Part shown: in pieces, positions 1 to 64,000 of the stretch | Layout: the number at the start of each line of letters is the position of its first letter | Numbering within the stretch: the first letter of the stretch is position 1 | From: Corynebacterium choanae | GTDB lineage: Bacteria; Actinomycetota; Actinomycetes; Mycobacteriales; Mycobacteriaceae | Length of the DNA: 64,000 bases | NCBI RefSeq assembly: GCF_003813965.1 | Contig: NZ_CP033896.1 | Coordinates: 124,001 to 188,000, forward strand | Direction: 5' to 3' | Notes under the pieces: generated by a model | Database searches by the model: none | Seen by the model: the letters and a program-made list of their open reading frames with translations, nothing else | Told to the model about the DNA's origin: nothing | Position numbers and translations under genes: made by a program

Positions 1-504
1 CCGCATCAAGTGTTTGAGATAGCGTTCTTCCGCATCATGTGCCTCCTCAATAACCCGGCCAATACCGTGTCCGGTGGGGCCAGTTTCGGTGAGGGAAGAA
101 AGCGTTTGCTCAATTTCGTCTTCTAGCTCGTCGGGTAATTTCCGGCCGCCGGCAGAAAAGAACTTGATGCCGTTATCGGGCATCGGGTTATGCGATGCCG
201 AGATCATCACACCCATGTCAGCACCGTATGCATCTGTCAGATATGCCACGGCAGGGGTGGGCAGCACGCCCACCCGCAGTACGTCCACTCCCTGGCTGGC
301 CATACCAGCAGAAAGCGCTGCAGCCAGCATCTCGCCGGAAACCCGAGGATCACGGCCAACCACCGCCACCGGACGCCGTTTCGCTGTGCGCCGCTTGTGC
401 GTCAACACATGCGCCGCAGCAGCGCCCAGCTTCAGTGCCAAAGTGGCCGTAAGTTGTTGGTTCGCCTTGCCGCGAACCCCGTCGGTGCCAAACAGTCGAG
501 TCAT
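1..504 (-). CDS. glmM: Phosphoglucosamine mutase GlmM, N-terminal 168 codons (3' end outside window)
   Basis: Reading the minus strand from the ATG at 504 gives a protein opening [16 protein letters not shown], the typical GlmM start. It continues through a [11 protein letters not shown] segment and the active-site loop with ISASHNP, whose serine (about residue 104) is the phosphoserine position of the alpha-D-phosphohexomutase family. The frame is open to base 1, so the metal-binding and sugar-binding domains lie outside the window. GlmM converts glucosamine-6-phosphate to glucosamine-1-phosphate for UDP-GlcNAc and peptidoglycan synthesis in the cytosol. AGAAGG sits only 2 nt before the ATG and CATAAT 8 nt before it, so the message may be short-leadered or leaderless. 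It is transcribed in the same direction as glf upstream. Confidence 0.93.
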
Positions 505-629
505 AACCTTCTATTATGCCTGCCAAATCTGGTCGTGAGCTAATACGCGCGGTAGATGTGACGTTCAGCATCACTACCGCCAGGGATTCTGTGAATGCCG
601 TTGCGCCAGATCTGTGCGCAAACTTGCGA

Positions 630-1970
<1,341 letters not shown>

Positions 1971-2103
1971 TCAACAGCGCGTTGTGGCCTGGTCGGTGAT
2001 GCCCCGTTTCACTGTCCATCGCCATCCGCAGGATGCAGTTCTGGGATCCTGATCTTGTTTTTCCTCGCCTGTGTTGAGGTGGCCGGAGTCGGTGCAAAGT
2101 AGG

Positions 2104-2145
2104 TGTCAGTGCAATTTGCACCACTTTGCTACCCGTTTGACCTGC
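2104..2145 (+). repeat. Left copy of a 42-bp imperfect inverted repeat flanking the HNH gene
   Basis: Bases 2104-2126 match the reverse complement of 6214-6236 at 22 of 23 positions. After an 11-nt gap of equal length on both sides, 2138-2145 (TGACCTGC) matches the reverse complement of 6195-6202 exactly. The core GTGCAATTTGCAC is itself a palindrome apart from its centre. The two copies bracket the HNH gene, so this is either an element end, a nuclease recognition site or an operator. Confidence 0.7.
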
Positions 2146-2153
2146 GGATATAT

Positions 2154-2172
2154 CTATCACTATTAGTGATAG
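2154..2172. promoter_or_regulatory. 19-bp perfect palindrome
   Basis: CTATCACTA-T-TAGTGATAG is a perfect palindrome 17 bp beyond the HNH stop. It is AT-rich and lacks a T tract, so a regulator-binding site is more likely than an intrinsic terminator. Confidence 0.45.
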
Positions 2173-2189
2173 GGGTTGGTGTAATTGGG

Positions 2190-5100
2190 TTACTGGCGTT
2201 GCCGAGGTGGCGTATCCTCGTGGTCATCGACCACTCCATCTTGTCCTTTACCGGGGTTGTGGTTGCTGTCGTCACCTTCATCTCGGGTACGGCCACGTCC
2301 GGCACTGTCAGGATTCAGGTTTTCGAACATCGTCTGTTGACCCTGCTTTTGTGGCAAATTTGTCGTACCAGTATCGGTGGATATTGGCATTCGCAGCAGA
2401 TCAGTGCCGTGAATATCGCCAATCACCTCAGCAATCGCAGCTGCCAGATCACCGCTGTGTTGCCAATACTCTCCCCATACTGTGATGGGATGCTCGCAAA
2501 TTCCTAGCAGCTTCCGCAAGGACAACCATTGCTGGTCATTGTCGTTTGTAATCTCATCTGTGGCTGGAACGCTAGCTGCTGTGGGAGAGTAACTGGAGCT
2601 ATGCGGCATGGAGGCGGAGTCGTCGTCGACATCTTCATCGCAAAGAGCATCAAGATCGATCGCAGAATCACCTGGAATCTCCACCGAAGGACGCTCTAGT
2701 TCGTACAACGGCGCATATACCCACACCATTGCATTGCTTTCCGGGTTGATTTTCACATCGTAGAACGCAAGTTGCGCGGTGATGAAGCGACAGATCCGCA
2801 GACGCAGCTCAATGAAATATTCCCCGATTAAATCATGTGGCATTTGATCGATACGCTGTTCCCGCCAGGGCTCAATCATGCCGATAGCGATACCAAGCTG
2901 CTGCAACATCACTGTGTCCGCAATGAGTTGCTGATCAGCGACACAGTTGCGGGGCTTGTTTTCCAACATGCTGCAATATGAGGATGAGGGAACAAGAGTG
3001 GCATAGCGGGTAAACAGTGCCGCCAAATCCGGGAATTTGATAGTGGGTGCCGGCGTAGTGACTGCGTGTGTTGTGCCAAGCGCAGATCCTGTTGTGCCAC
3101 CAGTAGTCTGCGCTGCCCTAGTAGTTTCCGTGATCGTGCTGTTTGTCCCAGCTGCCCAAAGCGTGGACGGTGTGGATGAACGCGCATGAAAGTTGACCGT
3201 GTTATCGATGAGCGGTTTTCTACAGGCTAATTGTTGAATTGCGGTGCCAGGATTACGCCACTGCACCGTATTGGTGTACCAAAATGCGGTATGCATCTGG
3301 TCTGCCCGTTCGCTGTGGACATGCCAGGATGGTGCCTCACTGCAGGGAACGTCGCCTTTCGCATGAATCCGAGCAAGGATCGCGGTGGACGGCACCGCGA
3401 AGTTCGCTACCGCTTTGTCGCAGGTATTGCGTCCGCGTCGCCGGAACACCGGTCGCGGTGGATACAACGCAGATTTTGGGACATCCGCAATCGGTTCCGG
3501 AGTAACAGACAGAACCGGTGGCAGATGCCGGGTGTATCTGTGCACCTGTAAGGATGCCGCACCCTGCCAGCTGGCACGGGGAAACACCATCTTTGGGATG
3601 AAGTCTGACTCGGCAGAATCCGTGTTTAGGGACTGTCGTGCATTTGTGTCAAGAGTCGCTGATGTATTCCGGGTGAAGAGATACGAGGGTTCCCGAGTCG
3701 GGGTATTGAGATCGACAGCAGTGATTTCACTGGTAAGCCGGATTTTTGGGTCAGTGAGTTGCAATACGCCGTGATACCGTGCATTGGTTTGGACCATCGC
3801 ATGGGCTAGCACCCGAAATTGTGGCTCAGTACTTGCTGCGAGTTGGTTGACCACGCTTAAGGGGAACACTGCGGTGCTTTTTGGGGTATCAAACATGACC
3901 GCTGGGGTGAGTGTGTCGCGGCGAGTGTGATCATGGGTCTCAAGCGACACTACTGTAGTGCCGTCAGCTGTGGTCGATCGGATCACAGACACTCCACCAT
4001 CCTGTCCAGCATTGGCCTCAGCGAGTTCACTGATGCTGTCATTAACCGCGTTTTCATTGTCCGTATTGCTGCTGGTACGGGCGGCGAGTTCTTTGCCGAG
4101 ATGTGCGGCCTGTGCGGGAATATAGTTGCTGTCTGCGAGATACCAGACCGGGATCATTCGACTCGCATTACGAGTGCAAAACACCTGATCCGCTGTATCG
4201 ATAAGCCCATCTGGAAGGCTGGTGACAACTGGCGGAAGAACAGGTGATTGCGCAGGTGTTTTCTGCCAGTTGAGTTTCGGATGTTTACGGTCGGTAATGA
4301 TGATTTCCTGACATGTTCCGAACAAAAACTGCAGCATCGTATTGTTATTGATCGGGGTGATCGTCAGCAGTTGCTGGGTGACTTCTGCGTGGCAGCCGGC
4401 ACAAAGCGGAATCAAATTATCAATGTCGGTGCGTCCACCTTTTGACCAGGGAACAATGTGATGAAACTCCAGGTTCCTGGTGTTGTGGCACAGCGGCACC
4501 GCACAGGTATGGTTATACAGTGCGAGTAGCGCATTGACCTGTTTGGTGCGGGCAAGGCGATGCGCCCGGCCATAGTTGAGGACTTCCCCTTTGTTGTCGA
4601 CACTGATGACTGTAAACGCATCTGCGTTTGCTAACAGATGGGCTTGATGATCTGGGTCAAGATAACGCTGGTGGGGCAGCGACAGTGTCACGCCAGATTG
4701 TTGCCGGTCGGGTAGCGCCAATGTCCACCGGTCGGTGTCGCCCTGGTTTTTCCTGCTGCGGCGGCCGTTCCGTTGGCGCTTTTTCACGCTGAAACGTGCA
4801 ACATTTTCCGATTGCTGCGAATCGGCCTGTTTCGTCTCGCCTGCGGCGGCAGAATCGACCTTACCCTCGCTATTTTCAGGGGTGACATCTGCAGTATTGT
4901 GCAAAATGGCGGTCACCGTCGCGCCGGGTGTTTTCGTGGGCTGGTTTTCCCAGTGTGTGCCGATAAGAGCACGCACCACAACGCTGAATGCAGCATAGGT
5001 TAGCCGTGGATGAATCGGGCCGTGCGAAGAGAAATGGGTGCTACGCAAGTTGGTTAACCCTTCGCGTTGGCGAATTGCCTCAATCTCTTCGATGACTTCG

Positions 5101-5921
5101 GCAAATACGGGAGAAACCGCGGCTTGGTCACTGGTGGTAGACGCTGGATTGATGTCCGTGGCATCTTGTTTTGCGGAATCGAGGGTTACCGTCTGTGTAG
5201 TGGTGGTATTTTCCGCAGCACTGGACCGATCAGTGATTTCGCTGGTAGTGGCGCGCTTTTTGGAGTAACGAGCACGTTGTTGGGTTGTGGTTTTTCGTAA
5301 TTGTTTGAGTCGGTTATGTTTCGCTTTGATAAGCGGCTCGGTGTGTTTCAGTACGGCTTGAAGTTGGGCACCAAGGATTGGATCGAGTACTCCTTTGATC
5401 GTTACCGCCCCAGTGTCGTCGGTGTCCATTGCAATCCAATAGTCCGTTTCTACCTTCTCCTTCGGATCAGGGTGCGCAAGACGTTGAACTGTTTTCCGGA
5501 ATGTTTTTGCATTCATTCTGGTTGCGAAGCTCAGAAGCACCGGCTCGGTGATGGTGTCGATATAGGCAATCATCGTGGGCAGGTGGTCGGCACGTATCGT
5601 GCCGTTCAGCATTGCCTGGTAGGTATTTGGGTGTTCGACTAAAAAGCGACCGTAGCGGATCCGACGGGCGGCGGTCGCTTTAGTCAAGCCGTAAGTCTCT
5701 TCGAGGAACTTCACCATGTCACGTCGGCCACCGTGAAATTGGATACCGCGAATGGCCATGATGCCAATAATGAGAAGCCCGGTGGCGTGGGCGAATTGTT
5801 CGGTAGCTGACCACTTTGCGAGCTCGACGAGGAGTATTGAGTCACTAGCGGTGAGCAGCCGTTGGTAGCGGTCGGTCATGCTACCGTCACTTTTCCGATC
5901 TGGGTCGTTGACGGTGTCCAT
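2190..5921 (-). CDS. DUF222 / HNH endonuclease-domain protein (13E12 type) with a very long C-terminal extension
   Basis: The N-terminal part (roughly residues 30-250) resembles the DUF222 region of actinobacterial 13E12-repeat proteins, with FLEETYGLTKATAARRI and a DPILGAQLQAVLKH segment. Around residues 470-510 is an HNH nuclease motif: two Cys pairs (CAVPLC and CAGC) surround LEFHHIVPWSKGG and a DNLIPLC segment. This predicts a metal-dependent DNA nuclease. Family members usually end soon after the HNH motif, but this one runs about 700 residues further with no recognised domain, ending in a polar tail rich in D, G and R. The ATG at 5921 has GGGGGA 7 nt upstream. The gene is flanked by inverted repeats, and REP13E12 copies in mycobacteria are repetitive and linked to phage integration, so mobility is plausible but unproven. 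Confidence 0.85.
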   Translation of the reverse strand: MDTVNDPDRKSDGSMTDRYQRLLTASDSILLVELAKWSATEQFAHATGLLIIGIMAIRGIQFHGGRRDMVKFLEETYGLTKATAARRIRYGRFLVEHPNTYQAMLNGTIRADHLPTMIAYIDTITEPVLLSFATRMNAKTFRKTVQRLAHPDPKEKVETDYWIAMDTDDTGAVTIKGVLDPILGAQLQAVLKHTEPLIKAKHNRLKQLRKTTTQQRARYSKKRATTSEITDRSSAAENTTTTQTVTLDSAKQDATDINPASTTSDQAAVSPVFAEVIEEIEAIRQREGLTNLRSTHFSSHGPIHPRLTYAAFSVVVRALIGTHWENQPTKTPGATVTAILHNTADVTPENSEGKVDSAAAGETKQADSQQSENVARFSVKKRQRNGRRSRKNQGDTDRWTLALPDRQQSGVTLSLPHQRYLDPDHQAHLLANADAFTVISVDNKGEVLNYGRAHRLARTKQVNALLALYNHTCAVPLCHNTRNLEFHHIVPWSKGGRTDIDNLIPLCAGCHAEVTQQLLTITPINNNTMLQFLFGTCQEIIITDRKHPKLNWQKTPAQSPVLPPVVTSLPDGLIDTADQVFCTRNASRMIPVWYLADSNYIPAQAAHLGKELAARTSSNTDNENAVNDSISELAEANAGQDGGVSVIRSTTADGTTVVSLETHDHTRRDTLTPAVMFDTPKSTAVFPLSVVNQLAASTEPQFRVLAHAMVQTNARYHGVLQLTDPKIRLTSEITAVDLNTPTREPSYLFTRNTSATLDTNARQSLNTDSAESDFIPKMVFPRASWQGAASLQVHRYTRHLPPVLSVTPEPIADVPKSALYPPRPVFRRRGRNTCDKAVANFAVPSTAILARIHAKGDVPCSEAPSWHVHSERADQMHTAFWYTNTVQWRNPGTAIQQLACRKPLIDNTVNFHARSSTPSTLWAAGTNSTITETTRAAQTTGGTTGSALGTTHAVTTPAPTIKFPDLAALFTRYATLVPSSSYCSMLENKPRNCVADQQLIADTVMLQQLGIAIGMIEPWREQRIDQMPHDLIGEYFIELRLRICRFITAQLAFYDVKINPESNAMVWVYAPLYELERPSVEIPGDSAIDLDALCDEDVDDDSASMPHSSSYSPTAASVPATDEITNDNDQQWLSLRKLLGICEHPITVWGEYWQHSGDLAAAIAEVIGDIHGTDLLRMPISTDTGTTNLPQKQGQQTMFENLNPDSAGRGRTRDEGDDSNHNPGKGQDGVVDDHEDTPPRQRQ

Positions 5922-6034
5922 GGTGAAATCCCCCTGATGTTCCCCTGATGTGTGTGTTTCCCGGTTCGATCCGGTTGTTAATTAGAACAATAGATCGCAT
6001 AAGGGGAGACTGGCAAGGGGGTAACTTTTCCGTT

Positions 6035-6072
6035 TGTGGATAACTGATTTACGGGTTGAGGCTTGTGGATAG
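6035..6072 (+). promoter_or_regulatory. Pair of DnaA-box-like sequences
   Basis: TGTGGATAA at 6035-6043 is the reverse complement of the perfect DnaA box TTATCCACA. TGTGGATAG at 6064-6072 differs at one base. Both face the same way and start 29 bp apart. No other replication-origin features are nearby. Confidence 0.4.
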
Positions 6073-6194
6073 CTGGGTCTGCGGTGGGATGTTTTGGGAA
6101 AGTATTGCTTCAGTGTGGCTGTGTGAATTTGTGTGCTTGAAGTGTGAAAGTCGGATTTACGCTAGTGTCTATCTCAAACTAGCGGACTGTTTTT

Positions 6195-6236
6195 GCAGGT
6201 CAGTGGCTTGTTGAAGTGGTGCAATTTGCACTGACA
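6195..6236 (-). repeat. Right copy of the 42-bp imperfect inverted repeat
   Basis: Reverse-complement partner of 2104-2145: a 22/23 match plus an exact 8-bp block at the same 11-nt offset. It lies about 270 bp upstream of the HNH start. No target-site duplication is visible outside either copy. Confidence 0.7.
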
Positions 6237-6735
6237 GCAACTTTTTGAGCCTAAATTGGCTCAATGCATCCACTGCACGAGTGCGACTCTAGGGGCCGCG
6301 AAGGGTAGAGGTGGTGGGGGTGGTCGAAGTTCAAGGTTGTGTCTTCACTGCTCACCTTGACTAGTTGGTGTGTGAACGTTTCTTTTTTTCCCCTTCAATT
6401 AGGGGGCGCGCAGCATTTGCGAGTATGGAGGTAGGGCAAGTGTTTGCTGTTGAAACGGCTGGTGTACTGGGCTGTTTGCTAGTTCCTCACTGGTGAATGC
6501 AGGAGTGCGGGAGGTGTCGGGTGGCGTCTTGGCGACTTTGCGTGTGGCCGTGGCAAGGGGGTGGGTGTGGGGCCTCAACGGCAATCACGTCTGCATCATG
6601 AATCACAACAGTCACGGCGTGTCACATGACAAACACTGTGCTACAGCCGTACCATAACCCTCAACTGTAACTTTAGGGTTGGTGTGTGGTGATGGCCGCA
6701 CCGTAACCAGCACGAGGTAAATAAGGGAGACCACC

Positions 6736-9051
6736 GTGCCACAACGACGACGAATTACCACTTATCGCAAGCCGGTAACCGCCTGGGTGACCGCCGCCGC
6801 GGTTGCCTTCGCCGGTGGTGGGGTCATGGTGCTCGGCAATCATGAGCAATCCCAAGTAGCACTGGCCGGTGACAATGATCCACTGGTCGATGCTGTTCGG
6901 CTGGCGGCCGCCCCGTACACTGAAGGGCTTTCGGTCGCCCTGGAGCATCCACTGCTCAACGATCTGAAAGACGTGCTCGATACCTACGGGCTCCTTCCCG
7001 AAGATGCACCGCAAACCATCACTGAGTTCACCCGCGAAGAGCCATTCACCATGTTTGCGCTCACCTGGAAAGGTTCGCAGGATCTCAATACATTTGTGCG
7101 GGCACTCCAAGAGGACGGCACCTGGTCGCAGTGGTACGCCGCACCAACATTGAACCGACCTGACGGGCAGGACGCCGCAGGTGACACAAACGGCACTCAA
7201 ATGATCTATTTGCCGGCGACTACCAAGGTGCAGGTTGCAACACAAGGTGTGGCACCAGCCACCGACGAACAGCCAACCACCGCGGTCGACGCGGGCCTCG
7301 CACCGGAGGAACTGACGCCAGCCCCAGCCGTCGAACCGGCAACAGATCTGCCGGTGGTACAAGCCCCACCAGTGGAGCTTCCAGAACCGGAACCGGCACA
7401 AGACGTCGTCATTCCACCGATCGGTGAAACACCCGCTGCGCCAGACTATGACATCTCCCAGGTGCCTGCTGTTGGCGAAGAAATATCACGCACCCCGCTT
7501 GGTCACCGCGTCGAGCAGGCCGAGCCAGTGTCGGAAGCACTGCCGCCGGCTAACCCCGCCGACATGGAAGCAATCTTCGTCTCTCTCGATCCGACCGCGA
7601 TTGCCGCCTACGATCTTGCCGGCGTTGAAGACGATCTTAAAGGTATTCCACGGATTATCACCCGCCAAGGCTGGGCAGGTGCCGGTGCAACAAAGAAATG
7701 CAACCAGGTCGACGGCGAAGTCAACGCGATCGCTATCAACGCCACCGGCGGCTCCAATGAATACACCCCGGAAGATGTACCCGCCATGCTGCGTGCCATC
7801 TACGATTATCAAACCACCCAATTGGGCTGGTGCGACATTGGGGCGAACGCCTACGTTGACCAATTCGGCCGTATCTTTGAAGGTCGCGCCGGCGGTTTGA
7901 CGAAAGCCGTGCGCGGACAACACACTGCAGGGTTTAACGAAAACACCTGGGGTGTCACCCTCATGGGGGACTTCGCCACCATTGCCCCATCCCAACAGGC
8001 AGTTGACGCCACCGCCGAACTAGCCGGCTGGCGCAGCCACGTCGCCGGATTCACCCCGGACGGATCCGACACCCACACCTCCGAAGGTAACTCGAAATAT
8101 CCGGAAGGCACCACCGTTGTGCTGCCGAATATTTTCGCTTCCGCGGAAGCCACCGGTGTCGCCGACGGCACCCTTTCAGCTGACCTCCCCGAGATCCGGC
8201 GTAAAGCCAAAGCACACTATGATCAGATCGTCGGTGGCAGTTTCGACAGTCAAGCAAACAACCTGTTGCAAGAATTCCGCAAGAAGCAACAGCAGCTCAA
8301 CGCGGCTAAGAAACTTACCGGCACGGTGAAAAACAATCCCTCCACAGCCGCCAATTCGTTGATCTCGGCGTTAGCCGGCTGGGACACCAAGGACGGATCG
8401 TCGCAGGCCACCACACTCGACAACACCCTATCCAAACCAGGCAACCAGCAGGTACTGCAAATTGTTGGCACCTTGGCAGCCGCAGCTGTCACCATGGCTC
8501 TTGCCCGCGGTGTTGTCCCTGAGCAGCTGCAAGGCGCCGGAAACAAGGAAGTAGCCCGCGGTGTGAAACTTGCCGACGTTCCAGTGCTCATCACCAAAGT
8601 TGTTGCCCTCGGCGGGGACACGAAATACTCACGCACCTGGAATCAGATCAACAGCACCTTCGGCCCAGTCTTGGGCAAAGTATTAGGTGCCGAAACCAAA
8701 GCAGTGCCGGCAAGCGCACAAAACTCGGAAATCTCCTACATCCCATTCGAACACGGGCTGATCGTCTCCTCCCCGGAGGCCGGCACCCACGGAATTTGGG
8801 GTGAAATCGGTAACGCCTGGGCGGCAGCCGGCTTCGACGCCAGCCCACTTGGCCTACCAATCAACGAAGAACACCTCACCGAAGAAGGCCTGATACGCAC
8901 CGATTTCCAAGGCGGCTACATAACCTTCAACCCGGCAACCGGTGACACCGAAATACGGCTGCCCAACGGTGACCTGTACGATCCAGGCGCCTTACTGGCT
9001 AACATTGCCGACCAGCTGTTGCAAGAACTCACCCCGGCCGCCGCCCAGTAG
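6736..9051 (+). CDS. Secreted PGRP/amidase-like protein with LGFP repeat, probably catalytically inactive
   Basis: The GTG start at 6736 has AAGGGAGA 5 nt upstream. A Sec signal peptide (basic start, then TAWVTAAAVAFAGGGVMVLG) is followed by a variable Pro/Glu-rich region (about 150-260). An amidase_2/PGRP domain (about 300-430) contains YTPEDVPAMLRAIYDY, LGWCDIGANAYVDQFGRIFE, GRAGG and GQHTAGFNENTWGVTLMGDF. The C-terminus has an LGFP-type repeat (GTHGIWGEIGNAWAAAGFD, LGLPINEE, FQGGYITFNPATG), typical of corynebacterial envelope proteins that bind the cell wall. The usual zinc and catalytic residues appear substituted: HHT is read as NAT, the Tyr of IGYN is Ala and the Cys position is Thr. 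Homologues are annotated as N-acetylmuramoyl-L-alanine amidases; a peptidoglycan-binding role fits better here. The gene lies near glf and glfT2. Confidence 0.85.
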   Translation: MPQRRRITTYRKPVTAWVTAAAVAFAGGGVMVLGNHEQSQVALAGDNDPLVDAVRLAAAPYTEGLSVALEHPLLNDLKDVLDTYGLLPEDAPQTITEFTREEPFTMFALTWKGSQDLNTFVRALQEDGTWSQWYAAPTLNRPDGQDAAGDTNGTQMIYLPATTKVQVATQGVAPATDEQPTTAVDAGLAPEELTPAPAVEPATDLPVVQAPPVELPEPEPAQDVVIPPIGETPAAPDYDISQVPAVGEEISRTPLGHRVEQAEPVSEALPPANPADMEAIFVSLDPTAIAAYDLAGVEDDLKGIPRIITRQGWAGAGATKKCNQVDGEVNAIAINATGGSNEYTPEDVPAMLRAIYDYQTTQLGWCDIGANAYVDQFGRIFEGRAGGLTKAVRGQHTAGFNENTWGVTLMGDFATIAPSQQAVDATAELAGWRSHVAGFTPDGSDTHTSEGNSKYPEGTTVVLPNIFASAEATGVADGTLSADLPEIRRKAKAHYDQIVGGSFDSQANNLLQEFRKKQQQLNAAKKLTGTVKNNPSTAANSLISALAGWDTKDGSSQATTLDNTLSKPGNQQVLQIVGTLAAAAVTMALARGVVPEQLQGAGNKEVARGVKLADVPVLITKVVALGGDTKYSRTWNQINSTFGPVLGKVLGAETKAVPASAQNSEISYIPFEHGLIVSSPEAGTHGIWGEIGNAWAAAGFDASPLGLPINEEHLTEEGLIRTDFQGGYITFNPATGDTEIRLPNGDLYDPGALLANIADQLLQELTPAAAQ

Positions 9052-9066
9052 CGGCACCGGGAAAAG

Positions 9067-9130
9067 AAAACACCACCACCGCTGACTTGATCCCCGCACA
9101 AGGGAACGCGTCAGCAGCGGTGGTGTTTTT
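9067..9130 (+). terminator. Rho-independent terminator of the PGRP-like gene
   Basis: AAAACACCACC and GCTGAC pair with GTCAGC and GGTGGTGTTTT across a 3x3 internal loop. The stem runs into TTTTT at 9126-9130. The hairpin begins about 15 bp after the stop and faces the convergent DoxX-like gene, so it may act in both directions. Confidence 0.8.
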
Positions 9131-9232
9131 CATTGATGAATCCGCAAATACCATCGGCGGAAGGCCTCGCCACCATGGACACGGTTGGTAGAGGAACAAC
9201 AGAGCCCACACCGGTGTCCCGTGATTTCACCC

Positions 9233-9661
9233 TTATGAGCGGTGGGCGCGGGCAATCTTGTCAGTCGCTTTCATCAATGCCACCTGTGCCGGCTGTCGCA
9301 GCAGATGATAAATCCATTTACCTGCCGAACGCTTCCCCTCACCAGGGTTCACCAAATCGAGATACGCATGGTAAAAGTTTGCCGGCCACACAGCAAGTAG
9401 CAGAAGCTTGGCGGCCCGTGCAGCAGTTGCTGCGCTCCGGCGCGGCAACAGAGCCACCCCGATGAGAATCTCCGCAATCCCCGAACCATAGTTATACAAC
9501 CGAGCAGATCCCGGCAGCTGCGGGGGCACAATCGACTCGACAGTAGTCGGCTTGGCGAAATGCAACACACCCATGCCAGCCAGTGCACAGCCAAAAACAG
9601 TCCGCCCCAGCCAGCGACCCCGGCTGCTGCAGCACTTAGATTTCACACAACATTGCTTCAT
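9233..9661 (-). CDS. DoxX-like integral membrane protein
   Basis: A 142-residue protein with several hydrophobic segments: TVFGCALAGMGVLHF, LYNYGSGIAEILIGVALL and AAKLLLLAVWPANFYHAYLDL. This layout matches the DoxX/MauE-like membrane family, whose members have been linked to redox and respiratory processes, although the precise role of most is unknown. The N-terminus has two Cys-Cys pairs (MKQCCVKSKCC), an unusual cytoplasmic Cys-rich start that could bind metal. The next gene on the same strand, the MFS transporter, lies about 100 bp upstream of its start, so co-transcription is possible. Confidence 0.65.
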   Translation of the reverse strand: MKQCCVKSKCCSSRGRWLGRTVFGCALAGMGVLHFAKPTTVESIVPPQLPGSARLYNYGSGIAEILIGVALLPRRSAATAARAAKLLLLAVWPANFYHAYLDLVNPGEGKRSAGKWIYHLLRQPAQVALMKATDKIARAHRS

Positions 9662-9758
9662 AACTGCCCACTATGCCACATCGCTGAAGGCGATAGCCGC
9701 CGACCCCAAGCTATGCAATATCCCCCTTACGGGAACACAAGCCTGCCTACCGGGCCTG

Positions 9759-11036
9759 TTACGAATGGGTGTTGAGTTGTCGTTTCGTCAGTGTTGTGCC
9801 CTCCCGCATCATCCACACTGCCGGCACACCTGCCAGCAAGGCGATCACCCCAGCATAGTAGGCAGGGGTCAACGCATCCCCAGTAACTTCCGTTAACTGC
9901 GCAACAATCGCTGGAGTAAGGCCACCAAATAGCACCGTGGCAACGTTATAACCAACTGCCATACCCGAATAGCGGCCGTGTGCGTCAAACTGTTCCGGCA
10001 CAGCTGCCGCCGCAACTGCCGACCAGGCTGCTGCCGGCAAGGCAAGCACAGCCACCGCAGCAGTGACCACCCCGATGCTGGGGGATCCGAGCAGTGCGTA
10101 GCCAGGGAGCACAATAAGCACCAGCACAGCCAACGTTGCACCAAACGTGCGCCGCCGCCCCCACACGTCAGAAAGCCACCCAATCAGCGGGGTGACCAGG
10201 ATAGCTGCAAAAGCTGCAATGGTACCCATCCCTAACGCCAACTGACTATCACCCTGGCGAACCGTCTCAACATAGGTTGGCAGGTAGGTGATCGTAAGAA
10301 AATAACTAGCCGAACCCACCGTAGAGATAAAGAAACAAATCCACACGTTGCGCCGCTGGACGGTGAGCGCATGCTTTAGTGGTGTAGCTTCCTGCGGATC
10401 CGGTTTCTCTACCGGTGTTTCCACCATGTAGCGGCGCAACGGAATCATTCCCGCAGCTAACACCGCCCCGAGTGCAAACGGCAACCGCCAACCCCACTCG
10501 TGCAACCCGTCAGTACCCAACACTGCCGCAGTTAATGCCGCCGACCCGACCGCCAGCAGAGCCCCAACCTCCGAATTCGCGGCCGCCCACGAAGCGGCAA
10601 AGCCACGCCGATGCTGGCTCGCCGACTCCATGAGATACACCATAATTCCGGTATATTCCGCACCGACAGAGAATCCGGCCAGCGCCCGTAGACACAACAC
10701 CCCAATACCGCCCCACACGCCAATCGACTCATAGCCTGGCATGAGCGCAATACCGGCCATTGCAATCGCCATCAGCCCCGCTGAGGCGATCAACGCAGTA
10801 GTGCGCCCCTTCGTGTCCCCGATATGGCCGAACACCACTGCGCCAAGAGGACGGAACAGAAACCCAACCGCTCCGGTTGCCAAGGTGACCAACAATGCGT
10901 AGCGACCATGGGGGAAAAACGTGTGGCTCAGCGAAGTTGCCAGGTAGAAAAAGAGCGAAAAATCAAACCATTCGATGACGGTGCCACTTGCGGCAATCAA
11001 CATCGACCGTCGGCGGGCTTGTTGATCAGTTGCCAT
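9759..11036 (-). CDS. MFS transporter of the metabolite:H+ symporter (MHS) type
   Basis: A 425-residue membrane protein with about 12 hydrophobic segments. The start IAASGTVIEWFDFSLFFYLA and the following RPLGAVVFGHIGDTKGRTTAL are hallmarks of the MHS subfamily, which includes shikimate, proline/betaine and alpha-ketoglutarate symporters. RALAGFSVGAEYTGIMVYLM is the expected fifth-helix segment, and GWLSDVWGRRRTFG is the second copy of the loop motif. The substrate cannot be predicted. Translation probably starts at ATG 11036 (MATDQQARRR), which has GAGGAGAG about 8 nt upstream; the open frame extends 50 codons further without support. Confidence 0.88.
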   Translation of the reverse strand: MATDQQARRRSMLIAASGTVIEWFDFSLFFYLATSLSHTFFPHGRYALLVTLATGAVGFLFRPLGAVVFGHIGDTKGRTTALIASAGLMAIAMAGIALMPGYESIGVWGGIGVLCLRALAGFSVGAEYTGIMVYLMESASQHRRGFAASWAAANSEVGALLAVGSAALTAAVLGTDGLHEWGWRLPFALGAVLAAGMIPLRRYMVETPVEKPDPQEATPLKHALTVQRRNVWICFFISTVGSASYFLTITYLPTYVETVRQGDSQLALGMGTIAAFAAILVTPLIGWLSDVWGRRRTFGATLAVLVLIVLPGYALLGSPSIGVVTAAVAVLALPAAAWSAVAAAAVPEQFDAHGRYSGMAVGYNVATVLFGGLTPAIVAQLTEVTGDALTPAYYAGVIALLAGVPAVWMMREGTTLTKRQLNTHS

Positions 11037-11514
11037 ATACGACACTCTCCTCACAGCTGGTTGTCGTCGGTGCAGTCTGGCATGCAGTGGGCAGTTCGCT
11101 GAAGGATCCTTACCGGGGCCTTCGGGGAAAAGTGAAGGATCGACGGGAATCAACAATCTGGTTCGCCGGCTATAACCCCACCGCACACAGCAGGCACATT
11201 GCTGCCCACCCTACGTCAGCAAGCCAATGGTCGCACTTTTCAAACTAGTGCACGTTGGCCAATTACTATCCCCACACCCCATCGTGGCCGCCGACGTTAT
11301 CGCCGCCGCGTCGCACTAAGGTAGCAGCCCAACAAACCCCAATATGCTGCGCGTTTTCCCATCTGCTCCGATGCGGCAAGCAGCCGGGAAGCAGTCTGCG
11401 GCAGGCCAGATATCCAACACAGTCAAGCAAACGAAGAAAATTCAGCACAAGTGCTGTTGATAGCTAGCAACGCGCGGCATCGTGTCGAAAAAACTCCATG
11501 CTGCTTAACACCGG
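11037..11514. other. 478-bp intergenic region
   Basis: No gene or clear hairpin terminator recognised. Short open frames on both strands have neither ribosome-binding sites nor family similarity. It separates the MFS gene from the end of the HAD gene, both on the minus strand, and must hold the MFS promoter. Confidence 0.5.
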
Positions 11515-12531
11515 TCATCCTTGTGGGAAGCAAACCTCTAAAACCTGCGCCACCCCATCATCGCTATTTCGGCCGGTCACCAAATCGGCTGCCGCCTGCG
11601 CCTGCTCGCACGCATTGCCCATCGCCACGCCAACACCGGCATACGTCAACATCGCCACATCATTCGGCATGTCCCCAAAAGCGATCGTGGCAGCTGGATC
11701 AAGCCCCAACGCCGAGACGACATCCTCTAGACCCTGGCGCTTATTCACCCCGGCCGCACTAATCTCTATTAGGCCGCTGTGGATCGAATAGGTCAGTTCG
11801 CACAGGTCGTCGCCGATCACGGTCGACAATGCCTCAAACATGTCCTGCGAAGACAACGCCGGCTGCCGGATTAACAGCTTCACCGCCGGGGCGCCCGCGA
11901 TTACCGACTCGCTGACTACCGCATACTGCTGTGCCGGAACTTTCGGCAACACCACCGTGTCATTGCTGTCTTCCGCCTGGGATACACCTCGGGTAGACCT
12001 GTGCATGCCGCCATCTGGCTGATAGTCAGGGCCGGCAGCAATCATCGCAACCGCAGCGTCATCATGAATCGGGGCAGTAATCGGGGGAGACTTCACCGGA
12101 TCGTCACTCCACACCGGTCGATAACCAGCAGTGACCAGAAACCCCCCATCAAGCCAATGATCCCCCGGATCCCCACCAAGTTCTACCGCGAAACTTAACC
12201 CTGCCGTGGGAAGTACCTGTTTCGCCTGATCAATAATAGTGGCAAGCACCTGCGGGGCAAGCCGATGCGACGCAACAATCGTCTCTTTGGCAGTATCAAC
12301 GACCAGCGCCCCATTCGCACAAATCACATGCGGATGAAAATCAAGCTGCTCCAACACAGGTCGCATCCACCGGGTGGGTCGACCTGTCGCTAACACCACA
12401 GTCGCCCCAGCCTTACGGGCTGCCTGCAATGCCGCCCGGGTACGATCAGTGATCCGTTCCTGATCGTTGAGCAAAGTGCCATCCAAATCGCTAGCAACAA
12501 GCTGGGGTGTCGGCATTGCAGACAAATCCAT
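11515..12531 (-). CDS. Cof-type HAD-superfamily phosphatase
   Basis: The N-terminal motif LVASDLDGTLL carries the HAD nucleophile and acid/base aspartates (DxD). VVLATGRPT supplies motif II, and IAFGDMPNDVAMLTYAG the C-terminal motif IV with the acidic pair for Mg2+. The layout is that of the Cof/YidA subfamily with a large type-IIB cap, which dephosphorylates sugar phosphates, nucleotides or flavin precursors; the substrate here is not predictable. At 338 residues it is longer than the usual 270, because of a low-complexity segment in the cap around residues 170-210. Start at 12531, or five codons later at the second Met. Confidence 0.88.
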   Translation of the reverse strand: MDLSAMPTPQLVASDLDGTLLNDQERITDRTRAALQAARKAGATVVLATGRPTRWMRPVLEQLDFHPHVICANGALVVDTAKETIVASHRLAPQVLATIIDQAKQVLPTAGLSFAVELGGDPGDHWLDGGFLVTAGYRPVWSDDPVKSPPITAPIHDDAAVAMIAAGPDYQPDGGMHRSTRGVSQAEDSNDTVVLPKVPAQQYAVVSESVIAGAPAVKLLIRQPALSSQDMFEALSTVIGDDLCELTYSIHSGLIEISAAGVNKRQGLEDVVSALGLDPAATIAFGDMPNDVAMLTYAGVGVAMGNACEQAQAAADLVTGRNSDDGVAQVLEVCFPQG

Positions 12532-12630
12532 CAGGGGTTTCTCCAGGGTTGGGGGTTAACTACACCGGCGCATTTGCGGCAGCTGGCAGCGCAACCAGCA
12601 ACAGTGAACACGCAAACAGCGTGGCCACCG

Positions 12631-13614
12631 TTATCGCCGCAATAAGCGGCGCACATTGCGTTTCACTTTCGCCCACAATGTGCGCCCCTTCGGGGTGAGT
12701 TTCTCCATTGCGGAAGTCGCTTTCCGCTCAATGGTGCGGTTAAGCTTCTGTTCCTTCTTCTGCCGCCGCATCGCCAATTCTTTCTGATGCCGCACCCGTG
12801 CCTGTTCTGGGGTCGGGGCGGAACCACCATAGCGCTGCGGCAACCAATATGGCCGGTCATCAAATGGGCCATAAAGCTCGATATAGCGGCTGATTACCCG
12901 GTCGAGCATCTCCTCGAGGGTTTCATGCAGCAGCGCCGTGTCAGCTTCCGAGTCGCCAGACAGTTCCAGCGGTGGCCCAACTTCGATCATGATCGGAATA
13001 CTGTGGCGACCGAAATGTTTCGGCTGTTCCTTCGTCCAAATCCGATGGGAACCAAACACAATCACCGGCAGAAGCGGCACCCCGGCCTGATCCGCAATCC
13101 GGGCTGCGCCAGTCTTTAACTCTTCCCGAATGAGGAAAGATCGCGAGATCGTCGACTCGGGGAAAATCCCCACCAGCTGCCCCTCTTTGAGGCGATCAAC
13201 AGCCTCTTCTAACGAGCCGCGTCCTTGCGAACGATCCACACTAATGTGTTTCATAGCCCGCATCACAGGTCCGGTGATCTTATGCTGAAACACTTCCTTT
13301 TTCGCCATAAACCGAACAAGTCGTTTACCACGCAAATAGGCTGGAATACCCGCGAACACAAAATCAAAATAGCCAGTGTGGTTGATTGCCAGTAGCGCCC
13401 CGCCACTCGCTGGAATATGTTCCGCGCCGTCGACGGTGATCTGCAAATCTTGGGCGCGCATCACCGCCCGAACTGCGCGGGTCACCCCACTGTAGAACGT
13501 TTCGACCGCCTCGGAATGGTGAAGATCAACCTGCTGTAGGTCGGCAGGAACCCGGAACATTCCCTGCTGGTGATAGTCCGGGGTGTTCCGTCGAAGCATA
13601 ACGAGGCTCTCCAA
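12631..13614 (-). CDS. PlsC-family 1-acylglycerol-3-phosphate acyltransferase
   Basis: The acyltransferase motif appears as LLAINHTGYFDF (H-x4-D catalytic pair), followed by FMAKKEVFQ and LVGIFPESTISRS, corresponding to blocks I to III of the PlsC family. Such enzymes transfer an acyl group to lysophosphatidic acid or related lysolipids at the membrane. The last 70 residues are strongly basic (EQKLNRTIERKATSAMEKL and KVKRNVRRLLRR), which may bind membrane or nucleic acid. The gene is 327 codons with the first Met at 13614; the internal Met at residue 19 (MFRVPADL) is an alternative start. It is followed on the same strand by the HAD phosphatase 99 bp away, suggesting an operon. Confidence 0.85.
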   Translation of the reverse strand: MESLVMLRRNTPDYHQQGMFRVPADLQQVDLHHSEAVETFYSGVTRAVRAVMRAQDLQITVDGAEHIPASGGALLAINHTGYFDFVFAGIPAYLRGKRLVRFMAKKEVFQHKITGPVMRAMKHISVDRSQGRGSLEEAVDRLKEGQLVGIFPESTISRSFLIREELKTGAARIADQAGVPLLPVIVFGSHRIWTKEQPKHFGRHSIPIMIEVGPPLELSGDSEADTALLHETLEEMLDRVISRYIELYGPFDDRPYWLPQRYGGSAPTPEQARVRHQKELAMRRQKKEQKLNRTIERKATSAMEKLTPKGRTLWAKVKRNVRRLLRR

Positions 13615-14037
13615 TCGAAGCAGATGCGTGCCGAACCCTGCAGCCCTGGTAACAACGAGAGGATTGCGCAGATTCGATCATGGTGGTCAGCGGCGGTGCA
13701 GCGAAACGTATCGCAACAGCACACTAGTCTTCTCACTGGTAAGACAGCTGCTGTTGCAAGCGGTGACAGCAAACACTCACCGTCCAAGCCTACCTGGCGG
13801 CGGGATTGAACCACCATCGGACTGGCGGAAAACAGCGACCAGGTCACGATGGTGTGTGGTGATACCGCAGCGTGCAAGCGAAAAAACCGACAACAACCCG
13901 CACAACCTTATGCAACACATCCGACACTGCTGCTGCAAGCAGGCAGCAAAAACAAACGCCCCAAGCGGCTTTCCAGGAAGGAACAGTCATCTTGTGGGCG
14001 CTTGACTAATCACACGGCGCAGCAGAGCCGCGGAATG
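13615..14037. other. 423-bp intergenic region between serS and the acyltransferase gene
   Basis: No gene recognised. A hairpin with GCAACAGCA at 13713-13721 and TGCTGTTGC at 13749-13757, plus an inner GTCTT/AAGAC stem, lies in the middle but has no T tract on either strand. No tRNA-like cloverleaf was found next to serS. Confidence 0.5.
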
Positions 14038-15297
14038 TTACTTGACCGGCTGCAGCACATCAGTGCCAACATATGGCTGTAACGCGGTAGGAACCCGCAC
14101 ACTGCCATCGGCCTGCTGATGGTTTTCCAAAATCGCAACTAGCCAACGGGTCGTCGCCAACGTGCCGTTGAGGGTGGCACACGGCTGGGTACGACCATCG
14201 TTGTCACGGTAGCGCACCTTCAATCGGCGAGCCTGGAAAGTGGTGCAGTTCGAAGTAGAGGTAAGCTCCCGATAGGTTTCCTGGGTGGGCACCCAAGCCT
14301 CTGTATCAAACTTGCGGGCAGCAGACGATCCTAGATCGCCGCCGGCGACATCAATCACCCGATAGGGCACTTCCACTGCGGCGAGCATATCTTTCTCCAT
14401 TGCGAGGAGTTTTTCGTGCTCTGCAGCTGCCTCCTCCGGCTTGCACCAGGTGAACATCTCGACCTTGTCGAATTGGTGAACCCGCAAAATGCCGCGAGTG
14501 TCCTTGCCGTAGGAACCTGCTTCGCGGCGGAAACACGAAGACCAGCCGGCGTAGCGCAACGGTCCTTGAGCCAGGTCGATGATTTCCCCAGAATGGTAGC
14601 CGGCTAAGGCCACCTCGGAGGTGCCGACAAGATACAGATCGTCTTCTTCCAGGTGATAAATCTCGTCGGCATGCGAATCCAGGAACCCGGTGCCGCGCAT
14701 CGTCTCCGGGCGCACCAACACTGGCGGCACCATCAAGGTAAACCCATGCTCAACAGCTTTCTTTGCCGCTAAATTCAGCATCGCCAGCTGCAGCAGTGCA
14801 CCATTGCCGGTGAGATAATAAAAGCGCGCGCCCGAAACCTTCGTACCCCGTTCGGTGTCGATAAGCCCTAACGATTCGCCAAGTTCTAAATGGTCTTTCG
14901 GGGTGAAATCGAAGGTGGGGATCTCTCCGATCGTTTCCATCACAATGAAGTCTTCTTCCCCACCAGCAGGGGCACCTTCAACAATGTTGCCGATCGACAT
15001 TTGCAGCTGAGCAACTAACGCCTCAGCTTCTTTCTGTTCGGCCTCTGCGGCCTTCACATCAGCTTTCAGCTGATTGGAGCCTGCGAGCAGTTTTGGCCGA
15101 TCCTCAGGACTTGCTTGACCGATCTTTTTCCCGAATGTTTTCTGCTCATTGCGCAACGCATCAGCCCGCACAATCGCGGCGCGGCGCTGTTCGTCGGCGG
15201 CCAGTAACTTATCTACCAGCGCCGGATCTTCCCCGCGGGTGAGCTGCGACTGGCGGACAAGATCAGGATTTTCGCGTAACAGTTTCAGATCGATCAT
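14038..15297 (-). CDS. serS: Seryl-tRNA synthetase
   Basis: A class II aminoacyl-tRNA synthetase that charges tRNA-Ser in the cytosol. The N-terminal long coiled-coil arm (about residues 25-105, rich in A, E, K and Q) binds the tRNA-Ser extra arm. The catalytic core carries motif 2 as [22 protein letters not shown] and motif 3 near the C-terminus as [16 protein letters not shown]. Serine-binding segments [13 protein letters not shown] and VGTSEV are present. The start at ATG 15297 gives [16 protein letters not shown], the usual SerRS N-terminus; the longer frame to 15348 is not supported. The 419-residue length is typical. It is divergent from the septum-formation-domain gene. Confidence 0.96.
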
Positions 15298-15389
15298 GGC
15301 GTCTACCTTACCCTGCACAGCCGCCGGTGAGATCACAGTTGCAGCCACACGATGGGGCAGCCTGGCATTTGGCCGATCAGTGGGGCAAA

Positions 15390-16451
15390 ATGGGTGCCAT
15401 TATGGGACGCAAACAAGTGTGGCGCTCAAGTGCCGTCGTCAACAGTGTGCTCGTCGTCGCGTTAGGGGCGGCGGCAGCAGTCGGCGCCTACGACTATGTG
15501 CGTGCCCAAGACACTGCACCTGCCACGGTCGCCGAAGGCACCCCGGGTAGTACCAGCACCACTGGATCAATCACCCCCACCCCGGTTGCCACCGCCCCCT
15601 CTTTCACCACTGCCCAGCCGGGTGACTGTGTGACCTGGGATGTGGACGACGCTGGAGTGATGAGCAACTTCCGCACTATTGACTGTGCTGTGGAACACCG
15701 ATTTGAGGTGTCTGCCCGCACAGACCTGTCGGCGTTCCCCTCCAGCGAGTTCGGGCCAAAGTCGCAGCCGCCAAGTGTCACCCGGCAGGCGCAGCTCCGC
15801 GAACAGCTGTGCAAAAATCCCACCCTGGAATATGTGGGCGGCACGTTCGACCCGAATGGGCGCTATTCAATCTCCCTGATTCTGCCGCAGCCCACCTTTT
15901 GGGAGGCAGGCGACCGTACGATGCTGTGCGGGCTGCAAGCCCCCGACGATGATGGTTTCCCGCAAATAACCCGTGGTCGGGTGGTTGACCAAGATCAGTC
16001 CCGGGCAGCAGCAGTCGGCCAATGTATCTTCGTCGACCAGGCTAATGCGACCAAGATTGTCGACTGCGCGAATGATCACACGCTCGAAATCACGAAAGTC
16101 GTCGATCTGCGGGAACACTTCCCCGATCGAACCCCTTCCATTGAAGAGCAGGATGCGCTGCTGCGACCACTGTGCCAGCAGGCAGCGATCGACTATTTAG
16201 GTGGCGACGATCCGCTGTACTATTCCACCCTCGAATTCTTTTGGACAGTCGTACAACCCCGCTCTTGGGAAGGTGGGTCCCGCACCGCGAACTGTGCACT
16301 GGTGAAAAATGTTGACGGCGGGTTCGCCACCCTGCAGGGCAGCGCCACCGGCCCGTTCACCATCAACGGCAACCCGCCACCACCCCAGCCGGAACGTCGA
16401 CCATTGCGCAACAATCCACCGGCCGGCGACACTCCACCAGCCCCACAGTAA
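15390..16451 (+). CDS. Membrane-anchored septum-formation-domain protein
   Basis: A short basic start ([14 protein letters not shown]) precedes one hydrophobic segment ([22 protein letters not shown]), then a Thr/Ser/Pro-rich linker and two repeated extracytoplasmic modules. Each module has the pattern of a GDCVTWD- or GQCIFVD-like strand, a DCA-x2-H segment ([20 protein letters not shown]), a Cys in the middle and a W-E-G/A segment followed by CGL or CAL. This matches the Septum_form domain family, found in actinobacterial envelope proteins; its molecular function is unknown. The tail is Pro-rich. Start at 15390 or at the next ATG, 15402; both have a G-rich stretch upstream. It is divergent from serS with under 100 bp between starts. 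Confidence 0.75.
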
Positions 16452-16606
16452 GGTTTGCCGCAGCGTCCCGCCAAGGGAATCTGTCGCGACGACACAACGA
16501 AACCTGCAGGTCAATCCGGTGTGCCACACGAGTAGGGAATCGAGACCCATCCTTGCGGCGTTGGAAAGACAACAGCGAACCAGCGCAGCACAAGAGGTGA
16601 AATGGC

Positions 16607-16948
16607 GTGATTGAAGTATCCGACGAACGATTTGAAGAACTCGTCGACCTAGGTCTTGACCGGATACCTAGGCAATTTATTCAACGACTCGACAATGTTG
16701 CCATCCTTGTCGAAGACTGGAACCCAGAGTCGCCGTATGTCCTTGGCCTGTATCGGGGGGTGGCACTCCCGGAACGCACCAGCAACTTCTCCGGGCTGCC
16801 ATCAACGATCACCCTGTATAAAGAAGCGTTGAAACGGCACTGCCGGACTGAAGAAGAACTCATCGAAGAAGTCGCCACCACTGTCGGCCACGAAATCGGA
16901 CACCACTTCGGCTTCGACGATGAACAACTCCACAACTTGGGCTGGTAG
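16607..16948 (+). CDS. Small zincin-like metallopeptidase
   Basis: A 113-residue protein with the zinc motif GHEIGHHFGFDDEQL: HExxH supplies two His ligands and Glu, and the following Asp or Glu is the likely third ligand. This matches the small actinobacterial zincin family (metallopeptidase family formerly DUF1025). Substrates are not known for most members. The start is GTG at 16607 with AGAGGTG just upstream. The N-terminal ISVSDERFEELVDLGLDRIP-type helix is usual for the family (here MIEVSDERFEEL). It lies 155 bp after the septum-formation-domain gene on the same strand and may share its transcript. Confidence 0.85.
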   Translation: MIEVSDERFEELVDLGLDRIPRQFIQRLDNVAILVEDWNPESPYVLGLYRGVALPERTSNFSGLPSTITLYKEALKRHCRTEEELIEEVATTVGHEIGHHFGFDDEQLHNLGW

Positions 16949-17208
16949 AAAACCAGAAGTCCCACTACGCCACAGTTTTGCAGAAGGCAACCCGGTCAGA
17001 GTCAACCATTTTCAACCTTGCCCCTGCTGGTGGCAGCCATGTGCAAACCGTTGACTACACTGCAGGGTGCATCTGCCAGGTCTGTGTATCCATGCTGTTG
17101 ACGTGGGGTGTGCGGTGGATTGGCGCGCCGGGATACGTAATGCTACCTCTGCCGCAGCCTGTGCCAAGTAAGGTTCAATGTAACAGCATTCTTGAAAGGA
17201 ACTCCGAG

Positions 17209-17388
17209 ATGTGTCGACCGGTGCAATGTCAGCAATGTGGGAACACCACCTGGGCGGGCTGCGGTAAGCACGCCGATCAGGTTATGGCGCAGGTGCCGCC
17301 GGCACAGCGGTGTACCTGTCCTGCCACCACCCCGCAGCCCAACACCACAGGGCTCATCGAGAAACTATTCGGAAAAACATCGAAGTAG
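17209..17388 (+). CDS. Short Cys-rich (zinc-ribbon-like) conserved protein, 59 residues
   Basis: The frame is open from 16978, but the conserved part starts at ATG 17209 (MCRPVQCQQCGNTTWAGCG), preceded by GAAAGGA with 8-nt spacing. Cysteines come as C-x4-C-x2-C-x7-C, followed by a conserved GKHADQVMAQVPPAQRCTC. Small actinobacterial proteins with the same layout (CxxCGKxTWxGCGxH) are common and of unknown function; a bound zinc is likely. A Pro/Thr-rich tail ends in LIEKLFGKTSK. It is a single gene facing the convergent TPM-domain gene, with a hairpin starting at its stop codon. Confidence 0.75.
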   Translation: MCRPVQCQQCGNTTWAGCGKHADQVMAQVPPAQRCTCPATTPQPNTTGLIEKLFGKTSK

Positions 17389-17425
17389 CACCAGGTTCTT
17401 CATTTGCAGGTGAGGAACCTGGTGC
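17388..17425. terminator. Probable bidirectional hairpin terminator
   Basis: GCACCAGGTTC at 17388-17398 pairs perfectly with GAACCTGGTGC at 17415-17425. It sits between two convergent genes and overlaps the stop of the Cys-rich gene. There is no T tract on either side, which lowers confidence. Confidence 0.55.
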
Positions 17426-17449
17426 CGTAGATGGTGTCGAGAACAATGA

Positions 17450-19006
17450 CTACCAGCTTGAGGAAGAGCCGCCCCCGGAGAACCCGGAGGAAGAATATCC
17501 AGAGGTGAAACCGGAAGAGGAATTGGAACTCGTCGACCGGTGGTTGGCTTCGTAGGCGGAAGTATTCCAATCCTGTAACACAATGTATGGCACATAGTTA
17601 CCGACCCGCCACGACTTGTCGCCCAGCTGCGGTTCGCTATAGCGGTGCGGATGCTTTGAACGATCCTTCGTCAAGTCGGTCAACTCGTTTTCAGCCCATT
17701 GCAGGAGATACTTGTAGCGGTCGACTAGTTCGATATATCGGTCAATGAATGATGGGTCATCGACAGCCTCCCGCAGGGAGGTGATTTCTTGCAGCAAGTC
17801 GGCGAGACGTCCTTTAAGTTCTTGACCGGATGATTCGCCAAGCGCTTTCGTAGCATCGTCGTAAAGATCGTTGACACGACGCAGCCGGGCACTGTTGTCG
17901 CCATTTTCAACGGCGAATAAATCATCAATCTGCTTCTTCGCGCGCCGCATCCGTTGCACAGTCGCTTCGCCGGCAGTGATGTCTGTTTTCACTTTGGCGA
18001 ATGCTTTTGGATCATTGTTCGCGGGATCTAAGGTTGCTCCCGAACCGACAAATGCGTCGAGAGCCAGAAAATCGTCGCGCAGGTTTTCCCATTCGTGACG
18101 CAGACGATCATCCGCTAGCGCCGACTGCAGCGAATGTGCACGCACATCGAGCGAAGGTAGATCCATTGCTACTTCTGTAAATTCGCGCTGTAATTTGCCG
18201 AAGCGTTTCGCGAGTTTCGCATTGTTTTCGCGTCGTTTCCGCATCGAATACACCCCGGCGCCACCAACGCATAGCCCAATAAAGCCCAGGGATAAGAATC
18301 CAAGTATTCTGCCGGATCCATTGGTGGTGTTTTCCTCGCGCCGATTCGTGTCGGCGGCGGCCGTCAAGCCTTGGGTGAAGGCGAGTGCAAAGTTCGGATC
18401 ACCGTTCGAGCGCAGTACGTCGCGTATTGCCCCGTGGATCGCTGCTTCCCGTCCAGGGCCGTAATAGTCCAGAGCGGTAAGCACATCATCCCCGCCGTAC
18501 ACACCGATCCGGCGGGGATCGAGGCCGATCGCGAAAATCAGCGATCCGGGCGCATATTTTTGCCGGTCTTGCGAGATCAACGTGTCGTTGGTGTGTTCCA
18601 CATAGTCGCGGATCGTGTCGTTGAAGTTGTCGGCGTTGTCTGGGAACACGAGAAACGCCACCGTGTTGACCATTGCCGGTAAATCAGCGGTGGCAACAGT
18701 TTGTTGCAACAGGTCTTGATCAGCTGCGGAAAGATGCCCTGCCGGATCATAGATGGTGGTGGTGCGCACTGCTGTGGCGGGTGCCGCCTGTGCCACGATA
18801 AGCGGGGTCGCAGGCAGCGTGGATGCCGCGGCAGGAATACGGCTGTGTTGCACCACTGTGGTGGCGGCCCTGGTGTCTGCGGATGCGTTGGTGATCCCAA
18901 TGCTGCTGCACAGCAGTAGAGCGCTGATCCCTGCGGCGGCGGCGAGTCGTCGCCCAACGGTAGCAGCAGTCAACGGGTGAGACACATGATGCGTGGCCTG
19001 GTTCAT
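17450..19006 (-). CDS. Exported TPM/DUF5129-like membrane protein
   Basis: ATG at 19006 (MNQATHHVSHPL) has TGGGGC upstream and opens a signal peptide (RRLAAAAGISALLLCSSIGITNASA). Residues about 85-240 resemble the TPM-type extracytoplasmic domain: IYDPAGHLSAADQDLLQQTV, then NDTIRDYVEHTND, LIFAIGLDPRRIGVYGGDDV and an ALAFTQGL ending. A transmembrane helix follows (ILGFLSLGFIGLCVGGAGVY), then a long, charged, probably coiled-coil region. The C-terminal tail is Ser/Gly-rich and ends SGGGSSSSW, as many TPM proteins do. Function is unknown; related proteins act in the envelope. The frame runs open to 19147, but the upstream residues look non-coding. Confidence 0.75.
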   Translation of the reverse strand: MNQATHHVSHPLTAATVGRRLAAAAGISALLLCSSIGITNASADTRAATTVVQHSRIPAAASTLPATPLIVAQAAPATAVRTTTIYDPAGHLSAADQDLLQQTVATADLPAMVNTVAFLVFPDNADNFNDTIRDYVEHTNDTLISQDRQKYAPGSLIFAIGLDPRRIGVYGGDDVLTALDYYGPGREAAIHGAIRDVLRSNGDPNFALAFTQGLTAAADTNRREENTTNGSGRILGFLSLGFIGLCVGGAGVYSMRKRRENNAKLAKRFGKLQREFTEVAMDLPSLDVRAHSLQSALADDRLRHEWENLRDDFLALDAFVGSGATLDPANNDPKAFAKVKTDITAGEATVQRMRRAKKQIDDLFAVENGDNSARLRRVNDLYDDATKALGESSGQELKGRLADLLQEITSLREAVDDPSFIDRYIELVDRYKYLLQWAENELTDLTKDRSKHPHRYSEPQLGDKSWRVGNYVPYIVLQDWNTSAYEANHRSTSSNSSSGFTSGYSSSGFSGGGSSSSW

Positions 19007-19384
19007 GTCGCCCCAGTGTAGTGAATGATCGCCGTCCAATGGCGGAATAATGCTGTTTTGGCGGCTACGGTGTTGGAGCCGCTGCCAGGAGGGGATACGC
19101 CATAGCGTGGATCGTGTTCTGCCCCGGGCAGAGCCTTGCTTGGGCAATGGCGGGGGAAGTCATCGGCACGGTTGAGTGTATTGGCGGTAGTGGGCTTCGC
19201 CGTCGATGGCATTACGATGGAGGGAAAGCTATGGCCACTGCCGGAGGTGGGGCTGTGACAGCCTGCTTGAAAAACCGGTGCGAAGTTTTGGTATGACGCT
19301 GGTTTGCGTCCGTACTGGACTGCGGCAGCTCAGGCTTAAGCTATACTTCATTGTTTTCCCCGATACGCTAGCGAAGAGGTCAAG
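19007..19384. other. 378-bp divergent intergenic region
   Basis: Lies between the TPM-like gene (minus) and glfT2 (plus) and must carry both promoters. No coding sequence, repeat or hairpin was recognised. Confidence 0.5.
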
Positions 19385-21370
19385 GTGCCCACTACTGCCA
19401 GCTCAAACACAACTCACGCCGTGGAACGACTCCAACGGGTTATCATGCCCCGCCGTGGGGAACCGCATGATGTGCGCAGCCTGTATCTGTTGGAGGATCC
19501 ATCACCCACAGGGCGGGTGAAATTCGACAGCCGCACTAGTGTGGCTGTGCCAGCCGGTTGCGAGTTGAGTTTTGAAACCTACTTCAATGCGTTTCCTGCC
19601 TCCTATTGGCGACGGTGGACACAGCTGCACGAGGTGGTGTTGAAGGTTGTTGTCGATGGTGAGCTGCGGGTTGATGTGTATCGGTCGAAAATTGACGGAT
19701 CCCGCATTGCGGTTGACGGGGCAGTGGTCAGCGACGGGGCGATCGAATTTGTGGTGCCGTTGAAACCTTTCGAGGATGGCGGCTGGATTTGGTTTGATGT
19801 CACTGCTGACGCTGATGCAACCATTACGGAAGCTGGCTGGTATGCGACGGCAGCACCTGGTCCGCAGGTGATGCCGAATGGGTCAACGGTCGGACCGTTT
19901 GCCCCCCGGGTGACGGTGGGAATTCCCACGTTTAACCGTCCCGATGATGCGGTGAAAGCGTTGCAGGCGTTAAGTACCGATGAGGAAGTGTTCGCGGTAA
20001 TTGACGCGGTGATTATGCCGGATCAGGGCACTAATCGGGTTGCTGATCATCCTGACTACGCGGCGGCTATTGCCCCATTTGGGGATCGGTTCTTCCCCTT
20101 TACGCAGGGGAATCTTGGTGGCTCGGGTGGCTATTCCCGCATCATGTATGAGGCGCTTGGTGGAGCCGATGGCACCGGCGCTGCCGGGCAGGCGGCCTCC
20201 CCATACATTCTGTATATGGATGACGATATTGCGATCGAACCTGATTCGGTGCTGCGCGCATTGCAGGTTGCCCGGTATGCTTCCACGCCGATGCTGGTCG
20301 GGGGACAGATGCTGAATCTGCAGGAACGCAGCCATCTGCATTCGATGGGGGAGGTGATCGATCGGGGAATGTTTATGTGGACTTCTGCCCCACATGTGCG
20401 CTACGACCACGATTTCGCGAAGTTCCCGCTGCGTTTCCAAGGAAACAAGGATGATAAGCCAACGGATCGGAATTCGAAGGATCTGCATCGGCGGATTGAT
20501 GTTGACTATAACGGCTGGTGGATGTGCCTGATTCCGCGGATTGTGGCCGAGCAGATCGGCCAGCCGCTGCCGCTGTTTATCAAGTGGGATGATGCCGAAT
20601 ATGGTTTGCGGGCGGGTGCTGCCGGGTTCCCAACTGCCACCTGGCCGGGGATCGCGATTTGGCATATGGCCTGGTCGGATAAGGATGATGCGATTGACTG
20701 GCAGGCCTATTTCCATTTGCGGAATCGGTTGGTGGTTGCGGCGCTGTATCAGGATGGTGATGTCAAGGGGCTGGTGTCTTCTATTGAGAAGGCAACGCTG
20801 AAGCATTTGCTGTGTTTGGAATATTCGACGGTTGCTATCCAGTCGGAGGCAATCCGTGATTTTCTGCAAGGCCCGGATAATTTGTTCCGTGTGTTGGAGT
20901 CGTCGCTGCCGAAGGTGCAGGCGATGCGAAAGGAATATTCCGATGCGGTGGTGGTGCCTTCGGCGACTGTTTTCCCCGCACCGTCGGGTGCCCCAGGGGT
21001 GCCGACGAAAGATGTTGGTGGCCGGCTAGGGGTGCCGAAGAAGATATATCGGCTTGCCCGCGGGCTGGTGCATAGTTTCCGTCCGCATGATCCGGTGCAT
21101 CATGAAGTTCCGCAGGCGCATTTCGCCCCGATTGAGGCGCGCTGGTTTAGTTTGTCGCGGGTTGATGGGGCGACGGTGACGACCGCTGACGGTACCGGGG
21201 TGGTGTATCGGAAACGTGACTTGGGTAAGGCTCGGGAGTTGTGGCGGGAGCAGGCGCAGCTTGTTGAAGAGTTGAAGGCTGCCTTCCCACAGTTGCAGGA
21301 GCAGTATCGGGCAGCGCATGATCAGTTAGTTTCACGTTCGGCTTGGAAGCAGGTTTTTGACGGTGAGTAG
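19385..21370 (+). CDS. glfT2: Galactofuranosyltransferase GlfT2
   Basis: Bifunctional GT-A-type glycosyltransferase that polymerises the galactan of arabinogalactan from UDP-galactofuranose with alternating beta-1,5 and beta-1,6 bonds at the inner face of the membrane. An N-terminal beta-sandwich (about 1-170) is followed by the GT-A core: VTVGIPTFNRPDDAVKAL, then GGSGGYSRIMYEAL and YILYMDDDIAIEP. The DDD motif near residue 278 binds the metal. KWDDAEYGLRA, near residue 400, carries the catalytic-base motif (WDDxE). A C-terminal helical domain follows. The GTG start at 19385 has GAAGAGGT upstream. It overlaps the PAP2 gene by 8 bp and begins the glfT2-PAP2-ubiA run. Confidence 0.96.
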   Translation: MPTTASSNTTHAVERLQRVIMPRRGEPHDVRSLYLLEDPSPTGRVKFDSRTSVAVPAGCELSFETYFNAFPASYWRRWTQLHEVVLKVVVDGELRVDVYRSKIDGSRIAVDGAVVSDGAIEFVVPLKPFEDGGWIWFDVTADADATITEAGWYATAAPGPQVMPNGSTVGPFAPRVTVGIPTFNRPDDAVKALQALSTDEEVFAVIDAVIMPDQGTNRVADHPDYAAAIAPFGDRFFPFTQGNLGGSGGYSRIMYEALGGADGTGAAGQAASPYILYMDDDIAIEPDSVLRALQVARYASTPMLVGGQMLNLQERSHLHSMGEVIDRGMFMWTSAPHVRYDHDFAKFPLRFQGNKDDKPTDRNSKDLHRRIDVDYNGWWMCLIPRIVAEQIGQPLPLFIKWDDAEYGLRAGAAGFPTATWPGIAIWHMAWSDKDDAIDWQAYFHLRNRLVVAALYQDGDVKGLVSSIEKATLKHLLCLEYSTVAIQSEAIRDFLQGPDNLFRVLESSLPKVQAMRKEYSDAVVVPSATVFPAPSGAPGVPTKDVGGRLGVPKKIYRLARGLVHSFRPHDPVHHEVPQAHFAPIEARWFSLSRVDGATVTTADGTGVVYRKRDLGKARELWREQAQLVEELKAAFPQLQEQYRAAHDQLVSRSAWKQVFDGE

Positions 21371-22061
21371 TTCTTCTTCGTTTGATTCGGCAGCAGGATC
21401 TGGCAGGCCACCGGCTTCGTCGATGCGTCGAACTGATCCGCATATGCATCGCCATGATCGGCAGGCTTTGCATGCGGAAACTTCCGGCTATACCCAGTTT
21501 GCGGGCTGTCCGGATGATGCGGGTAAACCAGCCCCGGCGGCGCCGGTTGCCGGTGATCCGTTGGGCGAAACCCGGCTGCTTGTTGCGTTACAGCAGGCGG
21601 TTATGGATCGGCCTGGTGTGTTGCCGGTTGCCCGTGGCATGTCCCATTTTGGGGAGCATGCTGTGGGCTGGTTGGCGTTGTGCGCATTGGGGGCGGTGGC
21701 TGATTCGAAGCGGCGGCAGTGCTGGTTAGGTTCGGCGGGGCTGGTGTTGGCTAGTCATGCTTCTTCGGTGGTGTTGAAGCGGATTGTGCGCCGTCGCCGT
21801 CCGCATGATCCGCAGGTGCGGGTTGGTGTTGCTACTCCGTCGAAATTGTCGTTTCCTTCTTCCCATGCCACATCGTCGACGACTGCGCTGCTGTGTTTGG
21901 CGGCGTTGACGGGGCAACAGTCGTTGCTTGTCGGGATTCCGTTGATGATGGCTTCGCGGATGGTTGTGGGTGTGCACTATCCCAGTGATGTCACAGCTGG
22001 CGCGCTGATTGGTGGGATGTGGGCGCTGGGGGTGAAGCGGTTCACCTGTCCGGCGGGCTAA
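21363..22061 (+). CDS. PAP2-type phosphatase, likely decaprenylphosphoryl-5-phosphoribose phosphatase (Rv3807c-like)
   Basis: The three PAP2 motifs are present: KRIVRRRRPHDP (KxxxxxxRP), SFPSSHATSS (PSxH) and SRMVVGVHYPSDVTAG (SRxxxxxHxxxD). Hydrophobic helices surround them, so it is a membrane phosphatase with its active site at the periplasmic face. By synteny with mycobacteria it dephosphorylates decaprenylphosphoryl-5-phosphoribose in the route to the arabinan donor. The N-terminal 75 residues are an unusual polar extension rich in Ser, Pro and Arg. The first possible start is TTG at 21357; GTG at 21363, overlapping the glfT2 stop as GTGAGTAG, looks like the translationally coupled start. 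Confidence 0.85.
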   Translation: MSSSSSFDSAAGSGRPPASSMRRTDPHMHRHDRQALHAETSGYTQFAGCPDDAGKPAPAAPVAGDPLGETRLLVALQQAVMDRPGVLPVARGMSHFGEHAVGWLALCALGAVADSKRRQCWLGSAGLVLASHASSVVLKRIVRRRRPHDPQVRVGVATPSKLSFPSSHATSSTTALLCLAALTGQQSLLVGIPLMMASRMVVGVHYPSDVTAGALIGGMWALGVKRFTCPAG

Positions 22062-22358
22062 CGGTGCATGCCACGGCATGGTTGGGATGTGGGTTGGTTG
22101 CCTGCCGGATGCTGCTTTAGCATGTGTCAGGTTTTGTGAGGTCCACACCTTGTTACCGGTATGTTGATGCTGTCGCCTAAGGTGGTTTTGAGTGTTGCCG
22201 TATTGCGGCGCCACCAGATGGCCTGACAACAGGACGCTGAAAACTGCACCGGATGTGCCGTGGCTGGTTGCCTTGTTCCTTTTGCTTTTATAGCGGTGGA
22301 ATGGTGGGTGACTGGTGAAGCTGGTGCACGGGTGAAGAAGATGTGAAGGATGCAGCCA

Positions 22359-23354
22359 ATGACTAGCAGTGATGTGAATCTGCTCGGCAGCGAACCCCAT
22401 ACGCAGGGGATTGAACCGGCGACGAACAAGCGTCCGCCGAAGAATCTGCCTGATGCGATGATAAAAGCGCTGCGCCCCAAGCAGTGGGTGAAAAATGTGC
22501 TTGTTGTTGCGGCGCCGGCTGCGGCTGGCGGCGCGATTTTGGCGAACCCGTCCACGCTGCTTGATATTGCGCTGGCTTTTCTCGTGTTTTGTTTGGCTGC
22601 ATCATCGATTTATTTGGTGAACGATGCCAAGGATGTGGAGGCTGACCGGGCGCATCCGACGAAACGGTTCCGGCCTATTGCTGCGGGTGTGTTGCCGGTC
22701 GGGCTTGCCTACGTGATGGCTGTGGTGCTCATTGTGGCCAGTTTAGCGCTGTCGCTGCTTGCTTCCGCCGGGGTGAATCTGGCGATTGTGGTGGCGGTCT
22801 ATATTGTGTTGCAGCTTGGCTATTGTTTTGGGTGGAAGCATCAGCCGGTGATCGATATTGCTTTGGTGTCGTCGGGGTTCATGTTGCGCGCTATGGCTGG
22901 GGGTGTTGCCACCGATATTCACCTGTCCCAGTGGTTTTTGCTGGTGGCGGTGTTTGGGTCGCTGTTTATGGCGTCGGGTAAGCGCTATGCGGAGATTCTG
23001 TTGTCGCAATCGTCGGGGGCGAAGATTCGGAAGTCTTTGGAGGGCTATACGCCCACCTATCTGCGGTTCGTGTGGACGCTGTCGGCTACTGCGGTGGTGA
23101 TTTCTTATGCGCTGTGGGGTTTTGATGTGTCGCAGGACCCGGCTGTGGTGGCCTCCGGGGCGGGGGTGTGGTATCAGATTTCGATGGTGCCGTTTACTGT
23201 GGCGATTTTGCGATATGCCGCGGATGTGGATCGTGGCGATGGTGGTGCCCCGGATGAGTTGGCGCTTTCGGATCGGACGTTGCAGCTGCTAGCAGTGTTG
23301 TGGATTGTGTGCATTGTGATTGCTGTGTATTTGTGGCCGCTGCTTGGTGTGTAA
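22359..23354 (+). CDS. ubiA: Decaprenyl-phosphate phosphoribosyltransferase (DPPR synthase, UbiA family)
   Basis: A polytopic UbiA-family prenyltransferase that transfers phosphoribose from PRPP to decaprenyl phosphate, the first committed step to decaprenylphosphoryl-arabinose. RPKQWVKNVLV opens the first helix. The first Asp-rich motif is YLVNDAKDVEADRAHPTK. The second conserved loop is FGWKHQPVIDIALV with GSLFMASGKRYAE nearby, as in Rv3806c. About nine hydrophobic helices are visible. ATG at 22359 is preferred over 22350 because AAGGA lies 8 nt upstream of it. A 297-bp gap separates it from the PAP2 gene. In related genomes aftB comes next; here it does not. Confidence 0.94.
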   Translation: MTSSDVNLLGSEPHTQGIEPATNKRPPKNLPDAMIKALRPKQWVKNVLVVAAPAAAGGAILANPSTLLDIALAFLVFCLAASSIYLVNDAKDVEADRAHPTKRFRPIAAGVLPVGLAYVMAVVLIVASLALSLLASAGVNLAIVVAVYIVLQLGYCFGWKHQPVIDIALVSSGFMLRAMAGGVATDIHLSQWFLLVAVFGSLFMASGKRYAEILLSQSSGAKIRKSLEGYTPTYLRFVWTLSATAVVISYALWGFDVSQDPAVVASGAGVWYQISMVPFTVAILRYAADVDRGDGGAPDELALSDRTLQLLAVLWIVCIVIAVYLWPLLGV

Positions 23355-23802
23355 TGCCTGCTGCCCGCATTGGGGGAGGTGGTGATTGCGGGGCGGCGGT
23401 TAGCGGTTCATAATAGAACAATCCCAATTCACATCTGTCACATCAGTCACAGTGGTTTCTGGTGTGCTGGGGCGATGCCTGCCCTTCCCGGAGCAGGCGA
23501 GTACCGCCGATGGGCTGTGAGAGCCACTGGTCTATGGCGTGTGCGCCTGCGGTGTCCCCGCAGGGGAACTGGCAGGTGTTGCGATGTGGGTTGGCCTGGA
23601 TAATGTAACGTTTCTATCACGGCGCTCCGACGTTGGTGGTAGTACACTGTCGCCGGATACGGCGTTGTGGTGTGTCACCTGTGGTGCTAAGCGACTACGC
23701 TGAAGAAGTCGTGCCTTCCACGACCGATACTTTGACCATCCGGCATTGTCATTGTCCGGTGAATGAAAACCTCGCATCATGCACAGAAAGTAACAGGCGT
23801 TT
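23355..23802. other. 448-bp intergenic region where aftB is found in relatives
   Basis: No frame here encodes a membrane glycosyltransferase, and I see no recognisable aftB fragment. The region presumably contains the promoter of the following mycolyltransferase gene. Confidence 0.5.
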
Positions 23803-24894
23803 ATGAGTATGTTTGCCCGTGCCCGCACCGTCGGTAAACGATTTGCCCTTGCTGCCCTCAGCGTTGTGACTGCCGGCTCTTTGAGTCTGGCAGGTGTCAC
23901 CGATGCGCAGGCACAAGGCAACCGGGAATGGCTTCGACCAGACGCCACCGGAACTTGTGAATGGTCGCAGGTGCAGCATTGGGTACAGCGCTGTGACGTG
24001 TTCTCCCCGGCAATGGGGCGCACCATTCCGGTGCTGGTGCAGCCTTCGAAGGCGGGCGGCAACGCCGGGTTGTATTTGCTCGACGGGATGCGCGCAGAGG
24101 ACAACCAGTCCGGGTGGGCGCTCTACACCGATGCGGCAGCCCTGTACGAGGATTCCAATATTAACGTCATCATGCCGATTGGTGGGGCAGGATCCTTCTA
24201 CACCGACTGGGAGGCGCCGGCAACCTATTTGTCGAGCGAATCCGCCGAGAATGCGTTGAGTTCATCGCTGTCTGGTTCGGTTGGCTCGTCGGCGCCTCAT
24301 GCGCCGATCGTCTACAAATGGGAAACCTTTTTAACCGCGGAACTGCCCGGCTATTTGCAGCAGCACTTCGGGGTGGATCCGCAGCGCAACACAATTGCGG
24401 GGATCTCCATGGGTGGTACTGCGGCCATGAATCTGGCTGCCCGCCACCCTGGCCAGTTCAAGCAGGCGATGAGCTTTTCCGGGTATTTGACGATGACCGC
24501 CCCAGGGATGCAGTCCCTGCTGCGTGGTGCACTGTTGGCCTCCGGCGGATACAACGTCAACTCAATGTATGGCACAGTGCTCTCCCCGCGTCGTTTCGAG
24601 AATGACCCGTATTGGAATATGGAGGGGTTGCGCAACACTGACGTGTATGTTTCTGCGGCCTCCGGCTTCCCGGCACCATATGATCAGGGGCTGCCGGCTT
24701 TCAACAAGGTGGTGGGGTTCTCCCTCGAGCAGGTGGCTCGTTCTTCGACAGCCGCCTGGGAGATTAAGGCTCGCGCGATCGGGCTGAATCCGACGGTGGA
24801 CTATATGCCGGCTGGCGTGCATAACTGGGGTATTTGGCAAGATCAGCTCCACAAGACGAAAGCCCGCGTTTTGAACTTCCACAACGCCTGGTAG
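23803..24894 (+). CDS. Trehalose corynomycolyltransferase (antigen 85-like)
   Basis: Exported esterase-fold enzyme that moves corynomycolate between trehalose monomycolate and either trehalose or arabinogalactan. A signal peptide (ending near DAQAQG) precedes an alpha/beta hydrolase domain. The nucleophile elbow is GISMGGTAAMNLA, the catalytic His lies in AGVHNWGIWQDQL and the family segments YLLDGMRAEDNQSGW and IMPIGGAGSFYTDWE are clear. At 363 residues it is a minimal Cmt/Fbp-type enzyme without C-terminal repeats. ATG at 23803 gives MSMFARARTV; a second Met is two codons later. It sits upstream of a second, larger mycolyltransferase, the usual pairing in corynebacteria. Confidence 0.93.
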   Translation: MSMFARARTVGKRFALAALSVVTAGSLSLAGVTDAQAQGNREWLRPDATGTCEWSQVQHWVQRCDVFSPAMGRTIPVLVQPSKAGGNAGLYLLDGMRAEDNQSGWALYTDAAALYEDSNINVIMPIGGAGSFYTDWEAPATYLSSESAENALSSSLSGSVGSSAPHAPIVYKWETFLTAELPGYLQQHFGVDPQRNTIAGISMGGTAAMNLAARHPGQFKQAMSFSGYLTMTAPGMQSLLRGALLASGGYNVNSMYGTVLSPRRFENDPYWNMEGLRNTDVYVSAASGFPAPYDQGLPAFNKVVGFSLEQVARSSTAAWEIKARAIGLNPTVDYMPAGVHNWGIWQDQLHKTKARVLNFHNAW

Positions 24895-25645
24895 GAAGTT
24901 GCACTGTCGCAGCTGCATTATTCTTTGTTAGCGCCACGCTCACTGTTACTTGGTGGGCGTGGCGTTTTGCGATGATCGGTGGGGTTGGTGGCCACGGCAT
25001 ATTCGGCTGTGTCGGGAAACAGGGATGGGGGCTGTTTCCACCCGGGGGAGGGTGGGGGAGAGAAGTTTTTACAATTTTCTTGCCATGTGTGGGTGTGTCT
25101 ACTTTCCAATCACAAACCTTGAACCTACACTTGAGACAACGTGATAAATGTTATCCACTGTGATTGTTGTGACTGTGGTGTTTTTCCTGTTGGCGGGTAT
25201 AACATTGCCTTCTGCCGCGCAGGAAAGATGATTCCGCAGGCTGCAGCAAAGCGGAAAGGACACCAACAACCAGCAGCAGCGCACAGCAGGCAACACCTAC
25301 TGTGACTGATGCTGGAGCACTCACTGACCCATATCGTTGACCACCATAGGACAAAGAAGAGCAGCAACCGCTGCTCGTGGCCGCCGCGGCACCACTACAA
25401 GGCTGCACGTTGCAGGAGGGGAACCTGCAACGGTTTCGCCCCGCGGCAAGCTGGCGCTTTGGCCTGCGCAACGACAGTCATGCAGGTGCATGTTGGCGAA
25501 AAGCAAACCACAGTGCATAGCCATGCCACCGCGGCGCCGGCTTTTCAACTATGGCCGACGTCACCCGCGGGGATCAATCTTTATCAGACGCATGCCATCG
25601 GCACCCCGTGTGCGATAGAAACGAAAAAGGACCCAAACAGCTACC
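24895..25645. other. 751-bp intergenic region between the two mycolyltransferase genes
   Basis: Contains a terminator just after the first gene and a possible promoter (TTGAAC at 25119-25124, 18-nt spacer, GATAAA at 25143-25148), which would leave a long leader of nearly 500 nt before the second gene. A DnaA-box-like TTATCCACT occurs at about 25151. Frames crossing the region look non-coding. Confidence 0.45.
24930..24968 (+). terminator. Rho-independent terminator of the first mycolyltransferase gene
   Basis: CGCCACGC at 24932-24939 pairs with GCGTGGCG at 24957-24964. The stem extends inward through TCAC/GTGG, and TTTT follows at 24965-24968. It lies about 40 bp after the stop. Confidence 0.8.
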
Positions 25646-27760
25646 ATGACCAACGCTTCTGCTTCAGCTTCCCGCCGTGCCTGGTTCCGTTCCCCGGCGT
25701 TCGTGCTGCCCGCGGCTCTCGCCGTGGTTGTGGCGCTGCCGATGTCTGTAACCCACTTCGCGGAAGCCGATCCGGCTGCCGACACCGCCACCCAAGTGCC
25801 GGGTAACCCGGCGGAGTCGCCAGCCGCCCCCGACCAGTCCCCCAATCCGGCCGCGGAAAATCTGCCGCCAGGGCCACCCCAGCCGGGTGGGCCTGCCACT
25901 ACGCAAAAGCAGAACACGAACAATGATCTGTCCTCCGGGCTGTCTTCCGCGTTCGGCTCATCGTCGCCATTCAACTATCTTGAAGAGGGCGATGTCCCAG
26001 TTCGCACCCCAATCAAAACGGACTATCCTAAGATCGACGGGCTGCCCGACGGGGTGTCGGTGGTGCGTCAAGAATGGCTCTCCAGCCACCGGGTGGCACT
26101 CTTCCTGCAGTCCAAGGTGATGCCGGCGGAACCAATCCAGGTACAGCTGCTGCTTGCCCGCGACTGGTATTCGCACCCGAACCAAACCTTCCCCACCCTG
26201 TGGATGCTCGACGGGCTGCGCGCCACGGACGAAGACTCCGGCTGGACACTGCACACCAACATTGCCCAGTTCATGGCCGATAAGAACGTCACCGTTGTGC
26301 TACCGGTCGGCGGCACTGCTTCCTTCTACACTGACTGGGATAAGCCGGACAACGGTAAGCACTACATGTGGGAATCTTTCCTCACCAATGAACTGCCGGC
26401 AGTGCTCGCCAAGGGCTATCGGGCTAATGATGATCGAGCTATCGTCGGACTGTCCATGGGTGGGACTGCCGCGGTGAACCTTGCGGAACACCGCCCCGAT
26501 CTGTTCAACTTTGTCGGCTCTTTCTCCGGATATTTGGACACCACCTCTGCCGGGATGGCGACCGCCATCGACCGGGCAGTCAACGAAGAAGGCTTCCACG
26601 CGGAAAACATGTGGGGGCCGGCCGGTTCCCAACGGTGGATTGACAACGATCCAAAACTTGGCATCGAAGCACTCCGCGGCAAAACGGTGTATGTTTCCGC
26701 AGGCTCCGGCCGGGACGACTTCGGCACCCCCGGCTCGGTTGCTGATGCGCAAGCCAACGAAGCCGGCAAAATGCTGGAAGTACTCTCCCGGATGACGAGC
26801 GAAACCTTCGCCCGTCGCGCCGACGCCATCCCTGATGTGCATCTGGTCACCCAATTCCGACCATCCGGTGTGCACGCCTGGCCATATTGGCAGTTTGAGA
26901 TCACCCAAGCCTGGCCATATATCGCCGACTCGCTTGGCTTGGCGAAAGCCGACCGGGCAAGTGACTGTGAACCACAAGGTGCTATCGGTGAACTCACCGC
27001 CAGCGGCCTGTGGGGTGCCTGCATCAACAACGAATACGACGTCCCCGGTGGGAAAGCGCAAGACTTCCGCGGCGGGCAGGCATTCTGGTCGGCTGAAACC
27101 GGTGCCCATGTGCTCATCGGTCGGATCGGTGCCCGCTACAACGAACTTGGCGGACCTGCCAGCTGGCTGGGTTTCCCCACCACCGGGGAACTCGCCACCC
27201 CTGATGGTGTCGGCCGCTATGTGCACTTCACCGGCGGCTCCATCTACTGGACACCCACCACCGGTGCGTGGGAAGTACCAAAAGACATGTTCGACGCGTG
27301 GGGCACCAAGGGCTACGAGACCGGTGTGCTTGGCTATCCGGTCGCCGAACCGAAACTGCTGGAAGGCGCCTGGATTCAACAATTCCAAGGCGGCTATGTG
27401 ATTCGGCGCGCCGACGACAAAGTGTTCGTCTCCCAAGGGTTGATTGCCCGCAAATACGGGGAGATGAAAGCCACCGCTTCGAAACTTGGTGCACCAACCT
27501 CCAATGAGATCGCTATCGGCGGCGGTGCTGTGCAACACTTCGAACACGGCCACATCTACTGGTCACCAGTCACCGGGGCACATGCCGTGTTTGACGGGGC
27601 AATCTTCGACCATTGGGGCACCACCGGCTTCGAGAAAGGCGACTTTGGTTGGCCAACCTCCGACCTGGAGCCAATCCCGGCCGGCGGCCTCAAACAAACC
27701 TTTGAACACGGGGTAATCTCGCAGGTCAACGGCAAGATTGTGGAACAGCGGCGACGCTAA
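25646..27760 (+). CDS. cop1: PS1/Cop1-type mycolyltransferase with C-terminal LGFP repeats
   Basis: A signal peptide (RSPAFVLPAALAVVVALPMS) and a Pro/Asn-rich spacer (about 40-110) lead into an antigen 85-like esterase domain (about 130-430). Key segments are LWMLDGLRATDEDSGW, VVLPVGGTASFYTDW, the nucleophile elbow GLSMGGTAAVNLA and the catalytic His in SGVHAWPYW. The last 250 residues contain about four LGFP-type repeats (for example ASWLGFPTTGEL, TGVLGYPVAEP and a final DFGWPTSD), which anchor the protein in the wall. This architecture is that of corynebacterial PS1 (CspI/Cop1), the main trehalose mycolyltransferase. ATG at 25646; a purine-rich AAAAAGGA lies rather far upstream (about 14 nt). 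Confidence 0.93.
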   Translation: MTNASASASRRAWFRSPAFVLPAALAVVVALPMSVTHFAEADPAADTATQVPGNPAESPAAPDQSPNPAAENLPPGPPQPGGPATTQKQNTNNDLSSGLSSAFGSSSPFNYLEEGDVPVRTPIKTDYPKIDGLPDGVSVVRQEWLSSHRVALFLQSKVMPAEPIQVQLLLARDWYSHPNQTFPTLWMLDGLRATDEDSGWTLHTNIAQFMADKNVTVVLPVGGTASFYTDWDKPDNGKHYMWESFLTNELPAVLAKGYRANDDRAIVGLSMGGTAAVNLAEHRPDLFNFVGSFSGYLDTTSAGMATAIDRAVNEEGFHAENMWGPAGSQRWIDNDPKLGIEALRGKTVYVSAGSGRDDFGTPGSVADAQANEAGKMLEVLSRMTSETFARRADAIPDVHLVTQFRPSGVHAWPYWQFEITQAWPYIADSLGLAKADRASDCEPQGAIGELTASGLWGACINNEYDVPGGKAQDFRGGQAFWSAETGAHVLIGRIGARYNELGGPASWLGFPTTGELATPDGVGRYVHFTGGSIYWTPTTGAWEVPKDMFDAWGTKGYETGVLGYPVAEPKLLEGAWIQQFQGGYVIRRADDKVFVSQGLIARKYGEMKATASKLGAPTSNEIAIGGGAVQHFEHGHIYWSPVTGAHAVFDGAIFDHWGTTGFEKGDFGWPTSDLEPIPAGGLKQTFEHGVISQVNGKIVEQRRR

Positions 27761-28096
27761 CCATCCCACCTTGTAGTCTCCCGCCCCTGATCGGCCATCA
27801 CGCTGCCCAGTCACTACCCGTGAGGAAAATGACTGGGCTGCAGGTGATATCCGGCCAGGGGCGCTGGCACATAGCACCACCACCCACCGCACCAGGAATG
27901 TTCGCCATCTTTACTGATAGTCGCCGTGAACTGCCACGTTCGGCCGCAGTTCACAGCAACTTCCTGGTGTGGTATTACCCTGACACAACCATCTGCTCAG
28001 CTGCACCCCGTAGGCTGGCATCATTACCGCATTTGTGCCGCTGTGGGCAGTCCACTGCCACACACCACCAATGATGGAAGGGAACCTCGACAACCC
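27761..28096. other. 336-bp intergenic region
   Basis: Contains an inverted repeat (GCCCAGTCA at 27805-27813 with TGACTGGGC at 27830-27838) that could end the cop1 message, although no T tract follows. No other element recognised. Confidence 0.45.
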
Positions 28097-28654
28097 ATGA
28101 ACCACCGTAATCTCCGCCGCGCCTCGGCTAGTATCGCCGGGCTTGTTGCCCTCACCCTGTTGGCCGCCGGCTGTTCCGACAGTGCGACCAGTGTCGACGA
28201 CAAGGCCAGCTCCACGGTGGCACCCCTGCCCCGGGAAACAGTCAGCAGCAGCACCACCACCAGTGCACAGGGGCAACCGACCACCACAACCAGCACCAGC
28301 GACAAAGACATTCCTGCGGCCGCCCGGGTCACCACCCCGCGGCAGCGCGCCGAGGAAGACCAAGGTGCGAAAGAAGTCGGCACCGTCCCCACCCCAGGCC
28401 CTGCACGCACCAGCGCCGATGAAACCTATCTTGCCGCAATCGCTGACGCCGGGGTGAGCATCGACGGGATCGAAGACCAGCTCATCGGTGCTGCTGTCGA
28501 ATACTGTCGGGCGCAAGCCGCCCGCGAACCAGACATTGCACTCCCTGCAGTCGCCGGTCAGCTTGTCACCCAAGAACGCACTACCCTCAATCCTGACCAG
28601 GCCGCCCAAGCAATCGCCTCCGCCGCTACTGCCGCCTACTGCCGAACCCCATGA
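28097..28654 (+). CDS. Lipoprotein with DUF732-like C-terminal domain
   Basis: ATG at 28097 (MNHRNLRRASAS) starts a lipoprotein signal peptide with the lipobox LLAAGC, so the mature protein begins at that Cys and is anchored to the outer face of the membrane. A Ser/Thr-rich linker (VSSSTTTSAQGQPTTTTSTS) is followed by a small helical domain, DETYLAAIADAGVSID through AAYCRTP, with two Cys, as in the actinobacterial DUF732 family of unknown function. The longer upstream frame to 27926 looks non-coding. It overlaps the next gene as ATGA, so the two are translationally coupled; in related genomes a lipoprotein commonly precedes the cutinase-like gene. Confidence 0.85.
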   Translation: MNHRNLRRASASIAGLVALTLLAAGCSDSATSVDDKASSTVAPLPRETVSSSTTTSAQGQPTTTTSTSDKDIPAAARVTTPRQRAEEDQGAKEVGTVPTPGPARTSADETYLAAIADAGVSIDGIEDQLIGAAVEYCRAQAAREPDIALPAVAGQLVTQERTTLNPDQAAQAIASAATAAYCRTP

Positions 28655-29634
28655 AAAAACTCATCCCCGCACTCTTAGCGCTGCTCATCATTATCGTGAT
28701 CGGTGTCGGTGTCATCCACTGGCTAGACAGCAACCGACAACCCGCCCCACCGCCGCCACCGGGGGAAACCAGTGCCGCCGAACAGCCCGGCCAACCCGAC
28801 TGGTGTCCCACTGTGGAAATACTTGCCGTGCCCGGCACCTGGGAATCATCCCCCGAGGATGATCCATTCAACCCCGCATTCAACCCGAACGCGCTCCTGC
28901 TGCCGGTTACCCGCGAACTGCAGGCACAACATCCTGGCACAGCGGTGAAAGTATTCACCGTGCCGTACACGGCACAGTTTAAAAACATCGACTCCCTCGC
29001 CGAGATGTCCTACGACGACTCGCGCACCGAAGGCAGCAACCGGCTCACCGCAGAAATATTGGCCACCCACCGGGACTGTCCACTCACCGACTATGTGCTC
29101 ATCGGATTCTCCCAAGGCGCAATCATCGCCGGTGACATGGCCAACACGATTGGCACCCAAGGCATCCCCATTCCGGCGGAACGCATCCGCGGGGTGGCAC
29201 TGATTGCCGACGGCCGTCGCGAAGCCGCGATCGGCAACCACGTTGGCACCCCCGTCGGCGGTGTCGGCGCAGAGATCTCCTTAGAACCCTTAGGGGACGT
29301 AACCAAACTCGTCATGCCCGGGGCAACCATGCGCGGACCGCGCCCCGGCGGATTCGGTGTGCTCGACAACAAAGTTGTGGAAATCTGTGCCCCGGATGAT
29401 CACATCTGTTCCGCACCGATTGACGCACAAGACGCAATCTTTAGGGCGAAACAGCTCATCGACAACTCTGGGGTACACGCCCAATACGGCACCAATATGG
29501 CCGTATTTGGCACCGTCACCACCACCCAATGGCTCATCGACTGGGCAAACCAGCTCATCGGCCAACCCCCGGCCGCACCCCCACCGCCGGCGGTAACCAG
29601 CGCACCGGTGACCAGTGTGCCCCCAATCGGCTAA
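28651..29634 (+). CDS. Cutinase-family envelope lipase/thioesterase (Rv3802c-like)
   Basis: ATG at 28651 overlaps the stop of the lipoprotein gene. A single hydrophobic anchor (LIPALLALLIIIVIGVGVIHWL) and a Pro-rich stretch precede a cutinase-like alpha/beta hydrolase. CPTVEILAVPGTWES opens the fold and YVLIGFSQGAIIAGDMA carries the catalytic Ser (about residue 154). The later DHICSA segment contributes the catalytic Asp and a disulfide Cys, and the His lies near SGVHAQYG. The mycobacterial counterpart is an essential envelope phospholipase/thioesterase linked to mycolate metabolism, and the position just before fadD32-pks13 is conserved. The C-terminal tail is Pro-rich. Confidence 0.9.
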   Translation: MKKLIPALLALLIIIVIGVGVIHWLDSNRQPAPPPPPGETSAAEQPGQPDWCPTVEILAVPGTWESSPEDDPFNPAFNPNALLLPVTRELQAQHPGTAVKVFTVPYTAQFKNIDSLAEMSYDDSRTEGSNRLTAEILATHRDCPLTDYVLIGFSQGAIIAGDMANTIGTQGIPIPAERIRGVALIADGRREAAIGNHVGTPVGGVGAEISLEPLGDVTKLVMPGATMRGPRPGGFGVLDNKVVEICAPDDHICSAPIDAQDAIFRAKQLIDNSGVHAQYGTNMAVFGTVTTTQWLIDWANQLIGQPPAAPPPPAVTSAPVTSVPPIG

Positions 29635-30001
29635 CCAGCCCGGGTGCCGCACCGCATCCGGACACGCTAAGCGCTAGAAAAAACACAACACAATAACTGC
29701 CAAGTTTCCCGGCCAGCCCTGCCCCATCTACCGGTGCAGCGCTGGCCGAAACTATTGCGTTCCCCTTCACCCACCATGGGAAACGACCCCCCACAGCAGG
29801 TCACCACCAGCCACGCAACGCACCCTGCCGCCACCTGGAAAACAGCCGGCAAAACGCCCCTACCAGTCAATACGGTGGTGTATGCACACAGTGGCCAGTT
29901 ATCCTGGTCAGCACACAATTGTTGATACCCACTCACCCCGCGCGCACAGCAGTCATCCCGGACGCTAGGTGCACGAAAACACAAGGAACGAACACAACCC
30001 T
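29635..30001. other. 367-bp intergenic region upstream of the first fadD32-like gene
   Basis: No gene or clear hairpin recognised. AAGGA at about 29981 lies 16 nt before the chosen ATG of the next gene. Confidence 0.45.
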
Positions 30002-31864
30002 ATGAAACTTGCAGCGATCGTCTCCCACTTCACCGACGAACACGGCCGAATCGCCGTCCCTGACCATTTCAGTGTCGCCGGCATGTCCGAGATGCTATTC
30101 ACCATGGCGCAGGCAGCAGGAAAGAGCGACGATATCGTCCTGCGGGGCTGGCGCTATGACAACAACCCGGCCGGGGAACACACCACCTACACCCGCGCAG
30201 AACTCAACACCCGCATCAAAGTGGTGGCCGCCCGCCTGCAGCAAACCACCCATATTGGTGCCCGCGTTGCGCTGCTGATGGGCAATTCCCCCGAATATAT
30301 TGTCGGCTTCCTCGGGGCAATGTATGCCGGCATGACCCCGGTGCCGCTCTATGATCCCAACGAGCCTGGACACGCCGACCACCTGCAGGCAGTACTCGCC
30401 GACTGTGCACCACAAATCGTGCTCACCAACAGCCACAGTGCCGGTGCTGTACGGGCAGTATTTGCTGACCGTCCCGCCTCCCAGCGGCCCCGCATTCTCT
30501 CCGTCGACGCACTCCCCGACTCGCTCGCCGCCAACTGGGTCAGCCCCGAACACACCGAAGAAGGAAAACAGGCACTTGCCGGTCTTGCCGCCACCGGGCA
30601 GGCACTCGCCGATAGTGTCGCCTTCCTGCAATACACCTCCGGCTCCACCCGCAGCCCCGCAGGGGTACAAATCACCCACCGGTCACTCATCGTCAACGCG
30701 CTACAAATCTATGGGGCAGTACACCTGCAAGAACCACAGCGCATCGTTATGTGGCTGCCGCTCCACCACGACATGGGCATTGTGCTGGCTATGATCTTCG
30801 CCGTCATGGGGGAGCCCATCGATCTGCTCAGCCCCCGCGACTTCCTGCAACGACCCGCCCGCTACCTGTCGCTGCTCAGCAAAACCCGCGACGATGAACA
30901 CATCTATACGGCAATGCCGAATTTCGCCCTCGAGATCTGTGCCCGCTACGGGCAACCCAGCGGGGAAACCACCCTCGACTTATCCCGGGTGCAAGGCATT
31001 TTCGTCGGCTCCGAACCCGTCACCCCGCTCGCCGTGGAACGGTTCACCACCACCTTTGCCCCCTGCGGACTGAACCCGGAAGCAGTGATGCCCGGCTACG
31101 GTCTTGCCGAAGCCACCCTGCTGGTTTCTGTGGTGCAAAAACCTGGCGGCACCCGGGTCTTCCACGCCGATCGGGCAGCGCTTGCGGCCGGCACTGTAGC
31201 AATCAAAACCACCGCCGACGACACCACCACACCACTGGTGTCCTGCGGCAACCAAGTCCAACCGATGGCACTGACCATTGTTGACCCCGACACCCGGGAA
31301 GAACTTCCCGAAGGCCGCATCGGGGAGATTTGGGTACATGGCCAAAACATGGCCAAAGGCTATCTTGATCGGGAGGAAGAAACCCGGGAAACCTTCCGGA
31401 ACCGGCTCGCCAGCAAACTCGCCACCGGCTCCCGGGTCGCAGACACCCCCGACGACGACTATTGGATGGCCACCGGCGATTTGGGGGTGATTATTGACGA
31501 CGAAATCATCATCACCGGACGGCGGAAAGACCTCATTGTTATCGCCGGCCGCAATCATTATCCGCAAGACATTGAATACACCGCCACCCAGGCAACACAG
31601 CATATTGCTGCCGGAATCGTCGCGGCATTCGCTGTCACCGGCGACAACACCGAACAGCTGGTGTTGATCGCCGAACGCGACCCGGAAGCCGACAAAGCTG
31701 GCGATGAGCAGGCCATCACCGACATTCGGGCAGCCGTAACCGCCCGCCACGGCATAGCCCCCAACACTATCCGCATCGTCGAACCGGGTGCCATCAAACG
31801 CTCCTCCAGCGGCAAAATTGCGCGCCGGGTCAACCGGCAAGCCTATCTCGATGGCCGCATCTAG
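30002..31864 (+). CDS. fadD32: Long-chain fatty acyl-AMP ligase, FadD32 type (copy 1)
   Basis: Activates the meromycolate-equivalent fatty acid as acyl-AMP and loads it onto the N-terminal ACP of Pks13. The ATP-binding P-loop is YTSGSTRSPAGVQITHRSL; VMPGYGLAEATL is the adenylate-forming core motif, and WMATGDLGVIIDDEIIITGRRKDLIVIAGRNHYP spans the hinge. The C-terminal SSSGKIARR holds the conserved catalytic Lys. FAALs differ from acyl-CoA ligases in an inserted segment, consistent with the roughly 621-residue length. ATG at 30002 (MKLAAIVSHF) matches the start of relatives better than the GTG at 29969. A second, similar gene follows 536 bp downstream. Confidence 0.92.
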   Translation: MKLAAIVSHFTDEHGRIAVPDHFSVAGMSEMLFTMAQAAGKSDDIVLRGWRYDNNPAGEHTTYTRAELNTRIKVVAARLQQTTHIGARVALLMGNSPEYIVGFLGAMYAGMTPVPLYDPNEPGHADHLQAVLADCAPQIVLTNSHSAGAVRAVFADRPASQRPRILSVDALPDSLAANWVSPEHTEEGKQALAGLAATGQALADSVAFLQYTSGSTRSPAGVQITHRSLIVNALQIYGAVHLQEPQRIVMWLPLHHDMGIVLAMIFAVMGEPIDLLSPRDFLQRPARYLSLLSKTRDDEHIYTAMPNFALEICARYGQPSGETTLDLSRVQGIFVGSEPVTPLAVERFTTTFAPCGLNPEAVMPGYGLAEATLLVSVVQKPGGTRVFHADRAALAAGTVAIKTTADDTTTPLVSCGNQVQPMALTIVDPDTREELPEGRIGEIWVHGQNMAKGYLDREEETRETFRNRLASKLATGSRVADTPDDDYWMATGDLGVIIDDEIIITGRRKDLIVIAGRNHYPQDIEYTATQATQHIAAGIVAAFAVTGDNTEQLVLIAERDPEADKAGDEQAITDIRAAVTARHGIAPNTIRIVEPGAIKRSSSGKIARRVNRQAYLDGRI

Positions 31865-32400
31865 CCCTCCACCAGCAGTCACACCTTGAGACCAGGTGGG
31901 CGCACACCGTGGACACAGCTCAGTGCGTCAGTGGGCAAGCAGCATGAGTGGGGCAACCTGGCATGCTGCTTGACCGCCGGCCGCTGACCACCCAACCAGC
32001 AGTAGGGTGGGAAGCACAGCCACAACCCAATGTGCAAAATAGTATCCCTCTGCCGCAGTGTGATGGATTATGTCGTAGGTTGCCAGCAGTATCCGAACAC
32101 TGCAGAAAAACCCCGCCACAACCATCCTTGATCTGATGTTTTTTCGCAGCTCAACCGCATAAACTAGCCCCCAGTATGAGCTGCTGGGCGGCACCCTGCC
32201 ACACAAGAATAGGGTGGGCTACACTCAATCGTGAGCAGCAAATGATGCGGGGATGCGCACAGCAGGACACTCATCCTGTGCTATTCGAAGCGCACCCGCC
32301 GTGCAGCGCTATCAAACATCTTGACTAGCACCCCGCAACGAGCACCACAGGAAACCTAACGACCGCGCGGAATACCGCGAAACCTCGACACAGAAGTGAA
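31865..32400. other. 536-bp intergenic region between the two FAAL genes
   Basis: No convincing gene. A 92-codon minus-strand frame (31928-32206) encodes two hydrophobic stretches but starts with TTG and has no ribosome-binding site. No terminator with a T tract was seen. Confidence 0.45.
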
Positions 32401-34281
32401 GTGACAATCAATATGGCCGCAGCGAATCCCGTGCAACAGTTTTTCACCGACACTGGACAAATCGTCGTCCCCGATCATCTGCACTTGGCAGGTGTCAGCG
32501 AGGCGCTCTTCCAAGCCGATGTGGCGGCCGGGAACGCCGACAAAGAAGTCATCATCTTTCACGACTATTCCACCAGCAGGGAGGGCACTCAGCGGCATGT
32601 CACCCGGGCGGAAGTCAACCGGCGGATCAAAGCAGTCGCTGCCCGCTTGCTGCAAACCTGTTCCCTGGGCGGGCATGCCGCCATTTTGATGGGCAACAGC
32701 CCCGAATATGTGTACGCCTGCTTGGGGGCACTCTATGCCGGCATGGTGCCAGTGCCGCTCTATGACCCTAATGAGCCAGGGCATGCCGAACATCTTGACA
32801 GTGTGCTCCACGACTCCACCCCGGCGGTAGTGCTAACCAACACGGTGTCCGCCCCCGCAGTTCGCACCTATTTTTCCCATCTGCCCGCGGCGAAACGACC
32901 CCGCATTCTTGCTGTTGACGCGCTTGCCGACAGTCTGGCTGACAGCTACACCTCCCCGCTGGAAAGTGAACAAGGCCAGCAGCTAGTCGCCCAACTTCAG
33001 CAGGCAGGGATCGCCCCGGCCGACACCACGGCAATGCTGCAATACACTTCCGGCTCTACGCGGCTTCCCGCCGGGGTGAAACTCACCCACCGGTCAATGT
33101 TTACTAATGCGCTGCAAATCTATGTTGCCGCCCAATTCAAATCCCCGCAGCGCATGGTGTCCTGGCTGCCAATGCACCACGACATGGGCATCATGCTGGC
33201 GGTAATGTTCACCATTTTCGGCATGCCGATGGACATCATGCAGCCGCGCGACTTTGTGCAGCAACCCAGCCGCTGGCTGCGCCAACTCGCCCGCCGGGCC
33301 GACGAGGACTACTCCTACACGGCAGTCCCGAACTTTGCCCTTGGCTTGGCGATTCGCTACGGTCTGCCGGCAATCGACGACGATCTCGACTTGTCCAGTG
33401 TCGACAATCTCATCCTGGGTGCGGAACCAGTACAACCTCAAGCATTGGAAGCGTTCGCTGACGCATTTGCCCCATATGGGTTCCAACGCAATGCCCTGCG
33501 CCCATCCTTCGGACAAACAGAAGCATCGCTGCTGCTTACCACTCCGCAAACATTGCAGCGGCCACGAATTGAGGCAGTTGATCGGGCAGCACTCACCGAA
33601 GACACCATCACGCTTGCGGCCGCTGATGCGGATCCGGCGACGGTGACCCATATTGTGTCCTGTGGTGAGCCGATCCCTGCCGAACATGTCATCATTGTTG
33701 ATCCTGATACGCGTGAAGAACTCCCCGAAGGTCGGGTTGGTGCTATTTGGGGCTACGGCAACAATGTGGCCGGCGGATACTATCAGCGTGACGAGGAAAC
33801 CGCGGACACCTTCGGTTGTGTGTTGGCGAAAAAACTCGACACGAACTCCCGTGCCGAAGGGGTGCCAGCGGATGCGAAATGGTTATCGACCGGGGATCGT
33901 GGCTGCATTCTTGACGGGGAGCTGTTTATCACCGGTCGCCAGAAAGAACTCATCATCATCGCTGGACGGAACCACTATCCGCTCGATATTGAATGGACTG
34001 CCACCCAGGCAACCAGCCATATTCGCCCGGCAAGTCTGGCTGCGTTCGCAATCCCCGGAGATGATGTTGAACAGCTTGTTGTTCTCGCGGAGCGTGAACC
34101 AGACGCTGATCCGGCGGGGGATGAAGCCGCAGTCGCGGCAATTGTTGCCGCAGTTACTGCCCGCCACGGGATCGTGCCGAAGGAAGTCAAGATTGTCGAA
34201 CCGGACAGCATTCTGCGGTCGGCTTCGGCCAAGATCGCCCGGCGACGTGTGCAACAACAGTACATTGAACAGCAGCAGTAA
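32401..34281 (+). CDS. Long-chain fatty acyl-AMP ligase, FadD32 type (copy 2)
   Basis: A paralogue of the preceding gene with the same architecture: P-loop YTSGSTRLPAGVKLTHRSM, MVSWLPMHHDMGIMLAVMF, core motif LRPSFGQTEASLL, hinge WLSTGDRGCILDGELFITGRQKEL and the C-terminal RSASAKIARRRVQQ with the catalytic Lys. Copy 1 has GYGLAEATL where this copy has SFGQTEASL, so the two may prefer different chains or partners. Start is GTG at 32401, or ATG at 32413 (MAAANPVQQF). It is directly upstream of pks13 with a strong terminator in between, so pks13 probably has its own promoter. Which copy serves Pks13 cannot be decided from sequence alone. Confidence 0.9.
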   Translation: MTINMAAANPVQQFFTDTGQIVVPDHLHLAGVSEALFQADVAAGNADKEVIIFHDYSTSREGTQRHVTRAEVNRRIKAVAARLLQTCSLGGHAAILMGNSPEYVYACLGALYAGMVPVPLYDPNEPGHAEHLDSVLHDSTPAVVLTNTVSAPAVRTYFSHLPAAKRPRILAVDALADSLADSYTSPLESEQGQQLVAQLQQAGIAPADTTAMLQYTSGSTRLPAGVKLTHRSMFTNALQIYVAAQFKSPQRMVSWLPMHHDMGIMLAVMFTIFGMPMDIMQPRDFVQQPSRWLRQLARRADEDYSYTAVPNFALGLAIRYGLPAIDDDLDLSSVDNLILGAEPVQPQALEAFADAFAPYGFQRNALRPSFGQTEASLLLTTPQTLQRPRIEAVDRAALTEDTITLAAADADPATVTHIVSCGEPIPAEHVIIVDPDTREELPEGRVGAIWGYGNNVAGGYYQRDEETADTFGCVLAKKLDTNSRAEGVPADAKWLSTGDRGCILDGELFITGRQKELIIIAGRNHYPLDIEWTATQATSHIRPASLAAFAIPGDDVEQLVVLAEREPDADPAGDEAAVAAIVAAVTARHGIVPKEVKIVEPDSILRSASAKIARRRVQQQYIEQQQ

Positions 34282-34352
34282 ACGGCGATACTCGGTGATC
34301 ATTCCATTTGCCGGATGCACGGCAAAAGATCAGTAGCGGTTTCGTGACTGTA

Positions 34353-34401
34353 AACCCACTCGGGCGGTAGGGATACCTCGCTGCCCGAGTTGGTTATTTT
34401 T
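34353..34401 (+). terminator. Strong Rho-independent terminator after the second FAAL gene
   Basis: AACCCACTCGGGC at 34353-34365 pairs with GCCCGAGTTGGTT at 34383-34395, 12 of 13 bp, and ATTTTT follows at 34396-34401. The loop carries a smaller GGTA/TACC hairpin. Confidence 0.88.
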
Positions 34402-35032
34402 CGGGCTGTGACCGGACACCAACCGCACTATCTTGTCACCGTGCCAGGATGCACCATGTGCACCCGGCGACATCGTGGTAACCCAGCTGATCCTTGTAGC
34501 AACGGCGAAGGGCGTTGAATTGTCGTTTCCCGGTGAGCTTCTCACGATCGACAGCAGACTGATGATCCGCAATGACGCGATACCGCGGTGCTTCCTAGGG
34601 TGCATCTGGTTCTTGCAGGGCGCTCCAGGGGGTTACCGGTGCCAAAATGTTGAACCGGGGTGTGGTCTGAGTTGCGCAGCCACCATTTGGTAACGAATGT
34701 ATTACAGCTCACGACTCATTAGGCGTAGTGTTGGTGCGTTGCACAGTCAGCGTGTGTGGTTGTGTATGCAGCAGCCGTCGCGTCGGTGGTCTGTGCTGAT
34801 TGATTGGCCTGGAAGGCCTCGGTTCAGCTCGGTTCATCCCGGTCGCTTCGTGACAAGCGGTGGTGTTGCAATCGTGATCGACGCTGCTTGTTCGTTATTG
34901 TTGTTATATCTTGTCCAACGTTTATCAACCTGAATCCGCGTGCAGAAGCCAGTGTTTGTGTGCTGGCTTTCATTGCTATTTGTTTAGCAATGGCGGTAGG
35001 TGTCTGTGATTTTAGGAAAATTGGTGCCAGTG
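34402..35032. other. 631-bp intergenic region upstream of pks13
   Basis: No credible gene; frames at 34433-34693 and 34697-34933 lack similarity and translation signals. The region should contain the pks13 promoter. Confidence 0.45.
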
Positions 35033-38000
35033 ATGGATTCCGCTCATCAGCAGCCTGCTGATATGTCGACCAGTGAGCTTCGCGCGTGGCTTTCGTCGTG
35101 GGTGGCGCAGGCTACCGGACTTGACGAGGCGGCGATCGACGGCGATCAGCCGATGCAAAATTTGGGGTTGACGAGCCGTGACGCAGTGGTGCTCTCGGGG
35201 GAATTAGAGCATCTGCTGGGACGCCAATTAGATGCGACTGTCGCCTATGAGCATCCGTCGATTAACGCATTGGCAGACTTTTTAACTACTGCACCCTCTG
35301 CCGGCGGGGTATCGAAGCGGATGGCTGCCCAGTCAACGGTGACCCGGGACAGCCGCCCGGAGCAGCGCGATATCGCGATTGTTGGCATGGCTGCCCGATT
35401 CCCGCAGGCAGAGTCACTGGAGCAGATGTGGGACACACTAGTCGGCGGTGTTTCCGCGGTGGGGGATTTGCCGGCTGGCCGCTGGTCGGAATATGCCAAC
35501 GATGCGGTGATGGCGGAAAAGTTAAAAGAAACCAACGTCACCGGCGGATATTTGTCGGATATTGCCTCGTTTGATGCGGCATTTTTTGGTCTTTCCCCGC
35601 TGGAAGCAGCCAACATGGATCCGCAGCAGCGTATCGCTTTGGAGCTTGCCTGGGAGGCCCTTGCTCATGCCCGGCTGGATGCAGCGGCGTTGAAGGGCAG
35701 CAATGTGGGGGTGTATGTCGGGTCGACGAATAACGACTATGGCATGTTGATTTCCGCGGATCCTGCCGAGGCGCATCCCTATGCGCTGACTGGTACCGCA
35801 TCGTCGATTATCGCAAACCGGCTGTCGTATTTCTTTGATTTCACCGGCCCTTCGGTGGCAGTTGATACCGCCTGTTCGTCGTCGCTGGTGGCGATCCATC
35901 ATGCGGTGCGGGCGTTGCGTGACGGGGACTGTGACACCGCCCTTGCCGGTGGGGTGAATATTCTTGCTTCCCCGTTTGTGACCACCGCGTTTGGCGAACT
36001 CGGGGTGATTAGCCCATCGGGGGCGATCCATGCGTTCTCTGATGATGCTGACGGGTTTGTGCGCGGGGATGGTGCCGGCCTGCTGGTGTTGAAACGGGTT
36101 GCTGACGCGCTAGCTGACGGTGATGAAATCTTCGCTGTGATTAAAGGCAGTGCGGTGAACTCTGATGGCCGTTCGAACGGTATCACCGCCCCGAAACCGG
36201 AGGCACAAGTCGATGTGCTTGCACGGGCATATGCTGACGCCGGTGTCGATCCGCAGCAGGTTGACTATGTGGAGGCGCACGGTACTGGCACACTCCTTGG
36301 CGACCCGATCGAGGCACGCGCCCTCGCTGAGGTGTTGGGGTCAGGCCGTGATGCGGCCAGCCCACTGTTGCTGGGCAGTGCGAAAACGAACTTTGGCCAC
36401 ACAGAAGCAGCCGCCGGATCGGCGGGGCTGATCAAAGTCGTCCTTGCGATGCAACACGGGGTGTTGCCGCCGTCGCTGCACTACACCGCCCCGAACCGGC
36501 ATATTGATTTCGATGCCGGCCATTTAGAGGTGGTGGAGGATCCCCGCGAATGGCCGCAATATTCCGGGAAACCAGTTGCCGGTGTGTCCGGGTTTGGTTT
36601 CGGCGGCACCAACGCCCACGCGGTGGTCAGCGCCTTTGATCCGGCCGACTACACTGACCAGCCTCACACTGTGCAGGGGCAGCTCGCCGGCGGGGAGCGG
36701 GTGTATGTGCCGATCAGTGCCCATTTGCCGTCGCGCCGGGCTGATCAAGCAACGCAGCTGGCCGACCAGATTGCGGCGCTTGTCGAGGCGGGTAAGCCGG
36801 TTGATGTGTCTGCGATTGCGCGTTCATTGGCGCGCGCTAATCATGGCCGTTCCACGGCTGTGGTGGCAGCCACCACCCCAGCAGAGCTCGTCACCCGGCT
36901 GCGGGCACTCGCTGAGGGGAAGCGGGTCCCGGAGGTGATTACGCACGATGCACCGTCGGCGCGGGGAGTGGTGTTTGCTTACACCGGGTTTGGTTCGCAG
37001 CATCGTAAAATGGCGAAAGATCTCATGGCGATCTCTCCGCTGTTTGCGGCACGGATCGAAGAGCTCAACGCACTCATCGAGTTTGAATCCGGCTGGTCGC
37101 TGACTGCACTCATCGACGACGATGGGCAAACCTACAATACAGAGACTGCCCAGGTTGCGATTACCGCAATCCAAATCGCGTTGACTGACCTGCTGGCAAA
37201 CCTTGGCGCGAAACCGGCTGCGGTGACTGCCATGTCGATGGGTGAGATTGCCGCCGCCTATGCCTGTGGGGGGTTGAGTGCGGAAGATGCGATGCGGGTT
37301 GCCTGCCACCGTGCCCGGCTCATGGGTGAGGGGGAAGCTTCGCTCAGCGACGATGAACAAGGTGCTATGGCTGTGGTGGAATTATCTGCCGACCAGCTTG
37401 CTGAACTTGTCGAACAGCATCCGCAATGTGCCGGGGTGGAACCGGCAGTGTATGCAGGTCCTGGCATGACCACTGTGGGCGGTCCTCGCCCGGCTGTGGT
37501 TGCTCTCGGGGAGATCCTTGAGGAACAGGGATCCTTCTTCCGGTTGCTTGATGTCAAGGGTGCCGGTCACACTTCGATGGTGGAGCCGTTGCTCGGGGAA
37601 TTGGCTGCGGAAAGCGCCGGTATCACCCCGCAGCCGATCACTGTCCCGCTGTATTCCTCTGTGGATGAGCATCGCTGCTATCAGCCCGGAGAGACGGTGC
37701 ACACGGTTGACTATTTCTTGCGCTGCACCCGCGGCCAGGTGTATTTCACCCAAGCCTGTGAGGATGTTTTTGGTGACGGTTTTGACTGTGTTGTCGAAAT
37801 CTCCCCGAATCCGGTGGGGTTGATGGGTCTTGCCGGTACCGCGTTTGCTGTCGGTAAATTCGATGCCCAATTGTTGCCGTCGTTGAAGCGGAAAGTGGAT
37901 CCGCGCGACAGCCTCACCGATGTGGTGACCCGCATGTGGGCGATGGGTCAGCCGGTGCAGCTGCGGCAGCTGCTCGGGGACGGTCCGCTGCAAGATTTAC

Positions 38001-39961
38001 CGGTTGATCCGTTTAACCGGAACCGGTTCTGGACTGCTGCCCGGCCATCGTCGACTGCCACCCCGCCGCTGCCCGGCAGCCGGGTGCGGCTCCCCGACGG
38101 GTCGCTGGCGTTTTCCACATTGGCCGATTTTGTGCCGTCGACTGCGGCGATCTTAGAGGCTGCCGCCGAGGCCTACGGCCGCGGCGGGCAGGTGACCGCA
38201 GTGGAAGAACACGCCACCTTGCCTGCCACCGGGGAGATCACCACGGTGGTGAAGAAAACCATCGGCGGGATCACCATTGCGATGTATCACGTCGACGGCG
38301 ATAATGTCACCTTCATCGCTGAAGCGTTCGCTGCCACCGGGGTGGCGCCAGCCACCCCGCAGCAGCCGGTACTCGACCCGGGTCTAGTCACCACCAATCC
38401 GGTGGCAACCGATGATGCTGCCGCCGCGCAGGCCACCGGCCTGCCGCCGGTGGAAACCCGGCTGTGGGATCCGGCCAGTGGGGAAACCGTCGAACAGCGA
38501 CTCATGGCGATCGTGTCGGAATCGATGGGCTATGAGGTGGAAGACCTGCCTGCTGAACTGCCGCTCATCGATCTGGGTCTTGATTCGCTGATGGGTATGC
38601 GGATTAAAAACCGGGTGGAAAATGATTTCCAAATCCCTCCGCTGCAAGTCCAAGCCCTGCGCGACGCCTCTGTGCAAGACGTCATCGCCATGGTGGAAGA
38701 GCTTGTCGCGCAAAGCCGCAACAGCAACACTACCGCTGGCAGTGACACGCAAACCGATTCCGTCGAACACACAGCACACACCACGACAACACCCCAGCCA
38801 ACGGTGCAGGGTACCTCCGAAACAACCGGCAAGCAGGACAGTGTGCCCACCGGCGACACTGACAAGCCCCGGGAACAGGCCGGTGTGGGGGTTGCGCCAC
38901 GCGATGCCAGCGAACGGATGGTGTTCGGCACTATTGCCAGTATTTTAGGTAAAGCACCTGCCGGGGTGACCTCCCCGCTGGGGGATCTGACTGACGAGCA
39001 GGCCACCACCATCGCGGAGCGGCTACAAGAACGCTCCGGCGCTACCATTACCGCTGCTGACGTGCGGGACGCCGAATCGATCGAACCGCTAGCCAACATT
39101 GTGCGGGAAAGCTTCGAAACCGAAGTGGAAGGCAACATTCGTGTGCTGCGGGAACGCCCCGCAGGATCGACGAAACCTGCCGTCTTCCTTTTCCATCCCG
39201 CTGGCGGCTCATCGGTGGTCTACCAGCCGTTGACCCGTCGTCTTCCCGATGATGTTCCCGTCTACGGGGTGGAACGCCTCGAAGGAACCATCGACGAACG
39301 CGCCAAAGCCTATCTCGAGGAAATCGAAACCTACGCCCAAGGACACCCGGTGGTACTTGGCGGCTGGTCACTCGGTGGGGCACTCGCCTTTGAGGTCGCC
39401 CACCAGCTAGTAGACAGCAATGTGGACGTCGCCTATATTGCGCTGCTTGATACGGTTCGGCCGAAAAACCCGGCACCAAATACCATGGAAGAAACCAAGG
39501 CGCGTTGGCAGCGTTATGCGGCCTTCGCGAAGAAAACCTACGGTTTGGAATTCCCGGTTCCCTACGAACTGCTGGAAACAGCCGGCGAAGACGCCCTGCT
39601 CGACATGCTGGAAACCTTCCTCGCCACCACCGATGCCAGCGAACACGGTTTATCAGCCGGTGTTCTTGAACACCAGCGGGCAAGCTTCGTCGATAATAGG
39701 CTGCTTGCGAAGCTCGACCTCAACCGCTGGCAGGATGTTACCGCGCCGGTCATTCTTTACCGTGCGGAACGCATGCACGACGGGGCAGTCGAACTTGAAC
39801 CGGCCTATGCTGATATTGCGGAAGACGGCGGCTGGAAAGCGCTTCGCCCCGAGCTTGAGATCGTCCACCTTAAGGGCGACCATCTTGCGGTTGTGGATGA
39901 ACCCGCCATCGGTATTGTCGGCGTGTCCTTAACTGAAAAGATCGCCACGATCGACACATAA
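35033..39961 (+). CDS. pks13: Polyketide synthase Pks13 (mycolate condensase)
   Basis: Condenses the FadD32-activated chain with a carboxylated acyl-CoA to form the alpha-alkyl beta-ketoacid precursor of corynomycolate and releases it onto trehalose. The domain order is complete. ACP1 has its Ser near residue 48 (LGLTSRDAV). The ketosynthase has Cys near 281 (VDTACSSSLVAIHHA) and His in EAHGTGTLLGDP and NFGHTEAAAGS. The acyltransferase has Ser near 734 (AMSMGEIAAAYACG). ACP2 has Ser near 1184 (LGLDSLMGMRIKNRVE). The thioesterase has Ser near 1445 (GGWSLGGALAFEVAHQ). At about 1642 residues it is the usual length. The AT elbow has Ala-Met where Gly-His or Gly-Gln is common. ATG at 35033 is preferred over the GTG at 35000. 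accD, normally next, lies 12 kb away beyond the CRISPR locus. Confidence 0.96.
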   Translation: MDSAHQQPADMSTSELRAWLSSWVAQATGLDEAAIDGDQPMQNLGLTSRDAVVLSGELEHLLGRQLDATVAYEHPSINALADFLTTAPSAGGVSKRMAAQSTVTRDSRPEQRDIAIVGMAARFPQAESLEQMWDTLVGGVSAVGDLPAGRWSEYANDAVMAEKLKETNVTGGYLSDIASFDAAFFGLSPLEAANMDPQQRIALELAWEALAHARLDAAALKGSNVGVYVGSTNNDYGMLISADPAEAHPYALTGTASSIIANRLSYFFDFTGPSVAVDTACSSSLVAIHHAVRALRDGDCDTALAGGVNILASPFVTTAFGELGVISPSGAIHAFSDDADGFVRGDGAGLLVLKRVADALADGDEIFAVIKGSAVNSDGRSNGITAPKPEAQVDVLARAYADAGVDPQQVDYVEAHGTGTLLGDPIEARALAEVLGSGRDAASPLLLGSAKTNFGHTEAAAGSAGLIKVVLAMQHGVLPPSLHYTAPNRHIDFDAGHLEVVEDPREWPQYSGKPVAGVSGFGFGGTNAHAVVSAFDPADYTDQPHTVQGQLAGGERVYVPISAHLPSRRADQATQLADQIAALVEAGKPVDVSAIARSLARANHGRSTAVVAATTPAELVTRLRALAEGKRVPEVITHDAPSARGVVFAYTGFGSQHRKMAKDLMAISPLFAARIEELNALIEFESGWSLTALIDDDGQTYNTETAQVAITAIQIALTDLLANLGAKPAAVTAMSMGEIAAAYACGGLSAEDAMRVACHRARLMGEGEASLSDDEQGAMAVVELSADQLAELVEQHPQCAGVEPAVYAGPGMTTVGGPRPAVVALGEILEEQGSFFRLLDVKGAGHTSMVEPLLGELAAESAGITPQPITVPLYSSVDEHRCYQPGETVHTVDYFLRCTRGQVYFTQACEDVFGDGFDCVVEISPNPVGLMGLAGTAFAVGKFDAQLLPSLKRKVDPRDSLTDVVTRMWAMGQPVQLRQLLGDGPLQDLPVDPFNRNRFWTAARPSSTATPPLPGSRVRLPDGSLAFSTLADFVPSTAAILEAAAEAYGRGGQVTAVEEHATLPATGEITTVVKKTIGGITIAMYHVDGDNVTFIAEAFAATGVAPATPQQPVLDPGLVTTNPVATDDAAAAQATGLPPVETRLWDPASGETVEQRLMAIVSESMGYEVEDLPAELPLIDLGLDSLMGMRIKNRVENDFQIPPLQVQALRDASVQDVIAMVEELVAQSRNSNTTAGSDTQTDSVEHTAHTTTTPQPTVQGTSETTGKQDSVPTGDTDKPREQAGVGVAPRDASERMVFGTIASILGKAPAGVTSPLGDLTDEQATTIAERLQERSGATITAADVRDAESIEPLANIVRESFETEVEGNIRVLRERPAGSTKPAVFLFHPAGGSSVVYQPLTRRLPDDVPVYGVERLEGTIDERAKAYLEEIETYAQGHPVVLGGWSLGGALAFEVAHQLVDSNVDVAYIALLDTVRPKNPAPNTMEETKARWQRYAAFAKKTYGLEFPVPYELLETAGEDALLDMLETFLATTDASEHGLSAGVLEHQRASFVDNRLLAKLDLNRWQDVTAPVILYRAERMHDGAVELEPAYADIAEDGGWKALRPELEIVHLKGDHLAVVDEPAIGIVGVSLTEKIATIDT

Positions 39962-39980
39962 CCACATAGAAACACAGCAA

Positions 39981-40014
39981 GCAGCTCCCAGTCCATCCGC
40001 TGGGAGCTGTTTGC
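39981..40014 (+). terminator. Terminator after pks13
   Basis: CAGCTCCCAG at 39982-39991 pairs perfectly with CTGGGAGCTG at 40000-40009 around an 8-nt loop, followed by TTTGC. It starts 20 bp after the stop. Confidence 0.75.
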
Positions 40015-40307
40015 ATATGATCGCAAAACCCCACATCCCCTAACGCACCACAACGCGACAATCGTGTTTCGACTAATAAGCGGCACTTGCAGCTGGTCCC
40101 GCGTACACACCAGATCACAAGGGAGCGTTGTAAAAAATACGATCGCGAAAGCCTCATGATGGAGATCGACCCCGGGCAGAGCATCGAGTAGCTGACAACC
40201 CCAAGTGCGATGTTCGAACAAGGGGAGCAGGAACGCCGGTTGGGTGATCCCTGTGTGTGAAGATGGTTTTGCGTCAGTTCCTTGACGATTGCTGCAAAGC
40301 ACCATGA

Positions 40308-40348
40308 CCCAAGTAGGGCACCACAACAATGGTGTTTCCCCACTTGGG
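40308..40348. other. Long imperfect hairpin
   Basis: CCCAAGTAGGGCACCAC (40308-40324) pairs with GTGTTTCCCCACTTGGG (40332-40348) at 14 of 17 positions around a 7-nt loop. On the minus strand the right arm, beginning with GTG at 40351, resembles a shortened third repeat about 31 nt after the second mini-array repeat. It could be an RNA structure or a third decayed repeat. Confidence 0.45.
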
Positions 40349-40382
40349 CACAGTGGCGCAGCGATCGCCCGTGGCGCGGATA

Positions 40383-40481
40383 AAAGAAACCCCGCTTGCG
40401 CGGGGATCACGCGTGGCGCGCTCGTTATGTCTCTAATACACAGGATCATCCCCAACGCATTGTTGAAAAGGTGGGGAACAC
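40383..40481 (-). CRISPR. Degenerate one-spacer mini-CRISPR, candidate crRNA-like cas autoregulator
   Basis: Read on the minus strand. Repeat 1 (40481 to 40443) starts GTGTTCCCC and ends GGGGATGATCC, both identical to the array repeat, but its central 8 nt are replaced by 19 nt. A 32-nt spacer follows (40442 to 40411), close to the array's 33. Repeat 2 (40410 to 40383) starts GTGATCCCCGCGCAAGCGGG and matches the array repeat at 19 of its first 21 positions. After GGGG it continues TTTCTTTTA, so hairpin plus T run could end transcription. The retained parts are those a single crRNA needs: the 5' handle from repeat 1 and the 3' hairpin from repeat 2. The spacer seed matches the cas3 promoter. 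I found no clear promoter for this RNA. Confidence 0.72.
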
Positions 40482-40536
40482 GGTGAAGCAACGAGCCTCC
40501 ACGCTGTACTGATCCTACCGAATAAGGACTAGATGT

Positions 40537-40755
40537 ATGGTGTTCGGGCTGCAAAGGCGCGCGTGGTCAGCGCTGAATCACCTACCGAGCTTGAGTCGGC
40601 ACCCGACCAGAGCCGGAGCCGGGAGGGGTGAATTGGGTCACTTTCGTCGTAGTTTCCTTGAATTTGAAGAACGGTCTAGTGATAATGAACGTGTAATAGA
40701 GACAAGCAACGGCATGGTCGCGCTCGACATGCAGCAAGCTCCCAAATCCAAATGA
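40537..40755 (+). CDS. Doubtful 72-codon ORF upstream of cas3
   Basis: ATG at 40537 has AAGGA 8 nt upstream, and the frame stops just before the cas3 ribosome-binding site. The product (MVFGLQRRAWSALNHLPSLS onwards) resembles nothing I know. The predicted cas promoter and the guide-match site lie inside its 3' half, which argues that it is a chance frame; it was also considered as a small regulator or toxin gene. Confidence 0.2.
   Translation: MVFGLQRRAWSALNHLPSLSRHPTRAGAGRGELGHFRRSFLEFEERSSDNERVIETSNGMVALDMQQAPKSK
40658..40686 (+). promoter_or_regulatory. Predicted promoter of the cas operon
   Basis: TTGAAT at 40658-40663 and GATAAT at 40681-40686 are separated by exactly 17 nt, a good sigma-70-type match. 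Transcription would start near 40692-40694, about 85 nt before the cas3 GTG. Confidence 0.65.
40688..40704 (+). promoter_or_regulatory. Putative Cascade target: seed match to the mini-CRISPR spacer, with PAM-like AAC
   Basis: GTGTAATAGAGACA at 40691-40704 matches the mini-spacer at 13 of 14 positions (spacer GTGTATTAGAGACA from 40441 downward on the minus strand). The only mismatch is position 6, which type I-E Cascade does not pair. AAC precedes the match at 40688-40690. Matching stops after position 14, which would allow binding but not favour cleavage. The site covers the predicted transcription start of cas3. Confidence 0.65.
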
Positions 40756-40777
40756 ACGCTGAAGGAGGTGTGAGATC

Positions 40778-43561
40778 GTGGTTGATGTGCAGTCGTTCTG
40801 GGCAAAGTTTGCCCCAGCCACAGGGCAGTATCTGTCCCTGTTTCAACACGGGATCGACACCGCAAATCTCATGCCTCATGTGGCCAGCGTATTTGTGTCG
40901 ACATCGACGATGCGTCAACTCGAGCAAGCCGTGGCACCTGCCTCGTTGCCGAAGCTGCTGACCACCCTGGGGTTTGCTCATGATTTAGGCAAAATTAGTC
41001 ACTTCCAAGCGAAGGTTCCAGAGCTTGCGGCCCGGCTCGACTCGTCGTATCGGCTCGGTCATGTCAGTCAAGCTGATCATCGTGATGCGCCGCATGCAGC
41101 AGTGAGCGCACTCAGTTTTACCGACTGGCTCAAGGCTCGGGCGACGGTGAAGCTTGGTCGACAAGCGCGCCGCGGTTGGGAGCAGATTCTCGGCGGACAT
41201 CACGGTGTCTTCCCGAATCCAGATCAGTTGTTAGCCACACGTCGAGTACTCGGTGTCCAGGCGCCGCAATGGGCGCAAGCACGGTTTGCTTACTTAGACG
41301 AGATGGCTGCCCATTTTGACATCACGCAAACTGATATCGATTCTTTCGCTCAGTTGACTTGGTCGCCTGACAAACAGGCTGTGCTGACGGGCTTGTTGAT
41401 TGCTACCGACTGGATTGCTTCCGACGAGCAGTTGTTCCCGTATGACAATCTGCCTGAACAGGATCGTTTGGAGCGGGCGCTTTCGCGAATCGATATTGGA
41501 CATCCGTGGCAACCGGAACGCTCAGCTGGATTAACCACGTTTGCAGACCAGTTCGACCTGCCCGCCACGGCAGAGATGAACGCGATGCAAACAGCCGTTG
41601 TGCAGATGGCATCTGATTGCGAAGCGCCGTCGTTGATCATTGTCGAGAGCGAGACTGGGAGCGGGAAAACAGAAGCTGCGTTGCTTGCCGCCCGGGAACT
41701 CGCGGCTAACCATGGCGCTAATGGCATCTTCTTTGCGCAACCTACCAGGGTGAATGCTGACGCAATGTTCCAGCGGGTGCGCGATTGGCTCGAGCGCAGT
41801 AATGCTTCATCAAGTTCAGTTGTGTCGATGCTGCTTGCGCACGGAAAGTCGGCGTTTAACGAGCAGTATGTCTCGCTCTTTCGGAACCGGTATTTCCAGG
41901 CGCAACCCCGGAGTATCTTTGATGAGCCAGGTACAGGCCTGCAGTCGGGTGGCATAACTATTGAAGCGCCCAAATGGGTGCGAGGACGCAAAACCGCGCT
42001 TTTGGGATCGGTGGTCGTAGGAACTATCGATCAGCTACTCTTTGCGGCTTTGAGTTCTAAACATCTCGTCCTGCGGCATCTTGGACTGGCAGGAAAAGTC
42101 GTGATCATCGATGAGGTGCATGCCGCCGATACCTGGATGAATACATATCTCACCAGAATGCTGTGGTGGCTGGGTGCGTATGGGGTCAATGTCATCGCCC
42201 TGTCGGCAACATTGCCGGTGGCGCAGCGCGACGCATTGTGCGGGGCTTATCTTGCTGGAGCTAAAGGGCTGCTTCAACAACCCACGGTGGCGACCCCGGT
42301 TCACGGCTATCCGCGGGTGACCAGTGTTTCCCGTGACTGTGATGTACCGAAAACTACAGTTATTCCACTGGCGGGCGCATCGAAAACCGTTTCCGTCAAA
42401 TTCTTCGTTGGTGACCAGGATGATATTGCTGAGCATGTCATTGAACTGTCGCGCATCGGTGGCTGTATCGGCGTCATTTGCGACACGGTTGGTCGGGCGC
42501 AGCAGTTATATAGCCGCATCACGACAGATTCACGGGTGCTTGCTGATGGCACTCCAGTGCTCTTGCTGCATTCCCGATTTCTTGCTGATCAACGAGCATC
42601 AATCGAGACAACGATTGTTCAGAAGCTCGGCAGGGACGCGACTCAGCGGCCGAAGCGGTTGCTTGTGATCGCCACGCAAATCCTGGAGCAGGGTCTGGAT
42701 TTAGACTTTGATGTGTTGGTCAGTGATCTTGCACCAACAGACCTTCTGCTGCAACGCATTGGTCGGCTGCATCGGCATCCCAGTAATCACGCCGTACGAC
42801 CGGAAGCCTTCCGCACCCCCACGATCTTCATTACTGGTTTGCTGACGCCTACTTCTGTTGCGCAGCCCGGTGACATTGCACGGGGGATCGTCCAGGTATA
42901 TCGCCGTTTGCCGCTTCTTCATACGCTAGCTACCTTGCACGAGCAGCTGAGCGCTAGCGGGGAAGTAGTGCAAATTCCAGAAGATGTTGAGCAGCTGATG
43001 TATCGAACCTATACAGCGCCGATCATTCCTGAAGGTTGGTCGAGCGCAGTCGAAAGAGCTTCCGCTGCGGAGCAGCGATTCGAGACTCGTCAAGCGATGG
43101 AATCGGCGAGATTCTGTATCGATCCACCCACTCAACCGCTTTCGACGTCGTTTAATCGACTCAATATCCCCGCGGATGAAGCAGCTGCAGGTGCACAAGT
43201 TCGCGACGCCGATGCCGCAGTCGAAGTGATCGTCGTGCGTCGACAGGCTGGCCGTATCTACGCCTTGGATCACGTCACTGAACTTGCAGATATTCCTCTC
43301 GATGAGGTGGCTGGCCTTACCGAGGAACACGCACGACGACTCGCTAGCTGCACTGTACGGCTGCCCGGCTGGATCGTCAGCGATGAGCTGCTTTACCAGC
43401 TCGAGTCTGATGGTCTGGAAAGTTGGCAGCAATCGGCGTGGTTGGCTGGTCAATTGCCCCTCATCCTCGATGAAGATTTCAGCAGCGTCCACGGTGCCAT
43501 CATGTTCCGATACGACTATGCGCTTGGGTTACTGGTGGAGCGGATCAATCATGATGAGTAA
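40778..43561 (+). CDS. cas3: CRISPR-associated helicase/nuclease Cas3 (type I-E)
   Basis: Recruited by Cascade to unwind and degrade target DNA. The N-terminal HD nuclease domain has GFAHDLGKISHFQ (HD pair near residue 68) and LGGHHGVFP. The helicase core follows with Walker A ESETGSGKTEAALLA (near 290), the DExH-type box VIIDEVHAADTWM (near 443), a SATLP motif, TQILEQGLDLDFD and motif VI LQRIGRLHRHP. The C-terminal domain completes the 927 residues. The GTG start at 40778 has GAAGGAGGTG 7 nt upstream, one of the strongest ribosome-binding sites in the window. It is the first gene of the cas operon; 144 bp separate it from cas8e. Confidence 0.96.
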   Translation: MVDVQSFWAKFAPATGQYLSLFQHGIDTANLMPHVASVFVSTSTMRQLEQAVAPASLPKLLTTLGFAHDLGKISHFQAKVPELAARLDSSYRLGHVSQADHRDAPHAAVSALSFTDWLKARATVKLGRQARRGWEQILGGHHGVFPNPDQLLATRRVLGVQAPQWAQARFAYLDEMAAHFDITQTDIDSFAQLTWSPDKQAVLTGLLIATDWIASDEQLFPYDNLPEQDRLERALSRIDIGHPWQPERSAGLTTFADQFDLPATAEMNAMQTAVVQMASDCEAPSLIIVESETGSGKTEAALLAARELAANHGANGIFFAQPTRVNADAMFQRVRDWLERSNASSSSVVSMLLAHGKSAFNEQYVSLFRNRYFQAQPRSIFDEPGTGLQSGGITIEAPKWVRGRKTALLGSVVVGTIDQLLFAALSSKHLVLRHLGLAGKVVIIDEVHAADTWMNTYLTRMLWWLGAYGVNVIALSATLPVAQRDALCGAYLAGAKGLLQQPTVATPVHGYPRVTSVSRDCDVPKTTVIPLAGASKTVSVKFFVGDQDDIAEHVIELSRIGGCIGVICDTVGRAQQLYSRITTDSRVLADGTPVLLLHSRFLADQRASIETTIVQKLGRDATQRPKRLLVIATQILEQGLDLDFDVLVSDLAPTDLLLQRIGRLHRHPSNHAVRPEAFRTPTIFITGLLTPTSVAQPGDIARGIVQVYRRLPLLHTLATLHEQLSASGEVVQIPEDVEQLMYRTYTAPIIPEGWSSAVERASAAEQRFETRQAMESARFCIDPPTQPLSTSFNRLNIPADEAAAGAQVRDADAAVEVIVVRRQAGRIYALDHVTELADIPLDEVAGLTEEHARRLASCTVRLPGWIVSDELLYQLESDGLESWQQSAWLAGQLPLILDEDFSSVHGAIMFRYDYALGLLVERINHDE

Positions 43562-43705
43562 TAAATCACCACCGAGCGGGTACGGCAATCGGTGGCAAGG
43601 TGTGCGGCATCGACCAAGGCTGCCGCGCCAACTGCATAGCGCTCAGAGAATCATTGCCACCAAATCGACAACGACGGAATCAATCCAGAAAGGAGGGAGA
43701 GAAGA

Positions 43706-45442
43706 ATGACGACGATGAATATCAGTGTTGAGCAAGCTGAACAACCCAAACCGTTCGACTTGCTTGAAAAACCGTGGATTCCTGTTCTTGATCTTGCAGG
43801 TCAAGAGCATGAAGTGAGCATCCGTACCCTTTTTGCGGATGCGCAGCGGTATCAACGATTGTCAGATCCATTAGAAACAGTAAACTTCGCGATTCTGCGA
43901 ATGCTGCTTGCAATTTTCTATCGGGCGTATGCGAAAGAGCAATATGCGGACTTAGATACTGCGTTGGATTTGTGGCAGCAATTATGGGACGGGGACAGTC
44001 TTCTCACCCCAGAGGTAGCGAACTACCTTGATCAACACGCAGATCGCTTTGATCTGCGGCATCCAACCCATCCGTTTGGGCAGGTCGCAACGTTGACGAC
44101 AGCTAAGGGTGAATACAAACCGGTTTCTATCATCTTGCCGGACGTCTCCGGGCTGTTTGCGTTGCGTAGCGCTGATTCACTCACCGCAGCCGAGGCTGCC
44201 AGGGCAGTAATCCACTGTCAGGCTTACGATTTTTCCGGGATCAAGTCAGGAGCAGTCGGTGACAAGCGGGTGAAGTCCGGACGCGGTTACCCTATCGGTA
44301 TCGGCTGGTCGGGGTGGCTTGGCGGCATCACATTGCACGGAAGCAACCTCAAGCAAACACTGTTGTTGAACTTTGTGGCACACCGCCCTGAATTGTTGTC
44401 CCGTGAAGCTATCGACCGTGATCTCCCCTATTGGGAGCTTGATGACCTTAGCGCCGCTGCCAGGGAAGAAGCCAGGTTCAATCGGGCAAACCCTGAACGC
44501 ACGCCGGCGTACGGACCGGTGGAGTTATTGTGCTGGCCGCAGCGCCGAATCCGCCTGTTCTGGGATGAGCAACAGGTTGAGGAGTTACTGATCTGCAACG
44601 GCGATCCGATTGGATACGCGGCTCAAGATGGTGTTGAGCTCATGACGGCTTGGCGGTACAGCGATCCTCAGTCGCGGAAGGCAAAGCGCTTGGTGTATAT
44701 GCCTAAAGCTGCGACTGCGGGACGTGCACTGTGGCGATCGCTGGAAGGAATCTTGGTCACCAGCAAGCCCACCAGCGTGAAAACGAACTTCGCGGATGGC
44801 GGGCTTACTCCAAGTGTGAAACCAGCAAAGACCATTGAGTGGTTTGGCACCCTGTGGCGGGAAGACTGCCTTGATGAACAGCAGCTAGATCAGGTGCGCG
44901 TCGCTGAGGTTTCCATGGAATATGGGGCGCAAAGCTCGAGCTTTAGCAATATCATCACCGATTCGTTGGCAATCGGGGCAAAGCTCTATGACCCTCAGCG
45001 TGCAGATCTGCGGGATGCTGCCCGCAATGCTGTCGAACTTGTCGATGAATGCTTTGAAGCGCTGAAGCGGTTGAAGAAAAACATTCACTTCGCAGCTTCC
45101 GGTGATTGGGAAGTCGACACAGCAGATGTGGAAGATGAGTTCTATCATCTGGTTGATTCCCGCTATCGCAGTTGGCTGTTGAGCCTTACCGACTTTGCCA
45201 CTGCTGAAGCGGCGCTCAACACCTGGAAAGACGAACTGCGCGACTTCGCCAGAGATATCGGCCGTCGGCAAATCAGTGGCTATGGACCCCACATTTGGGC
45301 TGGCCGCTGGTATGAGGCGCGAAAAACCAGGATTACTGCTGGTACAGCACTTCGTCGATACGAAAACATTATTGCATCATTGCTGGCATACTCCGCCGAC
45401 AATGAAGAAAGGTCAGGGATGGAAGATGTCCCAACAACCTAG
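43706..45442 (+). CDS. cas8e: Cascade large subunit Cas8e (Cse1/CasA)
   Basis: Large subunit of the type I-E Cascade, which reads the PAM and recruits Cas3. The N-terminus FDLLEKPWIPVLDLAGQE is the standard Cse1 opening (FNLLxxPWIPV). Downstream, RHPTHPFGQVATL, the Gly-rich loop IGIGWSGWLGGITLHG and HIWAGRWYEARKT near the C-terminus are as expected. 578 residues is somewhat longer than the E. coli protein (about 500). ATG at 43706 follows AAGGAGGGAG. It overlaps cse2 by 17 bp, indicating coupling. Confidence 0.95.
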   Translation: MTTMNISVEQAEQPKPFDLLEKPWIPVLDLAGQEHEVSIRTLFADAQRYQRLSDPLETVNFAILRMLLAIFYRAYAKEQYADLDTALDLWQQLWDGDSLLTPEVANYLDQHADRFDLRHPTHPFGQVATLTTAKGEYKPVSIILPDVSGLFALRSADSLTAAEAARAVIHCQAYDFSGIKSGAVGDKRVKSGRGYPIGIGWSGWLGGITLHGSNLKQTLLLNFVAHRPELLSREAIDRDLPYWELDDLSAAAREEARFNRANPERTPAYGPVELLCWPQRRIRLFWDEQQVEELLICNGDPIGYAAQDGVELMTAWRYSDPQSRKAKRLVYMPKAATAGRALWRSLEGILVTSKPTSVKTNFADGGLTPSVKPAKTIEWFGTLWREDCLDEQQLDQVRVAEVSMEYGAQSSSFSNIITDSLAIGAKLYDPQRADLRDAARNAVELVDECFEALKRLKKNIHFAASGDWEVDTADVEDEFYHLVDSRYRSWLLSLTDFATAEAALNTWKDELRDFARDIGRRQISGYGPHIWAGRWYEARKTRITAGTALRRYENIIASLLAYSADNEERSGMEDVPTT

Positions 45443-46040
45443 CAACGCGGCCGCATTGGTGAAAAACCATGTTGGAAGGCGCGTTTCCCAACTCCAGGCG
45501 GAGCTACTCGCTAATTCTTCTACCGCTCGCGCGAAGCTTGCCAATATGCGTCGATCGCAATCGTTGGTTGAGCTACAGCCGACCGTTGCCAACATCGCTT
45601 TCGCCGGGATACCTGAACAGCTAGTCGGTGTTCGCGACGAACTCAATTTTGCTGAGCGATCGATTGTGGCCGCGATAAATCTCTACGCGCGCCACCAACA
45701 ATCGCAGGTACAGCCCATGCACGTTGCAGATATTCGCTTCGGGCAAGCGGTCCACACCTTAGCGGTGAGAAGCAATCTTTCAGATTTCGAAACCGGCCCC
45801 TTGGTTCGCCGATTCAATACTGCAGTGACTTCGCAATCGATGAACGAGCTGATGTGGCATTGCAAAGGGCTGATTAGCCAGATGCGCGCGGAACAAGTGC
45901 CGCTGGATTATGGCTTGCTTGCTGCCGATTTTTACCGATTCCATTTTGAATCTGGACAACAACAAGTGCGCCTCGCTTGGTCGCGCGACATGTATGCGCG
46001 TGCCCTTCCCACAGTTGACGCTGAACAACCAGCGCCGTAA
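45426..46040 (+). CDS. cse2: Cascade small subunit Cse2 (CasB, Cas11)
   Basis: A mostly helical, basic small subunit present in two copies in Cascade that stabilises the crRNA-target duplex and the displaced strand. The open frame begins at 45195 inside cas8e, but the real start is ATG 45426 (MSQQPSNAAALVKNHVGRRV), with AGGG 7 nt upstream. Conserved features are RAKLANMRRS near the N-terminus (FARLRR-like), ERSIVAAINLYARHQQ and FYRFHFESGQQQVRLAWSRDMY at the C-terminus. The 204-residue length and the position between cas8e and cas7 fit the family. Confidence 0.92.
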   Translation: MSQQPSNAAALVKNHVGRRVSQLQAELLANSSTARAKLANMRRSQSLVELQPTVANIAFAGIPEQLVGVRDELNFAERSIVAAINLYARHQQSQVQPMHVADIRFGQAVHTLAVRSNLSDFETGPLVRRFNTAVTSQSMNELMWHCKGLISQMRAEQVPLDYGLLAADFYRFHFESGQQQVRLAWSRDMYARALPTVDAEQPAP

Positions 46041-46072
46041 CGAAAAAACACTTACTCGAAGGAGTGATCATT

Positions 46073-47173
46073 ATGACCACGTATGTGGACTTCCATATCC
46101 TGCAGCTTTTGCCACCATCGAACATCAACCGGGACGACACCGGCTCGCCGAAGTCGGCACGATTTGGTGGGGTAGAGCGGCATCGCGTATCCAGCCAAGC
46201 TTGGAAGCGAGCAACACGGCAGGAATTCGGCCGCTATCTTGACGAATCGCGGCTCGGTATTCGTACCAAGCAAGGGCCGAAGATTATCGCCGAACGCATC
46301 TGTGAGCTGCGGGAAGACTGCACCGCCGAAGATGCCTTTGAAGCCGCGAAAAAGATCGTGGCGCTCGGTGGAATCAAACTGGACAAGAAGAACCCGGATC
46401 AAACGGGCTATCTCATGTTTTATGCCCGTGAAGAGATTAATCATCTCGCCGAACTCGCGATCCAGCTGCTTGACGGTGAGGACGTGAAAAAGGCTCAGGT
46501 CCGTAAAGCCATCGATAATGCCCGCGCCGTGGATATTGCGCTGTTCGGGCGGATGATCGCGGACGCCCCGGAGCTCAACGTCGATGCTTCCTGTCAGGTG
46601 AAGCATGCGCTGTCGGTGCATCGCGCAACACCCGATTTTGATTACTACACTGCGATTGATGATGAGCTCGGTGCGGACGAGTCTGGTGCGGGCATGATCG
46701 GCACGATTGAGTTCGTATCCTCGGTACTCTACCGGTATGCCACAGTGTCGGTTGACAGCCTCGAGCAGAATTTAGGTGATCCCGCTGCGTCAGCTGAGGC
46801 GATTCGTGCTTTTGCTCAGGCGTTCACCTTGAGTATGCCGACCGGGAAGATGAATACCTTTGCCAATCGCACCCGTCCAGATTTCGTCTTGGTCGAAATC
46901 CGCGAAGACCAGCCAGTCGAGTTGGGTAGCTGCTTTGAAGATGCCGTTCCCGCCGATGGAAATACGATGCGGAACGCGGCACTGCGGCTGGCTCAGTATG
47001 CGATCGATGGCGATGCCCAGTTTGGCACGGCACCGGTGAAGTCGTTCTACATGGCACTTGATCGAGCTACCACTGGTGATTTGGAAGCAGTACTCGCCGA
47101 GCGGTCGGAAAAACTGAGTTTCCCGGAGCTCGTCGAGCGAATTGGTGCACATGTGTACCAGCCGGAGGCCTAA
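46073..47173 (+). CDS. cas7: Cascade backbone subunit Cas7e (Cse4/CasC)
   Basis: Forms the six-copy helical backbone that holds the crRNA and inserts thumbs that flip every sixth base of the duplex. The opening YVDFHILQLLPPSNINRDDTG is the family signature, followed by PKSARFGGVERHRVSSQAWK. GTIEFVSSVLYRYATVSVD and FTLSMPTGKMNTFANRTRP are typical core segments. ATG at 46073 (MTTYVDFH) with AAGGAG 8 nt upstream is preferred to the upstream GTG at 46064. 366 residues, as expected (E. coli about 363). Confidence 0.96.
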   Translation: MTTYVDFHILQLLPPSNINRDDTGSPKSARFGGVERHRVSSQAWKRATRQEFGRYLDESRLGIRTKQGPKIIAERICELREDCTAEDAFEAAKKIVALGGIKLDKKNPDQTGYLMFYAREEINHLAELAIQLLDGEDVKKAQVRKAIDNARAVDIALFGRMIADAPELNVDASCQVKHALSVHRATPDFDYYTAIDDELGADESGAGMIGTIEFVSSVLYRYATVSVDSLEQNLGDPAASAEAIRAFAQAFTLSMPTGKMNTFANRTRPDFVLVEIREDQPVELGSCFEDAVPADGNTMRNAALRLAQYAIDGDAQFGTAPVKSFYMALDRATTGDLEAVLAERSEKLSFPELVERIGAHVYQPEA

Positions 47174-47174
47174 T

Positions 47175-47876
47175 ATGTCAGCCACATTGCTACTCAAGCT
47201 TGATGCACCAATGCAAGCGTGGGGTGCGGAGAGTCGTTTCGTGCGGCGTCAAACCCGCACTGAACCAACGAAAAGTGGCGTGGTGGGTTTGCTTGCAGCG
47301 GCGTTGGGGCGCTCCCGGGAGGCAGATATTTCCGATCTCGCAGCATTGCGGTTCGGAGTGCGAACCGACCAGATTGGCGCCATCGAGCGCTGTTTCCAAA
47401 CCGAGGTCGACTGGCGAAGCGGTAAAGCAATGCCGCTCACGGAGCGGTTTTATCTCTCCGACTATAAATTTGTCGCCGGTGTGGAAGGGCCACGCGAGCA
47501 AATCGAGCTGCTTGCTCATGCGGTGAATCATCCGGTGTATCCGCTCTTTCTTGGACGGCGATCCTGTCCGCCAGGGAGCCGCATTGGCCTGCCAGTGGTG
47601 GAACATGATCTGCGCACCGCTCTGGCTACGACCCCGTGGACTGCTGCCCTGTGGTATCGCAAAAAACAGCGAACCTCGGTGCGGTTGACCATCGCGCTCG
47701 ATGCGCAACCTGGTGCTGCCGAAGAATACTGTCGTGATCAACCGGTCAGTTTTCAACAGTCCAATCGTGTGTACCAGCTGCGTGGTATCACGCGCGAAGA
47801 AATTACGGTTGAAAATCCGGACGGATACACGCCAGCACAATCCCATGATCCCTTCGCGCTGCTAGGAGAACAATAA
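47175..47876 (+). CDS. cas5: Cascade subunit Cas5e (CasD)
   Basis: Caps the 5' handle of the crRNA in Cascade. The N-terminus TLLLKLDAPMQAWGAESRF with RRQTRTEPTKSGVVGLLAAA is the RAMP-family signature of Cas5e. FYLSDYKFVAGVEGP and PVYPLFLGRRSCPPG follow. ATG at 47175 lies 1 bp after the cas7 stop with GGAGG upstream; the frame open from 47142 overlaps cas7 and is not used. Its stop overlaps the start of cas6e (TAATG). 233 residues. Confidence 0.94.
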   Translation: MSATLLLKLDAPMQAWGAESRFVRRQTRTEPTKSGVVGLLAAALGRSREADISDLAALRFGVRTDQIGAIERCFQTEVDWRSGKAMPLTERFYLSDYKFVAGVEGPREQIELLAHAVNHPVYPLFLGRRSCPPGSRIGLPVVEHDLRTALATTPWTAALWYRKKQRTSVRLTIALDAQPGAAEEYCRDQPVSFQQSNRVYQLRGITREEITVENPDGYTPAQSHDPFALLGEQ

Positions 47877-48529
47877 TGTATTTTTCAGTAGTCGAGCTCA
47901 ATCGACGACGGCGCGGTACACAGATGCTGCTCAGTTCTCCTGGAAAGCTGCATGGTGCCGTCATGGATGCGTTTCCGCGAGAAGCGATTGCGGGCAGGCG
48001 AGTGCTTTGGCGCGTCGATCACCTATCTGATCGCACTCTGCTCTACGTGGTGAGCCCGGTACGTCCGTCATTTGAACATATCCAGGAACAAGCTGGATGG
48101 CAGCACGCGGAGAGCTGGAAAATACGTTCCTACCAGCCGTTGCTCGATAGCTTGCAGGTTGGGAATCGCTACGCGTTTAGGCTGGCGGCTAATCCCACCC
48201 ACACGGTGACGTTCCCGGACGGACGAAAAAAGAAGATTGGGCATGTAACCGCCAAACAGCAATTGCAATGGTTGCTTGATCGCGCGGAGACCATCGGTGT
48301 GAAGTTCCCGCAGTTAGAGGAATCCGTTCCGGCAGTTCGAGTCATTCGCCGAGATCATCACCAATTCAGGAAACAACACCACAAGGTCACGTTGCGAACT
48401 GCAGTGTTTGAAGGCGCCTTGGAAGTTTGTGATCCAGATCGGTTACGTCAAGCACTCACAACCGGTATCGGACGTGGGAAGGCGTATGGTGCCGGGCTGC
48501 TCACCTTGGCGCCACTTGCTGATAGCTGA
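47876..48529 (+). CDS. cas6e: crRNA-processing endoribonuclease Cas6e (CasE)
   Basis: Cleaves the CRISPR transcript at the base of each repeat hairpin and stays bound to the 3' end of the crRNA. The protein has two ferredoxin-like folds. The N-terminus MYFSVVELNRRRRGTQ is typical, and the catalytic His falls at residue 26 (GKLHGAVMDAFP), the known Cas6e position. The C-terminal GIGRGKAYGAGLLTL is the Gly-rich loop of the family. It begins within the cas5 stop and ends within the cas1 start (TGATG), so translation is coupled across three genes. This enzyme would also have to process the mini-CRISPR RNA. Confidence 0.95.
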   Translation: MYFSVVELNRRRRGTQMLLSSPGKLHGAVMDAFPREAIAGRRVLWRVDHLSDRTLLYVVSPVRPSFEHIQEQAGWQHAESWKIRSYQPLLDSLQVGNRYAFRLAANPTHTVTFPDGRKKKIGHVTAKQQLQWLLDRAETIGVKFPQLEESVPAVRVIRRDHHQFRKQHHKVTLRTAVFEGALEVCDPDRLRQALTTGIGRGKAYGAGLLTLAPLADS

Positions 48530-49473
48530 TGGCCAATATCAATATCTCACCTAAGGATTTGCTCCGTGTGGAAGATCGAATTTCCTTCGTCTATTTGGAG
48601 CATTGCACTATCGGTCGGGATGGGGGCGCGCTGACTGCTACCGATGACAGTGGGGTGACATATGTCCCAGTGTCAGCAGTCAGCGTGATCCTCTTAGGAC
48701 CCGGTACACGGGTTACGCACCCGGCGATGACGGTGATCGGTGAATCTGGCTGTGCGGTGATGTGGGTAGGGGAATCGGGAACTCGTTATTACGCCCATGG
48801 GCGTGGTGTCGCTCGATCCTCTCGCCTTCTTATTCAGCAAGCTCGCTTGTGCAGTAACCGGAATCAACGACTTGCTGTAGCAAGAGCGATGTACGCCATG
48901 CGATTCCCTGAGGAAGATACTTCGTCGTTGACCATGCAGCAACTACGTGGGAAAGAAGGCGCGCGGGTAAGGAAAATCTATCGGCAATGCGCTACCGAGT
49001 ACGACGTTGAGTGGCATGGTAGAGAATACGATCCACAAGACTTTGCCGGCGGTTCAATTGTGAACCAGGCGTTGTCGGCTGCCCATTGCTGTCTATACGG
49101 GCTGGTGCATGCAGTGATTGTTGGATTGGGTTGCGCGCCCGGGCTGGGATTCGTCCATTGCGGTCATGATCGAAGCTTTGTGTATGACATCGCTGATCTC
49201 TACAAAGCTCAGGTCACAATCCCCGTGGCATTTCGCATCGCTAAGCAGTTCGAGGATGTAATGGTGAACGAATCGGACCTCGGGCGTGCAGTGCGTTACG
49301 AATTACGCGATCAATTCCGGGATCGGCGTCTGGCCGAACAGATCGTCCACGACATCAAAACCTTGCTGTTAGCGGACGAAGTCTCGTCGGAAGACATTGC
49401 CACCGATAAAAACACTCTATGGGATGGTAAAACCGGCAGTATTGCCGGTGGTGTTAATTACGGGGACGGTTAA
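48529..49473 (+). CDS. cas1: CRISPR integrase Cas1e
   Basis: With Cas2 it integrates new spacers at the leader end of the array. The catalytic metal ligands are visible as Glu in QQLRGKEGARVRK, His in GLGFVHCGHD and Asp in SFVYDIADLYKAQ. The N-terminal strand domain begins RISFVYLEHCTIGRDGGAL. 314 residues is the usual length. ATG at 48529 overlaps the cas6e stop. The frame ends about 10 bp before cas2 begins. Confidence 0.96.
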   Translation: MANINISPKDLLRVEDRISFVYLEHCTIGRDGGALTATDDSGVTYVPVSAVSVILLGPGTRVTHPAMTVIGESGCAVMWVGESGTRYYAHGRGVARSSRLLIQQARLCSNRNQRLAVARAMYAMRFPEEDTSSLTMQQLRGKEGARVRKIYRQCATEYDVEWHGREYDPQDFAGGSIVNQALSAAHCCLYGLVHAVIVGLGCAPGLGFVHCGHDRSFVYDIADLYKAQVTIPVAFRIAKQFEDVMVNESDLGRAVRYELRDQFRDRRLAEQIVHDIKTLLLADEVSSEDIATDKNTLWDGKTGSIAGGVNYGDG

Positions 49474-49483
49474 GAGACAGCAG

Positions 49484-49837
49484 ATGATGACGTTGGTTGT
49501 TACAGCATGTCCTCAACGCTTGCGAGGTTTCCTTACCCGATGGTTGATGGAGATCGAACCCGGAGTCTATGTCGGTAAGGTGAACGCTCGGATTCGTGAT
49601 GCTTTGTGGGATATCACCGTTGCAGAAATCGCAGGTGGGCGAGCCATCTTGGTGTATCCCGACTCCCGGAAGGAAGCGGGATTTGAGGTGCGAGTTCATC
49701 GCACTACTTGGGAGGTGGTCGACTACGAGGGGCTAGCGCTTATTCGACGTCCGAGTACAACGAAGAAACAAATAATGCGGTCGGGTTGGTCGAAAGCCTC
49801 CAAAATGCGAAGAGCACGGCGAAACCGGAGTAAGTGA
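49484..49837 (+). CDS. cas2: CRISPR integrase subunit Cas2e
   Basis: Dimeric structural core of the Cas1-Cas2 integrase. The start MMTLVVTACPQRLRGFLTRW with IEPGVYVGKVNARIRDALW is characteristic of type I-E Cas2. ATG at 49484 (or the adjacent 49487) has AAGAGA just upstream; the frame open from 49397 overlaps cas1. The protein is about 117 residues, roughly 20 longer than E. coli Cas2, because of a strongly basic C-terminal tail (SKASKMRRARRNRSK) that may contact DNA. It ends only 44 bp before the first repeat. Confidence 0.95.
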   Translation: MMTLVVTACPQRLRGFLTRWLMEIEPGVYVGKVNARIRDALWDITVAEIAGGRAILVYPDSRKEAGFEVRVHRTTWEVVDYEGLALIRRPSTTKKQIMRSGWSKASKMRRARRNRSK

Positions 49838-49881
49838 AGAAAATATGCCACTTCTGTTATACTATTCCCAGGTTATTTACT
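49838..49881 (+). promoter_or_regulatory. CRISPR leader (very short)
   Basis: Only 44 bp lie between the cas2 stop and the first repeat. TATACT at 49858-49863 is a possible -10 for the array, with a weak -35 (TGAAGA) overlapping the cas2 stop. Part of the functional leader may therefore lie inside cas2. Confidence 0.55.
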
Positions 49882-51436
49882 GTGTTCCCCGCGCGAGCGG
49901 GGATGATCCCTGTCCGTATTTTCACGCAGCCGACGGCCACGGGTGTTCCCCGCGCGAGCGGGGATGATCCCCCGGTGGACTACATCAAGTTGCGGCTCGC
50001 CAAGGTGTTCCCCGCGCGAGCGGGGATGATCCACGTATCCCCCGCCTTACGATCACGAACACCTAGTGTTCCCCGCGCGAGCGGGGATGATCCCAGCAGG
50101 GAATCAGCTTTCCGCCGCCCCCGTTTGTGTTCCCCGCGCGAGCGGGGATGATCCTGAACCAGGCGACGTTAGAGATTGTGGAAAATGGTGTTCCCCGCGC
50201 GAGCGGGGATGATCCCGACAAGTGCAAAAGCACCTCGTTGCCGTTGTTGTGTTCCCCGCGCGAGCGGGGATGATCCCTGCTCACGCCCCCACCATCCAGG
50301 AATCGACGGGTGTTCCCCGCGCGAGCGGGGATGATCCCCATGAGAGAAAAGCATATCGAACAAGCCCTCAGTGTTCCCCGCGCGAGCGGGGATGATCCCC
50401 GCAAATATGGCTTCTTACCGCCCTCGGCAACGTGTTCCCCGCGCGAGCGGGGATGATCCCATCAACCTTGTCACCATCCAGGCTATTCATTTGTGTTCCC
50501 CGCGCGAGCGGGGATGATCCCGGCACGTCCGAGATCATCTCATCAGACACTTTGGTGTTCCCCGCGCGAGCGGGGATGATCCCACCGCCCCCTCATCGCG
50601 GGGGAACATTTTAAAGTGTTCCCCGCGCGAGCGGGAATGATCCGTACCCGCTTGTCGCGCCGCTCAAGCTCACGGCGTGTTCCCCGCGCGAGCGGGGATG
50701 ATCCCGGCGCGTCCGAGATCATCTCGTCCGACACTTTGTGTTCCCCGAGCGAGCGGGGATGATCCCAGCCGCCACAACCCCAGCACCGTCATCACCAGGT
50801 GTTCCCCGCGCGAGCGGGGATGATCCCACCCGATCCGAATACTCCATACCAAAACATCCGTGTTCCCCGCGCGAGCGGGGATGATCCCGTCGATGATTTT
50901 GAGCACAATCTGGTGACGCTGTGTTCCCCGCGCGAGCGGGGATGATCCGCTGGTAAAGCGGCGCTGATCGCTACAGCCACCGTGTTCCCCGCGCGAGCGG
51001 GGATGATCCGGAACCACCCGCCATATCCATCGAAGAACTGGAGTGTTCCCCGCGCGAGCGGGGATGATCCCAAGCCCCTGAGCTGTACGAAGCCGGACGC
51101 GGCGTGTTCCCCGCGCGAGCGGGGATGATCCCTCGCCAGCGGTTTGGAGACCACGCTCATGCTGGTGTTCCCCGCGCGAGCGTGGATGATCCGCACACAG
51201 ATTGGATAACCGCAGTAGCGGGCAAGTGTTCCCCGCGCGAGCGGGGATGATCCCACTTCTGGCACCTGGTCCAGGCCGACCAAACCGTGTTCCCCGCGCG
51301 AGCGGGGATGATCCCTCTGAAGTCACCTGCCGCTGGATACTCAACGTGTGTTCCCCGCGCGAGCGGGGATGATCCCCACGTGGTGGTGGGGGGTGACGTG
51401 CCTGGTGGGTGTTCCCCGCGCGAGCGGGGATGATCC
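49882..51436 (+). CRISPR. Type I-E CRISPR array, 26 repeats and 25 spacers
   Basis: The 28-nt repeat starts GTGTTCCCCGCGCGAGCGGG and ends GATGATCC; including the following base, usually C, it is the 29-nt repeat standard for type I-E. Repeats begin every 61 bp (twice 62), giving 33-34-nt spacers by the 28-nt count. Internal variants are repeat 13 (50616, G to A in the right stem arm), repeat 15 (50738, C to A after CCCCG) and repeat 22 (51165, G to T). The CCCCGC/GCGGGG stem is the Cas6e hairpin. Orientation follows the cas operon, so newest spacers are nearest cas2. Spacers 11 (50521-50554) and 14 (50705-50737) are nearly identical. None obviously matches this window. Confidence 0.97.
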
Positions 51437-52287
51437 CCGGCCACTGCACGACCATTGCCCAACGTGTTTAGTGCAAGCTTTTGTTGAGTCATGTTGCCCA
51501 CCACACCTGAGCTACCCCTATCAGAAGGTGCCAGGCCATACTTGACAAACTCTTTCCCGCGTCGAGCGCCTAATCCACGCATTACAGCGAGAGACGAAAG
51601 AACCCCACTGATAGAGAACTGCATGAACGTTCTCGGTATCGTCTCACCCCAGCGGCTGCACAACTATCGAGGAAAACCGCAAACGCGCGAAGGAAGATCA
51701 ATGGTGAGAATATCTATGCCTGCCATTGAAACTAATTATTGACCTCGCCCGGAAGGGAATATCTGGACGCCAGATCGCTGAGCGCCCCCGATATCTTCCG
51801 CAACCCTGACACGAAAAATGCCTCGCATAATCTTTTTCCCATTCGTAGCGACCGGGAGACGGTAAGTAAAAGAATTCGTCAAGACCTCGAATATTTAGCA
51901 GCTCGTCACCGATGTGGTTGTAGCCGACTAGCTGAGGTCATACCGAATTGTCGACTGACCGATCGGTACTGGAACGTTTGGTGCGGTGACTGCTACGTCT
52001 TTGTCCGGGGCACTGTTACATTTGCGAAGCGGAAGTCGATAGGTAGATAGGGCTACTCGATAGCAAGATAGGCGGCAGTTTGTTCGCTGTGTGGCAGCTG
52101 ATGGCCGCGTGAGGTCGCTTGCTTGATGGTTTCGTTATAGGATCATGGCGGCGGTGTGTGCTCAAAACCCCAGGGGGAGTACCATTGCCTGTATCTGTTG
52201 GTGTGTGCCGCCGCCCGGCTTGTCACACACCGTTTATTGCTGTTGTTTTTCTTTTTGACTGATATGAAGCGCGAGGCGTAGAAACAC
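51437..52287. other. 851-bp region downstream of the array
   Basis: No gene I can support. The minus-strand frame ending in the array (51157-51663) is partly a translation of repeats. A plus frame at 51739-52050 (103 codons) has no recognised similarity. A repeat-like GTGTTTA occurs at 51464-51470 but off register. The accD promoter must lie near the right end. Confidence 0.5.
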
Positions 52288-53832
52288 GTGGAATCGACAA
52301 CCGCTGGCAAGTTAGCTGATTTGCGGGCGCGGCTTGCGAAAGCTGCTGATCCCGGAAGTGAGCGGGCGCGGGCGAAGCGTGACCAGGAGGGGCGCTCAAC
52401 CCCGCGGCAGCGCATTGCAGCGCTGCTTGATGCAGGTTCGTTTGTCGAGATCGGTGCTTTGGGTCGCACCCCTGATGAACCGGACGCCCCATACGGTGAC
52501 GGTGTGGTGACCGGTTATGGTCGGATCGATGGTCGCCCGGTGGCAATTTATGCCCATGATAAGACAGTGTATGGCGGCAGCGTGGGGGAGGCCTTTGGTC
52601 GCAAAGTATGCGAAGTCATGGATATGGCGATCAAGGTGGGCTGTCCAGTCATCGGTATCCAGGATTCGGGTGGTGCCCGTATTCAGGATGCTGTGACCTC
52701 GCTTGCGATGTACTCCGAGATCGCTCGCCGGCAGCTGCCACTATCGGGTCGCAGCCCGCAGATTTCCATCATGTTGGGGAAATGTGCCGGTGGTGCAGTG
52801 TATGCCCCGGTCACAACAGACTTTGTGGTGGCGGTGGAAGACGCCGAAATGTATGTCACCGGTCCTGCCGTGATTAAGTCCGTCACCGGTGAAGAGATCA
52901 CTTCTTACGAACTCGGTGGCGCCCCGCAGCAGATGCAAAACGGCAACGTGTCGCATGTTGCCGCCACTGAGCAGGAAGCGTTCGAGTATGTGCGGGATTT
53001 GCTCGACCAGCTGCCGACCTCCTGTTTCGAACAGCCGCCGGTGTTTGTCAGCCCTAGCGATGAGGAAACCGATCGGGATCGGGCATTAGATACGTTTATG
53101 CCCTCTGATTCCAATGCTGGCTATGACATGCATGATCTGCTGGAGCAGATTTTCGACGATGAGCATTTCTTGGAGATCCAGGAGGATTTCGCCCCGAATA
53201 TGATCGTCGGGTTTACCCATATTGACGGCAAGTCGGTGGGGGTGATTGCGAATCAGCCGATTCAACTCGCGGGCTGTATTGATGCTGATGCGGCCGATAA
53301 AGCGGCTCGCTTTATTCGCATCTGTGATGCCTACAATATCCCTTTGGTCTTCGTTGTTGATACGCCTGGTTATCTCCCTGGTGTGAGCCAAGAAAAAGTG
53401 GGGCTTATCCACCGTGGCGCCAAGCTTGGTTTTGCCGTGGTTGAGGCTACCGTGCCGAAGGTGTCGCTTATTGTGCGGAAAGCCTACGGTGGCGCATATG
53501 CGGTGATGGGTTCGAAGAATTTGTCGGGTGATATCAACTTGGCTTGGCCGACCGCACAGGTTGCGGTGATGGGTGCTGCCGCTGCGGAAGCAACACTGTT
53601 TGCCAAGCGTTTAGAGGCAACTCCGGAAGCGCAGCGGCCGTTTATGCGTGAGATGCTGCTGAACTTCTACAACGAGAACATGACGAGCCCGTATGTGGCT
53701 GCTGAGCGTGGCTTTATCGATGCGATGATTGAACCGCGGGATACCCGGGTCGCGTTGCGGCAGGCGCTGCGTCAATTGGCGACGAAACAGGTCGAACCAG
53801 TAGCGAAGAAGCACACCATCATGCCGATGTAG
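52288..53832 (+). CDS. accD: Acyl-CoA carboxylase beta subunit (AccD4-type, corynebacterial AccD3)
   Basis: Carboxyltransferase subunit of a biotin-dependent acyl-CoA carboxylase. In mycolic-acid bacteria this member of the fadD32-pks13-accD cluster makes the long-chain carboxylated acyl-CoA extender used by Pks13. Segments GVVTGYGRIDGRPVAIYAHD, QDSGGARIQDAVTSLAMYSE, GKCAGGAVYAPVTTDFVV and FVVDTPGYLPGVSQEKVGLI are typical of the carboxyltransferase N and C halves. The GTG start at 52288 has GCGAGG about 11 nt upstream. At 514 residues it is full length. Its separation from pks13 by the CRISPR-Cas locus is unusual. Confidence 0.93.
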   Translation: MESTTAGKLADLRARLAKAADPGSERARAKRDQEGRSTPRQRIAALLDAGSFVEIGALGRTPDEPDAPYGDGVVTGYGRIDGRPVAIYAHDKTVYGGSVGEAFGRKVCEVMDMAIKVGCPVIGIQDSGGARIQDAVTSLAMYSEIARRQLPLSGRSPQISIMLGKCAGGAVYAPVTTDFVVAVEDAEMYVTGPAVIKSVTGEEITSYELGGAPQQMQNGNVSHVAATEQEAFEYVRDLLDQLPTSCFEQPPVFVSPSDEETDRDRALDTFMPSDSNAGYDMHDLLEQIFDDEHFLEIQEDFAPNMIVGFTHIDGKSVGVIANQPIQLAGCIDADAADKAARFIRICDAYNIPLVFVVDTPGYLPGVSQEKVGLIHRGAKLGFAVVEATVPKVSLIVRKAYGGAYAVMGSKNLSGDINLAWPTAQVAVMGAAAAEATLFAKRLEATPEAQRPFMREMLLNFYNENMTSPYVAAERGFIDAMIEPRDTRVALRQALRQLATKQVEPVAKKHTIMPM

Positions 53833-53973
53833 GGCTGTGTGTGCTTCCTGAAGCGCGGTATGTCTCGCCCGCAGGACGCGGGGTGGTTCCGTTGGGCCGA
53901 GCAGTGTTCCTGCACCTGGCAGGTGGCTCTCCACCATTTAGGTGTGATCGGTGCCGGCTCATGCGCGGCGGGC

Positions 53974-53982
53974 TACGATAAT
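53974..53982 (+). promoter_or_regulatory. -10 element, possible leaderless start for the TDT gene
   Basis: TACGATAAT ends 5 bp before the GTG at 53988, so a transcript starting 6-8 nt after the -10 would begin at or next to the start codon. No ribosome-binding site is visible. Confidence 0.4.
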
Positions 53983-53987
53983 GCCTT

Positions 53988-55178
53988 GTGAACAAGCTGC
54001 ACAAGAATGCTGATCAGTCCACAGGTTCTGTCGTCGGTGACGGCTATGGGGATAACGTCACCGAGTCGATTTTGTCTGGGGCGACAATCAACCGTACTGG
54101 GCGTCCTTCCCGGCCGCCGTCACAGGTGCCCCCAGCAGGGCCGGTGTGGTTTGGTTCCACGATGGGTACAGGAATCTTATCGACGTTGCTGTTTAACCAT
54201 CAGCATCATGTGGGGTTGTTTGCCCCGCTAAGTCTGGTGATGCTGGTGATCGGCTGGGTGCTGCTTGTGGGGCTGAGCGTGGCATTTGCGGTGCGCTGTG
54301 TGCGGAATCCGGCAATTATCCGCCCGGTGATTTGTGAGCCAACGATGTCGCCGGCTTGGGGGATGGTGGCGATGGGATATTTAGCGGTTGGATCCGCAAC
54401 CTATACGGTGCTGCCTGCATTCTTTCCTGCCACACAGTCCATTGTTGATGACATTGATTTGGTGATGTGGCTTATCGGCACCACGCTGGGGGTGATTACG
54501 GCAATCGGCTTTGCGGCAGTGTTGATGCGCGGCAATGTTGGGGATCCAACTCCGGTGTGGGGGTTGCCGCTGGTCCCGCCAACCGTGTCGGCAACGACTG
54601 GGGCAATTCAGGTGCCTCATCTGCCAAACGTGACCGCACAGATCGTGATGCTCACGGTCTCGGTGGGGTGTTTCTTTGTGGCTTTGGCACTTGGTATGGC
54701 TGTGTTTATTGTTGCCTATGAGCATGCGTGGCGGCGGGCGCGGCTGCCGCTGGCGGCAAGTGCCGCTTCTTGTATTCCGCTTGGTATTGTTGGCCAGTCC
54801 ACTGCCGCGGCACAGGCTTTGTCCAGCCAAGCACAGTTGTTGAGTATTCCGGCGATCCGGCCAGCCTTGCAGGAAATGGCGAATTATTACGGGGTGGTGG
54901 TGTTAACTCTGGGGGTGCCGCTGCTGGCGTGGGCAATCTATACCACGGTGCGTGGCTGGTATTTACGGATGCCGTTTAGCCCAGGGTGGTGGGCGACTAC
55001 CTTCCCTATTGGCACCTTGTGTCTTGGGGCGCATCTGCTGGCCGGGGGCAGCGGCCATCCAGCGTGGGATTGGATCAGTTTCGTATTGTTGCTGCTGCTA
55101 TGCACGACGTGGTCTATTAGTGCGCTGGCATCGGTATGGGCAGTCATTGCCCACCTGCGGCGGGAACAAGCAGCGTGA
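53988..55178 (+). CDS. TDT-family transporter (tellurite-resistance/dicarboxylate type)
   Basis: A 396-residue protein with ten hydrophobic helices. WFGSTMGTGILSTLLF in the first helix and WGMVAMGYLAVGSATYTVLP are typical of the TehA/SLAC1-like TDT family, which moves C4-dicarboxylates, sulfite, chloride or tellurite-related anions; the substrate here is unknown. A polar N-terminus of about 45 residues precedes the first helix. GTG at 53988 is the only start near a promoter-like sequence. It follows accD by 155 bp on the same strand. Confidence 0.85.
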   Translation: MNKLHKNADQSTGSVVGDGYGDNVTESILSGATINRTGRPSRPPSQVPPAGPVWFGSTMGTGILSTLLFNHQHHVGLFAPLSLVMLVIGWVLLVGLSVAFAVRCVRNPAIIRPVICEPTMSPAWGMVAMGYLAVGSATYTVLPAFFPATQSIVDDIDLVMWLIGTTLGVITAIGFAAVLMRGNVGDPTPVWGLPLVPPTVSATTGAIQVPHLPNVTAQIVMLTVSVGCFFVALALGMAVFIVAYEHAWRRARLPLAASAASCIPLGIVGQSTAAAQALSSQAQLLSIPAIRPALQEMANYYGVVVLTLGVPLLAWAIYTTVRGWYLRMPFSPGWWATTFPIGTLCLGAHLLAGGSGHPAWDWISFVLLLLLCTTWSISALASVWAVIAHLRREQAA

Positions 55179-55293
55179 AAGCAGTAGGGGACGTTTACCA
55201 CTTAGGCATTACATATTGCATTGCACGGTGGCAGATTCCTGTCCGCCGGAAGAATGTACAGCGTAGCTGTATCCTGCCCGGTTGTGGCGTTAT

Positions 55294-55812
55294 CTATGAG
55301 GCGGGATTGCGGGGAGCTTTCTTGGCGAGCACTGCCCGGTAGCCGAGCAGCAGCACCCCGGAGACTGTTGAGGCGACAAGGATAAACGACCAGTGGGGAA
55401 TAGCGCCGTGGCGCAGCCCCCAAATGGTGAGGCCGGTTGCCACAGTGACGAGCCACACGATGATCCCGGTTGGGGCGATTGCACTGGGGCGGAGTTTCGC
55501 GACGGCGATAATCACCCAACTGATGACCACGCCGAGCAGAAATGGCCAGGCGGTGTCTAGCCAGCCAGAGATGGAAAAACCCAAACTTGAGCGGTGCGCG
55601 AGCCGGGCAAGCAGGGCGAAGAGCAGGATGCTCACCACGTCGAGGGAGAACACGATGCGTGCCGGGTAGGGGTTGTTGTGGATCACAGTAGCCATGATGC
55701 TTGAAGAGCTTTCCTGCGTAGTTGGGTCAAAGCGGATGGAATGTACCTGGCTGATTGTATCGGTTTGCACCGGTGCTGTGGGCGGGGTCGGTGCCGCGGT
55801 ACCATCCGACAA
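55294..55812 (-). CDS. DUF3054-type membrane protein
   Basis: A protein of up to 172 residues with four hydrophobic helices: RIVFSLDVVSILLFALLARLAHR, AWPFLLGVVISWVIIAVA, IIVWLVTVATGLTIWGLRHG and WSFILVASTVSGVLLLGYR. The layout fits the DUF3054 family, common in actinobacteria and of unknown function. The first 39 residues are polar; an internal Met (MATVIHNNPY) is a plausible alternative start, giving about 133 residues. It is convergent with the TDT transporter and followed on the same strand by another small membrane protein gene upstream. Confidence 0.7.
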   Translation of the reverse strand: MSDGTAAPTPPTAPVQTDTISQVHSIRFDPTTQESSSSIMATVIHNNPYPARIVFSLDVVSILLFALLARLAHRSSLGFSISGWLDTAWPFLLGVVISWVIIAVAKLRPSAIAPTGIIVWLVTVATGLTIWGLRHGAIPHWSFILVASTVSGVLLLGYRAVLAKKAPRNPAS

Positions 55813-55850
55813 TCCAGGTCAGTGCGATGCTGGATCCAGTTGTGTGGGGA

Positions 55851-56369
55851 TTATGGTTTGTTGCTGCTATCGGTTGCTGGTTCGGTGCTGGTTGCAAAGG
55901 TGGAACGGGGGGAAGAATGATCGACTGCTGCTGGGGTGCGCAGCACGGCAAAAATGCCGATGAGGGACACTGCGCCGAATAGTGCGATGAGCACACTGTG
56001 CACTTGGGTCGGCAGGGTGACCGCGCTGAGCAGTAGGGCGATTCCTAAAGTGGCGGTAAAGACGATCGCTGCCCGCATGGTGTGTTTGCGGGGTGCTGGG
56101 GTGGTGTGTGGGGGGAATAGTTCGGGATGGATGCGGCGCATGCTGCGCCACCACACCCGGTCGGCGCGGGCGCTAATCATGATTAGGGCTAAGACGGCGA
56201 TAGTGAAGCCGATTGCCACACCGGTGAGTGAGTTCATGGCAATGCTTATCGCGGCAAGTGTCATGCCGCTGGCGGTGACCAGCCGTTCGATGAGGTTCAA
56301 GCCCTTTGGCAGGGCGGCATAGGGGTTGTTTACCGGTGCGGGTACACCATCGTCGCCAAGAAAAGACAT
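55851..56369 (-). CDS. Small membrane protein of unknown function
   Basis: 172 residues with four predicted helices in two pairs: LVTASGMTLAAISIAMNSL, GVAIGFTIAVLALIMISA, AAIVFTATLGIALLLSAVTL and VLIALFGAVSLIGIFAVL. A charged loop (RADRVWWRSMRRIHPELFP) joins the pairs, and the C-terminus is Ser/Thr-rich. I do not recognise a family. It is divergent from htaA with about 85 bp between them, so the iron box in that gap could also act on it. Confidence 0.65.
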   Translation of the reverse strand: MSFLGDDGVPAPVNNPYAALPKGLNLIERLVTASGMTLAAISIAMNSLTGVAIGFTIAVLALIMISARADRVWWRSMRRIHPELFPPHTTPAPRKHTMRAAIVFTATLGIALLLSAVTLPTQVHSVLIALFGAVSLIGIFAVLRTPAAVDHSSPRSTFATSTEPATDSSNKP

Positions 56370-56373
56370 GAAG

Positions 56374-56389
56374 TTAGACTACCCTAACC
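56374..56389. promoter_or_regulatory. DtxR-like iron box 1 upstream of htaA
   Basis: TTAGACTACCCTAACC matches the DtxR consensus (TTAGGTTAGCCTAACC) at 13 of 16 positions. It lies between the divergent membrane-protein gene and htaA. Confidence 0.6.
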
Positions 56390-56404
56390 ATCAAGTAGGT
56401 GTTA

Positions 56405-56422
56405 CAGTAGCCTTGCCTAAAT
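56405..56422. promoter_or_regulatory. DtxR-like iron box 2 upstream of htaA
   Basis: On the minus strand TTTAGGCAAGGCTACTG resembles the DtxR consensus with several mismatches. It overlaps a possible htaA -35 (TTGCCT at 56413-56418, 17 nt before TCATAT). Confidence 0.45.
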
Positions 56423-56453
56423 TTTCATTGACGGATCATATGGGGTGTTGACT

Positions 56454-58463
56454 ATGGTGTGTGCTCCTTCGCGGGCGTCCAAACAGCGACAGGTAAGCAA
56501 CCAGTCGCGGCGTTTACTTGCGGCAACGGCGACAACACTCCTTGTCGCCGGCGGCGTGTTGTTGCCGATAGCAGGCGAAGGGGCTGTGGTTCCGGTGGCT
56601 GCGGCAGCTGACTGTTCTGATCCGTATCTTGCAATCTCCGGGGAAATGACTTGGGGCGTGAAGGAAAGTTTCCTGAAATATGTCACCGGTCCGATTGCGA
56701 AAGGCTCGTATTCGACCAGCGGGGCAGCAAAGCAAACCGCTACCGGGTTCAGTTTTCCGCTGAAGCAGTCGTATGTGGAATCCGGTGGGGACGAGGGTGT
56801 ACTTGCCGGTAGCGGAACTGTGCAGTTCAGCGGCCATGGTGGCAAACTTGCCACTACCTTTACCGCCCCGATTATTACCTTCACCCGCGCCGATGAGGCG
56901 ATGCTTTCCCTGGAGGTGACCTCCCAGGATCCGGAGGGTAAACCGGTTGCAGTTTCCGGTAAGCGAGTCGATTTTGCGACGGTTCGTTTTTCAGCACCGT
57001 TACAGGGCACCGGCAGCTATCAGGGTGAGGTTAGCCTCACTAGTGCGGGGGCTACGGCGTTTGCCGATTTCTACGAGCCAGGCACCCTGATGGATCCGCT
57101 TGTTATCGAGGTCACCGGCGCTGATTCCCGCTGCGGGAAACGTCCTACCGCCAGCAATAGTGGCGGGTCCACTGCGGCGAGTACGAAATATGATTTGGAT
57201 ACTGGTCATCCCGGTTTGGATGCGTTAGGTCTGCTCAACAGCTATCTTTCGGCCGGCAATAGTGCCATCGAGAACTCGCTGAAGATCGTTGACAATATTG
57301 ACAAGATCACTGCCCGGCAGAATCCGCATCTGCGGCAACCTGGTGCTGCTAGTGGGGCATCGGCGCCAGGTGGCAGTGGGGCTGCAGTGCCTGAACAAGG
57401 ATCGGCGGTCAGGCCCGGTCAGCCTGCAGCTGCCAGTGGCACCCCGCAGGTGGCGTCTGTTCCTGGCACATCATCGGGGAGCACTCAGCCAGGTGCTGCC
57501 CCGGCGGCAGTCCAATCTGGGGGCGGTGCCGATGGCCAGCAATGTCAGCAGGTTACCCAGTCGGCAATCGCCTGGGGGGTGAAAACTTCCTTCCGGTCTT
57601 ATATCACCGGCTCGATTGCGAAGGGTTCCTGGTCGCTGTCAGGGGTCAGTGAGCGTGGTGGCGTGTTCCAATTCGCGGGCAGTGGTGGATCTTTTGATCC
57701 GGCACAGTCCAGCGGCACGCTGACGACCACTGGCGAGGTGCGGTTCAGCGGCCATGGGGGCATTTTGGATTTGCGGCTCAGTGATCCGGCGGTGGTGATT
57801 GCTGGTTCCACCGGGCAGCTTGTTGCCACAGTTTCCTCCCAAGATACTTCCGGGAATCCGCGGGACTATGGCCGGGTGGTGTTGGCGACCATCGCCGTCG
57901 ATGAGCTGCAAACCAGCGATGATGCTGTCAGCGGCAGCGGGCAAGTGTATCTAACCGAAGTTGGTGCCCAAGCCTTCGGGGACTTTTATGAACCCGGCAC
58001 CGCACTCGACCCGATTCGTTTCCAAGCCCGTCTGGGGGAGGGAAGTAGCTGTACGACCGGGGTGTTTACTGGTGCTGCCACAGGTGCGGCGGGCGGATCA
58101 TCTGCTGGTGCCCTGCAGGCTGCTGCAGGTCGTAACAGTGGGACTGCTGCGACCACCGAAAGGTCTACAGTCGCCGCCGGTACGGCAGAGGGGCTCGATC
58201 TGCTTGACGGGCAGGAGGATGCATCCGGGACGGATGTGCGCACTGGTCGTGCATTTGGGCAGCGCGGCGACGGGAAGGTCACCTTCCACAGTGCCGACAC
58301 CACCAACCCGCAGGGCAGCACAGCAGCTGCCGGTGCCGACACACTCACCGCTGCGTCTGTTCCCGGTCGGTTTAGTCCCTGGCAGTATGCGTTGATCACG
58401 ATAGCGTTCGTGGTTGCTGCAGCAGCCTGTGTGGGAATGGCCCGGTTTGAACAGCTGCGCTAG
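56454..58463 (+). CDS. htaA: Haem-binding surface protein HtaA with two HtaA (CR) domains
   Basis: A membrane-anchored haem receptor that takes haem from haemoglobin and passes it to HmuT. The signal peptide (RRLLAATATTLLVAGGVLLP) is followed by two related domains: residues about 55-225 (MTWGVKESFLKYVTGPIAKG) and about 365-555 (IAWGVKTSFRSYITGSIAKG), each with an SGHGG segment and an F-x-D-F-Y-E-P-G-T motif. An acidic/Pro-rich and Gly/Ala-rich linker joins them. The C-terminus has a transmembrane helix (WQYALITIAFVVAAAACVGMA) and a short cytoplasmic tail. ATG at 56454 is preferred because GGGG lies 8 nt upstream; a GTG at 56445 is also in frame. DtxR-like boxes lie upstream. Confidence 0.94.
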   Translation: MVCAPSRASKQRQVSNQSRRLLAATATTLLVAGGVLLPIAGEGAVVPVAAAADCSDPYLAISGEMTWGVKESFLKYVTGPIAKGSYSTSGAAKQTATGFSFPLKQSYVESGGDEGVLAGSGTVQFSGHGGKLATTFTAPIITFTRADEAMLSLEVTSQDPEGKPVAVSGKRVDFATVRFSAPLQGTGSYQGEVSLTSAGATAFADFYEPGTLMDPLVIEVTGADSRCGKRPTASNSGGSTAASTKYDLDTGHPGLDALGLLNSYLSAGNSAIENSLKIVDNIDKITARQNPHLRQPGAASGASAPGGSGAAVPEQGSAVRPGQPAAASGTPQVASVPGTSSGSTQPGAAPAAVQSGGGADGQQCQQVTQSAIAWGVKTSFRSYITGSIAKGSWSLSGVSERGGVFQFAGSGGSFDPAQSSGTLTTTGEVRFSGHGGILDLRLSDPAVVIAGSTGQLVATVSSQDTSGNPRDYGRVVLATIAVDELQTSDDAVSGSGQVYLTEVGAQAFGDFYEPGTALDPIRFQARLGEGSSCTTGVFTGAATGAAGGSSAGALQAAAGRNSGTAATTERSTVAAGTAEGLDLLDGQEDASGTDVRTGRAFGQRGDGKVTFHSADTTNPQGSTAAAGADTLTAASVPGRFSPWQYALITIAFVVAAAACVGMARFEQLR

Positions 58464-58579
58464 GCCGTTCACCGTTGCACAGGCTTTGTAGATATCTCGA
58501 AGTTGACCCTGCTGGAACCTTGAGAACACCAGATTATGACTTCGGTGTTGTAGAGAATTAAAGAAGAGGAACCCTTTTC

Positions 58580-59740
58580 GTGTTTTGCCGCTTCCGTAAC
58601 CGTGCGCATACTACTCGTTGCAAAATAACTGCCGGGATGTTCACTGCTGCTGCCCTGCTGCTGGCAGGGTGTGCTGAGTCTGGTGAACCTGGTGCGCAGT
58701 CGGCGGCGACGACTGCGTCGGCGCTGGCATCGGCCACCACCCTGCAGCCCAGTGCAGGGTTTGCTGCCGCGCTCGCCGAGTTCCAATCCACGGTGACCAA
58801 AGGGAACTATCCCACCAGTGGGGAAAGCAGCGCGAAACTTGTCGGTGATGTCACCCCTATTACTCCTGATCCGGCGGTCAGCCTGCCGGTGTCGCTCAAT
58901 GATGCGGATGGCTATGAAGTCACTGTGACCGATATCAGCCGCATCCTGCCGCTTGATCTGTACGGTACAACCTCCCGCACATTAGCGGGTCTCGGCTTAG
59001 GCGAGCACATTATTGGTCGCAGTGTTTCCTCAACTGAGCCGCTGCTGCAGGACGTGCCGGTGGTGACCCAGGCCGGGCACAACATTAACGTTGAAGCGGT
59101 TCTCAATCTGCACCCCACCCTGGTGATCGTTGACCATTCCATCGGTCCTGCGGAAGCAATCGATCAGATCCGTGCCGCCGGGGTCACTGTGGTGGTTATC
59201 CAACCCAGTCGCACCATTGACAGTATCGGTGACGATATCCGCACCATCGCCGGGATTACGGGGGTCAATGAAGCCGGTGAGCAGCTTGCCCGCCGCGCCG
59301 AGGCGGAACGTGACGAAGCGATTGCCGCAATTAGTGCGGTCAGCCCCGCCACACCACTTGATTTAGCGTTCATCTATGCCCGGGGCACTGGTGGAGTGTT
59401 CTTTATCTTAGGCCCTGAGGCGGGCACCACCGACCTGTTTTCCGCAGTTGGTGCCCACGACACGGCGGCCGATGCAGGGTTGAACGATACCACTCCTGCG
59501 AATGCGGAAGCGTTGGTGAAGCTGAACCCGGAAGTCATTGTGATGATGAGTGCCGGACTTGAATCCACCGGTGGTGTGCCGGGGCTACTTGCCCGCCCGG
59601 GGATTGCCCAAACCACTGCCGGCCAGCAGCAGCGCATTGTCGCCATTCCTGATTCGCAAGCGTTAAGCTTCGGCCCGCAAACCGGGGAGATGCTCCTTGC
59701 CTTTGCCCAAGCGCTCTACGGGCCGCTCACCGATTCCTAA
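58580..59740 (+). CDS. hmuT: Haem ABC-transporter substrate-binding lipoprotein HmuT
   Basis: The signal peptide ends in the lipobox LLLAGC, so the mature protein is lipid-anchored. The remainder is a class III periplasmic-binding fold: ISRILPLDLYGTTSRTLAGL, GRSVSSTEPLLQDVPVV, NVEAVLNLHPTLVIVD and LLARPGIAQTTAG are typical of HmuT/BtuF-like haem binders. HmuT receives haem from HtaA-domain proteins and delivers it to HmuUV. The GTG start at 58580 has AAGAGGA about 11 nt upstream. It follows htaA by 116 bp. Unusually, hmuU and hmuV are not next; they lie on the opposite strand about 3 kb away. Confidence 0.93.
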   Translation: MFCRFRNRAHTTRCKITAGMFTAAALLLAGCAESGEPGAQSAATTASALASATTLQPSAGFAAALAEFQSTVTKGNYPTSGESSAKLVGDVTPITPDPAVSLPVSLNDADGYEVTVTDISRILPLDLYGTTSRTLAGLGLGEHIIGRSVSSTEPLLQDVPVVTQAGHNINVEAVLNLHPTLVIVDHSIGPAEAIDQIRAAGVTVVVIQPSRTIDSIGDDIRTIAGITGVNEAGEQLARRAEAERDEAIAAISAVSPATPLDLAFIYARGTGGVFFILGPEAGTTDLFSAVGAHDTAADAGLNDTTPANAEALVKLNPEVIVMMSAGLESTGGVPGLLARPGIAQTTAGQQQRIVAIPDSQALSFGPQTGEMLLAFAQALYGPLTDS

Positions 59741-59987
59741 TTTTCACCATGTTCTGGCATGCAGCCCATTGCGATGGTGACGGTGCCGGCAGCGACACGA
59801 TTTGGAGTATTGCTCATGTCTCAACCGCCCCGGCCGCCCCCACAGGTGCGGCAGCGACGGACACCTGCGGGATGGCTGCGCGTCGCGTCATGCCCGTTGG
59901 CACAGATCACCAGTGCACCACTCGCTGCTTTGTAGCAAACAGCACAGAAGTCAGCTTCTTATCATCTCATCCGAAGGAACATTCCCT

Positions 59988-61439
59988 ATGCGCACACCCC
60001 AGATTCGCCCCTTTACCCGGGCACTTGTGGCAGTAGCAACCGCAACTGCCCTGGCCACCAGCCTGGCGGCCACCCCTGCTGCCACCGCGGCGGAAGCTGC
60101 GACTTGCAGCGCGGAACAGCAAATCAGCAGCGTACAAGCTGCGAATTTTGTGTGGAATATTCGCGAGTCCTATGTCAACTACATCACCGGCCCTATCGCC
60201 CGGGGCAGCCTCACCGGCGAAGGTGACATCACGGTGACTGGGGAACGAAAAGACACCAAGATCGAATATCGTGCCACGAAAGCCGAACTCGACGGATCGA
60301 AACTGCAGCTTACTGTCGACGGTGCGATTCATGCACTCGGCCACAAGCAAGCCGACTCGGAGGATTGGATCCTTGACACCAAGCTCAGCAATCTGCGGCT
60401 GACCATTGACGGGGCAAACGCAGCACTGGTTGCCGATGTTGCCTCCCGCCCAATGGAAGACACCCATACCGCAAGCCCGGTTGAACAGCGCAAGGCAGTA
60501 ACCCTGGTGACCTGGACGATGGATCGCCCCACCATTGATGGGGAGCAATTCACTATCAACTCCACCGGCGCCGGTGCCCTCACCGAAGAAGGTCGCTTCG
60601 CCTTCGGTAACTTCTACAAAGCAGGCGACGAGATGGCGCCGCTGGCAGTAGCGGCAGTGTTGCACAAAACCTGTCCTGCACCGGAGCAACCAGAACAGCC
60701 TGACACACCAGAAACCCCTGAGCAGCCGACAAATCCGAGCCAGCCAAGTAACCCGGAACAGCCGGCAGCCACCCCGCAGCTTGCTTACTCTGCACCACAG
60801 CTCACCGCCGACGGCACCCATGTGGTGACCGTCACCGGTACTGGTTTCACCAAGGAAGTGTTGGCATCCCGTCCGCCACTAGCTGGTAAAAACGCAGGCC
60901 TCTATATCGCCTTCGGTCGCTTCGCCGACGAGTGGAAGCCTTCTGCTGGGGCTGGTCGGGATGCCCGCCCAACCGCTGACGTGAAGTGGGCTGTGCACCA
61001 GGAAGACATGCAACTGGTCGGTGGGGCAGCCCGCGGCGCGGTTGAACTCACCCCTGCCGGCACCTTTACTGCGCAGCTGCAGGTGTCGAAAGAGGCCGCT
61101 GACAAGCTGGCAGACAGCGGCAACTATGGGATCTACACCTACGCCGGCGGCGGCGCTGTTGAACCATCCTGGGAGATGGCAATCCCGCTGCAGTTTGTGG
61201 ACGCAACCCCGGAAACTCCCGCCCAGCCGGAGCAGCCACAAAACCAGCCAGAAACCTCTGACAATAGTGGTAACACCTCTGCTGACAAGCAGGAATCCTC
61301 TTCGAATGGTTACGCCGCAATTCTTGGCGTCCTGGGTCTTGCCGGGGTAGGTGCTCTGCTGGTGTGGATTATCAGCCAAACCCCATTCGCCGCCCAGATT
61401 CTCAACAATCTGCCACCACTGCCAGGGCTGCCCCGCTAG
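59988..61439 (+). CDS. HtaA-domain surface protein, HtaC/ChtA-like
   Basis: ATG at 59988 (MRTPQIRPFTRAL) has AAGGA 9 nt upstream; the frame open from 59802 is not supported. A signal peptide ending at TAAEA precedes one HtaA/CR domain (about 40-230) with FVWNIRESYVNYITGPIARG and an FGNFYKAGDEM segment. A Pro/Glu linker (PEQPDTPETPEQPTNP) leads to a second, different module of about 150 residues (GLYIAFGRFADEW, TAQLQVSKEAADKLADSG) found in other corynebacterial surface proteins. A C-terminal helix (YAAILGVLGLAGVGALLVWI) anchors it. Likely haem binding at the cell surface, alongside HtaA. It could be called HtaC, HtaB or ChtA-like; I do not assign a symbol. Confidence 0.85.
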   Translation: MRTPQIRPFTRALVAVATATALATSLAATPAATAAEAATCSAEQQISSVQAANFVWNIRESYVNYITGPIARGSLTGEGDITVTGERKDTKIEYRATKAELDGSKLQLTVDGAIHALGHKQADSEDWILDTKLSNLRLTIDGANAALVADVASRPMEDTHTASPVEQRKAVTLVTWTMDRPTIDGEQFTINSTGAGALTEEGRFAFGNFYKAGDEMAPLAVAAVLHKTCPAPEQPEQPDTPETPEQPTNPSQPSNPEQPAATPQLAYSAPQLTADGTHVVTVTGTGFTKEVLASRPPLAGKNAGLYIAFGRFADEWKPSAGAGRDARPTADVKWAVHQEDMQLVGGAARGAVELTPAGTFTAQLQVSKEAADKLADSGNYGIYTYAGGGAVEPSWEMAIPLQFVDATPETPAQPEQPQNQPETSDNSGNTSADKQESSSNGYAAILGVLGLAGVGALLVWIISQTPFAAQILNNLPPLPGLPR

Positions 61440-61761
61440 GGTCGCGGCAGTAGTTTTGAACCGTAAAGCCCTGGAACCGGGGCTGCACGCGGGAGAAAAC
61501 TCGGCAGACAAACACACAGCACCACCACCTAACCTGGATTAGGTGGTGGTGCTGTGCTGTGCACAAAAATCTGATGGTGCTGCTGTTGTGGTTGTTTTCC
61601 GCGGCGGCAACAACGCCTCGTCGACGCCGCGAATATCGGCCTTGCGCCGTAGGAATTGCCGTCACTTCAGGCATTGTCATCGCATCCTGTGTGGGCACCC
61701 GTGATGCCATGCCTGCAAGGCTTCGGGGATGTTAGGCGCGCCAACCCATCAGGTGCGGCTA
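61440..61761. other. 322-bp convergent intergenic region
   Basis: Between the HtaC/ChtA-like gene and hmuO. Apart from the long hairpin listed next, no element was recognised. Confidence 0.5.
61515..61556. terminator. Perfect 18-bp hairpin, likely bidirectional terminator
   Basis: Bases 61515-61532 (CACAGCACCACCACCTAA) pair perfectly with 61539-61556 around a 6-nt loop. It lies between convergent genes. No T tract follows on either strand. Confidence 0.6.
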
Positions 61762-62451
61762 CTAGTGAAGATCAGGGGTTTCACCTGGTGCCGCGGGGGT
61801 CGGGTACTGGGCGCCAAGCTCACTAAACAGTGCGAAGTTGTGGTGAAAAGCGCGGGTTGCTTCCGCCGCCATGTGATGGGTTTCCGCGTCGCTGAGGCGC
61901 TCCCCAAGGTCGCTGAGTGCCTCCCGGTAGCGATCCTTATATGGTTTGATTTTGCCGAGTTCAGAAAAATCATAGAACGACAATGCCTCGGCGGGCAGGG
62001 CGAGGTATTTCATCATACGCCGGGCAATAATCTGGCCGCCCGACAAGTCGCCAAGATAGCGGACATAGTGGTGCGCCAGCAGCCCCAGCAGATCATTGTT
62101 TGTGACACACGAATTGATACTGTCCACATAGGCGGCAGTCGCTGGCAGGGCGGTGATATTCGCCTGAGTTGCTCGAACACCGAGTGCTGCCAGGTCGTCG
62201 CGTAGACGCGAAGCCCTGTCGAGGCGACGATCACCAAGTGTGGCTAGCCGGGGGTCATCAGCAAAGTGATCAAGTGCTGTTTCCAACGCGGAATAGACCA
62301 GCAGTGACTGCTGCTGCAGGGCGATAAATGCTGCCACGGGCAGCCGCCCCTCGAGCAGGTCGGTCATAAAGGTGGAATGTTCCGCCTGATTATGGGCTTG
62401 CTGGGTGGAGCATTTCAACGATTCGGCAAGGGTCAGGGTGGGGGTGGTCAT
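61762..62451 (-). CDS. hmuO: Haem oxygenase HmuO
   Basis: Opens haem to biliverdin, CO and ferrous iron in the cytosol, releasing iron from imported haem. The ATG at 62451 (MTTPTLTLAESLKCST) has AGGAG about 8 nt upstream; the longer frame to 62619 is a non-coding extension. The proximal haem ligand His lies in QQAHNQAEHSTFMTDLLEG, as in C. diphtheriae HmuO. The distal helix has YLGDLSGGQIIARRMM, the Gly-rich kink needed for O2 binding. 229 residues is typical. It is convergent with the HtaC/ChtA-like gene and in the same direction as hmuV and hmuU upstream, with a 231-bp gap. Confidence 0.94.
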   Translation of the reverse strand: MTTPTLTLAESLKCSTQQAHNQAEHSTFMTDLLEGRLPVAAFIALQQQSLLVYSALETALDHFADDPRLATLGDRRLDRASRLRDDLAALGVRATQANITALPATAAYVDSINSCVTNNDLLGLLAHHYVRYLGDLSGGQIIARRMMKYLALPAEALSFYDFSELGKIKPYKDRYREALSDLGERLSDAETHHMAAEATRAFHHNFALFSELGAQYPTPAAPGETPDLH

Positions 62452-62571
62452 GGAAGGAACTCCTGTCGTAGTCACCGGGGACGGTGATGGGTGGATGGGG
62501 GAGGTGTGTGCGGCGGGGTGCCGCGGTTGGAATATGGGGAAAAAGGGTTGCCCAACACCTCCAACTTTTGT

Positions 62572-62601
62572 TTTATATGGATTAATACAGCTAAGGATGA
62601 A
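62572..62601 (-). promoter_or_regulatory. Possible hmuO promoter
   Basis: On the minus strand TATAAA (62577 to 62572) is a fair -10; TTCATC (62601 to 62596) 18 nt upstream is a weak -35. It lies about 120 bp before the hmuO start. Confidence 0.35.
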
Positions 62602-62682
62602 TTGATGAGCAAAGCACACACATCAATCCGGGTAACGCAATAAACCAGGCCTGGTGAAAGGCTGATGCGTAAACAGATAGCG

Positions 62683-63648
62683 CTAGCCGCCCACGGGTGG
62701 CGCAGGCGCCTGCTGTGGCCGAATCACAATGTCGCCGGCATGCTCGTGGACAGCAACCGGCCACTGGTAGGCAGCGGATAAATGCTCTGCGGTACACACC
62801 GTTTGCGGGCTACCGATAGCTTTCACCGTGTGCTCAGCCAGCAAAATCAGCCGATCACAATGCCTCGCCGCGGCCGCTAAATCATGCATCACAATCAGCA
62901 CCGCCTTGCCCTGCGCAGCCAAACTGCGCACTAATGCCATCGTCTTTTCACTATGGCCAATATCCATTGCCGCAGTCGGCTCGTCGAGCAGCAGCAGCCT
63001 GGTGTCCTGCGCAATCACCCGGGCAAATGCACACCGTGCACGTTCCCCACCGGACAATGTGGCAATGTCCCGATCCCGATAGTCAAGCAATTCAACCTGG
63101 CGCAACGCCTCATGCACGATCGAATCATCACCTGCCGGTTCATTCGGCCACGCGCTACGTCCCATGCGCACGACATCCTCGACGGTGTAGCTAAACGCCA
63201 CCGAAGTGTCCTGCAGCATGACCGCCCGATGCTGCGCGGCGAGCCGATCACTCAACCCAGCCAGAGGCCGACCACCATAGCGGATGGCACCGGCCGCCGG
63301 TGCAATATCGCCACTCAATGCCGCGAGCAACGTGGATTTCCCCGCCCCATTCGGGCCAATCAAACCCACTACTTCACCGGGGGACAGGTGAAACGACACA
63401 TCCTGCACAATAATGCGGCGACGCTTCGCAGGTCCTACCGCCACAGCAAGATCGGAAACCTCCAGCACCGCAGGAGCATCAAGCGAACTGACGCCCGCAT
63501 CCGACTCAACTCCGGCGGCAGCCAGCGAAGGTGACCCTGCCACGGCAGCAGGGGTTTGGCTACAGGCTTGCCCTTGCTGAGGTGCTACGGCACCAGATTC
63601 CATCGCACCGACGGGGCGGCGTTTCCTCACCCAGTTTCGGGCAGCCAT
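62683..63648 (-). CDS. hmuV: Haem ABC-transporter ATP-binding protein HmuV
   Basis: Walker A is GLIGPNGAGKSTLLAAL, the Q-loop segment AVMLQDTSVAFSYTVEDVV, the signature LSGGERARCAFARVIAQD and Walker B LLLLDEPTAAMDIGH, followed by the switch His in MHDLAAAARHCD. The Q-loop region is the HmuV type rather than the siderophore type. It powers haem import through HmuU. The first 60 residues are a poorly conserved, Ala/Ser-rich extension; an internal Met at residue 16 (MESGAVAPQQ) is an alternative start. ATG at 63648 overlaps the hmuU stop (TGATG), so the two are coupled. Its partner HmuT is encoded separately on the other strand. Confidence 0.93.
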   Translation of the reverse strand: MAARNWVRKRRPVGAMESGAVAPQQGQACSQTPAAVAGSPSLAAAGVESDAGVSSLDAPAVLEVSDLAVAVGPAKRRRIIVQDVSFHLSPGEVVGLIGPNGAGKSTLLAALSGDIAPAAGAIRYGGRPLAGLSDRLAAQHRAVMLQDTSVAFSYTVEDVVRMGRSAWPNEPAGDDSIVHEALRQVELLDYRDRDIATLSGGERARCAFARVIAQDTRLLLLDEPTAAMDIGHSEKTMALVRSLAAQGKAVLIVMHDLAAAARHCDRLILLAEHTVKAIGSPQTVCTAEHLSAAYQWPVAVHEHAGDIVIRPQQAPAPPVGG

Positions 63649-64000
63649 CAGCGCACCCCTCCCACAGCCAGATTCCGTCGCAGCAACCAGAAAAACACCG
63701 GACCGCCAACGATCGCGGTGAGCATCCCAATGGGAAGCTCCGCATAGGCGATCATGGTGCGCGCCAGCAAGTCAGCAGCAGTCACTAACACTGCCCCGCC
63801 CACCGCACTCAACGGCACCAGCCAGGTGTGAGTCGGTCCTAAGGCTTGCCGCAAAATATGCGGCACAATCAACCCGATAAAACCAATAATCCCCGCAAAG
63901 CTCACCGCTGCGGCGGCAAGCGCAGTCGCTAACGCCACCACGAGAGGGCGTAACCGGGTGACATGCACACCAGCATGGCGGGCGGCACGCTCCCCAAGGG
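63648..64000 (-). CDS. hmuU: Haem ABC-transporter permease HmuU, C-terminal part (5' end outside window)
   Basis: The minus-strand frame is open from 64000 down to the TGA at 63648. It reads LGERAARHAGVHVTRLR, then VVALATALAAAAVSFAGIIGFIGLIVPHILRQ, which contains the conserved cytoplasmic coupling region and the G-F-I-G-L-I-V-P-H motif of FecCD-type permeases. DLLARTMIAYAELPIGMLTAIVGGPVFFWLL is the last helix pair. Permease for haem, working with HmuV. Only the last 117 codons are visible. It is directly upstream of and coupled to hmuV. Confidence 0.92.
   Translation of the reverse strand, partial: LGERAARHAGVHVTRLRPLVVALATALAAAAVSFAGIIGFIGLIVPHILRQALGPTHTWLVPLSAVGGAVLVTAADLLARTMIAYAELPIGMLTAIVGGPVFFWLLRRNLAVGGVR

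Follow-up and report, generated by a model that had tools for sequence, protein, structure and literature searches.

A degenerate one-spacer mini-CRISPR upstream of cas3 in Corynebacterium choanae as a probable CreR-type guide gene

Upstream of the type I-E cas operon of Corynebacterium choanae, the minus strand carries a unit of one spacer between two degenerate copies of the organism's own array repeat (40390-40481 of the window, by which we mean the whole 64,000-nucleotide stretch of DNA analyzed). The first 14 positions of this spacer, apart from position 6, match a PAM-flanked site directly 3' of the predicted cas3 promoter, and this site occurs once in the genome. Guide and target change together across the genus, and their pairing follows a Cascade-like pattern. 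Judged from sequence, the unit is in all likelihood a guide gene of the CreR type, whose products regulate cas genes. Because the guide matches the promoter region of its own operon only, the CRISPR-Cas system most likely employs it to damp its own activity.

A mini-CRISPR unit between degenerate repeats

The main array comprises 26 copies of a 28-nt repeat (GTGTTCCCCGCGCGAGCGGGGATGATCC) with a period of 61 or 62 nt, and it accompanies a complete type I-E gene set (Table 1). Cse1, Cse2, Cas7, Cas5, Cas6, Cas1 and Cas2 all pass the curated thresholds set for type I-E models. Cas3 clears the thresholds for its helicase and HD domains but, at 299 bits, not the 569 bits required by PRK09694, the model of the full-length protein. 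The base at position 29 is C in 20 of the 25 array units counted, which agrees with the PAM AAC of the target described below, provided that this base is PAM-derived, as repeat base 29 is in E. coli. Within one array spacer (50583-50615), CCCCCTCATCGCGGGGG and, after it, AACATTTT make up a palindrome that looks like the stem of a CRISPR repeat, as though it had been formed by, or taken from, repeat-like DNA.

The initial annotation had described two degenerate repeat copies in the same orientation, 32 nt apart on the minus strand, and this arrangement is borne out: the gap spans 40411-40442 and consists of position 29 and a 31-nt spacer, compared with 33 nt in most array units. As that annotation also stated, repeat 1 perfectly retains the first 9 bases of the array repeat (GTGTTCCCC, 40481-40473) and its last 11 (GGGGATGATCC, 40453-40443), although these halves are separated by 19 nt rather than by 8, and repeat 2 agrees with the array repeat at 19 of its first 21 positions (40410-40390). 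The 19-nt middle of repeat 1, the handle-less repeat 2 and the gap of 32 rather than 33 nt place the unit outside the definition of a canonical array. In 300 first-order Markov simulations of the intergenic region the best 21-nt repeat match was 16 of 21, and none of 3000 such simulations of the intergenic region yielded the two halves of repeat 1. The likeness to the repeat is thus above chance.

The 5' handle ATGATCC(T) of a guide would come from repeat 1 and its 3' hairpin from repeat 2; read in the manner of a crRNA, this guide has the handle AUGAUCCU and then continues with GUGUAUUAGAGACA. The short stem of repeat 1 closes a loop of 19 nt, and its folding is not better than that of shuffled sequences (z 0.50), making its cleavage by Cas6e uncertain. 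The repeat-2 stem and the tail TTTCTTTTAT behind it form a predicted terminator-like site, a feature that the initial annotation had not included; two such sites were found where shuffling leads one to expect 0.8. Promoter prediction in the intergenic region returned no promoter-like site on the minus strand for the unit itself, and a search of Rfam across 39960-40800 gave no matches up to E = 1.

Table 1. Positions in the window of the mini-CRISPR unit, its target and the associated CRISPR-Cas locus
Feature	Position	Strand	Basis or remark
Predicted cas3 promoter, TTGAAT-17-GATAAT	40658..40686	+	consensus match
Target PAM, AAC	40688..40690	+	
Target protospacer, matching spacer positions 1-5 and 7-14	40691..40704	+	
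Terminator-like site, repeat-2 stem with tail TTTCTTTTAT	40380..40405	-	prediction
Repeat 2, GTGATCCCCGCGCAAGCGGGG, lacking the 3' handle	40390..40410	-	19/21 match to first 21 nt of repeat
Spacer, 31 nt, GTGTATTAGAGACATAACGAGCGCGCCACGC	40411..40441	-	pairing region: first 14 positions
Position 29 (T), joining repeat 1 to the pairing part of the spacer	40442	-	
Repeat 1, degenerate, 39 nt (GTGTTCCCC, 19-nt middle, GGGGATGATCC)	40443..40481	-	halves exact to array repeat
cas3, first gene 3' of the target	40778..43561	+	profile match
cse1, cse2, cas7, cas5, cas6, cas1, cas2	43706..49837	+	NCBIfam
Main CRISPR array, 26 repeats	49882..51436	+	repeat listing

The spacer matches the predicted cas3 promoter region

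The only mismatch between spacer and target within positions 1-14 falls at position 6, the position that type I Cascade leaves unpaired. The combined PAM and seed pattern (AANGTGTANTAGAG) has a single occurrence in the whole genome (2,986,773 bases), which is the target site. The site lies immediately 3' of the only promoter-like site in the intergenic region, but shuffling produces 0.5 such sites where one was found, so that the cas3 promoter is a prediction only. Transcription of cas3 would be expected to start near 40693, within the target. The initial annotation had likened the unit to crRNA-like regulators, of the CreA type and related Cas-regulating RNAs, without naming a target; a PAM-flanked seed match in the cas3 promoter region, with its mismatch at position 6 and its uniqueness in the genome, lends support to that comparison.

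Among relatives, only 8 of 33 have a TANNNT or NATAAT box whose end is at most 6 nt from the PAM, a raw count taken without a background, and no promoter box with a constant spacing to the PAM was found. Positions -9 to -3 in relatives are 76-91% A+T.

A 13-codon open reading frame (MVALDMQQAPKSK) occupies 40713-40754 in the predicted cas3 leader and ends a longer plus-strand reading frame. This leader bears on a second reading, in which the system is a CreTA module: the guide would be an antitoxin, CreA, and the targeted promoter would drive a toxic small RNA, CreT, within the cas3 leader. The anatomy of the guide and its pairing rule are those given for CreA in PMC8501985, where a known CreT reading frame has six codons, and the 13-codon frame is at least a candidate for its counterpart. 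However, it has no paired rare codons when the sequence is read directly, and the target lies 87 nt from the start of cas3 with no plus-strand terminator-like site between them. Under the targeted promoter there is no separate toxin RNA gene, only the leader frame, although small RNA toxins can go unseen in sequence. Furthermore, some relatives have their target in the gap between cas3 and cse1, which fits control of cas genes. We consider the CreTA reading very unlikely and favor a guide that regulates the cas operon.

Guide and target coevolve across the genus

A Cas3 match is present in 102 of 242 genomes of the genus, and 90 loci were examined; the 12 Cas3-bearing genomes left out comprise nine weak matches (E 2e-30 to 3e-37) and three that are broken or partial. 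The region upstream of cas3 was searched in all 90 loci and the cas3-cse1 side in 30 plus 14. Units were defined by structure alone, namely a handle, a spacer of 9-37 nt and a repeat-2 hairpin without a handle behind it. From 84 raw units we dropped 20, on account of handle form or as array units or array ends; one of the 20, a plus-strand unit of locus L055, was dropped by name, being the opposite-strand reading of that locus's own unit. A unit so defined is present in 64 of the 90 loci. Among the 26 others, two have a unit on other evidence: L064 and L174, which lie outside the structural filter or its region yet pair at 9 and 10 positions.

Pairing was scored over ten seed positions (1-5 and 7-11), with a PAM of AAN required, in the guide's own region and in the regions of all other genomes. 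The best score in the own region was 10 for 46 units, 9 for 12, 8 for three, 7 for one and 6 for two, whereas 70 of 7596 comparisons in the cross-genome control scored at least 9; 42 of these 70 involve loci with a seed of their own that agrees with the tested one in at least 8 of the ten positions, and 28 do not. We rejected the view that the three units with the lowest own scores (L012, L014 and L017) are orphans, given that their best sites were found in the cas3-cse1 gap of their own loci, with scores of 9, 10 and 10, respectively. For L014 and L017 this is the only exact site in the genome. L012 has no exact site and three with one mismatch, and its match is weak by itself because only one of the three is in the gap; a control with the guide read backward gave 10. 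Altogether, 61 of the 64 seeds match their own locus at 9 or 10 of the ten positions, the site either preceding cas3 or lying between cas3 and cse1. Three units reach only 8 of 10; L031 and L057 have an own score of 8, and L051 has no target anywhere in its genome when one mismatch is allowed. In L004, L005 and L026 the unit itself sits between cas3 and cse1.

The initial annotation had proposed that conservation of the repeat-like elements, the spacer and the spacing in related genomes would be telling. The repeat halves, the position of the unit and the pairing of seed and target are indeed kept across the genus, and the seed sequence itself varies by species; the spacing is not constant, since 44 of 64 spacers are about 12 nt shorter.

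Fourteen relatives (L039, L042, L054, L062, L066, L068, L074, L077 and six others) carry a divergent full array on the same strand, 57-86 nt beyond repeat 2 when counted to the repeat core, and this proximity means that unit and array might share a transcript. Such neighbors, together with the degenerate repeats, are what one would expect if the unit were a functionless remnant of a decayed array. A remnant, however, would not hold a seed-target match in 61 of 64 loci while its seed varies by species and positions 6 and 12 move almost freely; decay would not produce matched seeds and targets amid changing seeds, and we regard this explanation as extremely improbable.

It could also be proposed that the repeat-2 hairpin merely ends antisense transcription and that the seed match is secondary, as the terminator-like site on the minus strand would allow. 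Yet fewer than five T residues occur in the 10 nt behind repeat 2 in 27 of the 50 stand-alone units, and relatives lacking the T-run in this way keep the handle, the spacer and the target. We therefore give a terminator function by itself almost no credence and retain the regulatory guide as the preferred reading. As a mark distinguishing stand-alone units, the T-run was rejected as not significant (Fisher p 0.13).

Pairing follows the period of Cascade

Across 58 guide-target pairs, the positions selected by the score match almost always (58, 57, 57, 58 and 55 pairs at positions 1-5; 58, 58, 55, 56 and 56 at positions 7-11), whereas those that the score does not select match in 21 pairs at position 6, in 13 at position 12, and in 53, 41, 30, 26 and 11 at positions 13-17. 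The 58 pairs contain 41 different seeds by their first five bases, and collapsing the set to these 41 preserves the same picture. The PAM, for which AA was required, is AAC in 47 pairs, AAT in seven, AAG in three and AAA in one. Positions 6 and 12 appear nearly unconstrained, and these dips read as the six-base period of Cascade pairing. The fading of pairing beyond about position 16 fits binding without cutting.

Two classes of spacer length

The 64 spacers are 19 nt (four units), 20 nt (38), 21 nt (two), 31 nt (eight) or 32 nt (12) long, forming a short class (44 of 64) and a long class (20 of 64) with none between. The empty interval from 21 to 31 nt rests on the handle filter, because the 20 dropped raw units (9-34 nt) include lengths of 22, 23, 25, 26 and 27 nt. 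On a Cas3 tree covering 60 of the 64 units, length class requires seven changes, at least five of them forced by well supported branches, although this is a quick tree that carries a long-branch warning. None of the 14 units adjoining a divergent array belongs to the long class, compared with 20 of the 50 stand-alone units, but the 14 genomes are related.

The 12-nt step between the classes equals two Cas7 footprints. On the strength of this equality we put forward, as a possibility that falls somewhat short of being probable, that the genus carries coevolving natural regulatory guides with quantized spacer length and that evolution may time and again produce a reduced Cascade that only binds and is dedicated to autorepression. 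Shortening type I-E spacers by 6 or 12 nt leaves Cas3 able to cut, though markedly more slowly (PMC7296934); in type I-B, repression without cutting is described for spacers of 24 nt or less, with 20 nt weaker than 21 (PMC10989794), and for spacers of 26 nt or less (PMC10551041). The 19-21 nt class of relatives suggests a likeness to these engineered, truncated type I-B crRNAs, which are, however, synthetic and fully complementary, whereas pairing of the 31-nt spacer in the window is limited by mismatch. That spacer belongs to the long class, and cutting here would accordingly be avoided by mismatch alone.

Related units in other genomes

A scan of named genomes with a single Cas3 protein as the query returned no relative, and a second scan with a Cas3 alignment as the query worked. 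The second scan gave Corynebacterium records with the same units, and an exact ten-position pair is present in 8 of 13 Corynebacterium loci, including C. hylobatis (L091), C. macginleyi (L112), C. tuberculostearicum (L125) and C. ulceribovis (L122). Many rows of the scan are chance matches, and by eye we judged that five of the 67 loci of other organisms look like real units: those of an Actinomycetales MAG (L109), Buchananella hordeovulneris (L117), Amycolatopsis antarctica (L145), Rothia mucilaginosa (L146) and Lactiplantibacillus modestisalitolerans (L170). All five have a matching target near cas3, and their spacers, likewise estimated by eye, are again about 20 or 32 nt long.

A proposed autorepressing guide of the CreR type

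We infer transcription, processing, loading, repression and feedback as follows. The minus strand would be transcribed through repeat 1, the spacer and repeat 2, ending at the repeat-2 hairpin. Cas6e would cleave repeat 1 to leave the 5' handle, with the hairpin as the 3' end, and the resulting guide RNA would enter Cascade and direct it to the cas3 promoter region through the PAM AAC and the 14-nt imperfect seed. Bound Cascade would block initiation of the cas operon while forming an R-loop too short to license cutting by Cas3. A shortage of Cascade, its occupation by crRNAs or its inhibition would relieve this repression, and more Cas protein would be made.

The primary description of CreR, cas-regulating RNAs, is reportedly that of Liu et al. 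2023 in Cell Host Microbe. CreR has already been reported for type I-E, and the kind is thus known. Autorepression through partial complementarity to the promoter is stated for types I-B, I-E and V-A (PMC13131331), CreR guides are described as sensing changes in crRNA abundance (PMC12948488), and sensing of both crRNA abundance and anti-CRISPRs is proposed (PMC13131331, PMC12948488). The unit in the window resembles CreR, as portrayed there, in being a mini-CRISPR whose guide partly matches a cas promoter; its own autorepression is a prediction from sequence. Close to a cas operon, it places one spacer between two sequences that resemble repeats, and it has a PAM, partial complementarity to a cas promoter that is predicted, and, by a criterion of our own, a seed-target pair kept in relatives (61/64 vs 70/7596). 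With CreA (PMC8501985, PMC9458426) it shares two divergent degenerate repeats, one spacer and a PAM beside which positions 1-5 and 7-11 pair (PMC8501985); CreA, however, represses a toxin RNA, whereas the target in the window leads straight into cas3. Considering these features together, we conclude that the mini-CRISPR is real, very probably functional and of a known kind.

We found no report of a corynebacterial CreR-type guide in the literature searched, which did not include the primary CreR paper, and a paper on C. striatum type I-E systems (PMC9944170) contains none of the terms 'degenerate', 'upstream of cas3', 'intergenic' and 'repeat sequence'. As far as we are aware, what would be new is the target and the fact that it is unique, along with coevolution throughout the genus and the division of spacers into two length classes.

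These findings yield a simple rule by which cas autorepressors can be located in loci whose repeats have degenerated too far for array calling. They make regulation of the type I-E operon in Corynebacterium directly testable, and the two classes of spacer length may illustrate, in nature, two routes to binding that stops short of cutting. Finally, with guide and promoter changing together throughout the genus and positions 6 and 12, which Cascade leaves unpaired, drifting nearly freely, these units would document in natural sequences the way in which Cascade reads a seed.
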